Positions 1-64,000 of a stretch of 64,000 bases of DNA are shown piece by piece. The notes under the pieces were generated by a model. That model saw only the letters and a program-made list of their open reading frames with translations, had not been told where the DNA came from and ran no database searches. The stretch's first letter is position 1. The number at the start of each line of letters is the position of its first letter. This stretch comes from Rhodanobacter sp. LX-99 (GTDB taxonomy: Bacteria; Pseudomonadota; Gammaproteobacteria; Xanthomonadales; Rhodanobacteraceae), in the NCBI RefSeq assembly GCF_018599185.1, contig NZ_JAHFVL010000001.1:1922001-1986000 (forward strand), in the 5' to 3' direction. Position numbers and translations under genes: made by a program.

Positions 1-564
1 CATGATCTCCACGCCCAGGTTCATGGCGAAATCCAGCTCGATCTCGCGCTCGTCCAGCGCGCCCTCGCGCAGCTGCTTGCGCAGCTTCTGGCGGGTGTCG
101 CTGTCGATGGCCGGCGCGGGATCGTGGGTCCAGTCGGTCGGCGTCTGCCGGCGCGGCAGCAGTGCGTCGAGGATGCGGTCCTCGGCACGGTCCTCGGCCT
201 GCGTGCGCACGCGCTTGATCGCATGCTCGCGGGTCAGCTTGTAGGCCACGTCGGCGAGGTCGCGGATGATCGACTCCACGTCCTTGCCGACATAGCCCAC
301 CTCGGTGAACTTGGTCGCCTCGACCTTCACGAACGGCGCGTTCGCCAGCGTGGCCAGGCGGCGCGCGATCTCGGTCTTGCCCACGCCGGTGGGGCCGATC
401 ATCAGGATGTTCTTCGGGGTGATCTCATTGCGCATCTCCGCCGGCAGCTGCATGCGCCGCCAGCGGCTGCGCAGCGCCACCGCCACTGCACGCTTGGCGT
501 CGTGCTGGCCGATGATGTAGCGGTCGAGTTCGTTGACGATTTCGCGGGGAGTGAGTTCGGACAT
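1..564 (-). CDS. hslU: HslU, ATPase subunit of the HslVU protease (3' part outside window)
   Basis: AAA+ unfoldase that feeds unfolded substrates to the HslV peptidase in the cytoplasm. The visible 188 residues hold the N-terminal domain, the Walker A motif GPTGVGKT at about residues 57-64, and the pore motif GYVG at about 90-93, which grips substrate. The start is the ATG at 562-564 ([10 protein letters not shown]), the usual N-terminus of the family. The gene runs off the left edge, so the I-domain, Walker B and C-terminus are not seen. It lies 118 bp downstream of hslV on the same strand, with a palindromic repeat in the gap. Identity is very secure from motif spacing and partnership. Confidence 0.97.
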
Positions 565-593
565 GGGTTCACCAGAGAGATAGGTCTTTAGCC

Positions 594-666
594 GTCATTC
601 CGGCGGAAGCCGGAATCCAGCGTGGTGGCGCTACAGGCGCTGGATCCCGGCTTTCGCCGGGATGAC
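594..666. repeat. REP-like palindrome between hslV and hslU
   Basis: Two arms, GTCATTCCGGCGGAAGCCGG and its near-complement CCGGCTTTCGCCGGGATGAC, flank a short GC-rich middle and can form a long hairpin. Elements with this consensus are scattered in many Xanthomonadales and other GC-rich proteobacterial genomes. Here it sits inside a two-gene operon, where it could stabilise or partly terminate the hslV message. Confidence 0.8.
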
Positions 667-682
667 GATAGGCCGAGGCGGC

Positions 683-1219
683 CTACAGCTCTTCGATCGA
701 CACGTTGTGATTGGTGTAGATGCAGATGTCGCCGGCGATCTTCAGCGCCTTCTCGACGATGGTGCGCGCATCCAGTTCGGTGTTTTCGAGCAGGGCCATG
801 GCCGCGGACTGGGCGAACGGGCCACCGGAGCCGATCGCGATCAGGCCATGCTCGGGTTCCACCACGTCGCCGTTGCCGGAGATCAGCAGCGAGGCCTCCT
901 TGTCGGCCACCGCCAGCATCGCCTCGAGCCGGCCGAAGCGGCGGTCGGTGCGCCATTCCTTGGCCATCTCCACCGCGGCGCGGGTGAGATTGCTGTTGTG
1001 CTTCTCGAGCTTCTGCTCGAACAGTTCGAACAGGGTGAACGCGTCGGCGGTGGCGCCGGCGAATCCGGCGACCACGTCGCCCGCCTTGCCGAGCCGGCGC
1101 ACCTTGCGCGCATTGCCCTTCATCACCGTGTTGCCCAGCGTGACCTGGCCGTCGCTGCCGATCACGACGCGGCCTTCGCGGCGCACGCAGACGATGGTGG
1201 TGGCGTGGAAGGATTCCAT
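683..1219 (-). CDS. hslV: HslV, peptidase subunit of the HslVU protease
   Basis: Threonine peptidase that forms the double hexameric core of HslVU and degrades unfolded proteins delivered by HslU. The 178-residue product begins [14 protein letters not shown]. Mature enzymes of the family start at the first Thr of the TTIV motif, so T7 is the expected nucleophile after removal of a six-residue propeptide. The longer propeptide, compared with the single Met of the E. coli protein, is usual in Xanthomonadales. Later motifs [12 protein letters not shown] and the C-terminal [12 protein letters not shown] fit the family. The ATG at 1217-1219 is chosen because upstream in-frame sequence does not resemble HslV. 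Promoter proximal to hslU. Confidence 0.97.
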
Positions 1220-1333
1220 GGGGGCTCCGCAAGAAGATGTCTGAGCGGATGAGATGGGGTCGTGTGGGTATCGCTTCAATGTCGGGGGCAAACCCGGTTC
1301 CTTCCCTGCAGGCAGGGGAGCGGGTACAGCCGT

Positions 1334-2221
1334 CTATGGCTTGCGCTTCGCCCGCGGATGCGCGGCGTCGTAGACCCTGGCCAGGTGCTGGAAATCCAGG
1401 TGGGTGTAGATCTGGGTGGTGGCGATGTCGGCGTGGCCGAGCAGTTCCTGCACGGCGCGCAGGTCGCCGGAGGATTCCAGCATGTGGCTGGCGAAGGTAT
1501 GCCGCAGCAGGTGCGGATGGATGTGCTTCGGGATGCCCTGCTGCAGCGCCAGCGCCTTCATGCGCAGCTGCACCGTGCGCGGGTTGATCGGCGCACCGCC
1601 GCGGCCGCGGAAGATCGGGCTGTCCGCCGACATGCCTTCTTCCGCGCCAAGCGCGCGCAGCGCGGCGACGGCGTGGCGGCCGACCGGCACGATGCGGGTC
1701 TTGCTGCCCTTGCCGAGCACGCGCACTTCGCCCTCGTCGAGGTCGAGGTCGAGCCAGCGCAGGCCGCACAGCTCGGACAGGCGCAGGCCGCTGGAGTAGA
1801 ACAGCTCCAGCATCGCGCGGTCGCGCAGCGCCAGCTTGCCGCCGCTGTCGGTCTCCACCAGCGCGGCGGCCTCGTCGACGTCGAGCACCTGCGGCAGCTT
1901 GCGGCGCACCTTGGGGCCGCGCACGCCGAGCAGCGGATCACTGGCCAGCCGGCCCTCGCGGTTGAGCTGGCGGAACAGGCTGCGGCAGGACGACAGCAGG
2001 CGCTGCAGGCTCTTCGGTGCCAGTCCGCTGCGATGCTCGCCGGCCACGAACGTGCGCATCCGGTTCGCGTCCAGCGCCTCGAACGAGGCCAACCGCTGTT
2101 CCTGCATGAAACGCAGCAACTTGGCCAGGTCGCGGCGATAGCCGGCGACCGTGTGCGGCGAGGCGTGGCGCTCGTCGGCGAGGCGGGCGAGCCATTGCTC
2201 GACCTGTTGTTCGGGGGTCAT
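1334..2221 (-). CDS. xerC: XerC, site-specific tyrosine recombinase
   Basis: With XerD, resolves chromosome dimers at dif in front of the FtsK translocase. The protein is 295 residues, the normal family length. An N-terminal SAM-like core-binding domain covers about residues 1-90 and the catalytic domain follows. The catalytic set is visible: R147 in SSGLRLSEL, K171, H237-x-x-R240 in HPHLLRH, H263 in LGHADI and the nucleophile Y272 in IYTH. It follows the DUF484 gene by 7 bp. The dapF-DUF484-xerC order is conserved in gammaproteobacteria, which favours XerC over XerD. Confidence 0.95.
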   Translation of the reverse strand: MTPEQQVEQWLARLADERHASPHTVAGYRRDLAKLLRFMQEQRLASFEALDANRMRTFVAGEHRSGLAPKSLQRLLSSCRSLFRQLNREGRLASDPLLGVRGPKVRRKLPQVLDVDEAAALVETDSGGKLALRDRAMLELFYSSGLRLSELCGLRWLDLDLDEGEVRVLGKGSKTRIVPVGRHAVAALRALGAEEGMSADSPIFRGRGGAPINPRTVQLRMKALALQQGIPKHIHPHLLRHTFASHMLESSGDLRAVQELLGHADIATTQIYTHLDFQHLARVYDAAHPRAKRKP

Positions 2222-2228
2222 CGCCGGC

Positions 2229-2921
2229 TCAGGAAATATCCCGCGAGCGGGCCAGCGCGGCGGTGATGGTGGCGGCGATCATCTTCAGGAACAGCGTGCC
2301 CATGCCGGGCTGGAAGCGGTCCGGGTTGGTGCTGCCGATCGCCAGGATGCCGCAGTCGCCCAGCCGCATCATCGCGACCGAGCGGATCTGCCCGGCGTCG
2401 GTGCCGAACAGGCGCTCGAGCTTCTCGGCCGACAGGCGGCCGGAGACCGGCTCGCCCTTGCGCAGGAACTCGGTGAACTCCGGCAGCGCGGCGGCGCCGC
2501 CGGGGATCTGCTGCAGCCAGTCCGCGCGCGGCAGCTGCGGCTCGTCGCCGAACAGCAGCAGGCGCACCTGCTCGGTGTGGAAATCCGCGCTGAGCTTGGC
2601 GATCACCGTGCGCGCGGTCACCTCCATCGTGTTCGCGCGCAGCAGCGCCACGGTGAGCGCGTGCACGCGCTCCATCAGCTTCTCGTTCTCGGCGGCGATC
2701 GCGATCAGTTCGGCCAGCTGGCGTTCGAGTTCCGCGTTCTTGTCGCGCAGGCTCTGCAGCTGGTACACCGCCAGTGACGACACCGCGCCGCCCTGCTCGC
2801 GCGGCGGCATGGTCAGCCGGGCGGCCAGCTCGGGATATTCGCTGAGGAATTCCGGATGGCGCTTCAGGTAGGCGGCGACCACGCGGGCCTGGGTGGCGTC
2901 GTCGAGCAGGGTGGCGGTCAT
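2229..2921 (-). CDS. DUF484 family protein
   Basis: Cytoplasmic protein of unknown function, 230 residues, of the DUF484 family (GAF-like fold predicted for the family). The N-terminus carries the typical YLKRHPEFL stretch at about 18-26. A heptad-like helix from about 50 to 90 probably forms a coiled coil. The GAF-like part follows and contains the motif GILAIGS near residue 190. It lies between dapF and xerC, as its homologue does in Pseudomonas and E. coli. No enzymatic residues are recognised, and a role tied to XerC or dapF is only suggested by linkage. Confidence 0.88.
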   Translation of the reverse strand: MTATLLDDATQARVVAAYLKRHPEFLSEYPELAARLTMPPREQGGAVSSLAVYQLQSLRDKNAELERQLAELIAIAAENEKLMERVHALTVALLRANTMEVTARTVIAKLSADFHTEQVRLLLFGDEPQLPRADWLQQIPGGAAALPEFTEFLRKGEPVSGRLSAEKLERLFGTDAGQIRSVAMMRLGDCGILAIGSTNPDRFQPGMGTLFLKMIAATITAALARSRDIS

Positions 2922-3015
2922 GCGTGAATGTCCTCGGGCCGTTGCGCGGGGCGCGAAGGATGCGCACCGTCCGGCTGGAGTGTGCGATGGACGCGGGCGC
3001 GCTTCAACCGTCGCG

Positions 3016-3864
3016 TCAGGCGCCGGCGGCCGGAACCGGCCATTCGCCTTCGAACGCGAACGCGGCCGGGCCGGTCATCCACAGCGTGTGGCCGGGGCCG
3101 GTCCAGTCGATGCGCAGCGTGCCGCCGGGCAGCTCGACGGCTACCGAGTCGTCGACGTCGCCGCGCTGGTGCAGCACCGCCATCGCGGCGCAGGCGCCGG
3201 TGCCGCAGGCCAGCGTCCAGCCGGCGCCGCGTTCGTGCACGCGCAGGCGCAGCTGGCCGCGATCGAGCCGCTGCACGAAGCCGGCGTTGGCGCCCTGCGC
3301 GAAGCGTGGATGGTTCGTCAGCAGCGGGCCGAGCCGCTGCAGCGCGGGGTCGGCGAGGTCATTCACGGCAACCACCGCATGCGGGTTGCCCATCGACACC
3401 GCGCCGATGTCCAGCCGTTCGTCGGCCACGACGATTTCGTGGCGATCGGCCGCGGCGTCGGCCGCGAACGGGATCCGCGCGGGCTCGAATACCGGCTCGC
3501 CCATGTCCACGGTGACTTCGTCGGCGCCGAGCAGGCGCACCGTTACCGGGCCGGACGGGCTCTCGATCATCACGCTGTCGCCCAGCGCCAGCGCGCCGGC
3601 GCGGTGCAGCCACGCCGCCACGCAGCGCACGCCGTTGCCGCACTGGCCGGACGAGGAACCGTCGGCGTTCCAGATGCCGTAGTAGAACGCGCAGGCGGGG
3701 TTGCGCGCCGGCTCGATGCTGAGCAGCTGGTCGAAGCCCACGCCGGTGTGGCGGTCGGCCAGCGCGCGGATCTGCGCGGCGTCCAGCGGGAACGCGCGCT
3801 GCCGGCAATCCAGCACGACGAAGTCGTTGCCGATGCCGTGCATTTTCGAGAAGTGCAGCTGCAT
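3016..3864 (-). CDS. dapF: Diaminopimelate epimerase
   Basis: Converts LL- to meso-diaminopimelate, the last step before meso-DAP is used for peptidoglycan or decarboxylated to lysine. The product has 282 residues with two homologous halves. The two catalytic cysteines are visible: C75 in GQCGNGVRC and C220 in LACGTGAC. The N-terminus MQLHFSKMHGIGNDF is the classical start. The gene begins 8 bp after the lptM stop codon, and the 94-bp gap to the DUF484 gene holds nothing recognisable. Probably one transcription unit lptM-dapF-DUF484-xerC. Confidence 0.97.
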   Translation of the reverse strand: MQLHFSKMHGIGNDFVVLDCRQRAFPLDAAQIRALADRHTGVGFDQLLSIEPARNPACAFYYGIWNADGSSSGQCGNGVRCVAAWLHRAGALALGDSVMIESPSGPVTVRLLGADEVTVDMGEPVFEPARIPFAADAAADRHEIVVADERLDIGAVSMGNPHAVVAVNDLADPALQRLGPLLTNHPRFAQGANAGFVQRLDRGQLRLRVHERGAGWTLACGTGACAAMAVLHQRGDVDDSVAVELPGGTLRIDWTGPGHTLWMTGPAAFAFEGEWPVPAAGA

Positions 3865-3872
3865 GGGCGTAA

Positions 3873-4049
3873 TCAGTACTGGTCGGCAGCCGGATTGTCG
3901 ACGGTCGCCGGCAGTGCGGGTGCCGCCGGTTTCACCGTGGTCGATGCCGCGGCGGGTTGGCTCGGCAGCACCAGCGGGCCCTTGTTGCCGCAGCCGGCAA
4001 GCGTGGCGAGGGCGAGGCAGAGCGGCAGCAGCAAGAGGGATCGGCGCAT
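3873..4049 (-). CDS. lptM: LptM (YifL)-like small lipoprotein
   Basis: A 58-residue lipoprotein. The signal sequence ends in the lipobox LAGC (residues 17-20), and the mature part starts CGNKGPLVLP. That sequence is the signature of the LptM/YifL family, which assists oxidative maturation of the LPS translocon LptDE in E. coli. The tail is rich in Pro and Ala. Its position just upstream of dapF is the conserved place for this gene. The ATG at 4047-4049 is chosen because it directly precedes the basic n-region MRRS and hydrophobic core of the signal peptide. Confidence 0.88.
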   Translation of the reverse strand: MRRSLLLLPLCLALATLAGCGNKGPLVLPSQPAAASTTVKPAAPALPATVDNPAADQY

Positions 4050-4074
4050 GATCGGAGTTCCTGGAGACGGCTGC

Positions 4075-4080
4075 AGTATA
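4075..4080 (-). promoter_or_regulatory. Possible -10 box of the lptM-dapF operon
   Basis: On the minus strand the hexamer TATACT lies about 26 bp upstream of the lptM start. It matches the sigma-70 -10 consensus at five of six positions. No good -35 hexamer stands 16-18 bp further upstream, so this is tentative. Confidence 0.35.
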
Positions 4081-4114
4081 GCGAGCCGCGCTGAACCGGC
4101 TGCGGCATCGCCGT

Positions 4115-4120
4115 TATGAT
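4115..4120 (+). promoter_or_regulatory. Possible -10 box for the membrane protein gene at 4161
   Basis: The hexamer TATGAT on the plus strand is followed 40 bp later by the start codon at 4161. A weak -35 candidate (CTGAAC) lies 18 bp upstream. Together with the opposite candidate at 4075 it suggests divergent promoters in this 111-bp gap. Confidence 0.3.
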
Positions 4121-4160
4121 GCGCGGACGGATCGCACGACGAGGCGATGAGGTGACGACG

Positions 4161-4850
4161 ATGGACTGGAGCGCGCTGCTGCGCATGCCGATGACTGTGC
4201 TGCTGGTGCTGGCGGTGGTGTTCGGCCTGGCTACCCTGGTGCAGCTGGTGGCCCTGCGCCAGCGCCTGCACGGCGGCCGCCGGCTCGCCGCCTGCTGGCG
4301 TGCGCTGCTGTGCCTGGCCTGTTTCGCGCTGACCCTGCTGCTGGCCGGCACCGGCTACGCGCTGCGCGGCTATCGGCTGCTTGGCGAGGAGGCGCCAGTG
4401 GTCGAGATCGACGCACGCATCCTGTCGCCGCAGCGCTGGGCACTCACCCTCACCTGGCCCGACGGCAGCACGCGCCAGGTGCAGCTGGCCGGCGACGCCT
4501 GGCGCGTCGAGGCGATCGTGCTGAAGTGGAAGCTGCCCGCCCTGCTGGCCGGCGTGCCGCCGCTGTACCGGCTAGACCGTCTGTCCGGCCGCTACGACGA
4601 TCCGGCGCAGGAGGCCGAGGCGCCGCGCACGGTGATCGGCTTCGGCGAAGCGGGCGCGTTCGACCTGCTCAACCTGAAAAAGCAGTACCCGCGCTGGGTG
4701 CCGGAAATCGACACCGTCTACGGCAGCGGCGCCTTCCTGCCGCTGGTCGACCAGGGCCACTACAGCGTCAGCCTGATGCGCACCGGCGCGCTGGTGGCGC
4801 GGCCAGACGAGGCGACCGAGCGAAGGATCGGGCAACCGCTCGGCGGTTGA
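4161..4850 (+). CDS. Membrane-anchored protein of unknown function
   Basis: 229 residues. Two hydrophobic helices near the N-terminus (about residues 9-31 and 47-69) are followed by a soluble domain rich in beta-type sequence, probably periplasmic. I do not recognise a characterised family; related Xanthomonad proteins are sometimes labelled multidrug transporter, which this sequence does not support because only two membrane segments are visible. The start at 4161 (MDWSALL) is preferred over the ATG at 4116 because AGGTGA lies 7-11 bp in front of it. It stands alone, divergent from lptM and convergent with the acetyltransferase gene. Confidence 0.75.
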   Translation: MDWSALLRMPMTVLLVLAVVFGLATLVQLVALRQRLHGGRRLAACWRALLCLACFALTLLLAGTGYALRGYRLLGEEAPVVEIDARILSPQRWALTLTWPDGSTRQVQLAGDAWRVEAIVLKWKLPALLAGVPPLYRLDRLSGRYDDPAQEAEAPRTVIGFGEAGAFDLLNLKKQYPRWVPEIDTVYGSGAFLPLVDQGHYSVSLMRTGALVARPDEATERRIGQPLGG

Positions 4851-4862
4851 GGCGGGCGATAT

Positions 4863-5330
4863 TCACCCCAGCGTCTTCTCGTAGCGCCACGCGTCGGTTC
4901 CGTCCCCGTAATACCGCGCGTAGCGGCCGATGCGGCGGAAGCCGTGCCGCTCGTATAAACCGATCGCGGCGGCGTTGTCGGTGCGCACTTCCAGCCGCAG
5001 CGCGCGACTGCCGCGGCGACGGGCGGTCACCGCGGCCGTTTCCAGCAGGGCTGCGCCGACGCCCTGGCCGCGTGCCTCGGGTCGGGTCGCCAGCGAGTAC
5101 AGGCGTGCGACGACGCTGCGCTTGCGGAAGAACAGCACGGCGCTGCCGAGGAAAAGGTGATGGTTGGCGCTGGCCACCAGCACCAGGGCGGAGTCGCTGT
5201 CCAGGTGGCGGCGGTATTGCGCGCGGCTCAGCCGGTCGCTGCTGAAGCTGCGCTGTTCCAGCGCCACCAGGTCGTCCAGGTCGGACGAGGCGGCGCGGCG
5301 CACGCGCAGGTGGGCGGGAGCGGGCGGCAT
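4863..5330 (-). CDS. GNAT family N-acetyltransferase (RimI-like)
   Basis: Predicted acetyl-CoA dependent N-acetyltransferase. The 155-residue product carries the acetyl-CoA pyrophosphate-binding loop as ATRPEARGQGVGAALL and the C-terminal GLYERHGFRRIG stretch typical of RimI-like enzymes. The substrate cannot be read from sequence. It is divergent from a RimK-like ATP-grasp gene; GNAT enzymes and RLAN-type ATP-grasp ligases co-occur in predicted peptide or metabolite modifying systems, so a shared pathway is plausible. A GTG at 5393 would add 21 residues that precede the domain; the ATG at 5328-5330 is chosen without a strong ribosome binding site on either. Confidence 0.85.
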   Translation of the reverse strand: MPPAPAHLRVRRAASSDLDDLVALEQRSFSSDRLSRAQYRRHLDSDSALVLVASANHHLFLGSAVLFFRKRSVVARLYSLATRPEARGQGVGAALLETAAVTARRRGSRALRLEVRTDNAAAIGLYERHGFRRIGRYARYYGDGTDAWRYEKTLG

Positions 5331-5586
5331 GTCGGCGGATTCCGGTACGACACGGCGGGCGTGGTCGTGCGGCAGGGGCAGGGTAGTCGGCACGCGCGGA
5401 CTCTAGCAGCCTGCGGGCGGATGATGTGTTTTCCATCCGCGGCGGGGCGTGGCGTGTCCCGTTCATTCGCGCTTCAGCGCTTTCCCTTGTGCCACGCTGG
5501 CGCTGTGCCAAACTGCGCGTTTTGCACATCCTGCCGCGCCCTGCGCAGGAGCAGTCCCGCCATCGCCGTATCGCCCGAGTGGTGCC

Positions 5587-7074
5587 ATGACCCGTCTGGT
5601 CATCGTTGTCGAAAAAGCCTCCGACTGGAGTTCGTACTATCCATCCGTGGACGTGATGAGCGCGATGGACTACCTGCGCAAGCCGGTCGGTGGCGACGAC
5701 GAACGCACCCATGTGATCAACCTGTGCCGCAGCTACAAGTACCTCGGCGCCGGCTACTACGTGTCGCTGCTGGCCGAGGCGCGCGGGCACAAGGTGATGC
5801 CGTCGGTGCGCACGGTGAACGACCTGCGCCGGCGCTCGTTGTACGGCGTGGACATCGACGACCTCAACCAGAAGCTGACCCACTTCCTGCCGGCCGGCGG
5901 CCGCGACACCACCGACTTCGGCATCCTGGTCTACTTCGGCGAGACCGCCTATCCGGCGTTGCAGGATCTGGCGCGGCAGGTATTCGAGACCTTTCCCTGC
6001 CCGCTGCTGCGGATCGAGTTCGAGCGCGACCGCGTGTGGCAGGTCAGCTCGATCAAGCCGGTCGGCCTGCACACGCTGGACGACGCGCAGGAAGACGCGT
6101 TCGCCGAGGAGCTCGACCGCTTCTCGCGCAAGCTGTGGCGCAAGCCGCGCGCGCGGCGCCAGTTCCGCTACGACGTGGCGATGCTGGTCGATCCGAAGGA
6201 GCAGATGCCGCCGTCGAACAAGAAGGCGCTGAAATCCTTCGTCGCCGCGGGCAAGGAGCTCGGCATCGAGGTCGACCCGATCGGCAAGAACGACTACCAG
6301 CGCCTGGCCGAGTACGACGGCCTGTTCATCCGCGAGACCACCGCCAGCGACAACCACACCTACCGCTTCGCCCACCGCGCGGAGAAGGAGGGCATGGTGG
6401 TGATCGACGACCCCAGCTCGATCCTGCGCTGCACCAACAAGATCTACCTCAACGACCTGATGGTCTCGCGCAAGCTGGCGGTGCCGCGCACCGAGATCCT
6501 CTACCGCGACGACAGCAAGGGCATGAAGGAAGTCGTCGCCAAGCTCGGCTTCCCGCTGGTGCTGAAGATCCCGGACGGCTCGTTCTCGCGCGGCGTGGTC
6601 AAGGTGGAAGACGAAGAGGCGCTGGCGCAGGCGGCCAGCGGGCTGTTCCAGCACAGCGCGCTGCTGCTGGCGCAGGAATACGTCTATACCGAATTCGACT
6701 GGCGCATCGGCGTGCTCAACCGCGAGCCGCTGTATGCATGCAAGTACTACATGTCGCGCGGCCACTGGCAGATCTACAACCACGGCGCCAAGGGTACCGC
6801 GAAATCCGGCGGCTTCGAGACCATCGCGGTGAAGGATGCGCCGGCCGAAGTGGTCAAGCTGGCGCTGAAGGCGACCCAACCGATCGGCGACGGCCTGTAC
6901 GGGGTCGACCTGAAACGGGTCGGCAGCAAGCCGGTGGTGATCGAGGTCAACGACAACCCGTCGATCGACGCCGGCGTCGAGGACGCCCACCTGGGCGACG
7001 AGTTGTACCTGCGCATCATGCAGGAGTTCCTGCGCCGGATGGAGCGCAAGCGCCAGGGCGGCACCACCCACTGA
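5587..7074 (+). CDS. RimK-like ATP-grasp ligase with RLAN N-terminal domain
   Basis: 495-residue predicted amide-bond ligase. The N-terminal half (about residues 1-190, beginning MTRLVIVVEK) resembles the RimK-like ATP-grasp N-terminal domain called RLAN. The C-terminal half is an ATP-grasp fold with FPLVLKIPDGSFSRGVVKV, the adenine-binding segment LLAQEYVYTEFDWRIGVL, and the metal-binding VIEVNDNPSID near the C-terminus. Such enzymes join an amino acid or peptide to a carboxylate acceptor, and the actual substrate here is unknown. RimK itself adds glutamates to ribosomal protein S6 but lacks the RLAN extension. The 256-bp gap to the divergent acetyltransferase start probably holds both promoters. 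Confidence 0.88.
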   Translation: MTRLVIVVEKASDWSSYYPSVDVMSAMDYLRKPVGGDDERTHVINLCRSYKYLGAGYYVSLLAEARGHKVMPSVRTVNDLRRRSLYGVDIDDLNQKLTHFLPAGGRDTTDFGILVYFGETAYPALQDLARQVFETFPCPLLRIEFERDRVWQVSSIKPVGLHTLDDAQEDAFAEELDRFSRKLWRKPRARRQFRYDVAMLVDPKEQMPPSNKKALKSFVAAGKELGIEVDPIGKNDYQRLAEYDGLFIRETTASDNHTYRFAHRAEKEGMVVIDDPSSILRCTNKIYLNDLMVSRKLAVPRTEILYRDDSKGMKEVVAKLGFPLVLKIPDGSFSRGVVKVEDEEALAQAASGLFQHSALLLAQEYVYTEFDWRIGVLNREPLYACKYYMSRGHWQIYNHGAKGTAKSGGFETIAVKDAPAEVVKLALKATQPIGDGLYGVDLKRVGSKPVVIEVNDNPSIDAGVEDAHLGDELYLRIMQEFLRRMERKRQGGTTH

Positions 7075-7104
7075 CTGGCTGGCGCCGCCCCCTGCGCGCC
7101 AGGG

Positions 7105-7362
7105 TCAATGCCAGGCCACGCCGCGAACCATGCGCCGGCGCGGCCGACACAGCGCCAGCAACCGCCGCGGCAGCGAAGGTTCCAGCGCCAGCAGCACGAC
7201 CAGCGGCGCCCCGGCCAGCCAGAACGCCGGCGTCCAGCCGAGCAGGTCGGTATGCGCCGGCACCAGCGTGCTCAGCAGCAACGCGCCGCCGCCAAGCAGC
7301 CACAGCGCGGCGGCGCCGAGCAGGCGTCGATGGTGTGGGGAAGACAAGGCTGGCGTGCGCAT
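7105..7362 (-). CDS. Small two-helix membrane protein
   Basis: 85 residues. Two hydrophobic segments (about 15-34 and 44-62) are followed by a strongly basic tail, RRLLALCRPRRR. No family is recognised. The start is supported by a strong GAGGAG ribosome binding site 8 bp upstream of the ATG at 7360-7362. It lies convergent to the ATP-grasp gene and divergent from aroE. It appears to be a real gene because of the ribosome binding site and the clean membrane topology with positive-inside tail. Confidence 0.7.
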   Translation of the reverse strand: MRTPALSSPHHRRLLGAAALWLLGGGALLLSTLVPAHTDLLGWTPAFWLAGAPLVVLLALEPSLPRRLLALCRPRRRMVRGVAWH

Positions 7363-7470
7363 GGGCGGTCTCCTCGGGGAAGTGACCGCAGATTGCCGTG
7401 CTCTCATCTCACCGATTGCGACGTGATGGCGGCTTGTAGAATGAAGCCAGCCAACCATCAGGGAATCCCC

Positions 7471-8301
7471 ATGCCAGCCGCCCAGTTCGCCGTGTTCGGC
7501 CATCCGATCAGCCATTCGCTGTCGCCGCGGATCCACCAGGCGTTTGCGCGGCAGTTCGGCATCGAGCTGGAGTACCGCGCGATCGACGCGGAACCGGCGG
7601 GGTTTGCCGCGGCCGTGCAGCGCTTCTTCGCCGACGGCGGCCGCGGCGCGAACGTCACCCTGCCGCACAAGGCCGCGGCGTTTGCGCTGGCCGAGCAGCG
7701 CAGCACGGCGGCTACCCGCGCCGGCAGCGCCAACGTACTGACCGCGCTGGCCGACGGCCGGCTGGCCGCGCACAACACCGATGGCGACGGCCTGGTGCGC
7801 GACCTCACCGAGCGCCACAACGTGGACCTGCGCGGCCACACCGCCCTGCTGCTGGGCGCCGGCGGCGCCGCGCATGGCGTGGCCTGGAACCTGCTGGATG
7901 CCGGGGTGGAGACGCTGACCATCGTCAGCCGCACCGCCGAGACCGCCGATGCGCTGGCCGACGCGATCGGCGAACCGGCGCGCGCGCATACCCGCTACTG
8001 GTCCGACCTGGCCGACATCGGCAGCTACGACATGATCATCAACGCCACCTCGGCCGGCGTGCTCGGTGCGTCGCTGCAGCTGCCTCTCTCGCTGGTCGGT
8101 GCGCGCGCGCTGTGCTACGACCTGTCCTACGGCGCCGCCGCCAGCAGCTTCCTGAGTTGGGCGAAAACCGCGGGCGCGCGCTACGCGTTCGACGGCCTCG
8201 GCATGCTGGTGGAAACCGCTGCCGATGCGTTCGAGCTGTGGCATGGCCAGCGGCCGGACACCGAGCCGGTATATCAGGCGTTGCGCCGGCAATCCGCATG
8301 A
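7471..8301 (+). CDS. aroE: Shikimate dehydrogenase
   Basis: NADPH-dependent reduction of 3-dehydroshikimate to shikimate in aromatic amino acid biosynthesis. The product has 276 residues. Catalytic K67 in NVTLPHK and D104 in HNTDGDG are present, as is the nucleotide-binding loop GAGGAA at 129-134. The substrate-binding SHSLSP motif is near residue 14-19. The ATG at 7471 matches the classical N-terminus ([10 protein letters not shown]). Its stop codon overlaps the start of the next gene by 4 bp (ATGA), so the two are translationally coupled. Confidence 0.96.
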
Positions 8302-8564
8302 ACGCACTCGCTTGCCGCGCCGGCTGCGGGGCCTGCTGCATCGCCCCGTCGATCAGCTCGCCGATCCCCGGCATGCCCGATGGCAAGCCGGCCGGCACCC
8401 GCTGCGTGCAGCTCACCGACGACAACCGTTGCGCGATCTTCGGCCGCCCCGAGCGGCCCGCCGTGTGCGCCAGCCTGCGCGCCGAACCGGCGATGTGCGG
8501 CGCGGACCGCGCGCATGCGCTGGCCTGGCTGGGGCGGCTGGAAGCGGCCACGGCGACGCGTTGA
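8298..8564 (+). CDS. YkgJ-type cysteine cluster protein
   Basis: 88-residue protein with the cysteine pattern C-x3-C-x2-CC at the N-terminus (CRAGCGACC), then C in TRCVQL, C in NRCAIF, C in AVCASL and C in AMCG. The pattern belongs to the YkgJ/UPF0153 family, thought to bind a metal or Fe-S centre, with no known reaction. It overlaps the aroE stop by 4 bp, which supports both the start and co-expression. Confidence 0.85.
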
Positions 8565-8676
8565 AGCCGTGCCGCCACACGACTGAAACACCGCCCCGCT
8601 AACGTGGCGGAATCCGCCGGGAGTACGTCGATGACGGAGACTCCAGCGCGCGGCCGTCGTTTGCGCAGCAGGTGTC

Positions 8677-9228
8677 ATGCCCCGTTTCCTTTCCGCCGTA
8701 TCGCACCGATACGCGCTCGCCCTGCTCTGCCTGTCGCTGCTGGCCGCGGCCGGCGGCATTTTCCGGTACAGCCGGGCGGCCGCGAACACCGCGCCGAACG
8801 ACGTCGCAGCGTCGTCCGCAGGATGGGCGGATGCGCCGGCCGATGATGCGCAAAGCGGCAGCGGCATCCTGCTCGGGCTGGCTCGCGATGCGATGCGCGA
8901 GGGTCGCCTGGTTGCGCCGGCCGGCAGCAACGCGTTCGAGTTCTACTTGAGCGTGCTGCAGCTGGATCCGGACAACAGGACGGCCAGCGAGGCCCTGCGC
9001 GAATCCTTCCCGCGCGCCGCGGACGAGATCGAGCGCACCATCAACCGCAGGGAGCTGGAGGAGGCGCGGCGCGAGATCGACCTGCTGCGCGAATTCGACC
9101 GCGACAACTTCACGCTGGCCCTGCTCGGCGGCAAGCTTTCCGCCGCGCGCAACATCGTGATGCGGCAGCACGAGGCCGAAGCCGAACGCATCCGCCAGGC
9201 GAACGCCGCGCGCGGCGCGGCGATGTGA
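8677..9228 (+). CDS. Membrane-anchored protein resembling the N-terminal region of some Xanthomonad TonB proteins
   Basis: 183 residues: one N-terminal membrane anchor (about residues 10-27), a linker of low complexity, and a helical domain around NAFEFYLSVLQLDPDNRTAS and IERTINRRELEEARREI. This helical, TPR-like sequence resembles the region that precedes the TonB_C domain in some Xanthomonadales energy transducers. The TonB C-terminal domain itself is absent here. The ATG at 8677 has only a weak AGGTG in front. Function unknown; the TonB resemblance is from memory and unverified. Confidence 0.65.
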   Translation: MPRFLSAVSHRYALALLCLSLLAAAGGIFRYSRAAANTAPNDVAASSAGWADAPADDAQSGSGILLGLARDAMREGRLVAPAGSNAFEFYLSVLQLDPDNRTASEALRESFPRAADEIERTINRRELEEARREIDLLREFDRDNFTLALLGGKLSAARNIVMRQHEAEAERIRQANAARGAAM

Positions 9229-9241
9229 TCCCACGCCAGGG

Positions 9242-9571
9242 TCAGCGCAGCAGCGGCTCGACTTTCTTCAGCAACAGCGCAACCAGTTCCGGCTGCATGA
9301 ACGTGTAGTCGTCGGGGATGTCCAGGCAAACCACCCGCTTGCCCTTGAGCCGCGTGCGGTGGCGTGCCTGCAACCGGCGGCGGTGGCTGGATTCCATCAC
9401 CACGATCAGTTCGGCCCAGTCCAGCTGCTCGGCCGTCAGTGCCGTCTCTGCATCGTCGGCCAAGCCAGCCGAGTCGACTTCAAGGTTCGGCCAGGTGCCG
9501 AATACCTGCTCCGCCGTGGGACTGCGCAGGCGGTTGCGGCTGCACAGGAACAGCACGCGTCGCGGTGCCAT
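9242..9571 (-). CDS. Small low-molecular-weight phosphotyrosine phosphatase-like protein
   Basis: 109 residues with an N-terminal P-loop C10-S-R-N-R-L-R16-S, the C-x5-R signature of low molecular weight protein tyrosine phosphatases. The C-terminus is shorter than the usual 150-residue enzymes. The general acid Asp in the usual DPY or DPF motif is not clear; DIPDDYTF near residue 84-91 may take its place. Substrate unknown. Its ATG overlaps the stop codon of the upstream gamma-carbonic anhydrase gene by one base (TGATG), so the pair is an operon. Confidence 0.75.
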   Translation of the reverse strand: MAPRRVLFLCSRNRLRSPTAEQVFGTWPNLEVDSAGLADDAETALTAEQLDWAELIVVMESSHRRRLQARHRTRLKGKRVVCLDIPDDYTFMQPELVALLLKKVEPLLR

Positions 9572-10104
9572 CAGGCGGATGCCAGATACTCGTCTTTCAG
9601 GCGCACGTAGTGGTCGGCGGAGTAGTGCAGGTGCTCGATCTGGCGGTCGCTGAGCAGGCGCACGAACTTCGCCGGGTTGCCCAGCCACAGTTCGCGCTCG
9701 CCGACCACCTTGCCCGGCGGGATCAGCGCGCCGGCGCCGACGAAGCCGTACTTGTGCACCACCGCGCCGTCCAGCACGCTGGCGTGCATGCCGATCAGGC
9801 AGTAGTCGCCGATCGTGCAGGCGTGCACCACGGCGGCGTGGCCGATGGTGACGCCCTCGCCGATCAGGCATGGGAAGCCCGGACCGTACGGGCCGGCGTG
9901 GGCGACGTGCACGATGCTGCCGTCCTGGATGCTGGTTCTCGCGCCGACGCGGATGTGGTTGACGTCGCCGCGCAGCACCGCGCCCGGCCATATCGAGACG
10001 TCGTCGCCCAGCACCACGTCGCCGATCACGCTGGCGGCGGGGTCGACGTAGACGCGCTGGCCGAGGGTGGGCGCGATGCCCTTGAAGCTGCGCAGGGGGT
10101 TCAT
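9571..10104 (-). CDS. Gamma-carbonic anhydrase family protein (YrdA-like)
   Basis: 177-residue left-handed beta-helix protein built from hexapeptide repeats (for example IGDVVL, IGEGVT). The three metal-binding histidines of gamma-carbonic anhydrases are in place: H66, H89 and H94. The C-terminal helix (DRQIEHLHYSADHYV) caps the trimer. Family members in bacteria are often inactive or of unknown activity, so carbonic anhydrase function is not assured. First gene of a two-gene operon with the phosphatase-like gene. Confidence 0.9.
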   Translation of the reverse strand: MNPLRSFKGIAPTLGQRVYVDPAASVIGDVVLGDDVSIWPGAVLRGDVNHIRVGARTSIQDGSIVHVAHAGPYGPGFPCLIGEGVTIGHAAVVHACTIGDYCLIGMHASVLDGAVVHKYGFVGAGALIPPGKVVGERELWLGNPAKFVRLLSDRQIEHLHYSADHYVRLKDEYLASA

Positions 10105-10198
10105 ACGGGCATTCTAGCGGCGCGGCCGGGCCGTCACATCGTCATGCTTGATTTCGCCTTGCGCGATCGCCACGCTGATGGCCTGAAAAGGAGCGTTC

Positions 10199-12241
10199 AT
10201 GAGTCACGACAACCCGCTGCTGGCCGACGACACCCTGCCGGCGTTCTCGCAGATCCTTCCTGAGCACGTTGCACCGGCGATCGACACGATCCTGGCCGAC
10301 TACCGCGCCGGCATCGACGCGCTGGTCGCACCCGGCGCACCACGCGATTTCGCCACGGTGATGCTGACCCAGGAGCGGCTGGAGCAGCGCTTGGCGCGGG
10401 CCTGGGCGCCGGTGTCGCACCTGCATTCGGTGGCCGACGGCGAAGCCTTGCGCGCGGCGTATGGACCGGCCGAGGAGAAGCTCACCGAGCACGCGATCGA
10501 GCTGGGCCAGAACCGCGACCTGTACGCCGCGGTGCAGGCGCTGGCGGACGCGCCCGACTTCCCCACGCTGCCGCGCCCCGAACGCGCGCTGGTCGAGCAT
10601 GCGCTGCGCGACTTCCGGCTGTCCGGCGTGGCGCTGGACGAGCCGGCGCGTTCGCGCTTCCGCGAGATCGGGGTGGAATTGTCGAAACTCTCCACCGAAT
10701 TCTCCAATGCGGTGCTCGACGCCAGCGAGGCGTGGCACGAGCACGTCACCGACGAACGCGACCTCGCCGGCATCCCGGACTCCGGCCGCGCGGTGCTGCG
10801 CCAGTACGCTGCGGACCAGGGTCTGGACGGCTATCTGGTCACCCTGAAGCAACCCAGCGTGCAGGCGGTGCTGACCTACGCCGACAATCGCGGCCTGCGC
10901 GAGCGGGTGTACTGGGCCTACCAGACGCGCGCCTCCGACCAGGGTCCGAACGCGGGCAAGTTCGACAACAGCGCGCGCATCGAGCGGATCATGGCGCTGC
11001 GCCACGAGGCGGCGCAGCTGCTCGGCTTCGCCAACGCGGCGGAGGAATCGCTGGCGACCAAGATGGCCGCCTCGCCGACCGAAGTGATGGAATTCCTGCA
11101 CGACCTGGCCGCGCGCGCGAAGCCGGTGGCGCAGCGCGAGCTGGCCGGGCTGCGCGAGTTCGCCCATGCCGAGCTGAAGCTCGACAACCTCGAGCCGTGG
11201 GACGTCGCCTATGCGTCGGAGAAACTGCGCCAGCGCGAATACGCGCTGGACGAGGAACAGCTGAAGCCGTACTTCCCGCTGCCGGCGGTGATCGACGGCC
11301 TGTTCGGTCTCACCACGCAGCTGTACGGCATCACCCTCGCCCCGCGCGACGGCGTCGACGTGTGGCATCCGCAGGTGCGCTACTACGACGTGCGCGACGC
11401 CGACGGCCGCGTGTTCGCCGGCGCCTATGTCGACCTGTACGCGCGCAACGGCAAGCGCGGCGGCGCGTGGATGGACGTCTGCCGCGCCCGCTTCGACGAC
11501 GGCGGGCAACGGCAGTTGCCGGTGGCCTTCCTTACCTGCAACTTCGCGCCGCCCACCGAAGGCAAGCCGGCCCTGCTTACCCACGACGACGTGCTGACCT
11601 TGTTCCACGAATTCGGCCACGGCCTGCATCACCTGCTTACCGAGATCGCGCTGCCCTCGATCGGCGGCATCGACGGCGTCGAGTGGGACGCGGTGGAACT
11701 GCCCAGTCAGTTCATGGAGAACTTCGGCTGGAATCGCGAAGCGCTGGATCTGTTTGCCCGGCACTGGCAGACCGGCGAGCGGCTGCCGGACGGGTTGTTC
11801 GAACGCATGCTGGCCGCGCGGCATTTCCACGCCGGCCTGTTCCTGGTGCGCCAGCTGGAATTCGCCCTGTTCGATTTCCTGCTGCACCTGGAGTACGACC
11901 CGGCGCAGGGCGCCCGCCCGCTGGCGGTGCTGGAACAGGTACGCAAGCAGGTCGCCGTGATGCATCCGCCGGCGTGGCAGCGCTTCCCGCACGGCTTCAG
12001 CCACATCTTCGCCGGCGGTTACGCGGCCGGTTACTACAGCTACCTGTGGGCCGAGCTGCTCAGCGCCGACGCGTTCGGCGAGTTCGAGGAACATGGTGTG
12101 ATCGATCGCGCCACCGGCGAGCGCTTCCGCCGCGAGTTCCTCGCGGTCGGCGCCAGCCGCCCGGCACTGGAAAGCTTCGTCGCCTTCCGTGGCCGCAAGC
12201 CGGATCCGGAGGCGCTGCTGCGCAGCCACGGGCTGGCCTGA
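10199..12241 (+). CDS. prlC: Oligopeptidase A (M3 zinc metallopeptidase)
   Basis: Cytoplasmic zinc peptidase that degrades signal-peptide fragments and other short peptides. It has 680 residues, the normal length for PrlC/OpdA. The metal site HEFGH lies at 470-474, inside LFHEFGHGLHHLL; the third ligand is the Glu in GVEWDAVELPSQ. An AAAAGGAG ribosome binding site ends 5 bp before the ATG. In E. coli the gene lies next to a methyltransferase gene; here it stands alone between the gamma-carbonic anhydrase and cold-shock genes. Confidence 0.95.
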   Translation: MSHDNPLLADDTLPAFSQILPEHVAPAIDTILADYRAGIDALVAPGAPRDFATVMLTQERLEQRLARAWAPVSHLHSVADGEALRAAYGPAEEKLTEHAIELGQNRDLYAAVQALADAPDFPTLPRPERALVEHALRDFRLSGVALDEPARSRFREIGVELSKLSTEFSNAVLDASEAWHEHVTDERDLAGIPDSGRAVLRQYAADQGLDGYLVTLKQPSVQAVLTYADNRGLRERVYWAYQTRASDQGPNAGKFDNSARIERIMALRHEAAQLLGFANAAEESLATKMAASPTEVMEFLHDLAARAKPVAQRELAGLREFAHAELKLDNLEPWDVAYASEKLRQREYALDEEQLKPYFPLPAVIDGLFGLTTQLYGITLAPRDGVDVWHPQVRYYDVRDADGRVFAGAYVDLYARNGKRGGAWMDVCRARFDDGGQRQLPVAFLTCNFAPPTEGKPALLTHDDVLTLFHEFGHGLHHLLTEIALPSIGGIDGVEWDAVELPSQFMENFGWNREALDLFARHWQTGERLPDGLFERMLAARHFHAGLFLVRQLEFALFDFLLHLEYDPAQGARPLAVLEQVRKQVAVMHPPAWQRFPHGFSHIFAGGYAAGYYSYLWAELLSADAFGEFEEHGVIDRATGERFRREFLAVGASRPALESFVAFRGRKPDPEALLRSHGLA

Positions 12242-12292
12242 TCGCAGCGGGTCAGGCGGTGCCCGAGCCTGGGCACCATCAGGCTGCAGACG

Positions 12293-12320
12293 AAAAAAAG
12301 CCCGCCGAAGCGGGCTTTTC
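12293..12320. terminator. Bidirectional terminator between prlC and the cold-shock gene
   Basis: The stem AGCCCGC-CGAA-GCGGGCT has A-runs on the left and T-runs on the right. Seen from the minus strand it is a GC stem followed by seven T, ideal for the cold-shock gene. It can also serve prlC, which ends 52 bp to the left. Confidence 0.85.
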
Positions 12321-12344
12321 AGATTCGCTCAAATCCCGAAGGAC

Positions 12345-12554
12345 TCAGGCAACCTGGACTTCCTCAGCCTGCAGGCCCTTCTGGCCCTTGGTGACGACGA
12401 ACGTGACGCGCTGGCCTTCCTGCAGGGACTTGAAGCCCGTGCCCTGGATCGCGCGGAAATGCACGAACAGGTCGTCACCGCTTTCCGGGGTGATGAAGCC
12501 AAAACCTTTGGCGTCGTTGAACCACTTGACTGTACCGCTCTGACGATCCGACAT
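12345..12554 (-). CDS. Cold-shock domain protein (CspA family)
   Basis: 69-residue single-strand nucleic acid chaperone. The RNP1 motif KGFGFI and RNP2 motif LFVHF are intact, and the N-terminus [13 protein letters not shown] is typical. It could be a cold-induced or a constitutive member; sequence does not decide. The 323-bp gap upstream leaves room for the long structured 5' leader common to cold-shock genes. A strong terminator follows the gene. Confidence 0.93.
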
Positions 12555-12877
12555 GTAACATTACCTTTGAAGCATGGATGGTTTGCGGCTCGGAGCGAAG
12601 CGCACTTGACCGCAATAGAAGCAGGAAATCGGAGTTACCTCGGACTCTTGCTCGACCAGCATACACTGGAATACCGGGTTTCGGTGGGTTTTTTGCGCAA
12701 ACTTCCGTGAGCCGGCCTGCCGGATCGGCCAAAAGTCCCTGTTTCCCGGCCTGAACCGCGGCCCGGCACCATTCCGGCTGGCAGCGCGGCGGCAGGTCCA
12801 CGGTAGTGAGGCCTGCCGGGTCCAGTGGCTTTCCGGTCCACGGCAACCCCTGCCGGCGCTTCCCTTACAATGCCGCG
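12555..12877. other. Gap holding the cold-shock leader and the xthA promoter region
   Basis: No gene of either strand is convincing here. The left part should contain the cold-shock gene's leader and promoter on the minus strand; a TATGCT hexamer near 12658-12663 on that strand is a weak -10 candidate. The right part should hold the xthA promoter. No ribosome binding site stands close to the xthA start. Confidence 0.4.
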
Positions 12878-13657
12878 ATGAAGATCGCCTCGTGGAACGT
12901 CAATTCGCTGAAGGTGCGCCTGCCGCACCTGACCCAGTGGCTGGCCGACGCGCAGCCGGACGTGGTGGCGCTGCAGGAAACCAAGCTCGAAGACGCAAAG
13001 TTCCCGGTCGATGAGCTGGCCGCGGCGGGCTACCGCGCGGTGTATTCGGGCCAGAAGACCTACAACGGCGTGGCCATCCTGGCCCGTGCCGACGTCCATG
13101 ACGGTTTCGGCGACATCGTCACCGACATCCCCGGCCTCGCCGATCCGCAGCGGCGGATCCTCGCTGCCACCATCGGCAACCTGCGCGTGGTTGACCTGTA
13201 CGTGGTCAACGGCAAGGCGGTCGGCGACGAGAAGTACGCGTACAAGCTGGACTGGCTGGCCAGGGTGCGCGAATTCCTGGCACGCGAACAGGAGCGCCAC
13301 CCCAACCTGGTCGTGCTGGGCGACTTCAACATCTGCCCGGACGATCGCGACGTCTACGATCCGGTCGCCTGGGGCGAGGACATCCTGTGCTCGCCGCCGG
13401 AACGCGCCGGACTCAAGGCGATCACCGACCTCGGCCTGCACGACAGCTTCCGGCTGTTCCAGCCGGAGGCCGGACACTACAGCTGGTGGGACTACCGGCA
13501 GGCCGCGTTCCGTCGCAACATGGGCCTGCGCATCGACCTGATCCTGATCGGCGAAGCATTGAAATCCGCCGCCACGGCGGCGGCAATCGACCGCGAACCG
13601 CGTCGCTGGGAACGCCCTTCCGACCATGCGCCGGTGACGCTGGAACTGGATATCTGA
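12878..13657 (+). CDS. xthA: Exodeoxyribonuclease III
   Basis: AP endonuclease and 3'-5' exonuclease of base excision repair. 259 residues of the exonuclease-endonuclease-phosphatase fold. Visible active-site elements are N7 in SWNVNS, E34 in LQETKL, the GDFNI motif, and the C-terminal SDHAPV with the catalytic His. The start MKIASWNVNS is the classic N-terminus. The UPF0149 gene follows 4 bp after the stop, so the two are probably co-transcribed. Confidence 0.96.
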   Translation: MKIASWNVNSLKVRLPHLTQWLADAQPDVVALQETKLEDAKFPVDELAAAGYRAVYSGQKTYNGVAILARADVHDGFGDIVTDIPGLADPQRRILAATIGNLRVVDLYVVNGKAVGDEKYAYKLDWLARVREFLAREQERHPNLVVLGDFNICPDDRDVYDPVAWGEDILCSPPERAGLKAITDLGLHDSFRLFQPEAGHYSWWDYRQAAFRRNMGLRIDLILIGEALKSAATAAAIDREPRRWERPSDHAPVTLELDI

Positions 13658-13661
13658 AGTA

Positions 13662-14339
13662 ATGACCGCAAAAACCGAATGGCCCAGCTCGCTGGACGAC
13701 AACGAACTGGACGAGCTGGACCGCTACCTGCGTGCGCACACCGGCGAAGGCGACCTGCTGCTGGACGGCGTGCACGGCCTGCTCAGCGCGCTGGCGGTCG
13801 GCCCGCTGCTGGTGCTGCCGGACGAATGGCTGCCCGAAGTGCTGCACGAACCGTTCGCCGACGAGGACGAAGGCAACCGCGTGCTGGCGCTGCTGGCCAA
13901 GCTCAACGATTCGATCGTCGCCGAGCTCGAGGTCGACGCCTACGAGCCGATCCTCGGCGAAGTCGAGATGGAAGGCGGCCCGATGCTGTCCGCCGCCGGC
14001 TGGTGCGAAGGCTTCAGCCGCGGCATCGACCTGCGCGCCGGGCTGTGGGAAGGCCGCCTGGCCGAGGACCCGCAGCTGATGGAGCTGCTCGGCCCGGTGA
14101 TGGCGCTGGCGGTGGACGAAGGCATCCTCAGCGCGGACACCGAATTCGAGAAGCTCAGCGACGACGAATACGACGAGTGCCTGGCGCAGGTGCCGGCGGT
14201 GCTCGGCGCGGTGAACCAGTATTGGCAGGCCAAGCCCGCCACCGAGGCCGAAGTCGAAGCGATGGTGCGTCAGCAGCAGCCCGACACCGGCGACGACGGC
14301 AACCCGCCGCGCCAGCGCAGCGGACACTGGGTGCATTGA
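13662..14339 (+). CDS. UPF0149 family protein (YecA/YgfB-like)
   Basis: 225-residue acidic, all-helical protein of the UPF0149 family, with the family-typical LDGVHGLLSAL and AGWCEGFSRGI segments. It lacks a C-terminal SEC-C zinc motif, unlike YecA itself; the C-terminus is a polar tail rich in Gln and Pro. Function unknown. It follows xthA by 4 bp. Confidence 0.88.
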   Translation: MTAKTEWPSSLDDNELDELDRYLRAHTGEGDLLLDGVHGLLSALAVGPLLVLPDEWLPEVLHEPFADEDEGNRVLALLAKLNDSIVAELEVDAYEPILGEVEMEGGPMLSAAGWCEGFSRGIDLRAGLWEGRLAEDPQLMELLGPVMALAVDEGILSADTEFEKLSDDEYDECLAQVPAVLGAVNQYWQAKPATEAEVEAMVRQQQPDTGDDGNPPRQRSGHWVH

Positions 14340-14450
14340 GGCAAAGGCCAGCGTTGCGCCGTTGAAACAATCCGTTCCTGCCCGGGTGCTTGGATAAGCG
14401 GGCGAACAGGGCCATCTTGGCTGCCAGTCACCTCTTATCCGGAGTACGCC

Positions 14451-15284
14451 ATGAGCGATCGCCACATCACCCGCCGCATCCGCGGCATGGACACGTCCGA
14501 CGGCGCCGGCGTGAAGCTGAAGCGCGTGATCGGCCAGCCCGGGCTGGACATGCTCGACCCGTTCCTGCTGCTGGACGAGTTCCGCTCCGACAGCGCCGGC
14601 GACTACATCGCCGGCTTCCCGGAGCATCCGCATCGCGGCTTCGAGACGGTCACCTACATGCTGGCCGGGCACATGCAGCACCAGGACAACCACGGCAACC
14701 GCGGCGACCTCACGCCGGGCAGCGTGCAGTGGATGACCGCCGGCCGCGGCATCCTGCATTCGGAAATGCCGCAGCAGGAAAACGGCCTGATGTGGGGCTT
14801 CCAGCTGTGGGTGAACCTGCCGGCGGCCGACAAGATGACCGCGCCGCGCTACCAGGACATCGGCCCCGAGCGGATTCCGGTGGTGCAGCCGGCCGCAGGC
14901 GTCGAGGTGAAGGTGATCGCCGGCGAACTGGCCGGCGCCACCGGCCCGGTCGAGGGCATCGTCACCGCACCGGTGTATCTGGACATCGCCCTGCAGCCGG
15001 GTGCGCAGTTCACGCTGGATCTTCCCGCCGGGCATCACGGCTTCGCCTACGTGTTCGACGGCGAGTCGGCCCTGGTCGGCGGCGAGCAGCTGCAGCGCAG
15101 CGAGCTGGGCGTGCTGTCCGAAGGCGAACAGTTGCAGCTGGCCGGCGGCGACAAGCCCTCGCGCCTGCTGGTGGTCGCCGGTAAGCCGCTGAACGAAAGC
15201 GTGGCGCGCTACGGGCCGTTCGTGATGAACACGCCCGAGCAGATCCACGAAGCGATCGCCGACTTCCGCGCCGGCAAGTTCTAA
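14451..15284 (+). CDS. Pirin family protein
   Basis: 277-residue bicupin. The N-terminal cupin contains HPHRGFETVTYMLAG and later GRGILHSEMP; the His residues and a Glu are the iron ligands of pirins. Some members act as quercetin 2,3-dioxygenases, others as redox-sensing regulators, and the sequence does not separate these. A GGAG ribosome binding site precedes the ATG by 7 bp. Convergent with the permease genes that follow. Confidence 0.93.
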   Translation: MSDRHITRRIRGMDTSDGAGVKLKRVIGQPGLDMLDPFLLLDEFRSDSAGDYIAGFPEHPHRGFETVTYMLAGHMQHQDNHGNRGDLTPGSVQWMTAGRGILHSEMPQQENGLMWGFQLWVNLPAADKMTAPRYQDIGPERIPVVQPAAGVEVKVIAGELAGATGPVEGIVTAPVYLDIALQPGAQFTLDLPAGHHGFAYVFDGESALVGGEQLQRSELGVLSEGEQLQLAGGDKPSRLLVVAGKPLNESVARYGPFVMNTPEQIHEAIADFRAGKF

Positions 15285-15297
15285 TCATGGAAGCCGC

Positions 15298-16119
15298 TCA
15301 GCCCTTCACGCTGCCCAGCAGCAGTCCCTGCAGGTAGTAGCGCTGCAGCGACAGGAACAGCAGCAGCACCGGCAGCACGGTGACCACCGAGCCGGCCATC
15401 ATCAGTTCGCTGTCCTGCGCGTGCTCGCGCGCCAGCGAGGCCAGCCCGATCGGCAAGGTGTAGTGCTCCTGCCCGGTCAGCACGATCAGCGGCCACATGA
15501 AGTCGTTCCAGGCGGCGAGGAAGCTGAAGATCGCCAGCGTCACGATGATCGGCTTCAGCAGCGGCAGCACGATCTGCGCGAAGATGCGCCACTCGCCGGC
15601 GCCGTCGATGCGTGCGGCCTCCAGCAGTTCGTCGGGGATGCCGCGCGCGTACTGGCGCACCAGGAAGATGCCGAACACGGTGGCCAGCGCCGGCGCGACC
15701 ACGCCGGCGTAGCTGTTGACCAGACCCATGTACTTCAGCAGCAGGAACAGCGGCAGCATCGCCACCTGGGCGGGGATCACCAGCGCGCCGAGCAGCGCCT
15801 GGAACAGCCGCTCGCGGCCGGCGAAGCGCAGCTTGGCGAAGGCGTAGCCGGCCATCAGGTTGAACACCAGCGACAGCGCGGTGATCGCGCCGGCCACCAG
15901 CACGCTGTTGAGCAGGTAGCGGCCCATGCCGGCGCGCACGAACAGCTCGCGGTAATTCGCCCAGCTCGGGTGCTTCGGCAGCAGCGGCGGCGGCAGCGCG
16001 CTGGCCTCGCCCGGCGCCATGAACGACACCGACAACATCCACAGCAGCGGGAACAGCGCGACCAGCGTGCCGCCGATCAGCAGGCCGTTGATGATCGCCT
16101 TCATCAGCCGCGGGCTCAT
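15298..16119 (-). CDS. Sugar ABC transporter permease (MalG-type)
   Basis: 273-residue inner-membrane permease with six predicted helices. The EAA loop that docks the ATPase is visible as EAARIDGAGEWRIFAQIVLPLLKP. It is the last gene of the lacI-to-permease operon, and its start overlaps the stop of the MalF-type permease by 4 bp. No ATPase gene lies in this operon; the matching MalK/UgpC-type ATPase is at 33407-34498. Confidence 0.94.
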   Translation of the reverse strand: MSPRLMKAIINGLLIGGTLVALFPLLWMLSVSFMAPGEASALPPPLLPKHPSWANYRELFVRAGMGRYLLNSVLVAGAITALSLVFNLMAGYAFAKLRFAGRERLFQALLGALVIPAQVAMLPLFLLLKYMGLVNSYAGVVAPALATVFGIFLVRQYARGIPDELLEAARIDGAGEWRIFAQIVLPLLKPIIVTLAIFSFLAAWNDFMWPLIVLTGQEHYTLPIGLASLAREHAQDSELMMAGSVVTVLPVLLLFLSLQRYYLQGLLLGSVKG

Positions 16120-17009
16120 GCCGGCCCTCCATCAGGATGCTCGCCGCGCCGCGACAGCTTCACCATCAGCACGGTCACCGCGAACATGAGCAGGAACAGC
16201 AGGAACGCCACCGCCGAGGCGGAGCCCAGGTTCCACCACTTGAAGCCCTCGTCGTACATCAGGTACAGCACGCTCACCGTGCTCTGCAGCGGGCCGCCCT
16301 CGGTCATCACGTAGGGTTCGGCGAACAGCTGGAAGTAACCGGAGACGGTAAGAATCGCCACCATCAGCAGGGTCGGTTTCAGCATCGGCAGGGTGATGTG
16401 GCGGAACTGCCGCCAGCTTGATGCGCCATCGATGCGCGCGGCCTCGTACAGGTTCGGCGGAATCGCCTGCAGCCCGGCCAGGAAGATGATCATGTTGTAG
16501 CCGAAGTTCTTCCACACCGCGAACAGGATGATCGTCGGCATCGCCCAGCGCGGATCGCCCAGCCAGTCGATCGGGTGGATGCCGAGCAGGTCCAGCACGT
16601 AGTTCGCCATGCCGTACTTGGTGTTGAACAGGTAACGCCAGATCACCGCCACCGCCACCACCGTGGTCACCACCGGCGCGAACAGCGCGGTGCGGAACAG
16701 CGGCTTGCAGCGCGCCAGCGGCGAGTTGAGCAGCAGCGCCGCGCCGAGCGAAGCGCCCATCGACAACGGCACGCCCACCGCCACGAAATACACGGTGTGG
16801 CCCAGTGCGGACCAGAACAGCGGCCGGTGCAGCAGCTCCCAGTAATTGCCGAAGCCGACGAAGCGCAGGTTGCGGATGTCGGCCAGCGCGTAGAGGTCGT
16901 AGTCGGTGAGGCTGAGGATGAGTGCGGCCAGCACCGGCAGCAGGAAGAACACGCCCAGCACCACGAGTGCCGGGGCGAGGAACAGCCAGGCGCTGCGCGG
17001 CGAATTCAT
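16116..17009 (-). CDS. Sugar ABC transporter permease (MalF-type)
   Basis: 297 residues, six predicted helices. The EAA motif reads YEAARIDGASSWRQFRHITLP. It pairs with the MalG-type permease downstream to form the channel of a carbohydrate uptake (CUT1) transporter. The ATG at 17007-17009 overlaps the TGA of the binding-protein gene (ATGA), as does its own stop with the next permease, a sign of tight stoichiometric translation. Confidence 0.94.
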   Translation of the reverse strand: MNSPRSAWLFLAPALVVLGVFFLLPVLAALILSLTDYDLYALADIRNLRFVGFGNYWELLHRPLFWSALGHTVYFVAVGVPLSMGASLGAALLLNSPLARCKPLFRTALFAPVVTTVVAVAVIWRYLFNTKYGMANYVLDLLGIHPIDWLGDPRWAMPTIILFAVWKNFGYNMIIFLAGLQAIPPNLYEAARIDGASSWRQFRHITLPMLKPTLLMVAILTVSGYFQLFAEPYVMTEGGPLQSTVSVLYLMYDEGFKWWNLGSASAVAFLLFLLMFAVTVLMVKLSRRGEHPDGGPA

Positions 17010-18322
17010 GGCGTGTGTTCCCGGGCAGGGTCGGGCTGCGCATGGTCGAGCACCCAGCGGCGCTTGGCCAGGATGGTGTCGGCACGCCGATCGATCTCGG
17101 CGGCGGCCTGGTCGATGGTCAGCCGGCCGGCGATCGCCTCGGCGGCGACCAGCTGCATCTCGTTGGCGATGCGCTCCCACTCCGGCACCGGCGGGGTCGG
17201 CTTCACCTGTTCCAGCTGCTCGCGGAAGGCGCGCGCCTTCGGATCGTCGCGCAGCGCGCCGCCCTCCCACGAACTGCGCCGCGGCGGCATGTCGCCGAGC
17301 AGCTCGTAGAACTGCTGCTGCACCGCCGGCTGCGACAGGTATTCGATCAGCTGCCAGGCGGCGTCCTTGTGCTTCGAGGCGCGGAAGATCACCAGGCTGG
17401 AGCCGCCGGCCGCGCCGATGCCGGCGCCGGTCGGGCCGGGCAGCGGCGCGGTGGCCCAGTCGTCCTGCTGGGTAGCAGGCAGGCGTGTGCGGAACTCGCC
17501 GATGTTCCACGGCCCGGACAGGTAGAACGCGTACACGCCGCGGCCGAATTCCGTCCACGGGTTGCCGGCCTCGACGTTGGTGATTGCCGGCGCCTGCTTC
17601 AGTTTGAACGTATCGACGTAGAAGCCCAGCGCGCGCTTGAAGCCGGCGCTCTCGAAGTTGCCGTAGCGGCCGCCGTCGCGCAGCAGCGGCTCGGGCTGTT
17701 GCAGCGCCAGCGACATCAGCTGCTCGTACTCGTTGGTCGGCAGCAGGATGCCGTAGCGGTGCTGCGCCGGATCGCTCAGCGCGGCGAGCTGGCTCCGCCA
17801 CTGGGCCCAGGTGCGCGGCGGGGCGTCGAAGCCGGCCTTCTTCAGCAGGTCCTTGCGGTAGAACAGCAGCCGCGTGTCGACGTACCACGGCACGCCGTAC
17901 AGCGTGCCGTCGATCACGTTGGTGGCCCAGATGCTGGCGAAGTAGTCGTCCGCTCGCACCACGCCGGAGTGGTCCACGCGCGCCTGCAGCGGTTCCAGTG
18001 CATGCAGCGCCACCAGCTCGGGCAGCCAGGTGTTGCCGAGCTGGCTGAGGTCGGGGGTGGAACCGCCGGCGAACGCGGTGAGCAGCTTCTGGTGCGCCGC
18101 GGTCAGCGGCAGCTGCTGCACGTTCACGCGGATGTCCGGGTGCGCATGCTCGAACGCCGGCAGCAGCTGCATGATCGCCTCGCCTTCGCGGCCGATCGCC
18201 CAGAACGTGAGCTCGTGCCCCGCCGGCGTGGGCGCGCAACTGCCGAGCAGCGCGCCGCTCACGGCGATCGCGGCCAGCCACAGGCCGCGCCGCGATCGCC
18301 GTGGGCGCGCACCGTGCGTCAT
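17006..18322 (-). CDS. Sugar-binding lipoprotein of an ABC transporter
   Basis: 438-residue extracytoplasmic binding protein of family 1 (CUT1). The signal peptide ends in the lipobox LLGSC with C29 as lipidation site, so the protein is anchored to the inner membrane. The mature part begins with ELTFWAIGREGEA and contains GTPDLSQLGNTWLPE and the domain-closing YFLSGPWNIGEF. Substrate unknown; the adjacent secreted glycoamylase-family enzyme suggests a glucan oligosaccharide. The start overlaps the stop codon of that enzyme's gene by 4 bp. Confidence 0.93.
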   Translation of the reverse strand: MTHGARPRRSRRGLWLAAIAVSGALLGSCAPTPAGHELTFWAIGREGEAIMQLLPAFEHAHPDIRVNVQQLPLTAAHQKLLTAFAGGSTPDLSQLGNTWLPELVALHALEPLQARVDHSGVVRADDYFASIWATNVIDGTLYGVPWYVDTRLLFYRKDLLKKAGFDAPPRTWAQWRSQLAALSDPAQHRYGILLPTNEYEQLMSLALQQPEPLLRDGGRYGNFESAGFKRALGFYVDTFKLKQAPAITNVEAGNPWTEFGRGVYAFYLSGPWNIGEFRTRLPATQQDDWATAPLPGPTGAGIGAAGGSSLVIFRASKHKDAAWQLIEYLSQPAVQQQFYELLGDMPPRRSSWEGGALRDDPKARAFREQLEQVKPTPPVPEWERIANEMQLVAAEAIAGRLTIDQAAAEIDRRADTILAKRRWVLDHAQPDPAREHTP

Positions 18323-19779
18323 TTTTCCGGTGTCCTCGTGAGCCAGCCACCTTCGAAGCCGGCGCGCTCGAGTCCCTTGCGGATGTACGGATTCTTCTTC
18401 ATCACGTTCCACACGAAGCCGCTGCGCCAGTTCTCGATCATCAGCACGATCGGGCCCTGGTCGATGCCCAGTTGCAGAGTGTCGACCCAACCCAGGCCGG
18501 GTACCAGTCTGCCGGTGCGCAGCGTGGTAGGAGTGTGGAAGCTGAGGTTGAACGCGTCGACGAAGCCGTAGTCGCCGTAGATGTATTTGCCGTAGCGCTG
18601 CTTCATGGTTTCCAGCGCGGGCACCACGATCTCCGGCGCGAACGCGATCGAGCCGGCGGCGGCGGTCGGCGCGATGGTGCCGTCGTCGGAGATGTAATCG
18701 AGTCCCACGCCGCGCGCGGTATAGCCGTGGAACGTGCGATCGCCCTCGGCACTCTTCACGACCAGGCCGCCGGGCCCGTTGCTGGCGGTGAGGCCCCACA
18801 CGTTGGCGCCGTAGCCGGTCCAGTGGCCGGGGTTGGCGATCGCGTAGCTGCGCTGCGCATAGGTGGCGCGGCGGCTGTTCTCGAAGTAATCGAGATCGTG
18901 CTCGCGGCTCCAGGCGTCGCGGATGCCGCGGAAGTCGACCCAGCCCTGGCTGTACTGGTGGCCGAACAGCGGCGCGAAATTGAGGAAGGTCTGGCCCTGG
19001 AAGCTGCCCCAGGTCAGGTGGTTGGTGGATAGCCACGCCGTCCAGGCCTCCGGCCCGACCGGATGGGTCGGCGAGCCGAGCGCGAGGATGTACACCAGCA
19101 TGCCTTCGTTGTAGCCCTTCCAGTCGGCCGGGATGAACTTGCCGCCCGGCGTCCAGCCCATGCTGATCAGCGGTTTGCGCGGCTGCATCCAGGGCCAGTC
19201 GACGCGGCGGTAGATCGTGTCGGCGAGCTGGCGGATCTCGGTCTCCTGCGGCGTATCGCGGTCGTAGTACGACTGCGCGAACAGCACGCCGCCGAGCAGC
19301 AGGGTGGTGTCCACGCTGGACAGTTCGACGTAGCGCATCGCGCGCCGGCCGGTCTTCATGTCGAGGAAGTGGTAGAAGAAGCCGTGATAGCCGGCGGCAT
19401 CGTCCTCGCTGTCGTTCTGCGGCGCAGCGGCGAAGAAGCGCAAGGTCGCCAGGGTGCGCGCCGCCGCCTGCGCGCGCGTGATGTAGCCGCGCTCGACACC
19501 CACGCCATAGGCGGTCAGCCCGAAGCCGACCGCGGCGATCGAGGAAAACGACTGGCCCGGATACGAGTCGGGCACCAGCCCGGTCTGCGGATCCGCACTT
19601 TGCCAGAACCAGTCGAAGGTACGCCGTTCGAGGTCGTCGACCAGCGCCTGCTGCTGTGCGGGCAGGGCGGCGTAGCCGAGGGCCGGCGACCGCGCGGCGA
19701 CCGGGGTTTGCCAGCCGGCGCCGAACGCCAGCAGGGCAGAGAAGGCAACGGCGTGCAGGATCCGGGAAAACTTGGACAT
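18319..19779 (-). CDS. Secreted glycoamylase-family glucanase (GH144-like)
   Basis: 486 residues with a signal peptide (n-region MSKFSR, hydrophobic core to about residue 22, likely cleavage after VAA at 29). The body is an alpha/alpha-barrel of the Pfam Glycoamylase domain. Landmarks are TFDWFWQSADPQTGLVPDS near the N-terminus, YHGFFYHFLDMKTG, MGWTPGGKFIPADWKGYNEG, and the C-terminal LGIDQGPIVLMIENWRSG. Characterised members of family GH144 are endo-beta-1,2-glucanases that release sophoro-oligosaccharides, so that activity is the leading guess. The start at 19777-19779 is chosen because the signal peptide begins there; a longer reading to 19833 adds 18 residues. Encoded directly before the binding protein with an ATGA overlap. 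Confidence 0.85.
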   Translation of the reverse strand: MSKFSRILHAVAFSALLAFGAGWQTPVAARSPALGYAALPAQQQALVDDLERRTFDWFWQSADPQTGLVPDSYPGQSFSSIAAVGFGLTAYGVGVERGYITRAQAAARTLATLRFFAAAPQNDSEDDAAGYHGFFYHFLDMKTGRRAMRYVELSSVDTTLLLGGVLFAQSYYDRDTPQETEIRQLADTIYRRVDWPWMQPRKPLISMGWTPGGKFIPADWKGYNEGMLVYILALGSPTHPVGPEAWTAWLSTNHLTWGSFQGQTFLNFAPLFGHQYSQGWVDFRGIRDAWSREHDLDYFENSRRATYAQRSYAIANPGHWTGYGANVWGLTASNGPGGLVVKSAEGDRTFHGYTARGVGLDYISDDGTIAPTAAAGSIAFAPEIVVPALETMKQRYGKYIYGDYGFVDAFNLSFHTPTTLRTGRLVPGLGWVDTLQLGIDQGPIVLMIENWRSGFVWNVMKKNPYIRKGLERAGFEGGWLTRTPEK

Positions 19780-19852
19780 GCTGGGGCACTCTTTGTTTGC
19801 GGGAAGCGTCTTGCGTGGCCGGGCAGCGGGCACCGGCCCGAGGGAAGAACGG

Positions 19853-21373
19853 TCAGGCCACCAGCGCGGGTGCCATGCAGCAACGGTCGATGAATGCCTG
19901 GTGCGGCGGCATCACGTCGACGCAGCTGGCTACTACACGACCGACGCTGGCCATGAACTCGGCCAGTTCCGCGTCCGGCATCTGGTCGACCAGCGGATGG
20001 TAGCTCTGCGGCATGATGTGCTGCCCCAGCATCACCTGCACCCAACTGACTACTGCGAACATTTCCTCACCGTCGCGGAAGAAGCGGCCGCTGTCGCGGA
20101 ACAGGCGGATGTTGTCCGCCAGCTGCGGCGGGATCGACATCGTGCGGCACTGGTTCCAGAACGGCGTGTCGTCGCGCTCGGTGGCGTGGTAATGCAGGAT
20201 CAGGAAATCGCGGATGTGCTCGTATTCGAAGCGCGACTGCGCGTTGTAGCGCTCGATCAGCACCGGACTGAAATCGCGCTGCGGGAACAGGTTGAGCAGG
20301 CGCGCGATACCGGACTGGATCATGTAGATGCTGGTCGATTCCAGCGGCTCCATGAAGCCGCCGGCCAGGCCCAGCGCGACCACGTTGCGGTTCCATGCCT
20401 GCCGGCGAACACCGGTGGTGAAGCGCAGCAGCCGCGGCTCGCCCATCGGCTTGCCGTCGAGATGGCCGAGCAGGGTGGCGGCCGCTTCGTCGTCGCTGAC
20501 GTTGGCGCTGGAATAGACATAGCCGTTGCCGGTGCGATGCTGCAGCGGGATGCGCCACTGCCAGCCGGCCGGCCGTGCCGAGGCGCGGGTGTACGGCGTC
20601 GGCGGCCCCACCTTCTCGCAGGCCACCGCCAGCGCGCGGTCGCACGGCAACCAGTGACTGAAGTCGAGGTAGCCGGTGTGCAACGCCTGCTCGATCAGCA
20701 GGCCGCGGAAACCGGAGCAGTCGATGAACAGCTCGCCCTCGATGCGCTCGCCGCTTTCCAGCACGATCGCCTCGACGAAGCCGCTGTCGGGATGCAGCAC
20801 GGTCCGTGCGACCTTGCCTTCGGTGCGGCGCACGCCGCGTTGTTCGGCGTAACCACGCAAAAAGCGCGCGTACCTTCCGGCGTCGAAGTGATACGCATAG
20901 GCAACGTTCGCCAGCGGCGAGCCCGGCGGCGCATCGCTTGCCGACGGCATGAAGCGACCACGCGGCGCGGCCACCGTGTTCAGCGAGTACGTGCCGATAT
21001 CCTGCGCCTTGCCTGCCCGGTGCGCCTTGATCCAGTACTGGTGGAACGGCAGCAGGCCGACATCATGGCCGATCGTGCCGAAGCCGTGCACGTAACTGTC
21101 GCCGAGCCGGCCCCAATCGTTGAATTGCACGCCAAGCTTGAACGTGCCCTGCGTGTTCTTCACGAACTCGACGTCGTCGATGCCGAGCAGGTTGTTGAAC
21201 AGCTTTAGGTGCGGCACCGTGCCCTCGCCGACGCCGACGGTGCCGATCTCCTCGGACTCGACCAGCCGGATCGAATAGTCGGCGCCAAGCACCTTGGCGA
21301 AGGCGGCTGCCGCCATCCAACCGGCGGTGCCGCCGCCGACGATGACGATGTTCCTGATGCGCGAATCAGTCAT
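19853..21373 (-). CDS. Flavin-dependent tryptophan halogenase-like protein
   Basis: 506 residues. The N-terminal FAD motif is VGGGTAGWMAA (about 12-22), followed by VGVGEGTVPHLK. The halogenase signature W-x-W-x-I-P is present as WQWRIP, and GGFMEPLESTSI carries the Glu that lines the active site in PrnA-type enzymes. Genes of this family are often paired with TonB-dependent receptors of carbohydrate loci in Xanthomonadales and Caulobacterales, where the true substrate is unknown. It follows the receptor gene after a terminator-like hairpin, and the glucanase gene starts 73 bp downstream of its stop codon. Confidence 0.88.
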   Translation of the reverse strand: MTDSRIRNIVIVGGGTAGWMAAAAFAKVLGADYSIRLVESEEIGTVGVGEGTVPHLKLFNNLLGIDDVEFVKNTQGTFKLGVQFNDWGRLGDSYVHGFGTIGHDVGLLPFHQYWIKAHRAGKAQDIGTYSLNTVAAPRGRFMPSASDAPPGSPLANVAYAYHFDAGRYARFLRGYAEQRGVRRTEGKVARTVLHPDSGFVEAIVLESGERIEGELFIDCSGFRGLLIEQALHTGYLDFSHWLPCDRALAVACEKVGPPTPYTRASARPAGWQWRIPLQHRTGNGYVYSSANVSDDEAAATLLGHLDGKPMGEPRLLRFTTGVRRQAWNRNVVALGLAGGFMEPLESTSIYMIQSGIARLLNLFPQRDFSPVLIERYNAQSRFEYEHIRDFLILHYHATERDDTPFWNQCRTMSIPPQLADNIRLFRDSGRFFRDGEEMFAVVSWVQVMLGQHIMPQSYHPLVDQMPDAELAEFMASVGRVVASCVDVMPPHQAFIDRCCMAPALVA

Positions 21374-21396
21374 GCGGAACCTGTGACAGGGTCGGA

Positions 21397-21432
21397 TGAA
21401 AAAGCAAAGCCCGCGAGGGGAGCGGGCTTTGC
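21397..21432 (-). terminator. Hairpin and T-run between the TonB receptor and halogenase-like genes
   Basis: A perfect 11-bp stem, GCAAAGCCCGC with GCGGGCTTTGC, has a 7-base loop and is followed on the minus strand by five T. It lies inside the operon, so it may be a partial terminator that gives high receptor expression and lower expression of the downstream genes. Confidence 0.8.
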
Positions 21433-21474
21433 GGTGCTGCCTCTATCGCCGCCTCGGTGCGATCGAGTGTGGCA

Positions 21475-24400
21475 TCAGAACCTCATGCCCACGGTGAACT
21501 TGATCGTGCGTGGCACGAAGGTGATGTTGCCAGTCGGGTTGTACATCGCGGGGTTGTCGTTCGGCACGCCGTTGGAACCCCAGTTGACCAGGATGTCCTT
21601 GTAGTTCCTGAAGTTGAAGGCGTTGAGCAGATCGAAGCGGCCATAGAGCTTGATGCCGTGGCCGAAGTCGAAGTCCTTGGTTGCCTGGAAGTCGACGTCG
21701 CGATAACCGAACACCTTGCCGCCGACGAGGAACTTGCCGTTGCCACCCGGTGTGGCCGCCGCCGGGGTGCAACCGCTGCCGTTTGGAAAGGTCGCGCCGT
21801 AGCAGGCAATCCCGTTGAACGGGATCGGCGTGGCGAGGGTCAGCTTGGCCGACAGCGTGATACCCCACGGGATATCGATCACGCCGGTGGCGACGAAGCG
21901 GTGCCTGGCGGCGGCGTTGGAGTCGATGAACGGATACTGGTGGATCGTCGCCTCGTCGAACGAGTAGTGCTCGTTGATGTCGCGGTTCTGCGTCGCCCGG
22001 GTATAGGTATAGGCGAACGTGGTGCCCCAGCCGGATTCCCTCGTATAAGGCTTGTCGGCCGACAGCAGCAGTTGGGTGGTGCGTGTCTCGATGCCGTTGT
22101 TGCCGATGATCAAGCCGCCGAAGCCGGGCACGCCGTTGCCCCAGGGCTGGCTGCCGTTCTTGAAGAACGAACCGTCCGGGTAGCGGTTGCCCAGGGTGAA
22201 CACGAAGCCGTCGTGGCTGAGGACGCGCGCGACCGCGACGCTCGTGTTCCAGTCGCCGATCTTGTTGCGCATGCCCAGACTGAACTGGTCGGAATACGGC
22301 GCCTTCAGGTGGTTGTTGATCGCGTCCACCTCCTGGCCGGTGTTGCTGGAGGCGACCAGCGCCTGCAGTGCGGCGAGGTTGTTCTGGTACTTCGGATCCC
22401 AGGCGAAGCAGGGTGAGCTGTTGTTGTGGCAAAGCCCGGTGGCGGGATCCTGGAAATACACGGTGAGCTGCGGCAGCGAGGCCTTGGTCTGCTCCACCTG
22501 CAGGTAGTCGTACAGGTCGCGATCGTAGGCGCGGCCGGCGCCGCCGAAGATCACGTGCTGCTCGTCGGCGTTGAGGTCGTAGGAGAAGCCCAGTCGCGGC
22601 TGGATCTCACCCTTGTATGCCTTGCGGTTGTGACCGTTGCTGATGTAGTCGTTGACGTCCACGCCACCCAGCGCGAGAGCCTGGGCGTATGTCTGCCCGG
22701 GCGGTGCGCTCGGGTCGGGGTTCGGGCTGTTGAGCGCGGCGATCACGTTGGCTGGCGTGACGTAGTCGAGATAGGACGGGTTTTTCTCGTAGTCCCAGCG
22801 CACGCCGAGGTTCAGCGTGAGCTTGTCGTTGACCGCCCAGTCGTCCTGGATGTAGGTGCCGAACTGCTTGTCGCTCGACCTGGCCACCGGGCTCAGGCCT
22901 GCCACCGGGTTCGGGAAGAACACCTTGTACGGCGTCGCTGCGGTGCCGGTCGGGTCGACGTTGTAGGTGAACTGCGGGTTGCTGTTGCCGGCGTCCTGCG
23001 CGTTCAGGTCCACCTTCTTGTACTTCACGCCCATCTTGATGACGTGGTCGCCGTGCCATTCGAAGTCGTTGAAGGTCAGGTCATCCTGGATCGCGGGACC
23101 CTTCTGGCCCTTCTTCTGCGTCGCCAGTGCATTCGCCGAGCCGGTGATCAGGATGGTCGCGTCCTGCTGCGGCGCCCAGGTGTAGACCGCGCCGTCGGCG
23201 AATTGCAGCGGCGTCGGGTTGTTGTACGCGTTCTCATGGGTGAACAGCAATTCGTTGAAGTACGAGTCGCCGCTGTGCTGCCAGCGTGCCGCGATGCGTG
23301 TGTCACGGTTGATCGTGTCGATGCCGGCGGAGGTGGCGGTGGCGCCGCCGATGTTGTCGTACTGGTCCTCCTTGCGCAGTTGACCACTCAACTCGAAGCG
23401 GTCGCGGTCGGTCGGCTCCCAGTCGATCTTGCCGAAGTAGAGATCTTCCTTGAACGGCAGGTCGGCAGGACCCAGTTGCGCGGAGGCGCTGGCCGGCAGG
23501 AATCCGGCGGTATCGGTGACACCCGGTGTCACCGTGATCGGCGTGTCGAACTTCTTCGCCTCGTAGGTGAAGAAGAAATGCATCTTGTCCTGGATGATCG
23601 GTCCACCGATCGCGAAGCCGTACTCCTTCTCGTGCGACTTGGTCTTCTTGCCCGCATCATTCTCCGAAGGCGTGCGCGCGCGCAGCGAGTCGTTGGTGTA
23701 GGTGCCGAACACTTCGCCGTGGAACTCGTTGGTGCCGGACTTGGTGTCGGCGGTGATCGCAGCGCTGGAGATCTGGTCGTACTCGGCCTTGTAGTTCGAC
23801 GTGATCACCTTGTACTCGCCGATCGCCAGCTGCGGGAACGGGTTGCCCTGGCTGGAGAACTGGCCGCTGACGCCGCCTTCCTTGACGTAGCTCTTCTGGC
23901 CGACGCCGTCGATGTAGACGTTGACCGAGCTGTTGTTCTGCGCACCGCCGCGCAGCGAGGTATGGCCCTTCTCGTCGAGGCTGAACACCATGCCCGGCAC
24001 GGTGTCGGCGAACTCCAGGAAGTTGCGCGAGACCTGCGGGATCGTGTTGATCTGGTGCAGCGAGATCGTCGAACCGACTTCGGACGTCTTTACTTCCGTC
24101 AACGTGGCTGCGCTGACGGTAACGCCGGAAAGCGTGGTCGCGGCCTGTTCCGACGGCGCCGCTGTTGCAGGCTGCAGATCGAGCGTCGCGGTCGAGGCGA
24201 CCGTCAGCGTGACCGTGCGTTCGGTGCCTGGTCCGGCGTCGACCCGGTAAGTGCCCGGCGGCAGGCCGACCAGGGTATAGCCGCCATCCGCGCCCGCCGT
24301 GGCCCGCCGGATGGTGCCGGTGGCAACGTTGCGCGCGGTGACCGTGGCGCTGGCCGGAGCCTTGCCGCGCAGATTCGCGTTGGCGGACTGCGCCCACGAG

Positions 24401-24486
24401 ACCATCGGGGCGCCGGCCACCGCGATCACCGCGGTACTGATGAGACTGGCGAGCAGCTTCTTTCTGAGTTGCATTGGTGTTTTCAT
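21475..24486 (-). CDS. TonB-dependent outer-membrane receptor of the sugar locus
   Basis: 1003-residue outer-membrane transporter. A signal peptide (about residues 1-32, ending VSWAQ) leads to a carboxypeptidase-regulatory-like domain (about 34-110; GGYTLVGLPPGTYRV). The plug domain follows (about 118-245; FLEFADTVPGMVF, then VNVYIDG), then the beta-barrel up to the terminal Phe of TVGMRF. Such Oar- or SusC-like receptors import oligosaccharides or other large ligands using TonB energy. The ATG overlaps the stop codon of the upstream lacI gene (ATGA). No TonB-box sequence was singled out. Confidence 0.93.
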   Translation of the reverse strand: MKTPMQLRKKLLASLISTAVIAVAGAPMVSWAQSANANLRGKAPASATVTARNVATGTIRRATAGADGGYTLVGLPPGTYRVDAGPGTERTVTLTVASTATLDLQPATAAPSEQAATTLSGVTVSAATLTEVKTSEVGSTISLHQINTIPQVSRNFLEFADTVPGMVFSLDEKGHTSLRGGAQNNSSVNVYIDGVGQKSYVKEGGVSGQFSSQGNPFPQLAIGEYKVITSNYKAEYDQISSAAITADTKSGTNEFHGEVFGTYTNDSLRARTPSENDAGKKTKSHEKEYGFAIGGPIIQDKMHFFFTYEAKKFDTPITVTPGVTDTAGFLPASASAQLGPADLPFKEDLYFGKIDWEPTDRDRFELSGQLRKEDQYDNIGGATATSAGIDTINRDTRIAARWQHSGDSYFNELLFTHENAYNNPTPLQFADGAVYTWAPQQDATILITGSANALATQKKGQKGPAIQDDLTFNDFEWHGDHVIKMGVKYKKVDLNAQDAGNSNPQFTYNVDPTGTAATPYKVFFPNPVAGLSPVARSSDKQFGTYIQDDWAVNDKLTLNLGVRWDYEKNPSYLDYVTPANVIAALNSPNPDPSAPPGQTYAQALALGGVDVNDYISNGHNRKAYKGEIQPRLGFSYDLNADEQHVIFGGAGRAYDRDLYDYLQVEQTKASLPQLTVYFQDPATGLCHNNSSPCFAWDPKYQNNLAALQALVASSNTGQEVDAINNHLKAPYSDQFSLGMRNKIGDWNTSVAVARVLSHDGFVFTLGNRYPDGSFFKNGSQPWGNGVPGFGGLIIGNNGIETRTTQLLLSADKPYTRESGWGTTFAYTYTRATQNRDINEHYSFDEATIHQYPFIDSNAAARHRFVATGVIDIPWGITLSAKLTLATPIPFNGIACYGATFPNGSGCTPAAATPGGNGKFLVGGKVFGYRDVDFQATKDFDFGHGIKLYGRFDLLNAFNFRNYKDILVNWGSNGVPNDNPAMYNPTGNITFVPRTIKFTVGMRF

Positions 24487-25556
24487 GCTTTCCCTCCCAT
24501 ACCGGATGACCGATTCCCCGAATCGAAAACCTTGCCTTTTGCTGCCGTAGGCTGCTGCGCCGCGCCGCAGGTCTCGCGGGTGACGATCTCGCAGTCGAGC
24601 GTATGTGCGGATGCCGCGTCCGGGCGGGGTTCCTCCAGCATCGCCGCCAGCTGTTCGAGCGCGCTGCGGCCCAGATCGACGATGCGCACGCGCACCGTGC
24701 TGAGCGGCGGCATGACGTAGCGCGCGATCGGAATGTCGTCGAAGCCGGCCAGCGCGATCTCGCGCGGCACGTCCACGCCGGCTTCCTTGAAGGCGTACAG
24801 GCAGCCCACGGCCATCATGTCGTTGGCGGCGAACACGGCGTTGGGCCGCGGCTTGCGTGCGAGCAGCTGCTGCCCGGCGCGATAGCCGGACTCCTCGTTG
24901 AAATCGCCCGCCACCACGTCCAGCGGTGCGTGCGGGGCGTACTTCGCCATCGCCGCGCGGTAACCGAGCTCGCGCTGCTGCGCGTCGAAGTTGCCGGCGG
25001 GGCCGGCGATGAAGGTCACGTTGGAGTGGCCCGCCTCCAGCAGATGCCGCACCATCGCGTAGGCGCCGCCGTAGTTGTCGATGTTGAGCACCGCGTACGA
25101 CTTGCTCTTCACCGCGCTGTTGAGCAGCACGGCCGGCACGCTGGCGGGAAGGTTGGCGCGCAGGAACGCGGCATCGACGTGCCCGGACAGGATCAGCATG
25201 CCGTCGACGCGGCCCTGCATCGCGCGCAGCGCAGCGGCGGCATCCTCGGCGCCGTCGTGCGAGCTGGAGACCAGCAGGTGCAGGCCGCGCGCACGCGCGG
25301 CCAGGTCGATGCCGCGGATCAGTTCGGAAAAGAACTCGCCGTGCAGGTCCGGCAGCAGCGCGCCGATCGTGTGCGTGCGCCGGGTGATCAGGCTGCGCGC
25401 GCCGGCGTGCGGCACGTAGCTCAGGCGCGTGGCGACGTCACGGATGCGTTGGCTGGTGGCCGCGGTGACGCCGCTGCCTCCATTCAGCGCACGCGACACC
25501 GAGGCCACGGAAACCCCGGCCTCACGCGCCACGTCTTTGATCGTCACTGTTGCCAT
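24483..25556 (-). CDS. LacI-family transcriptional regulator of the sugar locus
   Basis: 357 residues. The DNA-binding headpiece TIKDVAREAGVSVASVSRALNG covers residues 5-26 and includes the helix-turn-helix. A periplasmic-binding-protein-like sensor domain follows (for example GALLPDLHGEFFSELIRGID). It is the first gene of the operon and is translationally coupled to the receptor gene. Two LacI-type operators stand 39 and 108 bp upstream of its start, so autoregulation is likely. A third near-identical operator stands between the GH1 and ATPase genes 8 kb away. The start MATVTIKDVA at 25554-25556 is the standard family N-terminus. Confidence 0.94.
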   Translation of the reverse strand: MATVTIKDVAREAGVSVASVSRALNGGSGVTAATSQRIRDVATRLSYVPHAGARSLITRRTHTIGALLPDLHGEFFSELIRGIDLAARARGLHLLVSSSHDGAEDAAAALRAMQGRVDGMLILSGHVDAAFLRANLPASVPAVLLNSAVKSKSYAVLNIDNYGGAYAMVRHLLEAGHSNVTFIAGPAGNFDAQQRELGYRAAMAKYAPHAPLDVVAGDFNEESGYRAGQQLLARKPRPNAVFAANDMMAVGCLYAFKEAGVDVPREIALAGFDDIPIARYVMPPLSTVRVRIVDLGRSALEQLAAMLEEPRPDAASAHTLDCEIVTRETCGAAQQPTAAKGKVFDSGNRSSGMGGKA

Positions 25557-25594
25557 GCGAGTTGCCCCGAGTACCGAACTCCATTGCGGCGACA

Positions 25595-25610
25595 ACGTAA
25601 TCGTTTTCAT
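25595..25610. promoter_or_regulatory. LacI-type operator 1 of the sugar operon
   Basis: The 16-mer ACGTAATCGTTTTCAT matches 14 of 16 bases of the reverse complement of the perfect palindrome in front of the GH1 gene (33304-33319). The central CG and flanking A/T steps are typical for operators of the LacI/GalR family. It lies 39 bp upstream of the lacI start codon. Confidence 0.75.
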
Positions 25611-25663
25611 GAAGCGTTGTAAAGCATCTGCTAACAAGGCTTCTGCTGCGCTGCGGAAGGTTT

Positions 25664-25679
25664 ATGCAAACGTTTTCAT
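25664..25679. promoter_or_regulatory. LacI-type operator 2 of the sugar operon
   Basis: The 16-mer ATGCAAACGTTTTCAT matches 13 of 16 bases of the operator at 33304-33319. Its centre is 69 bp from that of operator 1. Paired sites at this distance could allow looping or cover both promoter elements. Confidence 0.7.
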
Positions 25680-25956
25680 GAGTGGACTGGACAAGTGGCT
25701 GGCCGAGCGGGAAACGCGTGATCGGATCGGACCAATCGCGTTATGGCAATGCAGCATGCGTGGGATGAGGCGGATGTCGGGTCGGAACGAATGAACGGCA
25801 TTTGTGGACGGCGTCGCAGTTCTGGTCGTTTTTGCCTATTGTTAAAAATTTCTTCCTGCCGTTAAATCAGGGTTAATCTATGTCCACTCAGTCGGCTGTA
25901 TCCTCAAGTTGCTGCGGTAGCGAAGAAACATTCATCAAGTAGCTGATTTGCATACC

Positions 25957-26409
25957 ATGATCCTGCTGTCGACCCTGCTGCTCCTGTCCGTGCTGATCAT
26001 CAGCGCGGTCAGGCGCGTGCCGGCCGGGCAGGTTTACAGCCTGTACCGCCGCGGCAAGCTGGTGCGCGTGCTGCAGTCGGGTACGCATCTGGTGCTGCCG
26101 CTGCTTGACCGGGTTGCACACAAGATCAACCTGGCCGGCCAGACCCTGCGTTTCGAGGAGCCGCTGGCCGAAGCGCACGACGTGCGCGGCACGGTGTACT
26201 GGCAGGTGCTGGAGCCGGAGCGGGCCGATGCGGTATTCGAGCAGGTCGATCAGCTGATCCGCCGCGGCGCCCAGGAAGCCTTGCGCAACGAGCCGGCGGC
26301 CGATCGCGCCGATCGCCGCGATCTCGGCGTGCGGGTGAAGCAGGCTTTGAACAGCGCGCTGCGCGAGCGCGGCATGATGGTGACCCGAGTCGACCTCGAC
26401 GTCGCCTGA
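25957..26409 (+). CDS. SPFH/Band 7 domain membrane protein
   Basis: 150 residues. One N-terminal membrane helix (about 1-17, MILLSTLLLLSVLIIS) is followed by a compact SPFH domain: VPAGQVYSLYRRGKLVRVL, then GTHLVLPLLDRV, and later RVKQALNSALRERGMMVTRVDLDV. It is shorter than full prohibitin-like proteins and lacks the long C-terminal coiled coil. Family members form membrane microdomain scaffolds. Neighbours give no functional hint. A TTG nine bases upstream could extend it by three residues; the ATG is preferred. Confidence 0.78.
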   Translation: MILLSTLLLLSVLIISAVRRVPAGQVYSLYRRGKLVRVLQSGTHLVLPLLDRVAHKINLAGQTLRFEEPLAEAHDVRGTVYWQVLEPERADAVFEQVDQLIRRGAQEALRNEPAADRADRRDLGVRVKQALNSALRERGMMVTRVDLDVA

Positions 26410-26471
26410 GCATGGATGTTTGCGCCAGGGCGCCCGAGAGCGCCCGCGCCGCAGGGGATTTGCAAGCCTTC

Positions 26472-26497
26472 GACCCGCCTCGGCGGGTTTTCTTTTG
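26472..26497 (+). terminator. Terminator after the SPFH gene
   Basis: The stem ACCCGCCTCGGCGGGT is followed by TTTCTTTT. It ends 58 bp before the rsmG start and would stop transcripts of the SPFH gene. Confidence 0.8.
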
Positions 26498-26554
26498 TTG
26501 GCAAGGCCGGTCGCGCCGCGGATACTTTGCGCTCCACGCCTCTAGAGTGACCCG

Positions 26555-27184
26555 ATGACCACGCGCGACGCCCTGCAGGCACGACTCGAACAAGGCATCG
26601 CCACGCTGGGGCTGCAACTGCCGGCCGACGCGGTGCCGCGGCTGCTCGACTACCAGGCCCTGCTGCAGCGCTGGAACGCGACCTACAACCTCACGGCGGT
26701 GCGCGATCCGGCGGAAATGGTCACCCGCCACCTGCTCGATTCGCTGGCGATCCTGCCGTACGTGCAGGGCCGGACCCTGGCCGACCTGGGCACCGGTCCC
26801 GGCCTGCCCGGCATCGTGCTGGCGATCGCCGCGCCGGGGCGGGAGATCCTGCTGGTCGATTCCAATGGCAAGAAGGTGCGCTTCCTGCGCGAGGCGATCC
26901 GCGCGCTGAAACTCGACGGCGTGCGCGCGCTGCAGTCGCGAGTGGAAGACGTCGAGGGCCAGTACGACTGCGTCACCGCGCGCGCGTTCGCCAGCCTCGC
27001 CGACATGCTCGGCTGGGGCGGCCACCTGCTGGCGCCGGACGGGATATGGCTGGCGATGAAGGGCAAGCGGCCGGACGACGAGTTGCCGGGCATTCCGGCC
27101 GGTTTCGAGCTGCGCGGCACGCACGAACTGGCGGTGCCGGGGCTGCCGGCGGAGCGGCATTTGCTGGTGCTGGGGCGCGCTTGA
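26555..27184 (+). CDS. rsmG: 16S rRNA (guanine-527-N7) methyltransferase
   Basis: RsmG (GidB) makes m7G527 in the 530 loop of 16S rRNA; loss gives low-level streptomycin resistance. The 209-residue product carries the SAM-binding motif LADLGTGPGLPG at 75-86 and the conserved NLTAVRDP stretch at 45-52. In many bacteria rsmG precedes parA directly; here about 7.4 kb of other genes intervene. Confidence 0.95.
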   Translation: MTTRDALQARLEQGIATLGLQLPADAVPRLLDYQALLQRWNATYNLTAVRDPAEMVTRHLLDSLAILPYVQGRTLADLGTGPGLPGIVLAIAAPGREILLVDSNGKKVRFLREAIRALKLDGVRALQSRVEDVEGQYDCVTARAFASLADMLGWGGHLLAPDGIWLAMKGKRPDDELPGIPAGFELRGTHELAVPGLPAERHLLVLGRA

Positions 27185-27204
27185 GTCAGGCGTCGACTGA
27201 GCTG

Positions 27205-27309
27205 GAACGGTGAATCCTTTTTCACCGTTCGCCCCCGGATCAAGTCCGAGGCAGGCTCTGAGCGTAGTCGCGCAGCGGCGCAGTCGAAGGAGCTCTGCCT
27301 GCGCCGGGG
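27205..27309. repeat. Hairpin and dispersed-repeat-like sequence between rsmG and the hydrolase gene
   Basis: A perfect 10-bp inverted repeat (GAACGGTGAA and TTCACCGTTC, 6-base loop) is followed by GC-rich sequence with imperfect arms around 27251-27304. The segment CTTCGACTGCG, read on the minus strand, resembles repeats scattered between genes in Xanthomonadales and other proteobacteria. It may terminate rsmG and the convergent hydrolase gene. Copy number in the genome is unknown. Confidence 0.55.
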
Positions 27310-28416
27310 TCAACGCCCTCCGGTGCCCGCCTGGCGCACGAGCGTCTCGAACGCCGCAGCGATCTGCGCGTCGGTGAAGTTGCAGTGGCCGTCACCGATC
27401 GGCGCGAGGACAGTCAGCAGCTTGCCGTTACCCGCCGCATGCACCTGGTCGGGATAGACGGGATGGAATCGCGACGGGATGGTTTGATCGAAGGCGTTCC
27501 ACTGCATCACCAGCGGCACGTCGATACGGCCGGTCAAGGTGACGTTGCGCTGGGCATAGGCCATGGCGGCGGGCGAGCCGGCATAGCGATGCACCTGGCG
27601 GTTGAAGGCAGCATCGTCGCCGAAGCCGTGATAGACGGTCTTGCGGTTGTCCACCGGCATGCCGCCGGCACGCTGCTCGAATTCACGCAACAGCATGTAG
27701 TAGAGCGCCAGTGACGGCAGCGTTTCCGGGGTTTCCTGCAGACGTTTTTCCAGCAAGGCGGCCTGCTGCGGGTGCGCTTGCAGCGCCTTGGCGAACACGG
27801 CGGGAGGAATGGACGGTGGCGAGTCGGCAGCGGCCAGGTTCGGCAGGACACCGGGAATCAGCGTGTCGAAGGCCACCAGTGGTGCGACGACGGCGCGCGA
27901 CAGGAGTTCGGGCGTCGAGACGGTCGCGCCGCACATGACCAGCGCACCGGTGTAGGCGTGCCGGTAGCGCTCGATGCTTGCCACGGTCTCCAGGCCACCC
28001 AGCGAGAAGCCGTAAATCCAGGTGTGGGCAGGACGGGTGAAGGTGCGAGTGAAATGTTGGCGAAGACGTTCGTTGTCGACGACGGCATCGCCCACAGCCC
28101 AGCCTTGCGACGCGAATTGGCTCTGCGCCACGGCATAGCCCTGCTTGAGAAAAATGGATGTGGCGTCGGCTGGCTTCATCGGCGTCGGCTGTGGCGCGCC
28201 CGCAGGCTGGTAGCCGTGCATCAGCATGACCAGGTCGCCGTTCCAGTCTGTCGGGATATCGATGCGGTAGAGAGCGCCCCGCAGCGTGCCGGTGTGGGCG
28301 ACGGGCTTCAGATCAGTAGCGTATGCAGGCAATGAGCAGATGCCGATCCAGGCCGCCAACACAAGCGAAACGTTGATCAGTCGAAAGGCATCGCAGCGCG
28401 GTGCTGTACGTTTCAT
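27310..28416 (-). CDS. Secreted alpha/beta-hydrolase
   Basis: 368 residues with an N-terminal signal sequence (hydrophobic core about 14-30, likely cleavage near AYA at 33). The fold is alpha/beta-hydrolase: oxyanion HGY at 67-69, nucleophile elbow GFSLGG with S138, Asp in WNAFDQTI, and catalytic His in GDGHCNF. Substrate unknown; serine esterase or peptidase activity is possible. Its ribosome binding site and first codons repeat those of the serine hydrolase gene upstream. Last gene of the blaI-blaR1-like operon. Confidence 0.82.
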   Translation of the reverse strand: MKRTAPRCDAFRLINVSLVLAAWIGICSLPAYATDLKPVAHTGTLRGALYRIDIPTDWNGDLVMLMHGYQPAGAPQPTPMKPADATSIFLKQGYAVAQSQFASQGWAVGDAVVDNERLRQHFTRTFTRPAHTWIYGFSLGGLETVASIERYRHAYTGALVMCGATVSTPELLSRAVVAPLVAFDTLIPGVLPNLAAADSPPSIPPAVFAKALQAHPQQAALLEKRLQETPETLPSLALYYMLLREFEQRAGGMPVDNRKTVYHGFGDDAAFNRQVHRYAGSPAAMAYAQRNVTLTGRIDVPLVMQWNAFDQTIPSRFHPVYPDQVHAAGNGKLLTVLAPIGDGHCNFTDAQIAAAFETLVRQAGTGGR

Positions 28417-28440
28417 GTCATCACTCCTGGGGGAAAGCCA
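28381..28440. repeat. Duplicated gene start, copy A
   Basis: About 60 bp covering the ribosome binding site and first twelve codons of the alpha/beta-hydrolase gene. It is roughly 85 percent identical to 29591-29651, which holds the same elements of the neighbouring serine hydrolase gene. Confidence 0.8.
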
Positions 28441-28471
28441 GTGTCGCGGTGATCAACTGGGCTTCTTCAGA

Positions 28472-29626
28472 CTATTTGTGCCCGCCACGTCGCTTTGCGT
28501 AATCGTCGTGAAGGAACCCTGCCACGGGATAGCAGTCCGGCGGTTCGCTGTTGGCGAGCGTGATGATGGTTTCACCGGTACGCGGATAGGTGCGCACATC
28601 GGCGCACACACCAGACCCCGAGCCACCGTGGCCCCAGCGAAACTCCCACGCCGGCACTCCCGGGCCATAGCCGGTTGCAAAGAAGCCCAGACCCATGAAC
28701 AAGCGATAGGTCTGGGTTGCCTGCGCGAATAGCGCGGGTGGAATCAGCTGGCCGGACTGCAAGGCTTGAACGAAGCGGTACATGTCGCCAGCGGTGGATG
28801 CCTCGCCGCCAGCCGGAAACCCCGGCAGGGTTTCGCAGTGGAACACCCGCTTGCCGTCGACGATGGAATAACCCACGGCCAGATCGGGAGCCGTTGTTAC
28901 GCAGTCGATAGATCCGGTGTGCGTCATGCCGGCCGGTTCGAAGATGTGGCGACGCAGGTAGGCCGAGTAGTCCTCGCCGGAAACGACTTCCACCATGCGG
29001 CCCAGAACGACGAAGCCGAAATTGCTGTAGACAAGCTTCGAGCCGGGCGTGAAAGCAGGCGGCTGCTTGCTTTCCAGCGCGACCATGTCGGCAACGCTGT
29101 GCACGTGCGCGCGATTGGTCGCATTCTCGTTGTCCAGCAGCGGGACATCCCCCGCGCCGCTGGTATGCGTCAGCAACTGGCGGACAGTGACCGTGTCGGC
29201 AAAGCGGCGATTCGGATAGTCCTTCAGCACGTCGCCTACGAGGGTATCCAGCGAAAGCTTGCCTGCCGCAATTTGCTGCCACACCGCCACGCTGGTGAAC
29301 ATCTTGCCGGCCGAGGCGAGGTTGAAGCGCGTATCCACCGTGTTCGGATCGTCGCCCTTGGCGTCACGCTTTCCGTAGGCCTTCTCGAACAAAACATGCC
29401 CATTCCTGGCGACCAGCACGACACCCGAGAACTTGCCTTCAGTCGTCAGTCCGGAGGCAAACCTGTCGAGCCTCGCGAATGTAGGGTCCTTGGAATCAGT
29501 GGGGCCCATATAGGACTGGGCGAAAGTCGATGTCGAGAGAGCCGCAAGGAAAAAGACGGCAAGACGGCGAACCAAGCGGAATGAGGCTGATCGAAAGGCA
29601 GCGTAGCGTGGTGCTATACGTCTCAC
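28472..29626 (-). CDS. Secreted serine beta-lactamase-like hydrolase (family S12)
   Basis: 384 residues with a signal peptide (core about 18-33, ending TFA at 36). The three active-site motifs of the S12/class C beta-lactamase fold are visible: S105-A-G-K108, Y200-S-N202, and a C-terminal HGGSGSG in place of KTG. It could be a D-alanyl-D-alanine carboxypeptidase, an esterase or a beta-lactamase relative; the family is broad. The GTG at 29624-29626 is chosen as start: AGGAGG stands 7 bp upstream, and this is the exact counterpart of the ATG in the duplicated start of the next gene. A longer reading to 29656 lacks such support. Confidence 0.85.
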   Translation of the reverse strand: MRRIAPRYAAFRSASFRLVRRLAVFFLAALSTSTFAQSYMGPTDSKDPTFARLDRFASGLTTEGKFSGVVLVARNGHVLFEKAYGKRDAKGDDPNTVDTRFNLASAGKMFTSVAVWQQIAAGKLSLDTLVGDVLKDYPNRRFADTVTVRQLLTHTSGAGDVPLLDNENATNRAHVHSVADMVALESKQPPAFTPGSKLVYSNFGFVVLGRMVEVVSGEDYSAYLRRHIFEPAGMTHTGSIDCVTTAPDLAVGYSIVDGKRVFHCETLPGFPAGGEASTAGDMYRFVQALQSGQLIPPALFAQATQTYRLFMGLGFFATGYGPGVPAWEFRWGHGGSGSGVCADVRTYPRTGETIITLANSEPPDCYPVAGFLHDDYAKRRGGHK

Positions 29627-29651
29627 GTCATCCCTCCTGAAGGGAAAAGCC
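29591..29651. repeat. Duplicated gene start, copy B
   Basis: Counterpart of 28381-28440. Both copies hold CAGGAG, a short spacer, the start codon, and codons for R-x-A-P-R-x-x-A-F-R. The start codon is GTG here and ATG in copy A. Confidence 0.8.
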
Positions 29652-29717
29652 GGCACAGGGACTCATTGCGGCCATTCGTAATGGCCACGGGCGGATCGGA
29701 TGCGGGCAAGCTGTCGG

Positions 29718-31316
29718 TCAGGTCTGTGGTGGCGCGGGGATCATCGAGGAAAATCGGACGGCGGTCGCCAGGGTTCCGTCCTCGTCGACCACCAGGTACA
29801 CCGTTTCTGCACCGTGTTGGCGTTTGACGAGATAGGTGTCTTGGCCGAACTTGCTGACGCCCTTGAATGTGTAGGACTCGACCGGTCCGATCTCAGCGAG
29901 ATACTTCTCTCTCGACGCCTTCTGTTGGTTTCGTACCCAAGCGAGGTCATTGCTCATGCCGGCGCCACCGTCGGGATCGCTGAGGAACAGTTGCAATGCC
30001 TTCTCGCTGCCCGGGAATGGCTTCTGCGCTTTGATACGCGTTGCTAGTGCAGCATTGATCCGGTCGGCGGTGGCCTTGTCGGTGCGCGGACGATCAAGAA
30101 ATTCGCGTCCGTCCTTGTTTTGGGTGGCGACCAGACGCGAGGCATACCCATGGGCGTCCGTGACGAAGTGCATGGTGGCATCCATGCCCTTAATGGCGAA
30201 CCGTGTCTTGCTGAGAGGGACGAGGTGATATGGCTTCGGCGCTGCCATCTGCCCGCTGACGCTAACAGTAAGACCGTTGTCGGCACGTGTCACGGTAATG
30301 GCCGAAATGGGGCTGACCAGGTAATAACCCGTGTAGCGGTCAAGCGTGGCACTGCTCAGCACGACCGCGGCATGAGCGCCCTGATGGCTGGTATCGGGCG
30401 GTATGACTTGCGTAGCAAAGACCGCCATGCCCAGCGAAATGCATATCAGTGCCACCGCCGAAGCTTTTGCCCATTTGTTCGGCTTGCGCAGCATGTGCCG
30501 GATCCGCAGCTCAAGGAACGATGCGGAATCGGACATAGCCGGTACCACCCCGATGCGGCTCGATTGGCGCTGGCCCACCTGGATCAGTGTTTCGCAGTAC
30601 GTGCCGAGATCATGCCCGCCGCGCAGAACGCGGGCATCGCAATCTACCTCAATGGCCCGACGCAGGCGGCAGAACTGCCACCAAAGCAGCGGATTCCAGG
30701 GCATCAGCATCAGCAGCACCAAAGCGAGCGCGACGAGCTGCGGATCGCGTGTAGCTATATGCGCGCGCTCATGGGCAATCGTGCATTGCTTCTGTTCGTC
30801 GCTGACCTGCAGCAACCACGCAGGCACGACGATGCGCGAGTGCATCAGGCCGACGACAGCTGGCCCTGCGTCGGGCGCGATAAGGACACGCTCGCCGCAC
30901 AGGCTTCCTTCGCTCCAGCCACGCTTGCGCCGATCCAACAGTACGGAGCCGAGGGCCAGGATCAGCGCCATCAATACCGAGGCCGCCACCCAGATGCCGC
31001 GCATTAGCGTATCGATACGGTCGGATGTCGCGTATGACTGTGTGCCCTCAAAGTCGAGCAGCACCGGCGGCATCGGTATCGATGTCGTCTCGCGTAGGAC
31101 GATCGACGTCGACGCGGTACTGGACTTGAGGGCGTCGGGTAGTTGGATCGACGCGGACGCAATCACCGTCGGCAGCATCAGCGAGCCAGCCAGCGATAGG
31201 ACCCATACCCACCGCGTTGCAGCCAGGCGGACCTTTGCCGCACGTTCGGCTACAAGCGCCGCCACACTCAGCGTGAGCGTGACCAGAACGACATACATCA
31301 TCCAGGCAATCATCAC
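29718..31316 (-). CDS. BlaR1-like M56 membrane metallopeptidase
   Basis: 532 residues. The N-terminal part has four predicted membrane helices and the M56 zinc site HERAH at 182-186, with a downstream Glu in RAIEVDCDARVL as likely third ligand. In BlaR1 and MecR1 this protease is activated by a penicillin-binding sensor domain and triggers BlaI cleavage. Here the C-terminal part (about residues 330-530) contains no S-x-x-K or K-T-G motif, so it is not a beta-lactam sensor; sequence such as YTGYYLVSPISAITVTRADNGL resembles DUF3471-like beta domains. It overlaps the blaI-type gene by 4 bp. Confidence 0.85.
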   Translation of the reverse strand: MMIAWMMYVVLVTLTLSVAALVAERAAKVRLAATRWVWVLSLAGSLMLPTVIASASIQLPDALKSSTASTSIVLRETTSIPMPPVLLDFEGTQSYATSDRIDTLMRGIWVAASVLMALILALGSVLLDRRKRGWSEGSLCGERVLIAPDAGPAVVGLMHSRIVVPAWLLQVSDEQKQCTIAHERAHIATRDPQLVALALVLLMLMPWNPLLWWQFCRLRRAIEVDCDARVLRGGHDLGTYCETLIQVGQRQSSRIGVVPAMSDSASFLELRIRHMLRKPNKWAKASAVALICISLGMAVFATQVIPPDTSHQGAHAAVVLSSATLDRYTGYYLVSPISAITVTRADNGLTVSVSGQMAAPKPYHLVPLSKTRFAIKGMDATMHFVTDAHGYASRLVATQNKDGREFLDRPRTDKATADRINAALATRIKAQKPFPGSEKALQLFLSDPDGGAGMSNDLAWVRNQQKASREKYLAEIGPVESYTFKGVSKFGQDTYLVKRQHGAETVYLVVDEDGTLATAVRFSSMIPAPPQT

Positions 31317-31687
31317 GGCTTCTCTTTGTCGGAGCGTTCGGCCAGCAGTTGCCGCATGCGGCGTATCTGCTCGGGGCTGAGCTTCTGGTCCGACACCATG
31401 TGTGAAAAGAGCAGCTCAGCCGAGCCTTTGAACAGCTTGTCGGTTAGGTGCTGCACAGCATTCTTGCGCGCGGCCTGCTGCTTGACGCTGGCGAAGTACC
31501 GATGCCCGCGCCCCTCTTCCTCGTGCCCTACATAGCCCTTGCCTTCGAGCGTGCGCAGCACAGTGAGCACCGTCGTATAGGCGAGCCTGTCGCTCAATCG
31601 TCCGCGGACTTCGGCGACCAGCGAGGGTCCGTGATCCCATAGCACCTGCATGACATCGGCTTCGCGATCGGTGAGGGAAATCTTCAT
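31313..31687 (-). CDS. BlaI/MecI-family transcriptional repressor
   Basis: 124-residue winged-helix repressor: SLTDREADVMQVLWDHGPS opens the DNA-binding domain, LAYTTVLTVLRTLEGKGYV is the recognition region, and the C-terminal helices dimerise. Family repressors bind palindromes near their own promoter and are cut by the partner M56 protease. Two such palindromes lie upstream at 31706 and 31750. The ATG at 31685-31687 is the family start. First gene of a four-gene operon: repressor, M56 protease, S12 hydrolase, alpha/beta-hydrolase. Confidence 0.9.
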   Translation of the reverse strand: MKISLTDREADVMQVLWDHGPSLVAEVRGRLSDRLAYTTVLTVLRTLEGKGYVGHEEEGRGHRYFASVKQQAARKNAVQHLTDKLFKGSAELLFSHMVSDQKLSPEQIRRMRQLLAERSDKEKP

Positions 31688-31705
31688 GGCGTCCGCCCAT
31701 TCCGC

Positions 31706-31727
31706 ATCTACTATAGGTGTAGTAGAT
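31706..31727. promoter_or_regulatory. BlaI-type operator, proximal
   Basis: A perfect inverted repeat with 8-bp arms: ATCTACTA, 6-base centre, TAGTAGAT. The minus-strand form contains TACTACA-x4-TAGTA, close to the TACTACA-TGTAGTA pattern known for BlaI and MecI operators. It lies 19 bp upstream of the repressor start. Confidence 0.78.
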
Positions 31728-31749
31728 ACTCGGGACTTTTCGACATGTA

Positions 31750-31765
31750 AACTATAGATATAGTT
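31750..31765. promoter_or_regulatory. BlaI-type operator, distal
   Basis: Perfect inverted repeat AACTATA-GA-TATAGTT. It shares the ACTATAG core with the proximal operator. The centres are about 41 bp apart, so both sites can cover the promoter of the repressor operon. Confidence 0.65.
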
Positions 31766-31921
31766 GATCGATAGTCTGTTACGCGAAGCGACATGGCGTT
31801 GTCGACGAGCTCGGGTCGGGCTCCGCCACTGAGAGCGACCATGCGGTGACCATGTGCGACGGCGAGTTGATCCCAATCCCCAAGCGCACGCATCCGAACG
31901 GTCAGGGAAGATCGGCGACGG

Positions 31922-33277
31922 TCATTCGTCCAGCACACCGCCGTTGCTCTCGATCACCTGCGCATACAGCTTCGCGCTGGCCTTGGGCGTGCGCTGCTGG
32001 GTGGCGAAGTCGACGTGGTACAGGCCGAAGCGCTTGGAGAAGCCCAGCGACCACTCCAGGTTGTCCAGCAGCGACCACGCGTAGTAGCCCTTCAGATTCA
32101 CGCCCGCCGCGATCGCCTCGTGCAGCGCCTTGAGGTGCCTGCGCAGGTAGTTCGTGCGCAGCGGGTCGTCGAGCACGCCGTTTTCGGCCACCGGCGGGTC
32201 GTAGAACGCCGAACCGTTTTCGGTGATGAACAGCGGGATGTCGCCGTAGCGCTGCTTGAACCAGGTCAGCGTGTCGGTCAGGCCCTGCTCGAACACTTCC
32301 CAGCCGGTCTCGGTGTGGGTCTTGTTCGGCTGGCGCACCGGGACCGCCTGCAACGGATACGCGTTCGCGTCGTGCTTCACCACCGCGCGGGTGTAGTAGT
32401 TGATGCCCACGAAATCGACCGGCTGGTTCGTCAGCCTGAAATCGTCGGCCGGGAAATCCGGCCATGCCTCGCCGAAGATCTCCTTCAGCTCGGGCGGGTA
32501 GCTGCCCAGCAGGGCCGGGTCGGCGAACTGCTGGTTCATGTAGGCATGCGCGCGGCGGGTGGCGGCGAGGTCTTCGGCGCTGTCCGAGTGCGGGTACTTC
32601 GGCTCGATGTTGAACACCACGCCGATCTCGTGCCGGCCGTGCGCGCGATACGCCTGGATGCCGGCGCCGCTGGTGCGCATCAGGTTGTGCGCGGCGATCG
32701 GCGCCTCGAACTTGTTGCGGTGGCCCGGCGCCAGCGCGCCGTGCAGGTAGCCGCCGTCGGTGACTACCCAGGGTTCGTTGAGGGTGGACCAGCGCGGCAC
32801 GCGGTCGTCCAGCGCCTTGAACATCACTTCGGCGTACTCGGCGAACCAGTGCGCGATGTCGCGGTTGAGCCAGCCGCCGCGGTCGTCCAGCGCCGCCGGC
32901 AAGTCCCAGTGGAACAGCGTGGCGTTCGGCGCGATGCCGTTTTCCAGTAGTTCGTCGACCAGCCGCGAATAGAAATCCAGCCCCTTCGGATTGACCCGGC
33001 CGGTGCCCTCCGGCAGCACCCGCGCCCAGTTGATGCTGAAGCGGTAGCCCTTGAGGCCCAGCGCCTTCATCAGCTGCACGTCGCCCTTGTAGCGGCGGTA
33101 GTGGTCGCAGGCGACGTCGCCGGTATCGCCGTTGACCATCATTCCCGGCGTATGCGCGAAGCGCTGCCAGATGCTGGGGCCGGCGCCGTCGGCCAGCGGC
33201 GAGCCCTCGATCTGATAGGCCGAAGTGGCCGCACCCCAATGGAAGCCGTCGGGAAAGCGGAAGCTGGGGCGGGTCAT
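31922..33277 (-). CDS. Family GH1 beta-glucosidase
   Basis: 451 residues of the GH1 (alpha/beta)8 barrel. Acid/base E168 lies in TLNEPW and nucleophile E353 in FITENGS; the N-terminal FPDGFHWGAATSAYQIEG is a family signature. No signal peptide, so it acts in the cytoplasm on imported beta-glucosides. The ATG at 33275-33277 is preferred over an upstream in-frame start at 33295 because AGGA lies at a normal distance. A perfect LacI-type operator lies 26 bp upstream, shared with the divergent transporter ATPase gene. Confidence 0.95.
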   Translation of the reverse strand: MTRPSFRFPDGFHWGAATSAYQIEGSPLADGAGPSIWQRFAHTPGMMVNGDTGDVACDHYRRYKGDVQLMKALGLKGYRFSINWARVLPEGTGRVNPKGLDFYSRLVDELLENGIAPNATLFHWDLPAALDDRGGWLNRDIAHWFAEYAEVMFKALDDRVPRWSTLNEPWVVTDGGYLHGALAPGHRNKFEAPIAAHNLMRTSGAGIQAYRAHGRHEIGVVFNIEPKYPHSDSAEDLAATRRAHAYMNQQFADPALLGSYPPELKEIFGEAWPDFPADDFRLTNQPVDFVGINYYTRAVVKHDANAYPLQAVPVRQPNKTHTETGWEVFEQGLTDTLTWFKQRYGDIPLFITENGSAFYDPPVAENGVLDDPLRTNYLRRHLKALHEAIAAGVNLKGYYAWSLLDNLEWSLGFSKRFGLYHVDFATQQRTPKASAKLYAQVIESNGGVLDE

Positions 33278-33302
33278 GGAGGTTCCTGCAGCCAAAGTGC
33301 TT

Positions 33303-33320
33303 GATGTAAACGATTACATC
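33303..33320. promoter_or_regulatory. LacI-type operator between the GH1 and ATPase genes
   Basis: The 18-mer GATGTAAACGATTACATC has perfect 7-bp arms around a 4-base centre. It resembles the TGTAAACG-type operators of LacI-family sugar regulators. Two close variants precede the lacI gene at 25595 and 25664, so the same regulator probably acts here in both directions. Confidence 0.82.
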
Positions 33321-33406
33321 GGCAGAATAGCCGAATGTTTCGTCGATGTGCAGACAAGTGCATGCTTCGGCGATGACGGCCGTCGTGGCCAACCCCCGGA
33401 GAATTC

Positions 33407-34498
<1,092 letters not shown>

Positions 34499-34566
34499 GC
34501 GCGGGCAGCGCTGGGCGGGGCGAGGCATTACACTAACCCTCTCCCGCGTACGGTAGCTATCCATCC

Positions 34567-35439
34567 ATGGCCCGCATCATCGCTGTCGCCAACCAGAAAG
34601 GCGGCGTCGGCAAGACCACCACTGCCGTCAATCTCGCCGCTGCGCTGGCCGCCGCGAAGCGCAAGGTATTGCTGGTCGACCTGGATCCGCAGGGCAACGC
34701 CACGATGGCCTCGGGCGTCAACAAGCGCGACATCAAGGCGAGCGGCTGCGAAGTGCTGCTGGAAGAAGTGGAGATCGCCGCGGCGATCGTGCCCACCGAC
34801 GCGCACTACGACCTGCTGCCGGGCAACGGCGACCTCACCGCGGCCGAGCTGAAGCTGATGGACGCGTTGGCGCGCGAGCACCGGCTGAAGGAAGTGCTGG
34901 CGAAGATCGCGCCGAACTACCACACCATCCTGATCGACTGCCCGCCGTCGCTGAACCTGCTCACGCTGAACGCGCTGACCGCCGCCGATGGCGTGCTGAT
35001 CCCGGTGCAGTGCGAATATTTCGCGCTGGAAGGCCTGTCCAGCCTGCTCGACACGGTCAAGGCAGTGCGCCACCGGCTGAACCCCGCGCTGGAGATCGAG
35101 GGCCTGCTGCGCACCATGTACGACGTGCGCAACAACCTCGGCAACGAGGTCTCGGCCCAGCTCACCCAGCATTTCGGCGACAAGGTGCTGCGCTCGATCA
35201 TCCCGCGCAACGTGCGCCTGGCCGAGGCGCCCAGCCACGGCCAGCCGATCCATCTGTACGATCGCAGCTCACGCGGCGCGATCGCCTATATCGGCCTGGC
35301 CGGCGAGGTGATCCGGCGCGAGCGCGGGCTGCCGCGCAGCGGGCCGGTCGATCCGGTCGACGACATCGAACCGCCCGCGCCCGCGCACGGCGACAGCGGC
35401 CCGACGCTCAAGGCGCCGGCCGCCAACCATCAGGAATAA
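34567..35439 (+). CDS. parA: ParA (Soj) chromosome-partitioning ATPase
   Basis: 290 residues. The deviant Walker A motif KGGVGKTT at 11-18 (K11, K16) and DLDPQGNA are present. With ParB and parS it moves the origin region. The C-terminal extension after about residue 255 is rich in Pro and Asp. parB follows 3 bp after the stop. No parS palindrome (TGTTTCACGTGAAACA) was found by eye in the window. Confidence 0.95.
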   Translation: MARIIAVANQKGGVGKTTTAVNLAAALAAAKRKVLLVDLDPQGNATMASGVNKRDIKASGCEVLLEEVEIAAAIVPTDAHYDLLPGNGDLTAAELKLMDALAREHRLKEVLAKIAPNYHTILIDCPPSLNLLTLNALTAADGVLIPVQCEYFALEGLSSLLDTVKAVRHRLNPALEIEGLLRTMYDVRNNLGNEVSAQLTQHFGDKVLRSIIPRNVRLAEAPSHGQPIHLYDRSSRGAIAYIGLAGEVIRRERGLPRSGPVDPVDDIEPPAPAHGDSGPTLKAPAANHQE

Positions 35440-35442
35440 GGC

Positions 35443-36312
35443 ATGGCTGCTGCGAAAAAACGTGGATTGGGACGCGGGCTGGACGCCCTGCTCGGCGGCG
35501 ACGGCGACGCCGCGCCGTCGGTACTGACCCAGGAAGGCGAGCTGCGCATCTTGCCGATCCAGCAGATCCAGCCCGGCAAGTACCAGCCGCGGCGGCACTG
35601 GAACGACGAGGCGCTGGACGAGCTGGCCGCGTCGATCAAGGCGCAGGGCCTGATCCAGCCGGTGGTGGTGCGCGAGATCGGCAGGAACAGCTACGAGCTG
35701 ATCGCCGGCGAACGCCGCTGGCGGGCGGCGCAGCGGGCCCAGCTGAGCGAACTGCCGGCGCTGGTGAAAAGCGTGCCGGAGGCGGCGGTGCCGGCGATGG
35801 CGCTGATCGAGAACATCCAGCGCCAGGACCTCACCCCGCTGGAAGAAGCCGACGCGCTGAAGCGGCTGATCGACGACTTCGACCTCACCCACCAGCAGGC
35901 CGCCGATGCGGTCGGCCGTTCGCGCGCGTCGGTGTCGAACATGCTGCGGCTCACCGAGATGCCGGAGTCGATCAAGCGCCTGCTCGACGACGGCAAGCTG
36001 GAAATGGGCCACGCCCGCTGCCTGCTCACCCTGGACGAATCCATCGCCGTGCCGCTGGCGCGCCAGGCTTCGACCCTGGGCTGGTCGGTGCGCGAGTTGG
36101 AAGAAGCCGCGCGCCGCGCGCAGACCGCGCCGAAAGGCAAGGCCAAGCACGCATCCGCGCGCGACCCGAACATCACCGCGCTGGAGCGCGAACTGGCCGA
36201 ACGCCTGGCCACCCGGGTCGAACTGGCCCAGGGTCGCGGCGGCCACGGCAAGCTGGTGATCCACTACCACAGCAACGACGAGCTGGAAGGCATCCTCGGC
36301 AAGATCCGCTGA
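35443..36312 (+). CDS. parB: ParB (Spo0J) chromosome-partitioning protein
   Basis: 289 residues. The N-terminus AKKRGLGRGLDALLGG is the ParA-stimulating peptide region. The CTP-binding ParB/Srx motif appears as ELIAGERRWRAAQ, and the arginine-rich patch region as LIENIQRQDL. A helix-turn-helix around THQQAADAVGRSRASVSNMLRL binds parS, and the C-terminal domain dimerises. Co-transcribed with parA (AAGG ribosome binding site inside the parA end). Confidence 0.95.
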   Translation: MAAAKKRGLGRGLDALLGGDGDAAPSVLTQEGELRILPIQQIQPGKYQPRRHWNDEALDELAASIKAQGLIQPVVVREIGRNSYELIAGERRWRAAQRAQLSELPALVKSVPEAAVPAMALIENIQRQDLTPLEEADALKRLIDDFDLTHQQAADAVGRSRASVSNMLRLTEMPESIKRLLDDGKLEMGHARCLLTLDESIAVPLARQASTLGWSVRELEEAARRAQTAPKGKAKHASARDPNITALERELAERLATRVELAQGRGGHGKLVIHYHSNDELEGILGKIR

Positions 36313-36322
36313 CGCATGCTTT

Positions 36323-36370
36323 GCTCCCTCCCCTGCTTTGCAGGGGAGGCCCCTGCACGCAGGAGGGAGC
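36323..36370. repeat. Nested palindromic repeat between parB and the glycosyltransferase gene
   Basis: Outer arms GCTCCCTCC and GGAGGGAGC enclose an inner hairpin CCCCTGC-TTT-GCAGGGG. The composition resembles intergenic repeats of Xanthomonadales. It may act as terminator of parAB, although no T-run follows. Confidence 0.65.
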
Positions 36371-36445
36371 AGTCTGCGCTTTGGCATTAAACTGCCCCGT
36401 TGCTGCGTCAGGCGCAGCGCCCGTTCCCGCTGAAAGGCCTGCCCC

Positions 36446-37162
36446 ATGCCGCAACTCTCCGTCGTCGTCCCCGTCTTCAACGAGCGCGACAACATCCCGC
36501 CGCTGCTGGCCGAGATCGCCGCCGCCCTGCGCGGCCGGGTCGACTACGAAGTGATCTACGTCGACGACGATTCCAGCGACGACAGCCGCGCCGTGCTCGC
36601 TGCGCAGAAGGCGCTGCACCCGGAGCTGCGCGTGCTGCACCACGTCACCCGCAGCGGCCAGAGCACCGCGGTGTGGAACGGCGTGCGCGCGGCCGCGTCG
36701 CCATGGATCGCCACGCTGGACGGCGACGGCCAGAACGATCCGGCCGACATCCCGAAGCTGCTCGCCGCGCGCGACGCGGCATCGGCCGACATGCGGCTGT
36801 TCGCCGGTTGGCGCACCACCCGCCGCGACAGCTTCAACAAGCGCATTTCCTCGAAGATCGCCAATGCGGTGCGCTCGCGCATGCTGCGTGACGCCACCCC
36901 GGACACCGGCTGCGGCCTGAAGCTGTTCGAGCGCGAGGTGTTCCTGCGCCTGCCCTACTTCGACCACATGCACCGCTACCTGCCGGCGCTGGTCAAGCGC
37001 GCCGGCTTCGCCAGCCAGAGCGTGCCGGTGGGCCATCGCCCGCGCACCGCCGGCGTGTCCAAGTACGGCATGCTGGATCGGCTGTGGGTCGGCCTGGCCG
37101 ACCTGCGCGGCGTGGCGTGGCTGATGCGTCGCGGCAAGGTCACCCGGGTCGAGGAACTCTGA
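36446..37162 (+). CDS. Family 2 glycosyltransferase (dolichyl-phosphate mannose synthase-like)
   Basis: 238 residues with the GT-A fold: VVVPVFNERDNI at the start, nucleotide-binding VDDDSSDDS, and DGDGQNDP with the metal-binding acidic residues. There are no membrane helices, unlike many bactoprenol glucosyltransferases. It probably transfers a sugar to a polyprenyl phosphate for lipid A or surface glycan modification; the acceptor is unknown. Confidence 0.88.
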   Translation: MPQLSVVVPVFNERDNIPPLLAEIAAALRGRVDYEVIYVDDDSSDDSRAVLAAQKALHPELRVLHHVTRSGQSTAVWNGVRAAASPWIATLDGDGQNDPADIPKLLAARDAASADMRLFAGWRTTRRDSFNKRISSKIANAVRSRMLRDATPDTGCGLKLFEREVFLRLPYFDHMHRYLPALVKRAGFASQSVPVGHRPRTAGVSKYGMLDRLWVGLADLRGVAWLMRRGKVTRVEEL

Positions 37163-37226
37163 CCCGGATCACGCTGCGCTGGTCCGGCAGTCGTATGCTG
37201 GAGGTCTTTCTTTCGGGAGACCGTCC

Positions 37227-37595
37227 ATGAGCATCGCCGTCAAACGTGTGTACGAACCGGCCGCGAAAGCCGACGGCTATCGCGTGCTGATCGACCGGTT
37301 GTGGCCGCGCGGGCTGAAGAAGGAGGCGGTGCCGCTGGACCTGTGGGCGAAGGAACTGGCGCCGTCGACCGCCCTGCGCAAGTGGTTCGGGCATGACCCC
37401 GCGCTGTGGGACGGTTTCCGCCACCGCTACGCCAGCGAGCTGGATGCGCTGGCCGAGCACTGGCAGCCGCTGGCCGAACGGGCCGCGCGGCACCACGTCA
37501 CCCTGCTCTACGGCGCGCGCGACGAAGAGCACAACAACGCGGTGGCGATGAAGGCGTACCTGGAAAACTGGCTGCGCACGCACGGTCCGCGTTGA
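37227..37595 (+). CDS. DUF488 family protein
   Basis: 122 residues. The family hallmarks VLIDRLWPRGLKKE and LWAKELAPSTALRKWFGHD are clear. Function unknown. A GGAG site is 8 bp before the ATG. Convergent with the patatin gene. Confidence 0.9.
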   Translation: MSIAVKRVYEPAAKADGYRVLIDRLWPRGLKKEAVPLDLWAKELAPSTALRKWFGHDPALWDGFRHRYASELDALAEHWQPLAERAARHHVTLLYGARDEEHNNAVAMKAYLENWLRTHGPR

Positions 37596-37614
37596 GGCCG
37601 AGGCGCGGCGCGAC

Positions 37615-38556
37615 TCAGGCCTCGCGCTGCGGCGTACCGGCGCGCGGCCAGTTCGCCAGCGCCGCGCGCGCCTGCACGCGGCCCAGTTCGATCAGTTCGC
37701 GCGCGCGGTAGAACTCGTAGGCGAGAGCCATGTTGTGCGGCAGCTGGATCAGCAGGTCCGGCGCGTACGCGGCCAAGCGCAGGCGCGACAGATTCGCCTG
37801 CATCAGGTCCATCGACTGCGCCAGCAGCTCGAACGTGCCCGGCTCGCGCGGGCGGGTTTCACCGCGCGGGATCATCCGGCCGATGAACTCGCCGATGCGG
37901 TGGCGATAGCCGTTTTCCGCGGCCGTGGGCTGGATCGGCGGTTCCGGCGGCGTGGCTGTCATCGCCGGGCCGTCCACGCTGACCGCGATCAGGTAGTCCG
38001 CGGCTTCGCGGATCAGCGGCGTCACCGGCAGCGGATTGAGCAGGGCGCCATCGACCAGCCGGCGGCCGTCGACGAGGTGCGGGCGGAACACGGTGGGGAT
38101 CGCGATCGACGCGCGGATCGCATCGAACAGGCCGCCGCGGCTCAGCCAGACTTCGCGGCCGCGATCGATGTCGGTGGCGACCGCGGTGAAGGTCAGCGGC
38201 AGCTCCTCGATCTGCACGTCGCCGATCAGCCCGCGCATGGTCTCGATGATCTTCTCGCCCTTGATCAGGCCGCCGCCGGTGAACGTCCAGTCGACCAGCC
38301 TGAGCACGTCGAGCTTGGCCAGCGCGCAGACCCAGTCGCGATACACGTCGAGCTTGCCCGCCGCATGGATGCCGCCGATCAGCGCACCCATCGAAGCGCC
38401 CGCGATCGCCACGATCCGGAAACCCTGCGCCTCGATTTCCTCGATCACGCCGATGTGCGCCAGCCCCTTCGCGCCGCCGGCACCGAGCGCCAGCGCCACG
38501 GTCGGCCGGTGCGGCACGGGCGCCGGGACGGCAGTGGCGACCTCGGTGGCGTTCAT
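37615..38556 (-). CDS. Patatin-like phospholipase (RssA type)
   Basis: 313 residues. The oxyanion hole GAGGAKG is at 25-31, the nucleophile S55 in GASMG, and the catalytic Asp in VDGALLNP. Bacterial RssA-type patatins are cytoplasmic or peripheral lipid acyl hydrolases. The C-terminal 100 residues are helical without known motifs. The start is 3 bp downstream of the WYL regulator stop, so the pair forms an operon. Confidence 0.9.
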   Translation of the reverse strand: MNATEVATAVPAPVPHRPTVALALGAGGAKGLAHIGVIEEIEAQGFRIVAIAGASMGALIGGIHAAGKLDVYRDWVCALAKLDVLRLVDWTFTGGGLIKGEKIIETMRGLIGDVQIEELPLTFTAVATDIDRGREVWLSRGGLFDAIRASIAIPTVFRPHLVDGRRLVDGALLNPLPVTPLIREAADYLIAVSVDGPAMTATPPEPPIQPTAAENGYRHRIGEFIGRMIPRGETRPREPGTFELLAQSMDLMQANLSRLRLAAYAPDLLIQLPHNMALAYEFYRARELIELGRVQARAALANWPRAGTPQREA

Positions 38557-38559
38557 CGC

Positions 38560-39543
38560 TCAGCCCTGCGCCGGCTGGTAACCGCCGAGCGCCAGCTGCA
38601 GCAGGATCTTCATTTCCTCGCGCAGCGACAGCGGCGCCACGACTTCCGCGTCCGGGCCGTACTTCAGCACGTCCATCAGCAGTTCCTTCGAATTGGAGTA
38701 GGGCAGCTTCAGCTCGTAGCGGCCGTCCGGCAGCCACTCGCCCTTCTGCTGCGAGTGCCAGTGTTCGTCGGCGACCCAGCGCGCGGCATGCGACGAGAAG
38801 CGGATCGTCGCCCATGCCTTCGGCTTGCCGGCGAAGATGCCGTAGCTGGAGGCGAGCAGCTCGTTGAGGTCGGCATCGGCCACGTCGGTGGCGGGCGTGT
38901 CCAGCGCCTGCGCGTCGGCGATGCGGTCGACCGCGAAGCTGCGCAGCGCGTGGCGGTCGTGGTCCCACACGTCGAGGTACCAGTTGTCGCGGTAGTGGGT
39001 CAGCCGCTGCGGCGACACCGTGCGGCGGCTGTCCGCGTTGGTGGTGCGCGCGCGGTAGCGGAAGCGCAGCTGCCTGCGCTCCAGCACCGCGCCGGCGACG
39101 ATGCGGAACACCTGCTGGTCGAGCTTGCGTTCGCCCCACGCGACCACGCGGATGCGCTCGATCGGCAGTGCCTTGCCGCTGTCCTGGTGCGACAGCAGGC
39201 CTTCGATGCGCGCCTTGAACGGCGCCAGCGCGCCGGCCAGCACGCCGGGGCCGGAGCGGCTGATCAGTTCGTTCAGCGCCAGCAATGCGGCCAGTTCGTC
39301 GGAGGTCAGCCACAGCCCGGGCAATTCGAACTTCTCGCCCTCGCCCACTTCGTAGCGGAACGCGGCCTGGTCGGTGCCGGCGCTTTCGATCGGCGCGCCC
39401 AGCGCATCGCGCAGGAAGGCCACGTCGCGGTACAGCGTGGCGCGCGAGCACTCCAGTTCGCCGAGCAGGCGCGACAGCGGAATCGGATAGTGCGCCGACT
39501 TCAGCAGCCGGTGCAGGGTCAGTATGCGTTCGTAGCGATCCAT
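38560..39543 (-). CDS. HTH-WYL family transcriptional regulator (YafY type)
   Basis: 327 residues. The N-terminal winged helix (DRYERILTLHRLLKSAHYPI, then LECSRATLYRDVAFLRD) is followed by a WYL domain. The stretch RYRARTTNADSRRTVSPQRL and YRDNWYLDVWD holds the WYL-like ligand-binding residues. Members often control DNA damage or defence genes through bound nucleic acid or nucleotides; here the target is not evident. The ATG at 39541-39543 is the family start; an ATG at 39585 would add 14 residues. No clear ribosome binding site at either. Confidence 0.88.
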   Translation of the reverse strand: MDRYERILTLHRLLKSAHYPIPLSRLLGELECSRATLYRDVAFLRDALGAPIESAGTDQAAFRYEVGEGEKFELPGLWLTSDELAALLALNELISRSGPGVLAGALAPFKARIEGLLSHQDSGKALPIERIRVVAWGERKLDQQVFRIVAGAVLERRQLRFRYRARTTNADSRRTVSPQRLTHYRDNWYLDVWDHDRHALRSFAVDRIADAQALDTPATDVADADLNELLASSYGIFAGKPKAWATIRFSSHAARWVADEHWHSQQKGEWLPDGRYELKLPYSNSKELLMDVLKYGPDAEVVAPLSLREEMKILLQLALGGYQPAQG

Positions 39544-39648
39544 GGGGTCGTCGGCATATCGTGGGGAAGAGGCGTTGTGTAGCATGGCGGCGGCCTGTGG
39601 CGGCCGCAAGTCGCCGCGGCATCGCCGTCGCCTCCCATCGGACGCCTC

Positions 39649-40551
39649 ATGCCCCTTCTCCGCGAACTGCACTTGGACGCCATGCCTGACGCCACCGTGG
39701 TCGATGTACGCCCGTCGGGCTATGCGGAGATCCTGCTGCGGGTGCTGGCGATCAGCGGCTACGGTCTGTGGATCTGGCTCGGCATGGGCTTGGCGCTGGG
39801 GATGGAGCGGATCGGCCGCTGCGACATGCGCATGCCGCTGATACTCGGCACCGCGCTGGTCGGGGCGGGCCTGCTGCTGGTTCGCCTGCGCCTGCCGGCG
39901 GCGTCGGACTGGTACGGCTGGCCGCCGGGCCGCAGCCGCTGGGCGTCGCGGGCGGCCCTGATGGCGCTGGTGACCTTCCTGCCGGTGCTGCTGGTGATCA
40001 TCCTGGGCGACGGCCACGGGCACACCCCGGCGATGCGCCTGGCCGGCGTGGCGCTGATGCTGTGCAGCCTGGTCAGCCTGGTCTATACCGCCTACCGCTA
40101 TCGCAGCCGGCTGTCGCCCGGCCTGCAGCGGGTGTCGTCGTCGCTGCCGGTGAGCCGGCTGGTCACCGCCTGGTACGGCGGCGGACTGTGGTTGTGGCTG
40201 TGCATGATGGTGCAGGGCGGGCTGGAGCCGCCGCAGCGCGCGTATCCGTGGATACTGTTGCTGCTGGCGCTGGCCCTGCTGCTGGGGCTGCTCGAAGGCA
40301 TGCGCTGGCAATCCCTGGGCGTGCCGCATGGCGCGGGCAGCGAAACGGAGGTGCACGACGTGCCGCCGGCGCGCTTCGTGGCGGCGACCTTCATCTACGT
40401 GCTGCCGTGCGCCGCCTTGCTGCTGACCGAACGCTTCGGCGGCGGCCTGCTGGCCGCCGCGGTGGCGGTGCCCAGCTGCCTGCTGGGCAAGATGCTGGAG
40501 CAGCACGTCTACGAAACGGCGCTGGCAGGCGAGTTGCCGGCAGTCGGGTGA
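39649..40551 (+). CDS. Multipass membrane protein of unknown function
   Basis: 300 residues with about eight predicted membrane helices (roughly 28-51, 63-80, 102-120, 129-148, 172-190, 199-217, 243-260, 264-281). I recognise no conserved transporter or enzyme signature. A second ATG at 39682 would remove a polar N-terminal extension of 11 residues and is a possible start. Divergent from the WYL regulator with a 105-bp gap, which may imply control by that regulator. Confidence 0.72.
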   Translation: MPLLRELHLDAMPDATVVDVRPSGYAEILLRVLAISGYGLWIWLGMGLALGMERIGRCDMRMPLILGTALVGAGLLLVRLRLPAASDWYGWPPGRSRWASRAALMALVTFLPVLLVIILGDGHGHTPAMRLAGVALMLCSLVSLVYTAYRYRSRLSPGLQRVSSSLPVSRLVTAWYGGGLWLWLCMMVQGGLEPPQRAYPWILLLLALALLLGLLEGMRWQSLGVPHGAGSETEVHDVPPARFVAATFIYVLPCAALLLTERFGGGLLAAAVAVPSCLLGKMLEQHVYETALAGELPAVG

Positions 40552-40651
40552 AGACTCGCGCGAATGGCTTTGCAGCGCCGTTCATTGCAAGTTCAAGCCG
40601 TCCCGTTAAGGTAGCTGTCTTACTATTGTTTAACAAATGGACCGTCCCCTG

Positions 40652-41461
40652 ATGAAAAAGACCTTGATCGCCGGCCTGCTGCTGGCCGCCTTCGCGAGTT
40701 TCGCCGTCCAGGCCCAGGATGCCGACGCCAACCCGGCCAACAACGGCGGCTGGACCGGTTCGGGCGAATTCGGTTTTGCTTCGGCCACCGGCAACTCGCG
40801 TTCGGAGAACGTCAACGCCAAGCTCGGCCTGAGCCAGGAAAACGAGCAGTGGAAGAACAACTTCTTCATCGACGCGCTGCGCTCGAAGAGCCAGCAGACC
40901 GTGGTCGATGCCGCCGGCAACACCATCGAGCAGTTCAACACCACCGCGAACCGCTATGACGGCGGCGCCTCGGTCGGCCTCAAGCTCGATCCGCGCAGCT
41001 ACATCGTCGGTGCCGCCCGTTACGAGCACGACGACTTCGGCGCGAACCTGTGGCAGGGCATCGTCTCGCTCGGTTACGGCTACATCGCGCTCAAGGACGG
41101 GCGCAACGAGCTGTCGTTCGAAATCGGTCCCGGTTACAAGCGCTACCGCCCGGCCGACGTCGACACGGTGGTCGACGGCGTGGTGGTACACCAGCAGCAG
41201 CCGACCGAGAGCGAAATGGTTGCCCGCGGCCTGGCCAACTACAAGTACAAGCTCACCGAGAACACCGCGTTCGAGGACACGCTGCTGATGGAAGCGGGTT
41301 CGAAGAACACCTACCTGCAGAACGACGCGGGCGTGGCGGTCAGCATGACCAGGAAGCTGGCGCTGAAGGTCGGCTTCCAGGTGCGCCACAACAGCGACGT
41401 GCTGCCGGGCACCAAGAAGACCGACACGCTGACCACCACCAACCTGGTCTACAGCTTCTAA
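40652..41461 (+). CDS. DUF481 outer-membrane protein (YdiY-like)
   Basis: 269 residues with a signal peptide (MKKTLIAGLLLAAFASFAVQA). The mature part is a predicted beta-barrel: GSGEFGFASATGNSRSENVNAKLG at the start, alternating patterns throughout, and the terminal aromatic residue in LVYSF. The DUF481 family is related to YdiY; its role is unknown. The ATG at 40652 sits at the signal peptide start; an ATG at 40637 would add five residues (MDRPL). Confidence 0.88.
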   Translation: MKKTLIAGLLLAAFASFAVQAQDADANPANNGGWTGSGEFGFASATGNSRSENVNAKLGLSQENEQWKNNFFIDALRSKSQQTVVDAAGNTIEQFNTTANRYDGGASVGLKLDPRSYIVGAARYEHDDFGANLWQGIVSLGYGYIALKDGRNELSFEIGPGYKRYRPADVDTVVDGVVVHQQQPTESEMVARGLANYKYKLTENTAFEDTLLMEAGSKNTYLQNDAGVAVSMTRKLALKVGFQVRHNSDVLPGTKKTDTLTTTNLVYSF

Positions 41462-41489
41462 GCCGGTATTTCCGAAACGCAGCCATGCC

Positions 41490-41520
41490 GGCCCTTCCGC
41501 GCGAGCGGGAGGGCCGTTTG
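41490..41520 (+). terminator. Hairpin after the DUF481 gene
   Basis: Stem GGCCCTTCCGC and GCGGGAGGGCC with a short loop, followed by GTTTG. It lies between the convergent DUF481 and hemC genes and may serve both. Confidence 0.6.
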
Positions 41521-41534
41521 CGTCATGCGATGCC

Positions 41535-42452
41535 TCAGAGTCCGAGCAGGCTGCCGGCGCCCTGCGCCAGCAGCGCCGCCGCCACCTTCCGGCCCAGCGC
41601 GATCGCCTGGTCGCTGGGGGCGCCGGCTTCGGCATGCAGCAGCCGGCCGCTGGCCGCGTCGCCGACCATGCCGCGCAGGTGCAGGCCGTGTTCGCCGAGC
41701 ATGCACCAGGCGCCGATCGGTACCGTGCAGCTGCCGCCCAGGGCCTGGTTCATCGCGCGCTCGGCGCTCACGGTGAGCCGGGTGTCGGCATCGTCCAGCG
41801 CGGCCAGCAAGGCCAGCACGCCGGCCTGGCCTTCGCGCGCCTCGATCGCGATCGCTGCCTGGCCCGGCGCCGGCAGCCAGTCCGGTGCGGCCAGCCGCGA
41901 GCGGATGCGCGCGGCGAGGTCGAGGCGTTCCAGCCCGGCACAGGCCAGCACGATCGCGTCGTAGTCGCCGGCGTCGAGCTTGCCCAGCCGGGTGCCGACG
42001 TTGCCGCGCAGGTCGAGCAACACCAGATCCGGCCGCAACGCGCGCAACTGCGCCTGCCGCCGCAACGACGAGGTGCCGACGCGCGCGCCGCGGGGCAGCG
42101 CGGCGAGGTCGGCGTAATCATTGCTGACGAACGCGTCGGCGGCGTCCGCGCGCGGCAGGATCGCCGGCAGCGCGAAGCCCGGCTCCAGCTGCGCCGGCAC
42201 GTCCTTCAGCGAATGCACGGCGAGGTCGGCGCGGCCTTCCAGCATCGCCACCTCCAGCTCCTTCAGGAACAGCCCCTTGCCGCCGATCGTGGCCAGCGGC
42301 TGGTCCAGGATCTCGTCGCCGCGGGTGCTCATCGGCACCAGCTCCACCGTCAGCCCCGGGTGCGTCGCGCGCAGCAGCGCGGCGACATGCTCGGCCTGCC
42401 ACAGCGCGAGCGCGCTCTTGCGGGTGGCGATACGCAGGGTGGAAGGATTCAT
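41535..42452 (-). CDS. hemC: Porphobilinogen deaminase (hydroxymethylbilane synthase)
   Basis: Joins four porphobilinogen units to hydroxymethylbilane in haem biosynthesis. 305 residues. The dipyrromethane cofactor attaches to C242 in LGGSCTVP; D84 in HSLKDVP and the arginines in [10 protein letters not shown] bind substrate. The ATG at 42450-42452 gives the normal N-terminus [16 protein letters not shown]. In many gammaproteobacteria hemC is followed by hemD; here no hemD follows. Confidence 0.95.
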
Positions 42453-42575
42453 CAGGGCTCCGCATGGTTCGGCAAGACCGTATTGTCGCGTAGTTTCCGC
42501 GCGGCGGCGCAACGGCATGTTGGCGCAGGGCGCCGGCAAAGCCGCTACGATGGCGGCAAACCACGGGAGCAGATC

Positions 42576-43331
42576 ATGCAAAGCGGCAATCCGGCGCTCA
42601 ACAAGAACACCTTCCTCGACGCTTCCAGCGGTGCGGTATTCACGCGCGGCGACGAGGCGATGACGATCAACGGCACGGTGAACAAGACCGGCCTGTTGCT
42701 GATCCTGGTGCTGGTCGGCGCGATGGTCAGCTGGAGCCGGTTCAGTGGCCCGGACAGCCTGCCGGCGATGCTGCCGCTGGTGCTCGGCGGCGCCATCGGC
42801 GGCCTGGTGCTGGCCCTGGCCACCGTGTTCAAGAAGACCTGGGCGCCGATCACCGCACCGCTGTACGCGGTGGTGGAAGGCGTCTTCATCGGTGCGCTGT
42901 CGGCGATCTTCGAGATGCGCTATCCCGGCATCGTGATGCAGGCGGTGGGGCTGACCTTCGGCACCATGGCGGCGATGCTGCTGGCCTATCGCAGCGGGCT
43001 GATCCGCGCCACCGAGAAGTTCAAGCTCGGCATCGTCGCCGCCACCGGCGGCATCATGCTGCTGTACCTGGCCAACTTCGCGATGGGCTTCTTCGGCCAC
43101 TCGATGGGTTTCATCAGCGGCAGCAGCGGCGTCGGCATCGCGTTCAGCGCGGTGGTGGTGGTGATCGCGGCGCTCAACCTGATCCTCGACTTCGACCTGA
43201 TCGAAACCGGCGCCCAGCAGGGCGCGCCGAAGTACATGGAGTGGTACGGCGCCTTCGCGCTGGTGGTCACCCTGGTCTGGCTGTACCTGGAGCTGCTGCG
43301 CCTGCTGTCGAAGCTGCAGTCGCGCAACTGA
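42576..43331 (+). CDS. Bax inhibitor-1/YccA family membrane protein
   Basis: 251 residues with seven predicted helices after a polar N-terminus. The motif [15 protein letters not shown] and the C-terminal [20 protein letters not shown] with paired Asp residues match the bacterial BI-1 branch with a longer N-terminus. Members are thought to be pH-dependent ion leak channels; their role in bacteria is unclear. A GGGAG site precedes the ATG. Confidence 0.9.
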
Positions 43332-43344
43332 ACTGAAAGGGCGA

Positions 43345-43376
43345 GAAGAAAGGCGCGGGTGGCCGCGCCTTTCTTC
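43345..43376. terminator. Bidirectional terminator between the YccA-like and RND genes
   Basis: Perfect 14-bp arms GAAGAAAGGCGCGG and CCGCGCCTTTCTTC separated by four bases, with A-rich and T-rich ends. It fits transcripts from both convergent genes. Confidence 0.85.
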
Positions 43377-43386
43377 TGTCGGTTGC

Positions 43387-46300
43387 TCAGGCCTGCGCCG
43401 CCGGCCCGGGCTCCGCCAGCCGCAGCTCATCCGACGGCTTGCCGCCGTGGCGGTCGGCGGCCAGCAGCAGGTAGAACGCCGGCACCACGAACAGGGTGAA
43501 CACGGTGCCGATCGCCAGGCCGGTGGAAATCACCAGGCCCATGTTGAAGCGGCCCGCCGCGCCGGCGCCGGAGGCGATCACCAGCGGCAGCACGCCCAGC
43601 ACCATCGCCGCGGTGGTCATCAGGATCGGCCGCAGGCGCACCGCGGCGGCATGTTCGATCGCCTCGCGCTTGGACATGCCGGCGAGCTGCGAGTGGTTGG
43701 CGAACTGCACGATCAGGATGCCGTGCTTGCTGATCAGGCCCATCAGGGTCACCAGGCCGACCTCGGTGTAGATGTTGAGGCTGGTGAACAGGTTGACGAA
43801 GATCAGCGCGCCGAACAGCGCCAGCGGCACCGAGACCAGGATCACGATCGGATCGCGCAGGCTGTTGAACTGCGCGGCTAGGGCCAGGAACACGATGATC
43901 ACGGCGAACAGCAAGGTCGCGCCGAAGCCGCCGGACTCCTGGGTGAACTGGCGCGACTGGCCGGCGTAGTCGACGTTGTAGCCGGTCGGTGCCACCTGTT
44001 TCACCAGATCGCGCAGGTAGGCCAGCGCATCGCCCTGCGACATCCCGCTGACGCCGGAGATCGTGGCCGAGTTCAACTGCTGGAAGCGGTTCAGCGACTG
44101 CGGCACCACCTGCCGGGTGATTTTGGCTACGGTCGAGGCCGGGATCACCGAGCCGTCCGGCACGCGGATGTAGTAGTCCAGCACCTGGTTAGGGTTGAGC
44201 CGGTCGGCCTGCAACACCTGCGGGATCACCTTGTACGAGCGGCCGGAGATCGAGAAGTAATTGACGTAGCCGCCTCCCAGCGCCGAGCCGAGCGCGGCGC
44301 CCACGTCCTGCTGGGTCAGCCCGAGCGTGGTGATCATGTCGCGGTCGAGGCTGACCGTGCTCTGCGGCTTGTCGACCTTGAGGTCGGAGTCGACGAAGTA
44401 GAACTTGCCGCTGGCCTGCGCCTTCTGCAGCACCTGGGAGGCCACCTCGTTGAGGTTCTCGAACGGCTCGGTGGTGGTGATCACCACCTGGATCGGCAGG
44501 CCCGACGCGCCGGGCAGCGGCGGGAACTGGAACGCGGCCACCCGGCCGCCGGCGATGCCGTTCCACTTCTCCTGCAGGACCTGCTGCAATTCATGCGCGC
44601 TGCGGTGACGCTGGTCCCACGGCTTGAACAGCACGCCGCCGATGCCCTGGTTGATGGTGGGCACGCCGGTCAGCTGGAACATCTGCTCGTATTCCGGCAA
44701 CTGCCTGGACAGGTCGAACATCTGCGTCGCGTAGACATTCATCTGCTGCGCCGTCGTGTTCGGCGCCCCCACGATCTGGCCGACCACGATGCCCTGGTCT
44801 TCCTCCGGGGCCAGCTCGGACTGCGCCGTCATGCCAAGCGCGATGGTGGCCAGCAGCAGCAGCGCGCTCATCGCGATGACTACCGACTTGGTCGACAACG
44901 TGTGGTGCAGCACGCGCTGGTAACCGTGGTGCACGCGGTCGAACTGGCGGTCGATGAACTGCACGAAACGGCCGCCCTCCTGCTCGCTGCGGAAGAACTT
45001 CGAGGCCATCATCGGCGACAGCGTCAACGCGATCACCGCCGACACCGTCACCGCGCCGGCCAGGGTGAAGGCGAATTCGCTGAACAGCGCGCCGGTCAGC
45101 CCCTTCTGGAAACCGATCGGCACATACACCGCGATCAGCACCACGGTCATCGCCAGGATCGGGCCGCCCAGCTCGCGCGCGGCGAGCAAGGCGGCCTGCA
45201 GAGGCGTCTTGCCCTCTTCCTTCATGTGCCGGTCGACGTTCTCCACCACGATGATCGCGTCGTCCACCACCAGGCCGATCGCCAGCACCAGCGCCAGCAG
45301 GGTCAGCAGGTTGATCGAGTACCCCAGCGCCAGCATCACGAAGAAGGTGCCGATCAGGGACAGCGGCATCGCGATCACCGGGATGATCACCGCACGCAGG
45401 CTGCCGAGGAACAGGAAGATCACCAGGGTGACGATCAGCAGCGCCTCGGCCAGGGTCTTGACCACCTCGTTGATCGAGCTGTTCACGAACTCCGTGCCGT
45501 CGTAGACGATCTGCCCGGTCAGGCCGCCGGGAAGCTGGCTCTGGATCTCCGGGAACGCCTCGCGCACGCGCTTGGCCACGTCCAGCACGTTCGCGTCGGG
45601 CGCGACCTTGATGCCGATGAACACCGACCGCTTGCCGCTGAAGGCCACGTTGAAGTCGTAATCTTCCGAGCCCAGCGAGACGGTGGCCACGTCCTGCAGG
45701 CGCACGATCGCACCGTTGACCTGCTTGATCGCCAGCTGCTTGAACTCGTCGACCGAATGCAGGTTGCTGTCGGCGGTCAGGTCGACCGTCACCGCCTGGC
45801 CCTTGCTGGAGCCGACCGCGGCCAGATAGTTGTTGGAGGCCAGCGCGGCGTTCACGTCGGTGGCGGTGATGCCGTGCGCCGCCATCTTGGCCGGGTCGAG
45901 CCAGGCGCGCAGGGCGAACTGGCGCGCGCCGAGCAGCTCGGCGGTCTGCACGCCGTCGATCGAATCGAGCTTGGGCTTGACCACCCGCGCCAGGTAGTCG
46001 GTGATGTTGTTAGTGGGCAGCACGTCGCTGTAGAAGCCCATGTACATCGCGTCGACGGTCTCGCCGGTCTGCACGTTGAGCACCGGCTGCTGCGCCTGCG
46101 GCGGCAGCTGGTTCTTCACCGAATTCACCTGGGTGGTGATCTCGGTCAGTGCGCGGTTGGCGTCGTAGTTCAGGTGCAGGGTCGCGGTGATGGTGGACAC
46201 GCCCTGCACGCTGCTGGAGGACAGGTAGTCGATGCCCTGCGCCTGCGAGATCGCCTGCTCCAGCGGCTGGGTGATGAAGCCGGCCATGGTCTGCGCATCG

Positions 46301-46461
46301 GCGCCGTAGTAGGCGGTGCTGACGGTGACCGTGGCGTTCTCGGTCTTCGGGTACTGGCGCACGCTCAGGCTGCTGACGGCGCGCACGCCGAGCACCAGGA
46401 TCAGCAGGCTGACGACCACCGCCAGCACCGGCTTGTTGATGAACAGGTCGGTGAATTTCAT
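43387..46461 (-). CDS. RND multidrug efflux permease (HAE1 type)
   Basis: 1024-residue inner-membrane proton-driven pump with twelve helices and two large periplasmic loops. The proton relay is visible: paired Asp in [12 protein letters not shown] (TM4) and Lys in [12 protein letters not shown] (TM10). The N-terminus [14 protein letters not shown] is typical of hydrophobe/amphiphile exporters related to MexF/MdtB groups. Third gene of an operon with the outer-membrane factor and adaptor; 9 bp separate it from the adaptor gene. Substrates cannot be told from sequence. Confidence 0.95.
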
Positions 46462-46470
46462 GGCGTTCGC

Positions 46471-47613
46471 TCAGTGCTCCTGCGGCGCGGGATCGGCGCT
46501 GTCGGCCGGCTTCACGCTGTTGTCGATGGCGATCGGCGCGTCGTTCTTCAGCTTGATCTGGCCGCTGGTCACGACCACGGTGCCGGGCTCGATGCCCTTG
46601 AGGATCGCCACCTGGTCGCCACGGGTCTCGCCGACGGTGACGAAGGTCTGCTTCACCGTGGGCGGCTCCTTGCCCTTGGACGGCTGCACCACGTACACGG
46701 TGTCGCCATACGGGTTGTAGACGATCGCCGCCTGCGGCAGCGTCAGCCTGGGCTGCTCGCTGCCGACGTCGACGCTGACCTTGGCGAACATGCCCGGGGT
46801 GAGCGCCTTGTCGTGGTTGGGCACGGTCGCCTCGACCTGCACGTTGCGCGTGCCCAGATCGACCTTGGGGCTGATCGCGCTGAGCTTGCCGGTGAAACTG
46901 CGGCTGGCATACGCATCCAGCTTCAGGTTCACCGCCTGGCCCACCTGCAGGCGACCCAGTTCGCTCTGCGGCACGTAGAAATCGACGAACAGGGGATCGA
47001 GCTGCTGCACCGTCACCACCGTGGTGCCGGCGCTGAGGTAGTCGCCGGGGCTGGTGGTGATGATGCCGGCGCGGCCGGCAAACGGCGCGCGCAGCTGCTT
47101 CTTGGCCACCACCACTTTCTGCTGTGCCACCGCGGCCTGCCGGCCCTTGAGATCGGCGGCGGCGGTGTCGTAATCGGCCTTGCTGATCGCCTGCGCCGCA
47201 AGCTGCTTGCGCGCCCGCTCGAAGGTGAGCTGGGACAGCTGGGCCGCGGCCTCCAGTTGTTGCAGCTGGGCCACGTCGTCGCCGTCGCGCAGTTGCACCA
47301 GCACCTGGCCCTGCTTCACGTCCTGGCCGGATTTCAGGTTCACCCCGGTGACCAGGCCGGCCACGTCCATCGCCAGGTCGGCGCCGTTGGCCGCACGCAG
47401 GGTGCCGACGGCACTCAGCGCGGGTTGCCATGGCTGTGCGCGGGCGGTGGTGGTGCTGACCGTGAACGGCGCCGGCTTCGGCATATTGTGGATCATGCGC
47501 ATGACCAGCAGCACCTTGATGCCGGCGATCAGCGCGATCAGCAGCAGCACGCCAACGATCATCCAGATCATGCGCTTGGTGGTGCTGGGCTTCTTGTCGA
47601 CGCGCGTGGGCAT
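46471..47613 (-). CDS. RND efflux periplasmic adaptor subunit
   Basis: 380 residues. An N-terminal membrane anchor (about 14-37) replaces a lipobox. The lipoyl halves and the alpha-hairpin follow (GQDVKQGQVLVQLRDGDDVAQLQ), then the beta-barrel domain (LDPLFVDFYVPQSELGRLQVGQ). It bridges the RND pump and the outer-membrane channel. The start MPTRVDKK lies 11 bp after the stop of the outer-membrane factor gene. Confidence 0.93.
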   Translation of the reverse strand: MPTRVDKKPSTTKRMIWMIVGVLLLIALIAGIKVLLVMRMIHNMPKPAPFTVSTTTARAQPWQPALSAVGTLRAANGADLAMDVAGLVTGVNLKSGQDVKQGQVLVQLRDGDDVAQLQQLEAAAQLSQLTFERARKQLAAQAISKADYDTAAADLKGRQAAVAQQKVVVAKKQLRAPFAGRAGIITTSPGDYLSAGTTVVTVQQLDPLFVDFYVPQSELGRLQVGQAVNLKLDAYASRSFTGKLSAISPKVDLGTRNVQVEATVPNHDKALTPGMFAKVSVDVGSEQPRLTLPQAAIVYNPYGDTVYVVQPSKGKEPPTVKQTFVTVGETRGDQVAILKGIEPGTVVVTSGQIKLKNDAPIAIDNSVKPADSADPAPQEH

Positions 47614-47624
47614 GCGCGAACTCC

Positions 47625-49193
47625 TCAGTGGGGTGCGGTGGGTGGGGTGGGCGTGCTTGCCGCGGGGCTGGCCATGCCGGCATCACTGCGCCAGCCGCCG
47701 CCGAGGGCGGCGTACAGCGCAGCGGTGTCGGCCAGCCGCGCGACGCGCGCCTGGATCAGGGCGATGCGCGCCTGCTGGAAGCTGCGCTGGGCATCGAGCA
47801 GGTTGAGATAGCCGGTCGAACCGAGCTGGAACTGACTATCGGTGAGCGCGAGCTGCTGCGATGCCGCGCTCTCGGCGACGACCTGCGCGGCCAGCCCTTC
47901 GGCATCGTATTGCAGCGCCTGCAGCGCATCGGCGACGTTCTGGAACGCGACCAGCACGGTCTGCTGCCAGTCCGCCACGGCCTTGTCCAGGCCGGCCTGC
48001 GCGGCGCGCTTCCTGTGCAGCAGCTCGCCGCCGTGGAACAGCGGCTGGGTCAGGCCCAGGCCCAGCGACCAGGCGCCGGTGCCGGCGGAGAACAAGTCGC
48101 CCGCGCGCAACGCCTGCGAACCGGCACTGCCGGACAGCGTGATCTGCGGCAGCATCGCCGCGGTGGCCACCCCGACCTGGGCCGACGCTGCATGCAGTTG
48201 TGCCGAGGCCGCGCGGATATCCGGGCGCTGCTCGACCAGGCCCGAGGGCAGGCTGACCGGGATGTCGCGCGGCAGGCTGATCGCGTCCAGCGTCAGCGGC
48301 GACAGCTCCAGTTGCGCCGGCGTGGTGCCCAGGTAGGTGGCCAGCTGATTCCGCGTCGCGGCGAGCTGGGCGCGCAGCGGCGGCACGGTGGCCTGGGTGG
48401 CGGCCAGCTGCGCGCGCACGGCCAGCGTGTCGGACAGCGACTTCGAGCCGATCTGCTGTTGCTCGCGGGCGATCTGCAGGCTCTTGCCCTGGATGTCGAG
48501 GATCTGTTCGGTCGCGCGCAGCTGCTCGCGCAACGAGGCTTCCTGCAGCGACGCGGTGACCACGTTGGCGGCCAGGGTCAGGTAGGTGGTGTCGAGCTGG
48601 GCGCGCTGGTAGTCGGCCAGCGCGAGCTGCGCCTCGATGCCGCGGCGCACGCCGCCGAACAGATCGAGCGTATAGCCGATGCTGACCGAGGCGTTGTAGA
48701 CAGTGAACGGGCCGCGCCCGCCGGAACCCACCGACTGCGCGGCGGACTGCTTCTGGCGCGTGGCGCCGACGCCGGCGTCCAGCGACGGGAACAACCCGCC
48801 ATGCGCCGCATTGGCATTTTCCTGCGCCTGGCGCAGGGCCGCCTGGGCCGACGCCACGGTGGGACTGTGGCTCAGCGCCGTGTTCACCCGGCGGGTCAGC
48901 TCGGCGTTCCCGAACGTCGTCCACCAGCGCGCCGGCACGTCGCGGCCTTGCAGGAAGCGCTGGGCATCGCCACCGGCCGCTTTCGCCGCCGCGGTGCCGG
49001 CCGGCAAGGGCTGCGCCGTGAAGCGGTCCACCGGCGGGGCGTCGGGGCGCCGGTAGTCGGGACCCACCGCGCAACCGGCCAGCGCCAGACCGGCCAGCAG
49101 CGTGAAAGCGCAGCCGGCGAACGAGACGGGTTTTGCATCAGACAGAAAAGGGGACAAGGGGATGACCTGGGCAAGGAAGCACCGGGTCGGCAA
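47625..49193 (-). CDS. Outer-membrane efflux lipoprotein (NodT/OprM type)
   Basis: Outer-membrane channel of the RND system, two tandem OEP repeats. The lipobox LAGC with the acylated Cys near residue 41 is followed by AVGPDYRRPDAPPVD, the typical mature start of NodT-family factors. First gene of the efflux operon. The frame has no ATG in front of the lipobox; the longest reading begins at a TTG (49191-49193), a second TTG lies at codon 13. An ATG at 49136-49138 is out of frame. The start is therefore uncertain and a small frameshift near the 5' end is possible. Confidence 0.88.
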   Translation of the reverse strand: MPTRCFLAQVIPLSPFLSDAKPVSFAGCAFTLLAGLALAGCAVGPDYRRPDAPPVDRFTAQPLPAGTAAAKAAGGDAQRFLQGRDVPARWWTTFGNAELTRRVNTALSHSPTVASAQAALRQAQENANAAHGGLFPSLDAGVGATRQKQSAAQSVGSGGRGPFTVYNASVSIGYTLDLFGGVRRGIEAQLALADYQRAQLDTTYLTLAANVVTASLQEASLREQLRATEQILDIQGKSLQIAREQQQIGSKSLSDTLAVRAQLAATQATVPPLRAQLAATRNQLATYLGTTPAQLELSPLTLDAISLPRDIPVSLPSGLVEQRPDIRAASAQLHAASAQVGVATAAMLPQITLSGSAGSQALRAGDLFSAGTGAWSLGLGLTQPLFHGGELLHRKRAAQAGLDKAVADWQQTVLVAFQNVADALQALQYDAEGLAAQVVAESAASQQLALTDSQFQLGSTGYLNLLDAQRSFQQARIALIQARVARLADTAALYAALGGGWRSDAGMASPAASTPTPPTAPH

Positions 49194-49216
49194 AATAGCA
49201 GACTGATGAGTTCAGA

Positions 49217-49245
49217 TATATAGGAGAACGGTAAAAATTTTCGAA
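49217..49245 (-). promoter_or_regulatory. Possible promoter of the RND efflux operon
   Basis: On the minus strand TTCGAA is followed after 17 bp by TATATA, about 24 bp upstream of the first possible start codon. The surrounding sequence is A/T rich, unlike the neighbourhood. The -35 match is weak. No regulator gene is adjacent. Confidence 0.35.
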
Positions 49246-49395
49246 TTTTTGTCGAATCCGTCGGCCCGGTTCGGCAGGCCCGCGCGATCAGCCACGCCAT
49301 CGCGACCCGGGTACGCCCTGCCGCCCTGCAGCCCGGTCATGGGCAGCACCTTGCCACTCCCCGATGAAGGCAGGCCGGATGCCCTCGCCGGAGCG

Positions 49396-51447
49396 TCACC
49401 CCGCCGCCAGCAAGGCGCGTGCCCGCGCCACGACGTTGGCGACCGTGAAACCGAATGCGCGCAGCAGCACCTCGGCCGGCGCGGAGGCGCCGAAGTGGCC
49501 GATGCCGAGCATGTCGCCGTGCGCGCCGATGTAGCGGTCCCAGCCTTGCGATACGCCCAGCTCCACCGCCAGCCGCGCAGTCACGCCAGGCGGCAGCACT
49601 TCGTCGCGGTAGCTTTGCGGCTGCGCATCGAACAGTTCCCAGCTCGGCATCGACACGCAGCGCACGGCGATGCCGTCGGCCTGCAGCTGGTCGGCGGCTT
49701 CGACGATCAGGCCGACCTCGGAGCCGCTGGCGATGAGGATCAGCGACGGCTTGCCGTTCGGCGCATCGCTGAGCACATACGCGCCCCGGCGCAGGCCGTC
49801 GGCGCTGGCGTAGCGGCTGCGGTCCAGCGTGGGCACGTTCTGCCGGGTCAGCGCCAGCAGCACCGGCCGGCGCTTCGTTTCCAGCGCCACCTTCCACGCC
49901 ACCGCGGTCTCGTTCGCGTCGGCGGGGCGGATCACGTCGAGGTTGGGGATCGCGCGCAGGCTGGCCAGCTGTTCCACCGGCTGGTGGGTGGGGCCGTCCT
50001 CGCCCAGCGCCACGCTGTCGTGGGTGAACACGTGCACCACGTGGAGGCCCATCAGTGCGGCCAGGCGGATCGCCGGGCGCATGTAGTCGGAGAAGATCAG
50101 GAAGGTGGAGCCGTACGGCACGAAGCCGCCGTGCACGGCCAGTCCGTTCGCGATCGCGCCCATCGCATGTTCGCGCACGCCGAAGTGCAGGTTGCGCCCG
50201 GCATGGCTCCAGCCGCCGCCGTCGGAACCCTGGCTGTCCTCGCCCGGCGCCAGCGGCGGATTGAAGTCGCCCAGGTCCTTCAGCGCGGTGTGGGTGGACG
50301 GATCGAGGTCGGCCGAGCCGCCGCCCAGCGCGGGCAGTTTCGGCGCGATCGCGTTCATCACCTTGCCGCCGGCGACGCGGGTGGCGAGGCCCTTGGCGTC
50401 GGCGGGAAACACCGGGATGTCCGCGTCCCAGCCCGCCGGCAGTTCGCCGTCCAGGCGGCCCTGCAACTCGGCGGCCAGCTCGGGGAAGGCCTTGGTATAG
50501 ACGTCCATACGGCTGTTCCAGGCGCGTTCGGCCTCCACGCCGCGATCCAGCGCCTCGCGGAAATGCGCCAGCGCCGGCGGCGGCAGCAGGAAGTCCGGTT
50601 CGACCGGCCAGCCCAGCTTCTCTTTCGTCTTCCTGACGTCCTCGACGCCCAGCGGCGAGCCGTGCGCCTTGAACGTGTCCTGCTCGGGCGAGCCGTAGCC
50701 GATATGCGTGCGCACCAGGATCAGCGTGGGCCGCGTGGTGTCGGCGCGGGCCGCGTCAAGCGCGGCGTGGACCGCCGCCAGGTCGTTGCCGTCGGCCACC
50801 TGGATGGTCTGCCAACCGTACGCCTCGAAGCGTTTCGCGCGGTCTTCCGAGAAGGTGATATCGGTGCCGCCGGCCAGCGTCACGTAGTTGTCGTCGTACA
50901 GGCAGACCAGCTTGCCCAGCTTCAGATGCCCGGCCAGCGAAGCCGCCTCGCTGGCCACGCCTTCCATCAGGTCGCCGTCGCTGACGATGGCCCAGGTGCG
51001 GTGGTCGATCACGCGGTGGCCGTCGCGGTTGTAGCGCGCGGCCAGGTGCGCCTCGCCGATCGCCATGCCCACCGCGTTCGCCAGGCCCTGGCCGAGCGGG
51101 CCGGTGGTGATCTCGACGCCCGGCGTGTGGCCGTACTCGGGATGCCCGGGCGTCTTGCTGCCCCACTGGCGGAACTGCTGGAGGTCGTCCAGGGTGAGGT
51201 CGTAGCCGGTGGCGAACAGCAGGCTGTACAGCAGCGCCGAGCCGTGGCCGGCGGACAGCACGAAGCGGTCGCGGTCGGGCCAGTGCGGGTTGGCGGGGTT
51301 GTGCTTCAGCTGCCGCGTCCACAGCGCGTACGCCATCGGCGCGGCGCCCAGCGGCAGGCCGGGGTGGCCGCTGTTGGCCTTCTGCACCATGTCCACCGAC
51401 AAAAAGCGCAGCAGGTCGATGCATTGCTGGTCGAGGGCGTGGGACAT
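49396..51447 (-). CDS. tkt: Transketolase
   Basis: 683 residues. Thiamine-diphosphate enzyme of the non-oxidative pentose phosphate pathway, moving two-carbon units between ketoses and aldoses. The ThDP motif begins in [20 protein letters not shown], and the HGSPLGVED and transketolase signature regions ([16 protein letters not shown]) are intact. GGAGATAACGCC directly precedes the ATG. Last gene of the zwf operon, 31 bp after pgm. Confidence 0.96.
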
Positions 51448-51478
51448 GGCGTTATCTCCGATGGTGGTGTGCGGTGGC

Positions 51479-53125
51479 TCAGGCGAGCGCGGCGTCGACG
51501 ATGCCCTGGGCTTCCTTCAGCAGCGCCTGCAGGTGTTCCTCGCTCTTGAAGCTTTCGGCGTAAACCTTGTAGATCGCCTCGGTGCCGGACGGCCGCGCGG
51601 CGAACCAGCCGCTGGCGGCGATCGCCTTGATGCCGCCGATCGCGGCGCCGTTGCCGGGTGCCTTGTCCAGCACCTGCTCGATCTTCTCGCCGGCCAGCCG
51701 GTCGTTCTTCAGCTGATCGGGCGACAGTTTCGCCAGCTTCGCCTTCTGCGCCGGCGTGGCGGCGGCGTCGACGCGGCTGGCGAACGGCTTGCCGAGTTCG
51801 CCGGTCAGCCGTGCGTAGAGCTCGCCCGGGTCCTCGCCCTCGCGTGCGGTGATCTCGGCTGACAGCAGCGCCGGCACCATGCCATCCTTGTCGGTGACCC
51901 ACGCCGTGCCGTCGCGGCGCAGCAGCGAGGCGCCGGCGCTTTCCTCGCAGCCGAAGCCGAGCGAGCCGTCGAACAGGCCGGGCGCGAACCACTTGAAGCC
52001 GACCGGCGCTTCGTACAGCCGTCGCCCGAGCCGCTTGGCCACGCGGTCGATCAGCGCGGTGCTGACCACGGTCTTGCCCACCGCGGCGTGCGCGCCCCAC
52101 TGCGGCCGATGGCGGAACAGGTAGTCGACCAGCACCGACAGGTAGTGGTTCGGCTCCATCAGCCCGCTGCTGCGGGTGACGATGCCGTGGCGGTCGTGGT
52201 CGGTGTCGCAGGCGAATGCCACGTCGTAGCGGTCCTTCAATCCGATCAGCCGCTGCATCGCGTACTTCGACGACGGGTCCATGCGGATCTTGCCGTCCCA
52301 GTCCACGCTCATGAAGGCGAACTGCGGGTCGACCACCGAACTGACCACGGTGAGGTCGAGCCGGTAGCGATCGGCGATCGGCGCCCAGTAGTGCACGCCG
52401 GCGCCGCCCAGCGGATCGACGCCCATGTGCACGCCGGCGCTGCGGATGATCTCGAAGTCGACGATGTTCGCGAGGTCGGCGACGTAGCTGTTGAGATAGT
52501 CGTGTTCGTGCGTGGTGGCCGCCTTGCGCGCCTGCGCGTACGGCATCCGACGCACTTCCTTCAGCCCGCCTTCGAGCAGGGCGTTGGCGCGGTTCTCCAC
52601 CCACCGGGTGATGTCGCTGTCGGCCGGGCCGCCGTTGCTCGGGTTGTACTTGAAGCCGCCGTTGTCCGGCGGGTTGTGCGACGGCGTGATCACGATGCCG
52701 TCGGCGAGCCCCGACGTGCGCCCCTTGTTGTGGACCAGGATCGCGTGCGACACCGCCGGCGTCGGCGTGTATTCGCCGCCGCTGGAGATCATCGTCTCGA
52801 CGCCGTTGGCGGCCAGCACTTCCAGCGCGTTCTCGAACGCCGGCTGCGACAGCGCATGGGTGTCGGCGCCGATGAACAGCGGGCCGTCGATGCCTTTCGA
52901 ACGGCGGTACTCGCAGATCGCCTGGCTGATCGCCAGGATGTGCGCCTCGTTGAAGCTGCGCTCGAACGAATTGCCGCGGTGGCCGGAGGTGCCGAACGCC
53001 ACGCGCTGCGCCGGCACCGCGGGGTCGGGTTTCAGGTCCGCATACGCGGCCAGCAGTTGCGGGATGTCGACCAGGATCGACGACGGTGCCGGCTTGCCGG
53101 CGAGGGGACTGATCTGCTGGCTCAT
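51479..53125 (-). CDS. pgm: Phosphoglucomutase (alpha-D-glucose phosphate-specific)
   Basis: 548 residues. Interconverts glucose 1-phosphate and glucose 6-phosphate, linking sugar nucleotides and glycogen with central metabolism. The phosphoserine S149 is in TPSHNPP; the metal loop CDTDHDRHG and sugar-binding GCEESAGAS follow; the C-terminal [13 protein letters not shown] binds phosphate. The start overlaps the pgi stop by 4 bp. The length and motif order match the E. coli Pgm type rather than the shorter ManB/AlgC type. Confidence 0.96.
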
Positions 53126-54771
53126 GGACCTTCCGTTGTCGGGCTGTCGCGCAGCTGGCGATAGCGGCGAATCAAGGCGTTGGTGGAGCTGTCGTGCGCG
53201 AGCGTCGGCTCGTCGGGCGCGGTCAGCTCGGCGATGGTGGCCTTAGCCAGCTGCTTGCCCAGCTCCACGCCCCACTGGTCGAACGAGTCGATGTCCCAGA
53301 TCGCGCCCTGCACGAACACGCTGTGCTCGTACAGCGCGATCAGCGTGCCCAGCGCGTGCGGGGTCAGCTTCTGCGCGAGGATGGTGCTGCTGGGGCGGTT
53401 GCCGGGGAACGTGCGATGCGGCACCAGCGTCTCGGGCGTGCCTTCGGCGCGTACCTCGTCGGCAGTCTTGCCGAACGCCAGCGCCTCGCCCTGGGCGATC
53501 AGGTTCGCCATCAGCAGGTCGTGCTGATCGCCGAGCGGGTTGAGCGGCTGGCCGAAGCCGATGAAGTCGCACGGCACGATGCGCGTGCCCTGGTGGATCA
53601 GCTGGTAGAACGAGTGCTGGCCGTTGGTGCCCGGTTCGCCCCAGTAGATCGGCCCGGTGGCGTAGTCGACCGCGCTGCCGTCCAGCGTGACGCGCTTGCC
53701 GTTGCTCTCCATGGTCAGCTGCTGCAGGTAGGCGGGGAAGCGTTTCAGGTACTGCTCGTACGGCAGCACCGCGACCGTGGCGGCGTCGAGGAAGTTGCTG
53801 TTCCAGATGCCGAGCAGGCCCATCAGCGCCGGCAGGTTGCGTTCCAGCGGCGCGTGGCGGAAGTGTTCGTCCATCGCGTGGAAGCCGGCCAGCATCGCGC
53901 GGAAATGTTCCGCGCCGATCGCCAGCATGGTGGACAGGCCGATCGCCGAATCCATCGAGTAGCGCCCGCCCACCCAGTCCCAGAAGCCGAACATGTTGGC
54001 GGTGTCGATGCCGAACTTCGCCACCTCGGCGGCGTTGGTGGAAACCGCCACGAAGTGCTTCGCCACCGCCGACTCGTCGCCCAGCGCGGCGAGGCACCAG
54101 GCGCGCGCGGCATGCGCGTTGGCCAGCGTCTCCAGCGTGGTGAAGGTCTTCGAGCAGACGATGAACAGCGTCTCGGCCGCGTCCAGGTCGCGCACCGCCT
54201 CGGCGAAGTCGGTGCCGTCCACGTTGGAGACGAAGCGGAACGTCATGTCGCGCCGGCTGTAGTCGCGCAGCGCCTCGTACGCCATCACCGGGCCGAGGTC
54301 CGAACCGCCGATGCCGATGCTGATCACGTTGCGGATGCGCCTGCCGCCGTGGCCCAGCCATGCGCCGCTGCGCACGCGCTCGGAAAACGCGGCCATGCGG
54401 TCGAGCACGGCGTGCACGTCCGCCACCACGTCGTGGCCGTCGACGAGGATCTTTTGACCCGCCGGCGCGCGCAGCGCCACGTGCAGCACGGCGCGGTTCT
54501 CGGTGGTGTTGATGCGCTCGCCGCGGAACATCGCCGCGATCCGCTGCGGCAGCCGGCAGGCCGCGGCCAGTTCGCGCAGCAGGCGCAATGTGTCGGCGTC
54601 GACGCGCTGCTTGGAATAGTCGAGGTACAGGCCGACCTCATCGGCCACCAGCCGCTCGCCGCGCTGCGGATCGGCGGCGAACAGCTCGCGCAGGTGCTTG
54701 TGGCCGATCGCGTCGGCATGACGTTGCAGCGCCTGCCATTGCGGCAGGCGGGTGAGTCGCGGTTCGCTCAT
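53122..54771 (-). CDS. pgi: Glucose-6-phosphate isomerase
   Basis: 549 residues. Converts glucose 6-phosphate to fructose 6-phosphate. Visible signatures are [19 protein letters not shown], catalytic Glu in TMESNGKRV, His in [13 protein letters not shown] and the C-terminal [13 protein letters not shown] with the conserved Lys. The ATG at 54769-54771 (MSEPRLTRL) overlaps the transaldolase stop by 4 bp, and its own stop overlaps pgm. Confidence 0.96.
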
Positions 54772-55871
54772 GGCAGGGCAGGCCCCTTGGATTTTTCGGC
54801 GAGCGCGCTGGCCTTGTCGGCGATCCGCTGCAGCAGCTGGTTCCACGATTTGACGAACGCCTCGGCGCCGTCCTGCTGCAGCTTCAGCGCCAGCGCGTCG
54901 ATGTCCACGCCGGCCTTGGCGATCCGCGCCAGCACCGCATCCGCGTCGCCGCCGTCATCGGACATCACGCCGTGCAGCTGGCCGTGGTCGGCGAACGCGT
55001 GCAGGGTTTTCTCCGGCATCGTGTTGATGGTGTCGGGCGCCGCGAACGCGCTGATGTACAGCGTGTCGGAGGCGTTGGGATCCTTGGTGCCGGTGCTGGC
55101 CCACAGCAGGCGCTGCGGCCGGGCGCCGGCGGCGGCGAGCTTCTGCCAGCGCTTCGACGCCAGCAGTTCGCGATAGGCGCGATAGGTCTGCTGGCCCACC
55201 GCGATGCCCAGCCGGTTGTGCAGTTCATCCGGCAACTGCTTGTTGGCCGCCACGTCCCAGCGGCTGATGAACAGCGAGGCGACCGAGCCGACCTTCGGGT
55301 CGAGCCCGGCCGCGATGCGGCGCTCGATGCCGCGCAGGTAGGCCTCCGCGGCGGCCTGGTACTGCGCGCACGAGAACAGCAAGGTCACGTTGATCGGGAT
55401 GCCGAGGAAGATCGCCTCCTCGATCGCCGGCACGCCTTCGGGGGTGCCGGGAATCTTCACGAACAGGTTGTCGCGCTGGCCCTGATGGTGGATGTGGCGC
55501 GCCGCCGCGATCGAGCCGGCGGTGTCGGCGGCCAGCAGCGGCGAGACCTCCATCGAGACCCAGCCGTCGACCTGGCCGGTGGCGTCGAACACCGGCTTGA
55601 ACAGGTCGGCGGCGCGGCGCAGGTCTTCCAGCGCCAGTTCGGTGAACAGCGCCTCGCCGTTCAGCCCGGCCAGCGTCTTGGCGTGGATGCCGGCGTCGTA
55701 GGCGTCGCCGCCGCCGATCGCCGCGTCGAAGATGCTGGGGTTCGAGGTCAGCCCGGTGATCGAGTCCTCGGCGACGTAGCGCGCCAGCGTGCCGTCGTCG
55801 AGCAGGCTGCGGGTGATGTTGTCCAGCCACAGGCTTTGGCCGAGTTCGTGCAGTTGGCGGGTTGCTTTCAT
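54768..55871 (-). CDS. tal: Transaldolase
   Basis: 367 residues, the longer form used by many proteobacteria and actinobacteria. Schiff-base Lys K139 lies in [24 protein letters not shown] near residues 37-48 is the other signature. The ATG at 55869-55871 is chosen because GGAGACAAGC stands directly in front; an ATG at 55883 would add four residues. Overlaps pgi by 4 bp and follows the HAD gene by 42 bp. Confidence 0.95.
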
Positions 55872-55913
55872 GCTTGTCTCCATGACTCCAGTTCGATTCG
55901 GGGATGGGGTGCT

Positions 55914-56630
55914 TCAGCTGGCCGGCAGGGGGATCGCCGGCGCGCTCGGCAGGAAATCACCAAGCTTACGCTCGCGCAGATCGCCGATGCACGCGATCGT
56001 GAGGTCCGCTGCCGGATCGATGGTTTCGCCGGCGCTGTCGGCCGCGTAGTGGCCCTGGCGCACGAACACGGTGGTGAGCTTGTGGCCCAGGCGCTGCTTC
56101 ATCGCGGCCAGGACGTGCGGCTTGTCGTCGACCATCACGTAGTGCGCGGCCGGGTAGCGCTGCTGCATCGCGACCAGCATCTGCTGCTTGTGCACGTAGA
56201 TCAGTACCTCGCCACGCAGCGCGGCCCACAGCCCGGCGCGCTGGATCTTGCGCGGCTGGAACACCACGTCGCCGTCGGACAGGATCGCCGTGGGCCCCAG
56301 CGTGCGCAGGTGCGCCACGGTTTCCAGCGCGTGCGGGTAGAGCCGGTCGGCGAACGGATAGTCCAGCAGGTAGTTGGACATCTGCAGCAGCGAGGGGTCG
56401 TTGTCCAGGCCGGTGCGGAAGCGCTGCAGCGCGCCCAGGTAGTCGGCAAAGCCGGACTGCTGGCGCAGCTCCTCGTAGATCGCCCAGTAGCGTGCGCGCC
56501 CGGCCGCGCCGAACGCCGCCTCCAGGGTGTCGCCGAGGTCGGCGCCGAAGCGGTCGTTGTCGAGCAGGGTGTTGTCCACGTCGAGCAGGAACACCACCGC
56601 GGCGGCCTCGGACGCATGGTTGCTCAACAT
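55914..56630 (-). CDS. HAD-family phosphatase in the zwf operon
   Basis: 238 residues. Motif I is [13 protein letters not shown] (nucleophile Asp in DVD), motif II is in [12 protein letters not shown], and the motif IV region reads [10 protein letters not shown]. The cap is inserted after motif I, as in subfamily IA. The substrate is unknown; a sugar phosphate is likely from the neighbours. It occupies the place where pgl (6-phosphogluconolactonase) often follows zwf, but HAD enzymes are not lactonases. The start overlaps the zwf stop by 7 bp. Confidence 0.85.
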
Positions 56631-58030
56631 GGCTTGCCCTCCTCCACCTGCGGATCGTGCCAGCCCTCGTCGCCGCTGACGATACGTGCCGCTTCGGGCG
56701 GACCCCAGCTGCCCGGCTCGTAGAATCCCACCGGCCCTTCGCGGGCCAGCACGCGGTCGACCACCGCCCACGCCGCCTCGACGCATTCGTCGCTGGTGAA
56801 CAGCGCGTTGTCGCCGCGGATCGCGTCGCCGAGCAGGCGCTCGTACGGCGATTTCTCCGGCGCCAGGTCATGCCGCACGACCAGTTCCACCGCTTCGCCA
56901 CGCATCTCCTCGCCGGGCTGCTTCACCCGCATGCCCTCGGCGATGATCACCTCCGGGCTGAGCCGGAAGCGGAAGTAGTTCGACTGCTCCGCGCCGATCG
57001 CGTCGAATACCGACAGCGGCGGCGTCTTCATGTCCACCATCACCTGGGTGGTGGTGATCGGCAGCTTCTTGCCGGCGCGGATGTAGAACGGCACGCCGGC
57101 CCAGCGCCAGGTGTCGATGTGCAGGCACAGCGCCACGAAGGTCTCCACGTTCGAATCGGCGGCCACGCCCTGCACGTCGCGGTAGCCCTTGAACTGGCCG
57201 CGCACCACCTCGGCCGGGTCGAGCGGGCGCATTGCGCGGAACAGCCGCAGTTTCTCGGCGCGCAGCGCCTCCGGGTCGTTGCCGATCGGCGCATCCATCG
57301 CCAGCAGCGAGGTCACCTGCAGCAGGTGGTTCTGCAGCACGTCGCGGATCGCGCCGACGCCCTCGTAGAACGCGCCGCGGCCGTCCACGCCGAACTGCTC
57401 GGCCATGGTGATCTGCACGCGGTCCACGTAGCGGTTGTTCCACACCGGCTCCAGCACGGTGTTGGCGAAGCGGAAGTACAGCAGGTTCTGCACCGGCTCC
57501 TTGCCCAGGTAATGGTCGATGCGGAAGATCGCCGACTCCGGGAACACCGCGTGCAGCGTGCGGTTGAGCGCCTGCGCCGAGGCCAGGTCGCGGCCGAACG
57601 GCTTCTCCACCACGATCCGCGCGCCGTCCGCGCAGCCGGCCTGCTGCAGGTTCTTCGCCACCACGCCGAACAGCTTGGGCGGGATCGCCAGGTAGTGCAG
57701 CGGCCGCTGCGCCTCGCCCAGCGCCTGCTTCAGCCGCTGGAACGTGGCCGCGTCGTTGTAGTCGCCGTCGACGTAGCGCAGCCGTGCCGCCAGCTTCGCG
57801 AACGCCGCCTCGTCGACGGCGCCGCCCTGCTCCCGTGCCGCCTGCGCCAGGCTGTCGTGCGCGCGCTGGCGCAGCTGCTCCACGCTCCAGCCCGAATGCG
57901 CCACGCCGATGATCGGCAGGTCCAACCCGTCACGCAGCATCATCGCCTGCAATGCCGGAAAGATCTTCTTGTAGGCCAGGTCGCCGGTGGCGCCGAAAAA
58001 AACCAGGGCATCCGAGCGGGGTGTCGGCAT
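56624..58030 (-). CDS. zwf: Glucose-6-phosphate 1-dehydrogenase
   Basis: 468 residues. First step of the oxidative pentose phosphate pathway. The coenzyme motif [10 protein letters not shown] starts at residue 13 and the substrate-binding signature [13 protein letters not shown] is intact. The ATG at 58028-58030 is preceded by GGAGAGAG at a good distance; further upstream sequence is not homologous to the family. First gene of the operon zwf-HAD-tal-pgi-pgm-tkt. Confidence 0.96.
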
Positions 58031-58489
58031 GGGGATGACTCTCTCCGTAGGGTTGCGGGCTGCGTTGCCCGACGTGGCGCGCAGGGCGCGCGCAACGGCA
58101 TGGCGCGGTTCCGCCAACATGCCGGACATCGGGTTCGCTTTCCAGCCTGCACGCCGGCAGGTTAAGTCGATGCATAAGCCAGGCCGCGCGGGAGTTGACG
58201 CGACCGGGGCAGGAACCTGCGCTGGCGCTTGAACGACAGCGCAGGTTCCGTCGGGGAATTTTCGCAGGCGCGCGGCACGGCCGGGCGACACCTGCGACAG
58301 CCGGGAATCGCTCCGTCCTGCGTGCATGGCTGACCAAACGAAGGAACCGGCCTATCGCTGGACGGGGGGCTTCCACGAAGACCGTCTGCGCGCCCTGCCT
58401 TTCACAGGCAAGGTTGACCGTGCGTCCCATGGCGCGCGTCCGATGCACCGTGCCCGCCGGTGCGACCATGCTTTGCCACTCGGTGAGCG
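58031..58489. other. Non-coding gap between zwf and the cassette array
   Basis: No convincing gene on either strand. It should contain the zwf promoter. The one clear structure is the inverted repeat at 58212-58249. No attC-like sequence was found beyond the stop codon of the last cassette gene at 58490. Confidence 0.6.
58212..58249. repeat. Perfect 13-bp inverted repeat upstream of zwf
   Basis: Arms GGAACCTGCGCTG and CAGCGCAGGTTCC separated by 12 bases, followed on neither side by a T-run. It could be a regulator site, a terminator without U-tract or a repeat element. Confidence 0.7.
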
Positions 58490-58912
58490 TCACCCGGGGG
58501 AGCGTTCTCGAATTCGATCTGTGCCCTCGATGGCGTTGCCCAGTTCCTGGCCATACGCCACTTCGAGAGTGTGGCCATCGGGGTCTCGAATAAGTGCCCA
58601 GTACCCGACTGGCGGCCCCGAATCTTCTGGCTCACGGATAAGACACTGTTCTTGCCGGGCAAGCTGGCATAGCTGATCGACGCCTTGGCGCGACGACACG
58701 CCGACGCCTAGATGGGCCATCGGAAGGAGGGGTTCTATCGGTCCCGAGGTTTCAATAAGAACGACGGCGAAAGGCCTGGTGCGATCACTGACCCAAACCA
58801 CACCCGGACGCCGGTGCACGGCTTGCATGTTGCCGTACTTTGCATAGAACGCTTCGCTCGCTGAAAGCGAATGGACTGGCAATGCGATGTGGGTGAGGCC
58901 GACGTCTGTCAT
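58490..58912 (-). CDS. VOC (glyoxalase/dioxygenase fold) protein, terminal cassette
   Basis: 140 residues of the vicinal oxygen chelate superfamily: THIALPVHSLSASEAFY at the start, AHLGVGV in the middle, and RDPDGHTLEVAYGQE at the end. H8, the His of AHLGV and the Glu of LEVAYGQE are likely metal ligands. Substrate unknown; family members include glyoxalases and antibiotic resistance proteins. It lies at the distal end of the cassette array, and no attC follows its stop codon. AGG of the degenerate attC core is 7 bases upstream of the ATG. Confidence 0.82.
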   Translation of the reverse strand: MTDVGLTHIALPVHSLSASEAFYAKYGNMQAVHRRPGVVWVSDRTRPFAVVLIETSGPIEPLLPMAHLGVGVSSRQGVDQLCQLARQEQCLIREPEDSGPPVGYWALIRDPDGHTLEVAYGQELGNAIEGTDRIRERSPG

Positions 58913-58917
58913 AAGTG

Positions 58918-58974
58918 GCCTGGCGCAGGATTCAAGGGGCGGCGAAGCCGTCCGCCTTGAACGGGATGTTAGGT
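58918..58974 (-). repeat. attC site 1 (degenerate outer core)
   Basis: 57 bp. The R'' core holds the stop codon of the GFA gene (GTTAGGT on the plus strand). The opposite core is decayed to GCCTGGC instead of GCCTAAC. The inner inverted repeat (GGCGGCGAAGCCGTCCGCC) matches the other sites. Confidence 0.8.
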
Positions 58975-59418
58975 GCCGAGCGTGACCAGCTCAACATCCG
59001 GAACCCACAGTTGCGACCATCGTGCGATCTTTTCGCCAGGGGCCAGCCATTGCGGCGAAGCCGGGACCGCATTCCCAAAGCCGGTGGGCCCCTCCAGTGA
59101 CCGTGCGTTGACAGCTCCGTAAATGCGGGCATTGTGCTCGAAGACGACGGCAACCAGCACCCCGCACCGGCCGCACAGCAGGAATTCGGCGGTATTTGAT
59201 CCCTGCCGATACCGCCGCAGCGTATCTGGGCTCTGCATGATGACGGACAGTTGCCCGGCCGGATCCGAAACGTAGGCGGCACCGTGCTTTTGACAGAACG
59301 AGCAGTCGCAGGCCCGAGGAACCGTGCTCGCCGGCTCCAGTGCGGTTGAAAAGGCCACGCGAAGCTGACCGCAGTGACAGCCACCCCGAAACGCAAATGC
59401 ATTGCTCAATGGCGACAT
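58969..59418 (-). CDS. GFA-family (CENP-V/GFA) zinc protein, cassette
   Basis: 149 residues with the GFA cysteine pattern: GGCHCGQLR, CDCSFCQKHG and LCGRCG, which bind zinc. The family is named after a glutathione-dependent formaldehyde-activating enzyme, but most members have unknown activity. Its TAA stop lies inside the attC core at 58968-58974. A second, different GFA gene occurs further along the array at 60874. Confidence 0.85.
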   Translation of the reverse strand: MSPLSNAFAFRGGCHCGQLRVAFSTALEPASTVPRACDCSFCQKHGAAYVSDPAGQLSVIMQSPDTLRRYRQGSNTAEFLLCGRCGVLVAVVFEHNARIYGAVNARSLEGPTGFGNAVPASPQWLAPGEKIARWSQLWVPDVELVTLGT

Positions 59419-59431
59419 CGTTGCACCTGGA

Positions 59432-59489
59432 GCCTGACGCCGGGAGTCAGGCGGGCGGCGAGGCCGTCCGCCTTGAAGAATGGTCAGAC
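59432..59489 (-). repeat. attC site 2
   Basis: 58 bp with cores GCCTGAC and GTCAGAC in place of GCCTAAC and GTTAGAC. The compensating changes in both cores keep the ends complementary. The TGA stop of the ABM-like gene lies inside the R'' core. Confidence 0.78.
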
Positions 59490-59798
59490 GGCATTTTCGA
59501 TGGCCGTCACGACGAAATGTTGAACCAACGGCTCGAACCCCAACAAGTAGTCTTGATCTTCAGGGTAGTACTTGGCCTTGAGCATATCGTCTCCCGCGAA
59601 AGCACGAATGCTCTCCTCCGATTCCCAATGCGTCACGGTCAGGAAGTGCGTAACCTCAGCCTCGTCTCGCCGAAGCACGGCAACGCTCAGGTTGCCGGGA
59701 ACCGAGCGGTAGTCTGGAACGGCCCGCTGCTCGAGGAAGCTCGCATAGGCATCGGCCTTCGAGCGTGGTGTGACCCCGTGCCACATGCGGCAAATCAT
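59484..59798 (-). CDS. ABM-like dimeric alpha-beta barrel protein, cassette
   Basis: 104 residues similar to antibiotic biosynthesis monooxygenase-domain proteins: ICRMWHGVTPRSKADAYASFL, then VAVLRRDEAEVTHFLTVTHWES. Such proteins are small dimeric barrels, some of them haem or quinone monooxygenases; activity here is unknown. The ATG at 59796-59798 has its own GGAG 6 bases upstream; a TTG at 59810 would add four residues. Confidence 0.75.
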   Translation of the reverse strand: MICRMWHGVTPRSKADAYASFLEQRAVPDYRSVPGNLSVAVLRRDEAEVTHFLTVTHWESEESIRAFAGDDMLKAKYYPEDQDYLLGFEPLVQHFVVTAIENAV

Positions 59799-59814
59799 GA
59801 CAATCTCCAATGTC

Positions 59815-59871
59815 GTCTAACGCTGGAGTTGAGCGGCGGAGCAGCCGTCCGCCTTGAACGAATGGCTAGCC
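59815..59871 (-). repeat. attC site 3, sharing a core with site 4
   Basis: 57 bp from GTCTAAC to GCTAGCC, with the conserved inner arms GGCGGAGCAGCCGTCCGCC. It has no gene of its own: the next attC begins in the same core. It may be an empty cassette or the result of a deletion. Confidence 0.78.
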
Positions 59872-59911
59872 ATCTGCCGGGGCCTCCGTCAGCTGCAACG
59901 ACTCGTTAGCC
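59865..59911 (-). repeat. attC site 4 (short, divergent)
   Basis: About 47 bp from the shared core GCTAGCC to GTTAGCC. The inner sequence differs from the common type of this array. The TAA stop of the DUF120 gene is inside the right core. Confidence 0.6.
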
Positions 59912-60382
59912 GGCGACCGCGGATGGTCGTGCCGCCTCTGTCGTTCCGCCGGCAGGCACCTCCAAGGTTACCTCGTCGCCGTCCTCGAGCCGAAAGGCTG
60001 CCCGCAACCCGACCGCCGCCACGATCTCGACCACCCACGGGTCAGGCCGATCTCGGGCCGCCGTCGTTGTCGTCCACAGAAACGCGCGCTGCCCACCCAG
60101 GTTCCGCAGTCGGCACGGCAGCAGCAAGATGTCCCGCTCACCACCGTACTCCTCGCGCCCAAACCAGACCAGGTGGGGCTGCAACTCGGGTGCGTGCCAT
60201 TCGAACACCTGCGGAAGCGCGAGGTTCAGCGAGCCGGGGAACACCGGCATACCCAGCTTCCGGCTGTAGGCGGCGTTGAACCGCTGCAGCCAGCGCGACG
60301 CATCGCCTTTGCCGGGCTGCACGCGTCCGACCAGCACTCGCGATGTCGAGAACTCTGCAGGCATTTCCGAAGACGTATGCAT
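59906..60382 (-). CDS. DUF120 (CTP-dependent riboflavin kinase-like) protein, cassette
   Basis: 158 residues. The stretch VLVGRVQPGKGDASRWLQRF, then LGMPVFPGSLNLAL, resembles the G-x-V-x-x-G-x-G and PGTLN motifs of archaeal RibK (DUF120), which phosphorylates riboflavin with CTP. The C-terminal EDGDEVTLEVP also fits. Whether this bacterial cassette protein binds flavin or a nucleotide is unknown. The ATG at 60380-60382 (MHTSSEM) is preferred; an ATG at 60412 would read through half of an attC. Confidence 0.7.
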   Translation of the reverse strand: MHTSSEMPAEFSTSRVLVGRVQPGKGDASRWLQRFNAAYSRKLGMPVFPGSLNLALPQVFEWHAPELQPHLVWFGREEYGGERDILLLPCRLRNLGGQRAFLWTTTTAARDRPDPWVVEIVAAVGLRAAFRLEDGDEVTLEVPAGGTTEAARPSAVAG

Positions 60383-60383
60383 T

Positions 60384-60407
60384 GGCCGGTTGACCGAGAT
60401 GTCAGGT
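60384..60407 (-). repeat. attC half site upstream of the DUF120 gene
   Basis: The sequence GGTTGACCGAGATGTCAGGT matches the right half of other attC sites (CTTGAACGAGATGTTAGG) with a few changes. The left half is missing, so cassette mobility at this junction is probably lost. Confidence 0.6.
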
Positions 60408-60421
60408 GCCATGCCGCATCC

Positions 60422-60793
60422 TTACACCGCCCTTCCTTCGACGTGACTTGAAAGAATGGTAAGGACCCCACCGCCCGGTTCGCGAACGGTGAAGCGCTCG
60501 TGATGAATTGCTGGAACATTCTCTATTTCCGTTGGCACAAACCCTGCCGCAGAGAGCCGTCGATGAAACGCGCGAAGGTCATCAACCATCAGATCGAACG
60601 GTGCGACTCCACCGGGCACGGTGCCCTTGGGGAAGATTAGCAGGTGCGTACCACCCCTAAGCTCGAAGATGGCCATCTCGGAACCCCGGAACACAGAGCG
60701 CATTCCAAGTGTGACCATGAAGTCGGCGCTCTCCGGGATTCGATCGCTTTCGAGAACAACGTGCCCGATCCAGATTTCCGGTAGAGAGTTCAT
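60422..60793 (-). CDS. VOC-family protein, cassette
   Basis: 123 residues with VOC features: WIGHVVLESDRIPESADFM, RGGTHLLIFP and PFDLMVDDLRAFHRRLSAAGF, ending in REPGGGVLTIL. His and Glu metal ligands are only partly conserved. Unrelated in detail to the first VOC cassette. A GTG at 60802 could extend it by three residues. No complete attC follows its stop codon, only the half site at 60384. Confidence 0.8.
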   Translation of the reverse strand: MNSLPEIWIGHVVLESDRIPESADFMVTLGMRSVFRGSEMAIFELRGGTHLLIFPKGTVPGGVAPFDLMVDDLRAFHRRLSAAGFVPTEIENVPAIHHERFTVREPGGGVLTILSSHVEGRAV

Positions 60794-60819
60794 ACCACGC
60801 ACACACCCGATTTATGGTA

Positions 60820-60879
60820 CCTAAACGCCTGAATTAAGCCGCGCCGCGAAGCGGCGTCGACTTGAATGAATTGTTAGAC
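60820..60879 (-). repeat. attC site 5 (aadA-like type)
   Basis: 60 bp with core GTTAGAC, which holds the GFA gene stop codon, and inner stem GCCGCGCCGCGAAGCGGCGTC. Read on the minus strand (GTCTAACAATTCATTCAAG...) it closely resembles, from memory, the attC of the aadA resistance cassettes. This fixes cassette orientation as minus. Confidence 0.88.
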
Positions 60880-61266
60880 CGCATCCGCAGCACCTTCTTG
60901 CATGAACTGCTGGGCCGCGGACTCCCAGTTTTGCCCGTCAAATGGGCGAATCTTCAGACTGGATAGGTCAACACCGTCAATACAGCGCAGATTTACGACC
61001 CACCTCGTTGGGGCGATTCTCGGGCGGCTGAAGGGGCTGGTGCCACACTCTTTGCAGAAGTAGTGCTTGGCCGTCATGGTGCCAAATTGGTAGACGCCGA
61101 GGTCGGCCTCCCCAGACAGAATGCGAAAGTGCGCATTGTCGGTGCCGTGCCAGATGGCACCTTTCATGTGGCAAATCGAGCAGTTGCACTCAATGGCCGT
61201 GCCAATACTACCGTCAACCTCGAAAGTGACGCGCCCACAATGACACGAGCCCTTGTGCGTTTGCAT
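60874..61266 (-). CDS. GFA-family zinc protein, cassette
   Basis: 130 residues. Zinc motifs GSCHCGRVTFEV, CNCSICHMKG and CKECGTSPF are complete; IRPFDGQNWE near the end is typical. Probably a better GFA representative than the one at 58969. An AAGGA site lies 8 bases upstream of the ATG, inside the cassette. Function unknown beyond metal binding. Confidence 0.88.
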   Translation of the reverse strand: MQTHKGSCHCGRVTFEVDGSIGTAIECNCSICHMKGAIWHGTDNAHFRILSGEADLGVYQFGTMTAKHYFCKECGTSPFSRPRIAPTRWVVNLRCIDGVDLSSLKIRPFDGQNWESAAQQFMQEGAADAV

Positions 61267-61285
61267 GCCGGAATCCTTGAGCGCG

Positions 61286-61345
61286 GTCTAACGCCTGAAT
61301 CAAGCCGAGCCGCGAAGCGGCTTCGGCTTGAATGAATTGTTAGGC
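61286..61345 (-). repeat. attC site 6 (aadA-like type)
   Basis: 60 bp from GTCTAAC to GTTAGGC, nearly identical to site 5 in its inner stem (GAGCCGCGAAGCGGCTTCGG). The TAA stop of the DNA glycosylase gene lies in the right core. Confidence 0.88.
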
Positions 61346-61780
61346 GCCACCCGACGCCCGCTCCCATGATGCCACTGGTCCAGGTTGTCGGCGAAACAGT
61401 GGATGGCACGCTGGTGTAATCACATTGCTCCAGTGTGTGAACACGGTTGGATTGCGGGCCGCCAGCTTGTGCTGCAAATGGGTCCACTCATACGCGAGTT
61501 GACCGGAGCTGACTGGGATGACTTGAACGGCCCGAACAGGCCCGACCTTGGACCGGTCGAAGGAATAACCGCGCTTAGTGGCCTCGTCATGGACTGACGC
61601 CAGATACGAGTTGATGGCCAAGCGCGAGTGAGGGTGCGCTTTGAACCGCTCCAGCTGAGGATGATTGGTGTAGCCGCGCGTCTCGTTGCGTAGAACGGCC
61701 TTTGCCAGTAAGGCCTCGCGCCATAGGGCCACTAAACCCTGTGGATCGAGATACTTTGGGTGCAATGACCAGAGACGCAT
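61340..61780 (-). CDS. Pyrimidine-dimer DNA glycosylase (T4 endonuclease V-like), cassette
   Basis: 146 residues of the Pyr_excise family: MRLWSLHPKYLDPQGLVALW, then REALLAKAVL and HPQLERFKAHPHSRLAINSYL. T4 endonuclease V uses its N-terminal amine as nucleophile and a Glu near residue 23; E22 in WREALL is the likely equivalent. It would repair UV-induced dimers. The core of attC site 7 supplies AGGTG in front of the ATG. Confidence 0.85.
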   Translation of the reverse strand: MRLWSLHPKYLDPQGLVALWREALLAKAVLRNETRGYTNHPQLERFKAHPHSRLAINSYLASVHDEATKRGYSFDRSKVGPVRAVQVIPVSSGQLAYEWTHLQHKLAARNPTVFTHWSNVITPACHPLFRRQPGPVASWERASGGA

Positions 61781-61788
61781 GAAGTGGC

Positions 61789-61848
61789 ACCTAACGCTGG
61801 AGTTAAGCGGCGCGCGGTACGCGCGTCCGCTTGGACGAGTAGTTAGGG
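61789..61848 (-). repeat. attC site 7
   Basis: 60 bp from ACCTAAC to GTTAGGG; the hairpin tip reads GCGCGCGGTACGCGCGTCCGC, a variant of the common stem. Confidence 0.85.
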
Positions 61849-61855
61849 CGCTGGC

Positions 61856-62188
61856 TCACAGACCGCCCCGCATGGCCAAGCCAAATAGACGTGCAGCCTC
61901 CATCGTGCTGCTTGGGCCGACGTAAAACACTTGGCCCGCAGCCACGCACACGACAAAAAGCAATTGCGAACCAAGAAACAGTGCCGCGTGCGATAGCCAG
62001 CGACGAGGTGAAGATCGCGAGCGCACCAAAACAACAGTGAGACCAATCGCGATGGCGGACCAAGCAAAGGCCTGCTTGACCCACACGTAACCACCAAACC
62101 ATGCGAACGCGCCAAGCCAGAAGCCACCGACTGCAAGCAAGGTGAATCCGATTGCTGTCGAGACGCGCGAGGATGAGTGGGTATCCAT
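61856..62188 (-). CDS. Small membrane protein, cassette
   Basis: 110 residues with three or four predicted helices (about 11-30, 34-55, 65-90). No family recognised. The ATG is 3 bases from attC site 8, so AGGG of the core is the only ribosome-binding candidate. The TGA stop lies 7 bp outside attC site 7. Confidence 0.72.
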   Translation of the reverse strand: MDTHSSSRVSTAIGFTLLAVGGFWLGAFAWFGGYVWVKQAFAWSAIAIGLTVVLVRSRSSPRRWLSHAALFLGSQLLFVVCVAAGQVFYVGPSSTMEAARLFGLAMRGGL

Positions 62189-62190
62189 AG

Positions 62191-62247
62191 CCCTAACGCT
62201 GGAGTTAAGCGGCGGCGAAGCCGTCCGCCTTGAACGAGTGGTTAGGC
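62191..62247 (-). repeat. attC site 8
   Basis: 57 bp from CCCTAAC to GTTAGGC with the common inner arms GGCGGCGAAGCCGTCCGCC. A good reference copy of the main attC type of this array. Confidence 0.9.
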
Positions 62248-62270
62248 CGAAAATAGCTGAAAGAGCCACG

Positions 62271-62564
62271 TCAGGACGGCCGCAAAATAATGGCATAGCC
62301 GACTAAGGAAAGTACCCCTTGGGCCGGCGTGAACTTGCGGCGATATGTGACCCGGCTGCCCATAGGACCAAGGATTTTTCGGAAGTTAATCGGTGCCAAG
62401 TACCAAAGCGGTGCAACAACCAGGAACCCGAGACTCGCAACAAGAAGCGAGGTCTTGCTTGTGTGCTCCCAAGCGAAGAGAAGGGATGCGGAAATGAGTA
62501 GAGCAATCGCTAGGCTAGCTATAGCCGAACTCTTGGGTGCGCTGGTTGTGTCTTGATCGTCCAT
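62271..62564 (-). CDS. Small membrane protein, cassette
   Basis: 97 residues. Two or three hydrophobic segments (about 13-31, 38-58, 82-95) with a basic stretch RVTYRRKF between. No family recognised. AGG of the attC core GTTAGGC stands 8 bases before the ATG. Confidence 0.72.
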   Translation of the reverse strand: MDDQDTTSAPKSSAIASLAIALLISASLLFAWEHTSKTSLLVASLGFLVVAPLWYLAPINFRKILGPMGSRVTYRRKFTPAQGVLSLVGYAIILRPS

Positions 62565-62570
62565 GTGTGA

Positions 62571-62627
62571 GCCTAACGCTGGAGTTAAGCGGCGGCGTAG
62601 CCGTCCACCTTGAACGAGATGTTAGCG
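62571..62627 (-). repeat. attC site 9
   Basis: 57 bp from GCCTAAC to GTTAGCG, main type. Confidence 0.9.
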
Positions 62628-62640
62628 CGCAACCTTACAG

Positions 62641-62922
62641 CTACGATAGCGCCAGAATGGCCATGAAAACCAAGGCCAGAACTACCGTGATTGTCATGGA
62701 GTGCTTGATGTAGATGTTGTACCACCGTGAGCTCTCCTGGGGTGTTAGAAGGCGTAGATACATGGGCACGTAGCGCAACGGTCCAAAGTTGAAGAACGCA
62801 TCGCTCCCAACTTTGCCGCCAGCGTCGTTTACCCGCAAAAGAACGACGCAGAAATACAGGGCCGTGAACAGCACGATGTCAGCGGCTAGGGCGATCCAGC
62901 TGTAGATGAGCAGCGTCGACAT
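62641..62922 (-). CDS. Small membrane protein, cassette
   Basis: 93 residues. Two helices (about 4-28 and 74-92) flank a polar loop with LRYVPMYLRLLTPQESSRW. No family recognised. The ATG lies 4 bases from attC site 10. A longer frame running upstream crosses that attC and is rejected. Confidence 0.72.
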   Translation of the reverse strand: MSTLLIYSWIALAADIVLFTALYFCVVLLRVNDAGGKVGSDAFFNFGPLRYVPMYLRLLTPQESSRWYNIYIKHSMTITVVLALVFMAILALS

Positions 62923-62925
62923 GAG

Positions 62926-62981
62926 CGCTAACGCCTGAGTTAAGCGGCGGCGAAGCCGTCCGCTTGGACGAGGAGTTAGAC
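62926..62981 (-). repeat. attC site 10
   Basis: 56 bp from CGCTAAC to GTTAGAC. The arm CGCTTGGACGAGGAG differs slightly from the main type. Confidence 0.88.
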
Positions 62982-63179
62982 GGTTGCGACGCAGCACGCT
63001 CGGGCGACGATGTGGGCGCACGACGAACGCGAAGGTTGAGCAACCAACCACCCCAAAACTGCCAGCTCTGAAAGCTCAGGCTTGCGACGACACTGCGCGA
63101 AATGCTGCGGCGGCGACGGACGACAAGCCAGCGCGAAGCTGAGCGAAACACACGATACGACAAACCAACACGAGCTGCC
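62982..63179. other. Cassette without a convincing gene
   Basis: About 200 bp between attC sites 10 and 11. A minus-strand frame from a TTG at 63163 runs through attC site 10 and has no ribosome binding site; no plus-strand frame stands out. It may be a non-coding cassette, hold a promoter or small RNA, or carry a decayed gene. Confidence 0.6.
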
Positions 63180-63236
63180 GACTAACGCTGGAGTTAAGCG
63201 GCGGCGAAGCCGTCCGCCTTGAACGAGTAGTTAGAG
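63180..63236 (-). repeat. attC site 11
   Basis: 57 bp from GACTAAC to GTTAGAG, main type. Confidence 0.9.
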
Positions 63237-63246
63237 CGCACGCCAC

Positions 63247-63537
63247 TCACAGCATGCTCCAGATAACAGCGATTGCGGGTAGAAAGCCTAACGCAGCGCA
63301 AACGCAGGAACGAACTTTGGCTGCAGTAAAACTGAAACCGGAAAGACAAAGTGCAATCAAGATGCACACAACACCGACGCCCAGTACTGCAATTGATAGG
63401 TGCCGAGCGGCTTCGATTTGTGCGCGCGGAACAGAGGGCGAGGGATCACCGAGTTGCGACGTGACGCCGAAGAAGGCGAGCAGCCAACCAGCCACAACCA
63501 GAATCAAAGCCAGATTTGCTGCCGTAGTCTGCTTCAT
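63247..63537 (-). CDS. Small membrane protein, cassette
   Basis: 96 residues with about three helices (about 8-27, 47-66, 75-95). No family recognised. GTTAGAGCCT before the ATG offers GAG as ribosome binding site. The sequence is clearly lower in GC than the chromosome to the left. Confidence 0.72.
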   Translation of the reverse strand: MKQTTAANLALILVVAGWLLAFFGVTSQLGDPSPSVPRAQIEAARHLSIAVLGVGVVCILIALCLSGFSFTAAKVRSCVCAALGFLPAIAVIWSML

Positions 63538-63540
63538 AGG

Positions 63541-63598
63541 CTCTAACGCTTGAGTTAAGCGGCGGCGGTACGCCGTCCGCTTGGACGAAATGTTAGCC
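63541..63598 (-). repeat. attC site 12
   Basis: 58 bp from CTCTAAC to GTTAGCC, with tip GGCGGCGGTACGCCGTCCGC. The TAA stop of the partial gene lies in the right core. Confidence 0.88.
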
Positions 63599-64000
63599 TT
63601 CATCGCGAGGCTTTTGTGGCAAGAAGGCTTTGCCCTTAACGGCGTATTCGGCGAGAGTTTTTAGCCGCCTAAAGTGGGCCGCGAGCAATTTCGCTGTAAC
63701 AAGAGGGCTTCCAGTTCTCTGATTGAGCTCATCAAGTCGTTGAAAGCCAACATAATTGGCTAGATCCTGTGTTAGTCCTTGAAGCTCTTGTATCTGAGCC
63801 CTCGTAAGACGAATCTGCTCGAGTTTGGCCTTCGCTGCCTCAGAGTTAATGTTGTAAATCGTTCTTTGGAGTGCGGAGTAACACTTTGTTACCGTCGTGA
63901 TAGAGCCCGCAATTGCAGCGACAGACGCCGCCACTTGCACCGCTGGATTGAGGTTTAAAAGAAGATCAATCCAACCGGGGGAGGCATACCTTATTTCTGT
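63593..64000 (-). CDS. Unknown cassette protein, 5' end outside window
   Basis: At least 135 codons are open to the right edge; a GTG at 63940 is a possible internal start, but the frame continues without a stop. The visible part has a short hydrophobic stretch (VQVAASVAAIAGSITTV) followed by helical, charged sequence (AKAKLEQIRLTRAQIQELQG) that could form a coiled coil. No family recognised. GC content is low for this genome. Confidence 0.6.
   Translation of the reverse strand, partial: TEIRYASPGWIDLLLNLNPAVQVAASVAAIAGSITTVTKCYSALQRTIYNINSEAAKAKLEQIRLTRAQIQELQGLTQDLANYVGFQRLDELNQRTGSPLVTAKLLAAHFRRLKTLAEYAVKGKAFLPQKPRDEG

What the first reader, a model, noticed from the sequence alone, without database searches (positions are those of the whole stretch)
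58490..64000. Integron gene-cassette array next to zwf, integrase side to the right
Twelve sites of 47-60 bp with RYYYAAC/GTTRRRY-like ends and an imperfect inner palindrome alternate with small genes, all on the minus strand. The aadA-like sites fix orientation: each gene is followed by its attC on the minus strand, so attI and intI should lie beyond 64000. Without them the array would be an integrase-less attC cluster (CALIN). Most genes have no recognised function.
Basis: partly seen in the sequence, partly recalled or inferred. Interest (0 to 1): 0.8.

Follow-up and report, generated by a model that had tools for sequence, protein, structure and literature searches.

The report
Chromosomal integron with broken integrase
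A bacterium of the Rhodanobacter group carries an old gene-capturing element, a chromosomal integron, whose capture enzyme gene is now broken; the kind is known, but the array holds two copies of a small gene-less cassette of unknown role that recurs in related bacteria.

Summary
An attC covariance model trained only on other genomes finds 11 sites in the window, all at 58918-63598 on the minus strand, and none elsewhere in the 64 kb. Seven more sites follow, to window-equivalent 66578.

intI is broken: a net 146-bp internal loss against relatives shifts the frame, and no second integron integrase was found in the genome. This is a sedentary chromosomal integron between zwf and a large glycosyl-hydrolase-like gene. 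The platform recurs in relatives while cassette content differs, much like the ilvD integrons of Xanthomonas (PMC12444791).

The least ordinary part is a gene-less cassette, present twice (98% identical). Matches of 64 bp or more occur in 20 of 233 genomes of the family. In 29 copies with both ends the core is 199-203 nt, although identity falls to 65%. Tests for coding and promoters gave no signal above shuffles; tests for RNA structure were mixed.

The parts
56624..58033 (-). zwf, glucose-6-phosphate dehydrogenase: left chromosomal flank of the array
   Evidence: TIGR00871 472 bits, cut-off 400.6
58490..58912 (-). terminal cassette c1, glyoxalase/VOC-like; no attC of its own found; its end lies in DNA that in relative G009 belongs to a cupin gene
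   Evidence: PF00903; alignment with G009; Cupin_2 in G009
58918..58974 (-). attC a1, degenerate
   Evidence: covariance model 48.2 bits
58969..59418 (-). cassette c2, GFA-type protein
   Evidence: PF04828 33.2 bits, cut-off 24.3; present in G009
59432..59489 (-). attC a2, degenerate
   Evidence: 45.6 bits
59484..59798 (-). cassette c3, ABM-domain protein
   Evidence: PF03992; at 80-94% identity in 8 other genomes of the 45 searched in the genus
59815..59871 (-). attC a3; composite, a second partial left end reaches 59911
   Evidence: 65.6 bits; sequence
59906..60412 (-). cassette c4, CTP-dependent riboflavin-kinase-like (DUF120)
   Evidence: PF01982 34.4 bits, cut-off 25; homologues
60417..60466 (-). 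doubtful or decayed attC (a5)
   Evidence: sequence only; fold z -1.09; not found by the model
60422..60802 (-). cassette c5, glyoxalase/VOC-like
   Evidence: PF00903 24.4 bits, cut-off 20.6
60819..60879 (-). attC a6, aadA-like subtype
   Evidence: 47.1 bits; plasmid matches
60874..61266 (-). cassette c6, GFA-type protein
   Evidence: PF04828 54.7 bits
61286..61345 (-). attC a7, aadA-like subtype
   Evidence: 50.7 bits
61340..61780 (-). cassette c7, pyrimidine-dimer-glycosylase-like (Pyr_excise)
   Evidence: PF03013 87.4 bits
61789..61848 (-). attC a8
   Evidence: 67 bits; fold z -4.04
61856..62188 (-). cassette c8, small protein, DUF2157-like below cut-off
   Evidence: 22.8 bits, cut-off 32.4
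62191..62247 (-). attC a9
   Evidence: 83.4 bits
62271..62564 (-). cassette c9, small protein of unknown function
   Evidence: no family over cut-off
62571..62627 (-). attC a10
   Evidence: 78.4 bits
62641..62922 (-). cassette c10, small protein of unknown function
   Evidence: no Pfam match
62926..62981 (-). attC a11, belongs to the gene-less cassette
   Evidence: 72.6 bits; fold z -4.07
62981..63181 (-). gene-less cassette core, copy b (copy a at window-equivalent 65538-65738)
   Evidence: 98% identical copies; family
63180..63236 (-). attC a12
   Evidence: 81.9 bits
63247..63537 (-). cassette c12, small protein of unknown function
   Evidence: no family
63541..63598 (-). attC a13
   Evidence: 69.2 bits; fold z -3.07
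63593..64000 (-). cassette c13, runs on to window-equivalent 64219; matches PADLOC PD-T4-10_B
   Evidence: 7.1e-33; 116 proteins incl. itself, mostly about 200-230 aa

Best explanation
This is a sedentary chromosomal integron of a bacterium of the Rhodanobacter genus group, with an intI - attI - cassette array layout between a large glycosyl-hydrolase-like gene and zwf. While IntI was active it inserted circular cassettes at attI, so the newest cassettes should lie next to intI and the oldest next to zwf; that order is inferred. Later intI lost a net 146 bp and its reading frame. No second integron integrase was found in this genome, so the array is probably fixed now unless an integrase acts in trans. 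Several distal attC sites look decayed, and the zwf-side end was rearranged into a neighbouring cupin gene. Shown: attC sites, orientation, attI-like block, broken intI, recurring flanks, differing content. Inferred: past activity, order of acquisition, present immobility.
For: 18 attC in the array by a model trained on other genomes. Of seven sites folded as bottom strand, three fold far better than shuffles (z -3.1 to -4.1). Two pieces match integron integrase TIGR02249 at positions 1-195 (266.3 bits, cut-off 265) and 248-314. Relatives G009, G014, G018, G019 and G034 read 331-332 aa open over the aligned stretch. An attI-like block with the core CGCTWAGTAGACCCC lies upstream of intI in all 12 genomes aligned. 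zwf and intI lie together in 4 of 15 relative regions, and the glycosyl-hydrolase-like gene and intI in 8 of 15. Array GC is 52-62% per kb against 64-73% in adjoining windows. attC score falls with distance from intI (Spearman -0.67, p 0.002, n 18).
Against: No expression or recombination data. Four of the seven sites folded are weak or not better than shuffles (a20, a1, a2: z -1.7 to -2.1; a5: -1.1), and for the two sites also folded as top strand the scores are alike, so the fold test does not single out the bottom strand. The score decline is partly a subtype effect, since a6, a7 and a14 are aadA-like. In 11 of 15 relative regions zwf was not seen with intI; many of these stretches end at contig ends or may be other integrons. 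The intI deletion rests on one assembly. Pc was not mapped.
Confidence: 0.95

Rival explanations
1. A CALIN: an attC cluster without an integrase, from which any integron platform is long gone or never existed here.
For: No intact integron integrase was found in the genome; a separate 3-attC cluster on C2 is of that kind.
Against: intI, in two pieces, begins 634 bp beyond the last attC in the canonical orientation, with an attI-like block before it, and relatives have an open intI in the same layout.
Confidence: 0.04
2. A mobile (class 1-like) integron recently brought in on a transposon or plasmid.
For: aadA-like attC sites resemble those on many plasmids; 2528 plasmid records are hit by the array query.
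Against: The first intI piece scores 207.3 against a cut-off of 435 for the NF011946 integrase model (one piece of a broken gene, so weak on its own). The platform sits beside the same genes in relatives. No plasmid record covers 80% of the array; the 20 listed cover 1-4%.
Confidence: 0.01
3. Ordinary interspersed or REP-like repeats between genes, not recombination sites.
For: The sites are short, palindromic and repeated.
Against: They are on one strand, between successive genes, have attC ends, lie beside intI, and cassette content differs between relatives.
Confidence: 0.01
4. The gene-less cassette is only a decayed gene spread by hitch-hiking, with no function.
For: No coding signal; no promoter signal above shuffles; no covariation above a tree-based null; ORFs without a meaningful Pfam match.
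Against: 29 cores of 199-203 nt; divergence clustered more than in any of 2000 column shuffles; several copies per genome and four genera; some pair-count measures favour an RNA fold.
Confidence: 0.4

Closest known systems
Xanthomonas chromosomal integrons at ilvD (PMC12444791; abstract and passages read)
   Same: Chromosomal platform fixed beside a host gene, variable cassettes, frequent inactivation of intI, CALINs elsewhere in the genome.
   Different: Here the neighbours are zwf and a glycosyl-hydrolase-like gene, in the Rhodanobacter group. No Rfam match for an sRNA was found; symE was not searched by name.
'Xanthomonadales-like' attC class (PMC8352920; abstract and passages read)
   Same: Sites a6 and a14 give matches of about 91-95% to attC of aadA5, aadB and aacA4-type cassettes on plasmids; a7 is of the same subtype by sequence. 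Their covariance model was not run here.
   Different: The word Rhodanobacter occurs 0 times in that main text.
Gene-less promoter cassettes of Vibrio (PMC11014356; abstract and passages read)
   Same: Short cassettes without an evident gene.
   Different: Here a sequence family shared by four genera; no sigma70-like promoter above shuffles; promoter activity untested.
sRNA-Xcc1 cassette of Xanthomonas (as described in PMC12444791; original paper not read)
   Same: Non-coding element in cassettes shared by several species.
   Different: No Rfam match in the gene-less copies tested.

Membership tests
Integron | attC sites in an array, one orientation, hairpin-forming | tested here: met
   folds strong for 3 of 7 sites tested
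Integron | intI gene of the integron integrase family next to attI | tested here: met
   TIGR02249 pieces at C1:1989263-1990058; attI-like block in 12 genomes aligned
Integron | functional integrase | tested here: not met
   net 146-bp loss with frame change; profile positions 196-247 not matched
Integron | cassette promoter Pc | not tested
   -
Sedentary chromosomal integron | same chromosomal neighbours in relatives, variable cassettes | tested here: met
   zwf with intI in 4 of 15 regions, glycosyl-hydrolase-like gene with intI in 8 of 15; the other regions are not conclusive
CALIN | attC cluster with no neighbouring integrase gene | tested here: not met
   broken intI beside it
Class 1 mobile integron | IntI1-type integrase | tested here: not met
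   NF011946 207.3 bits on the first piece, cut-off 435
sRNA-Xcc1 | match to an Rfam family | tested here: not met
   no match of any family in 6 loci with gene-less copies at E up to 5; that Rfam holds sRNA-Xcc1 is recalled
Gene-less promoter cassette | no annotated gene and no ORF over 210 bp (definition in PMC11014356) | tested here: inconclusive
   longest ORF in core plus attC 39-83 codons, frame differs between copies
Gene-less promoter cassette | promoter activity | not testable with these tools
   consensus score about equal to shuffles

The most novel reading that the evidence does not exclude
The gene-less cassette is a functional, length-constrained non-coding element (regulatory DNA or an RNA) that integrons of the Rhodanobacter family acquire repeatedly and exchange between arrays and genera, a family not described in the papers searched.
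Probability: 0.4. Interest if true: 0.55.

Novelty: new member of a known kind. Interest (0 to 1): 0.32.

Why it matters
It adds the Rhodanobacter group to the chromosomal integrons with aadA-like attC sites; the order Xanthomonadales is one proposed source of resistance cassettes (PMC8352920). It gives a natural contrast: this strain with a broken integrase, and 11 relatives whose intI frame is open for 333-340 codons. The gene-less cassette, with 29 natural variants aligned here, could make the role of non-coding cassettes outside Vibrio testable.

Tried and rejected
Gene-less cassette as a protein: codon-substitution scores in six frames were within 1.6 SD of column shuffles, and the longest ORF changes frame between copies. 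The best was one sense frame at +1.46 to +1.56 SD; a short peptide is not excluded.

Gene-less cassette as a structured RNA: mixed. Against: the sense consensus energy was reached or beaten in 146 of 200 column shuffles; pairs changed on both sides (4) were reached by 176 of 500 shuffles and further pair types by 447 of 500; a home-made test with substitutions moved along a FastTree tree gave no significant pair (best E 10.9); no Rfam match at E up to 5. For: antisense energy was reached in only 5 of 200 shuffles; for the sense fold the percentage paired (97.1), the cells changed on both sides (11) and the covariation score were reached by 0 of 500 shuffles, and sliding the partners gave 28-47% paired. 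The tool warns that related sequences can exceed every shuffle, and the structure was derived from these same sequences.

Gene-less cassette as a promoter: mean score 9.80 against 9.57 shuffled (sense), 9.73 against 9.59 (antisense). As a derivative of attI: scores near shuffles, except G000 in array sense (22.4 against 17.3, SD 2.3), where the best stretch runs into its first cassette.

Short (about 37-40 bp) BLAST matches to the cassette in other genomes were set aside as chance; the one opened, L102, looks by eye like a protein-coding gene. The first alignment A1 mixed strands and was discarded. Rfam over the window at gathering scores gave nothing; over L008 at E up to 1 it gave two sub-threshold hits to unrelated families.

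Rows dropped: of 34 gene-less copies, 30 went into (G025c, G021c, G212 and G033, partial, left out) and 29 into A2 (G002 had no right end). Further copies in L107, L109, L114 and L123 were not added. The attC model uses 45 of 86 regex-selected sites from relatives; the regex presupposes attC-like ends, so the model is independent of this array but not of the attC idea.
Full report
WHAT IS THERE. The window is C1:1922001-1986000 of a 3.83-Mb genome in 6 contigs. So the host is a Rhodanobacter or close kin; the species is not known. I read on past the window in L008 (window position = L008 position + 58000).

attC SITES. By sequence there are 12 candidate sites in the window and 7 more to window-equivalent 66578. 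A covariance model built from 45 attC sites of other genomes finds 11 sites in the window, all on the minus strand between 58918 and 63598, and 18 in the whole array; the doubtful site at 60417-60466 is not found. Over the whole genome it finds 23, the other five being three at C2:118947-120227 and single ones at C1:634312 and C1:903363. Of seven sites folded as bottom strand (the + strand here), a8, a11 and a13 fold far better than shuffles (z -3.1 to -4.1), a20, a1 and a2 less so (z -1.7 to -2.1) and a5 hardly (z -1.1); a20 and a13 folded as top strand gave similar values. Model scores fall from intI towards zwf (Spearman -0.67, p 0.002, n 18), partly because a6, a7 and a14 belong to a different, aadA-like subtype.

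attI AND intI. Beyond the last attC comes one more cassette (GNAT acetyltransferase-like), then a block with the core CGCTWAGTAGACCCC found upstream of intI in all 12 genomes aligned, then intI on the + strand. Two pieces match the integron integrase model TIGR02249 at positions 1-195 and 248-314 of 315. Against relatives (331-332 aa open in the aligned stretch for G009, G014, G018, G019, G034) the gene lacks a net 146 bp between them, which changes the frame. I describe this and mend nothing. The other TIGR02249 matches in the genome are weak and lie in two other tyrosine-recombinase genes. In the 60-genome search, 12 genomes including this one carry an intI at 82-100% identity to the first piece; in the 11 others the frame is open for 333-340 codons.

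PLATFORM AND TURNOVER. In 15 stretches of relatives taken around intI, zwf and intI occur together in 4 (G009, G031, G025, G003; in G003 only 27 zwf residues at the stretch's edge) and the large glycosyl-hydrolase-like gene and intI in 8. Other stretches end at contig ends or do not reach; some may be other integrons. The glycosyl-hydrolase-like label is by eye; no profile was run. Of 18 protein-coding cassettes of this array, G009 (zwf 97.9% identical) shares three (c2, c3, c19), G003 two, G029 one, and the other 12 stretches none. Anywhere in the genomes of the genus, c3 is found at 80% identity or more in 9 of 45 including this one, and c19 in 6 of 45. The zwf-side end has been rearranged: G009 has a cupin gene there (Cupin_2), while here DNA matches G009 to about 58521 and again from 58940, with the glyoxalase-like c1 between. 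This would explain why the last cassette has no attC.

CASSETTE GENES. Over Pfam cut-offs (9 of 18): two VOC/glyoxalase-like, two GFA, one ABM, one DUF120 riboflavin-kinase-like, one Pyr_excise, one DUF4156, one GNAT. c13 matches the PADLOC model PD-T4-10_B over positions 144-346 of 353; it has 116 hits including itself, mostly about 200-230 aa long, so it looks like a stand-alone protein; defence is untested. c18 has 2235 hits at E up to 0.001 (120 listed); source names among them include PD(D/E)XK endonuclease domain-containing and Holliday junction resolvase, while Pfam Mrr_cat_2 is below cut-off. The remaining seven have no match over a cut-off.

GENE-LESS CASSETTE. Window 62981-63181 and window-equivalent 65538-65738 are 98% identical. 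In the family search 27 of 233 genomes had a BLAST match; 20 had one of 64 bp or more, in four genera, while seven had only matches of about 37-40 bp that I treat as chance. In a sample of 398 genomes of the order, 25 had a match, and the matches of 64 bp or more all lay in this family. An exact pattern from it matched 19 stretches in the named genome collection: 12 are Rhodanobacter or Frateuria; two are MAGs labelled Paraburkholderia and Burkholderiales with cores 94% and 92% identical to G154; the other five match only over the pattern or little more, or gave no BLAST match. BLAST found no match in plasmids or phages, and the pattern none in IMG/VR. In 29 copies with both ends the core between attC ends is 199-203 nt, with pairwise identity from 65 to 100%, mean 79%. 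Variation is clustered: no shuffle of 2000 reached the observed windowed variance. This is compatible with constraint but could also reflect recombination. Coding, promoter and attI-origin tests gave no clear signal; RNA tests were mixed; details are under tried and rejected.

LITERATURE. PMC12444791 (abstract and passages) describes the parallel Xanthomonas case, including frequent intI inactivation, CALINs elsewhere and the sRNA-Xcc1/symE cassette. PMC8352920 (abstract and passages) defines Xanthomonadales-like attC and assigns 19 of 108 resistance cassettes to Xanthomonadales. PMC9176274 (one passage) lists Rhodanobacteraceae-like integrases among prevalent environmental classes. PMC11014356 (abstract and passages) reports promoter activity in most of 29 Vibrio gene-less cassettes. 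In the listings of searches I saw no paper on a Rhodanobacter chromosomal integron or this gene-less family; the library holds open-licence papers only and most listed papers were not opened.

VERDICT. Ordinary in kind and well supported: a sedentary chromosomal integron with a broken integrase. The gene-less cassette family is the part worth a bench test.

Noticed in passing
G000:C2:118947-120227 (L149): Three further attC sites with two small ORFs between them, apparently a small CALIN-like cluster away from the main array.
   Followed up: partly
G000:C1:634312-634371 and C1:903363-903422 (L150): Two single attC-like sites outside the array.
   Followed up: no
window 63593-64000, on to equivalent 64219: Cassette c13 matches PADLOC model PD-T4-10_B (7.1e-33); the only PADLOC match among the 18 protein-coding cassettes, so no partner gene was recognised in the array.
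   Followed up: partly
L008:7797-8210 (window-equivalent 65797-66210): Cassette c18, possible PD-(D/E)XK-type protein with 2235 hits; many of the 120 listed are on short contigs.
   Followed up: partly
window 59906-60412: CTP-dependent riboflavin-kinase-like (DUF120) protein in a bacterial cassette; 587 homologues found.
   Followed up: partly
window 60819-60879 and equivalent 64266-64325: aadA-like attC sites; the array query hits 2528 plasmid records, and the 20 listed cover 1-4% of it, many beside aminoglycoside-resistance cassettes.
   Followed up: partly
L081 (G025) and L085 (G219): Tandem pairs of the gene-less cassette; identical cores in G219.
   Followed up: no
G009:C1:1564524-1570004: A second integron-integrase-like gene (65% identical) with two gene-less cassette matches within 5 kb, suggesting exchange between integrons of one genome.
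   Followed up: no
L114, L123: Gene-less cassettes in MAGs labelled Paraburkholderia and Burkholderiales; binning error not excluded.
   Followed up: no
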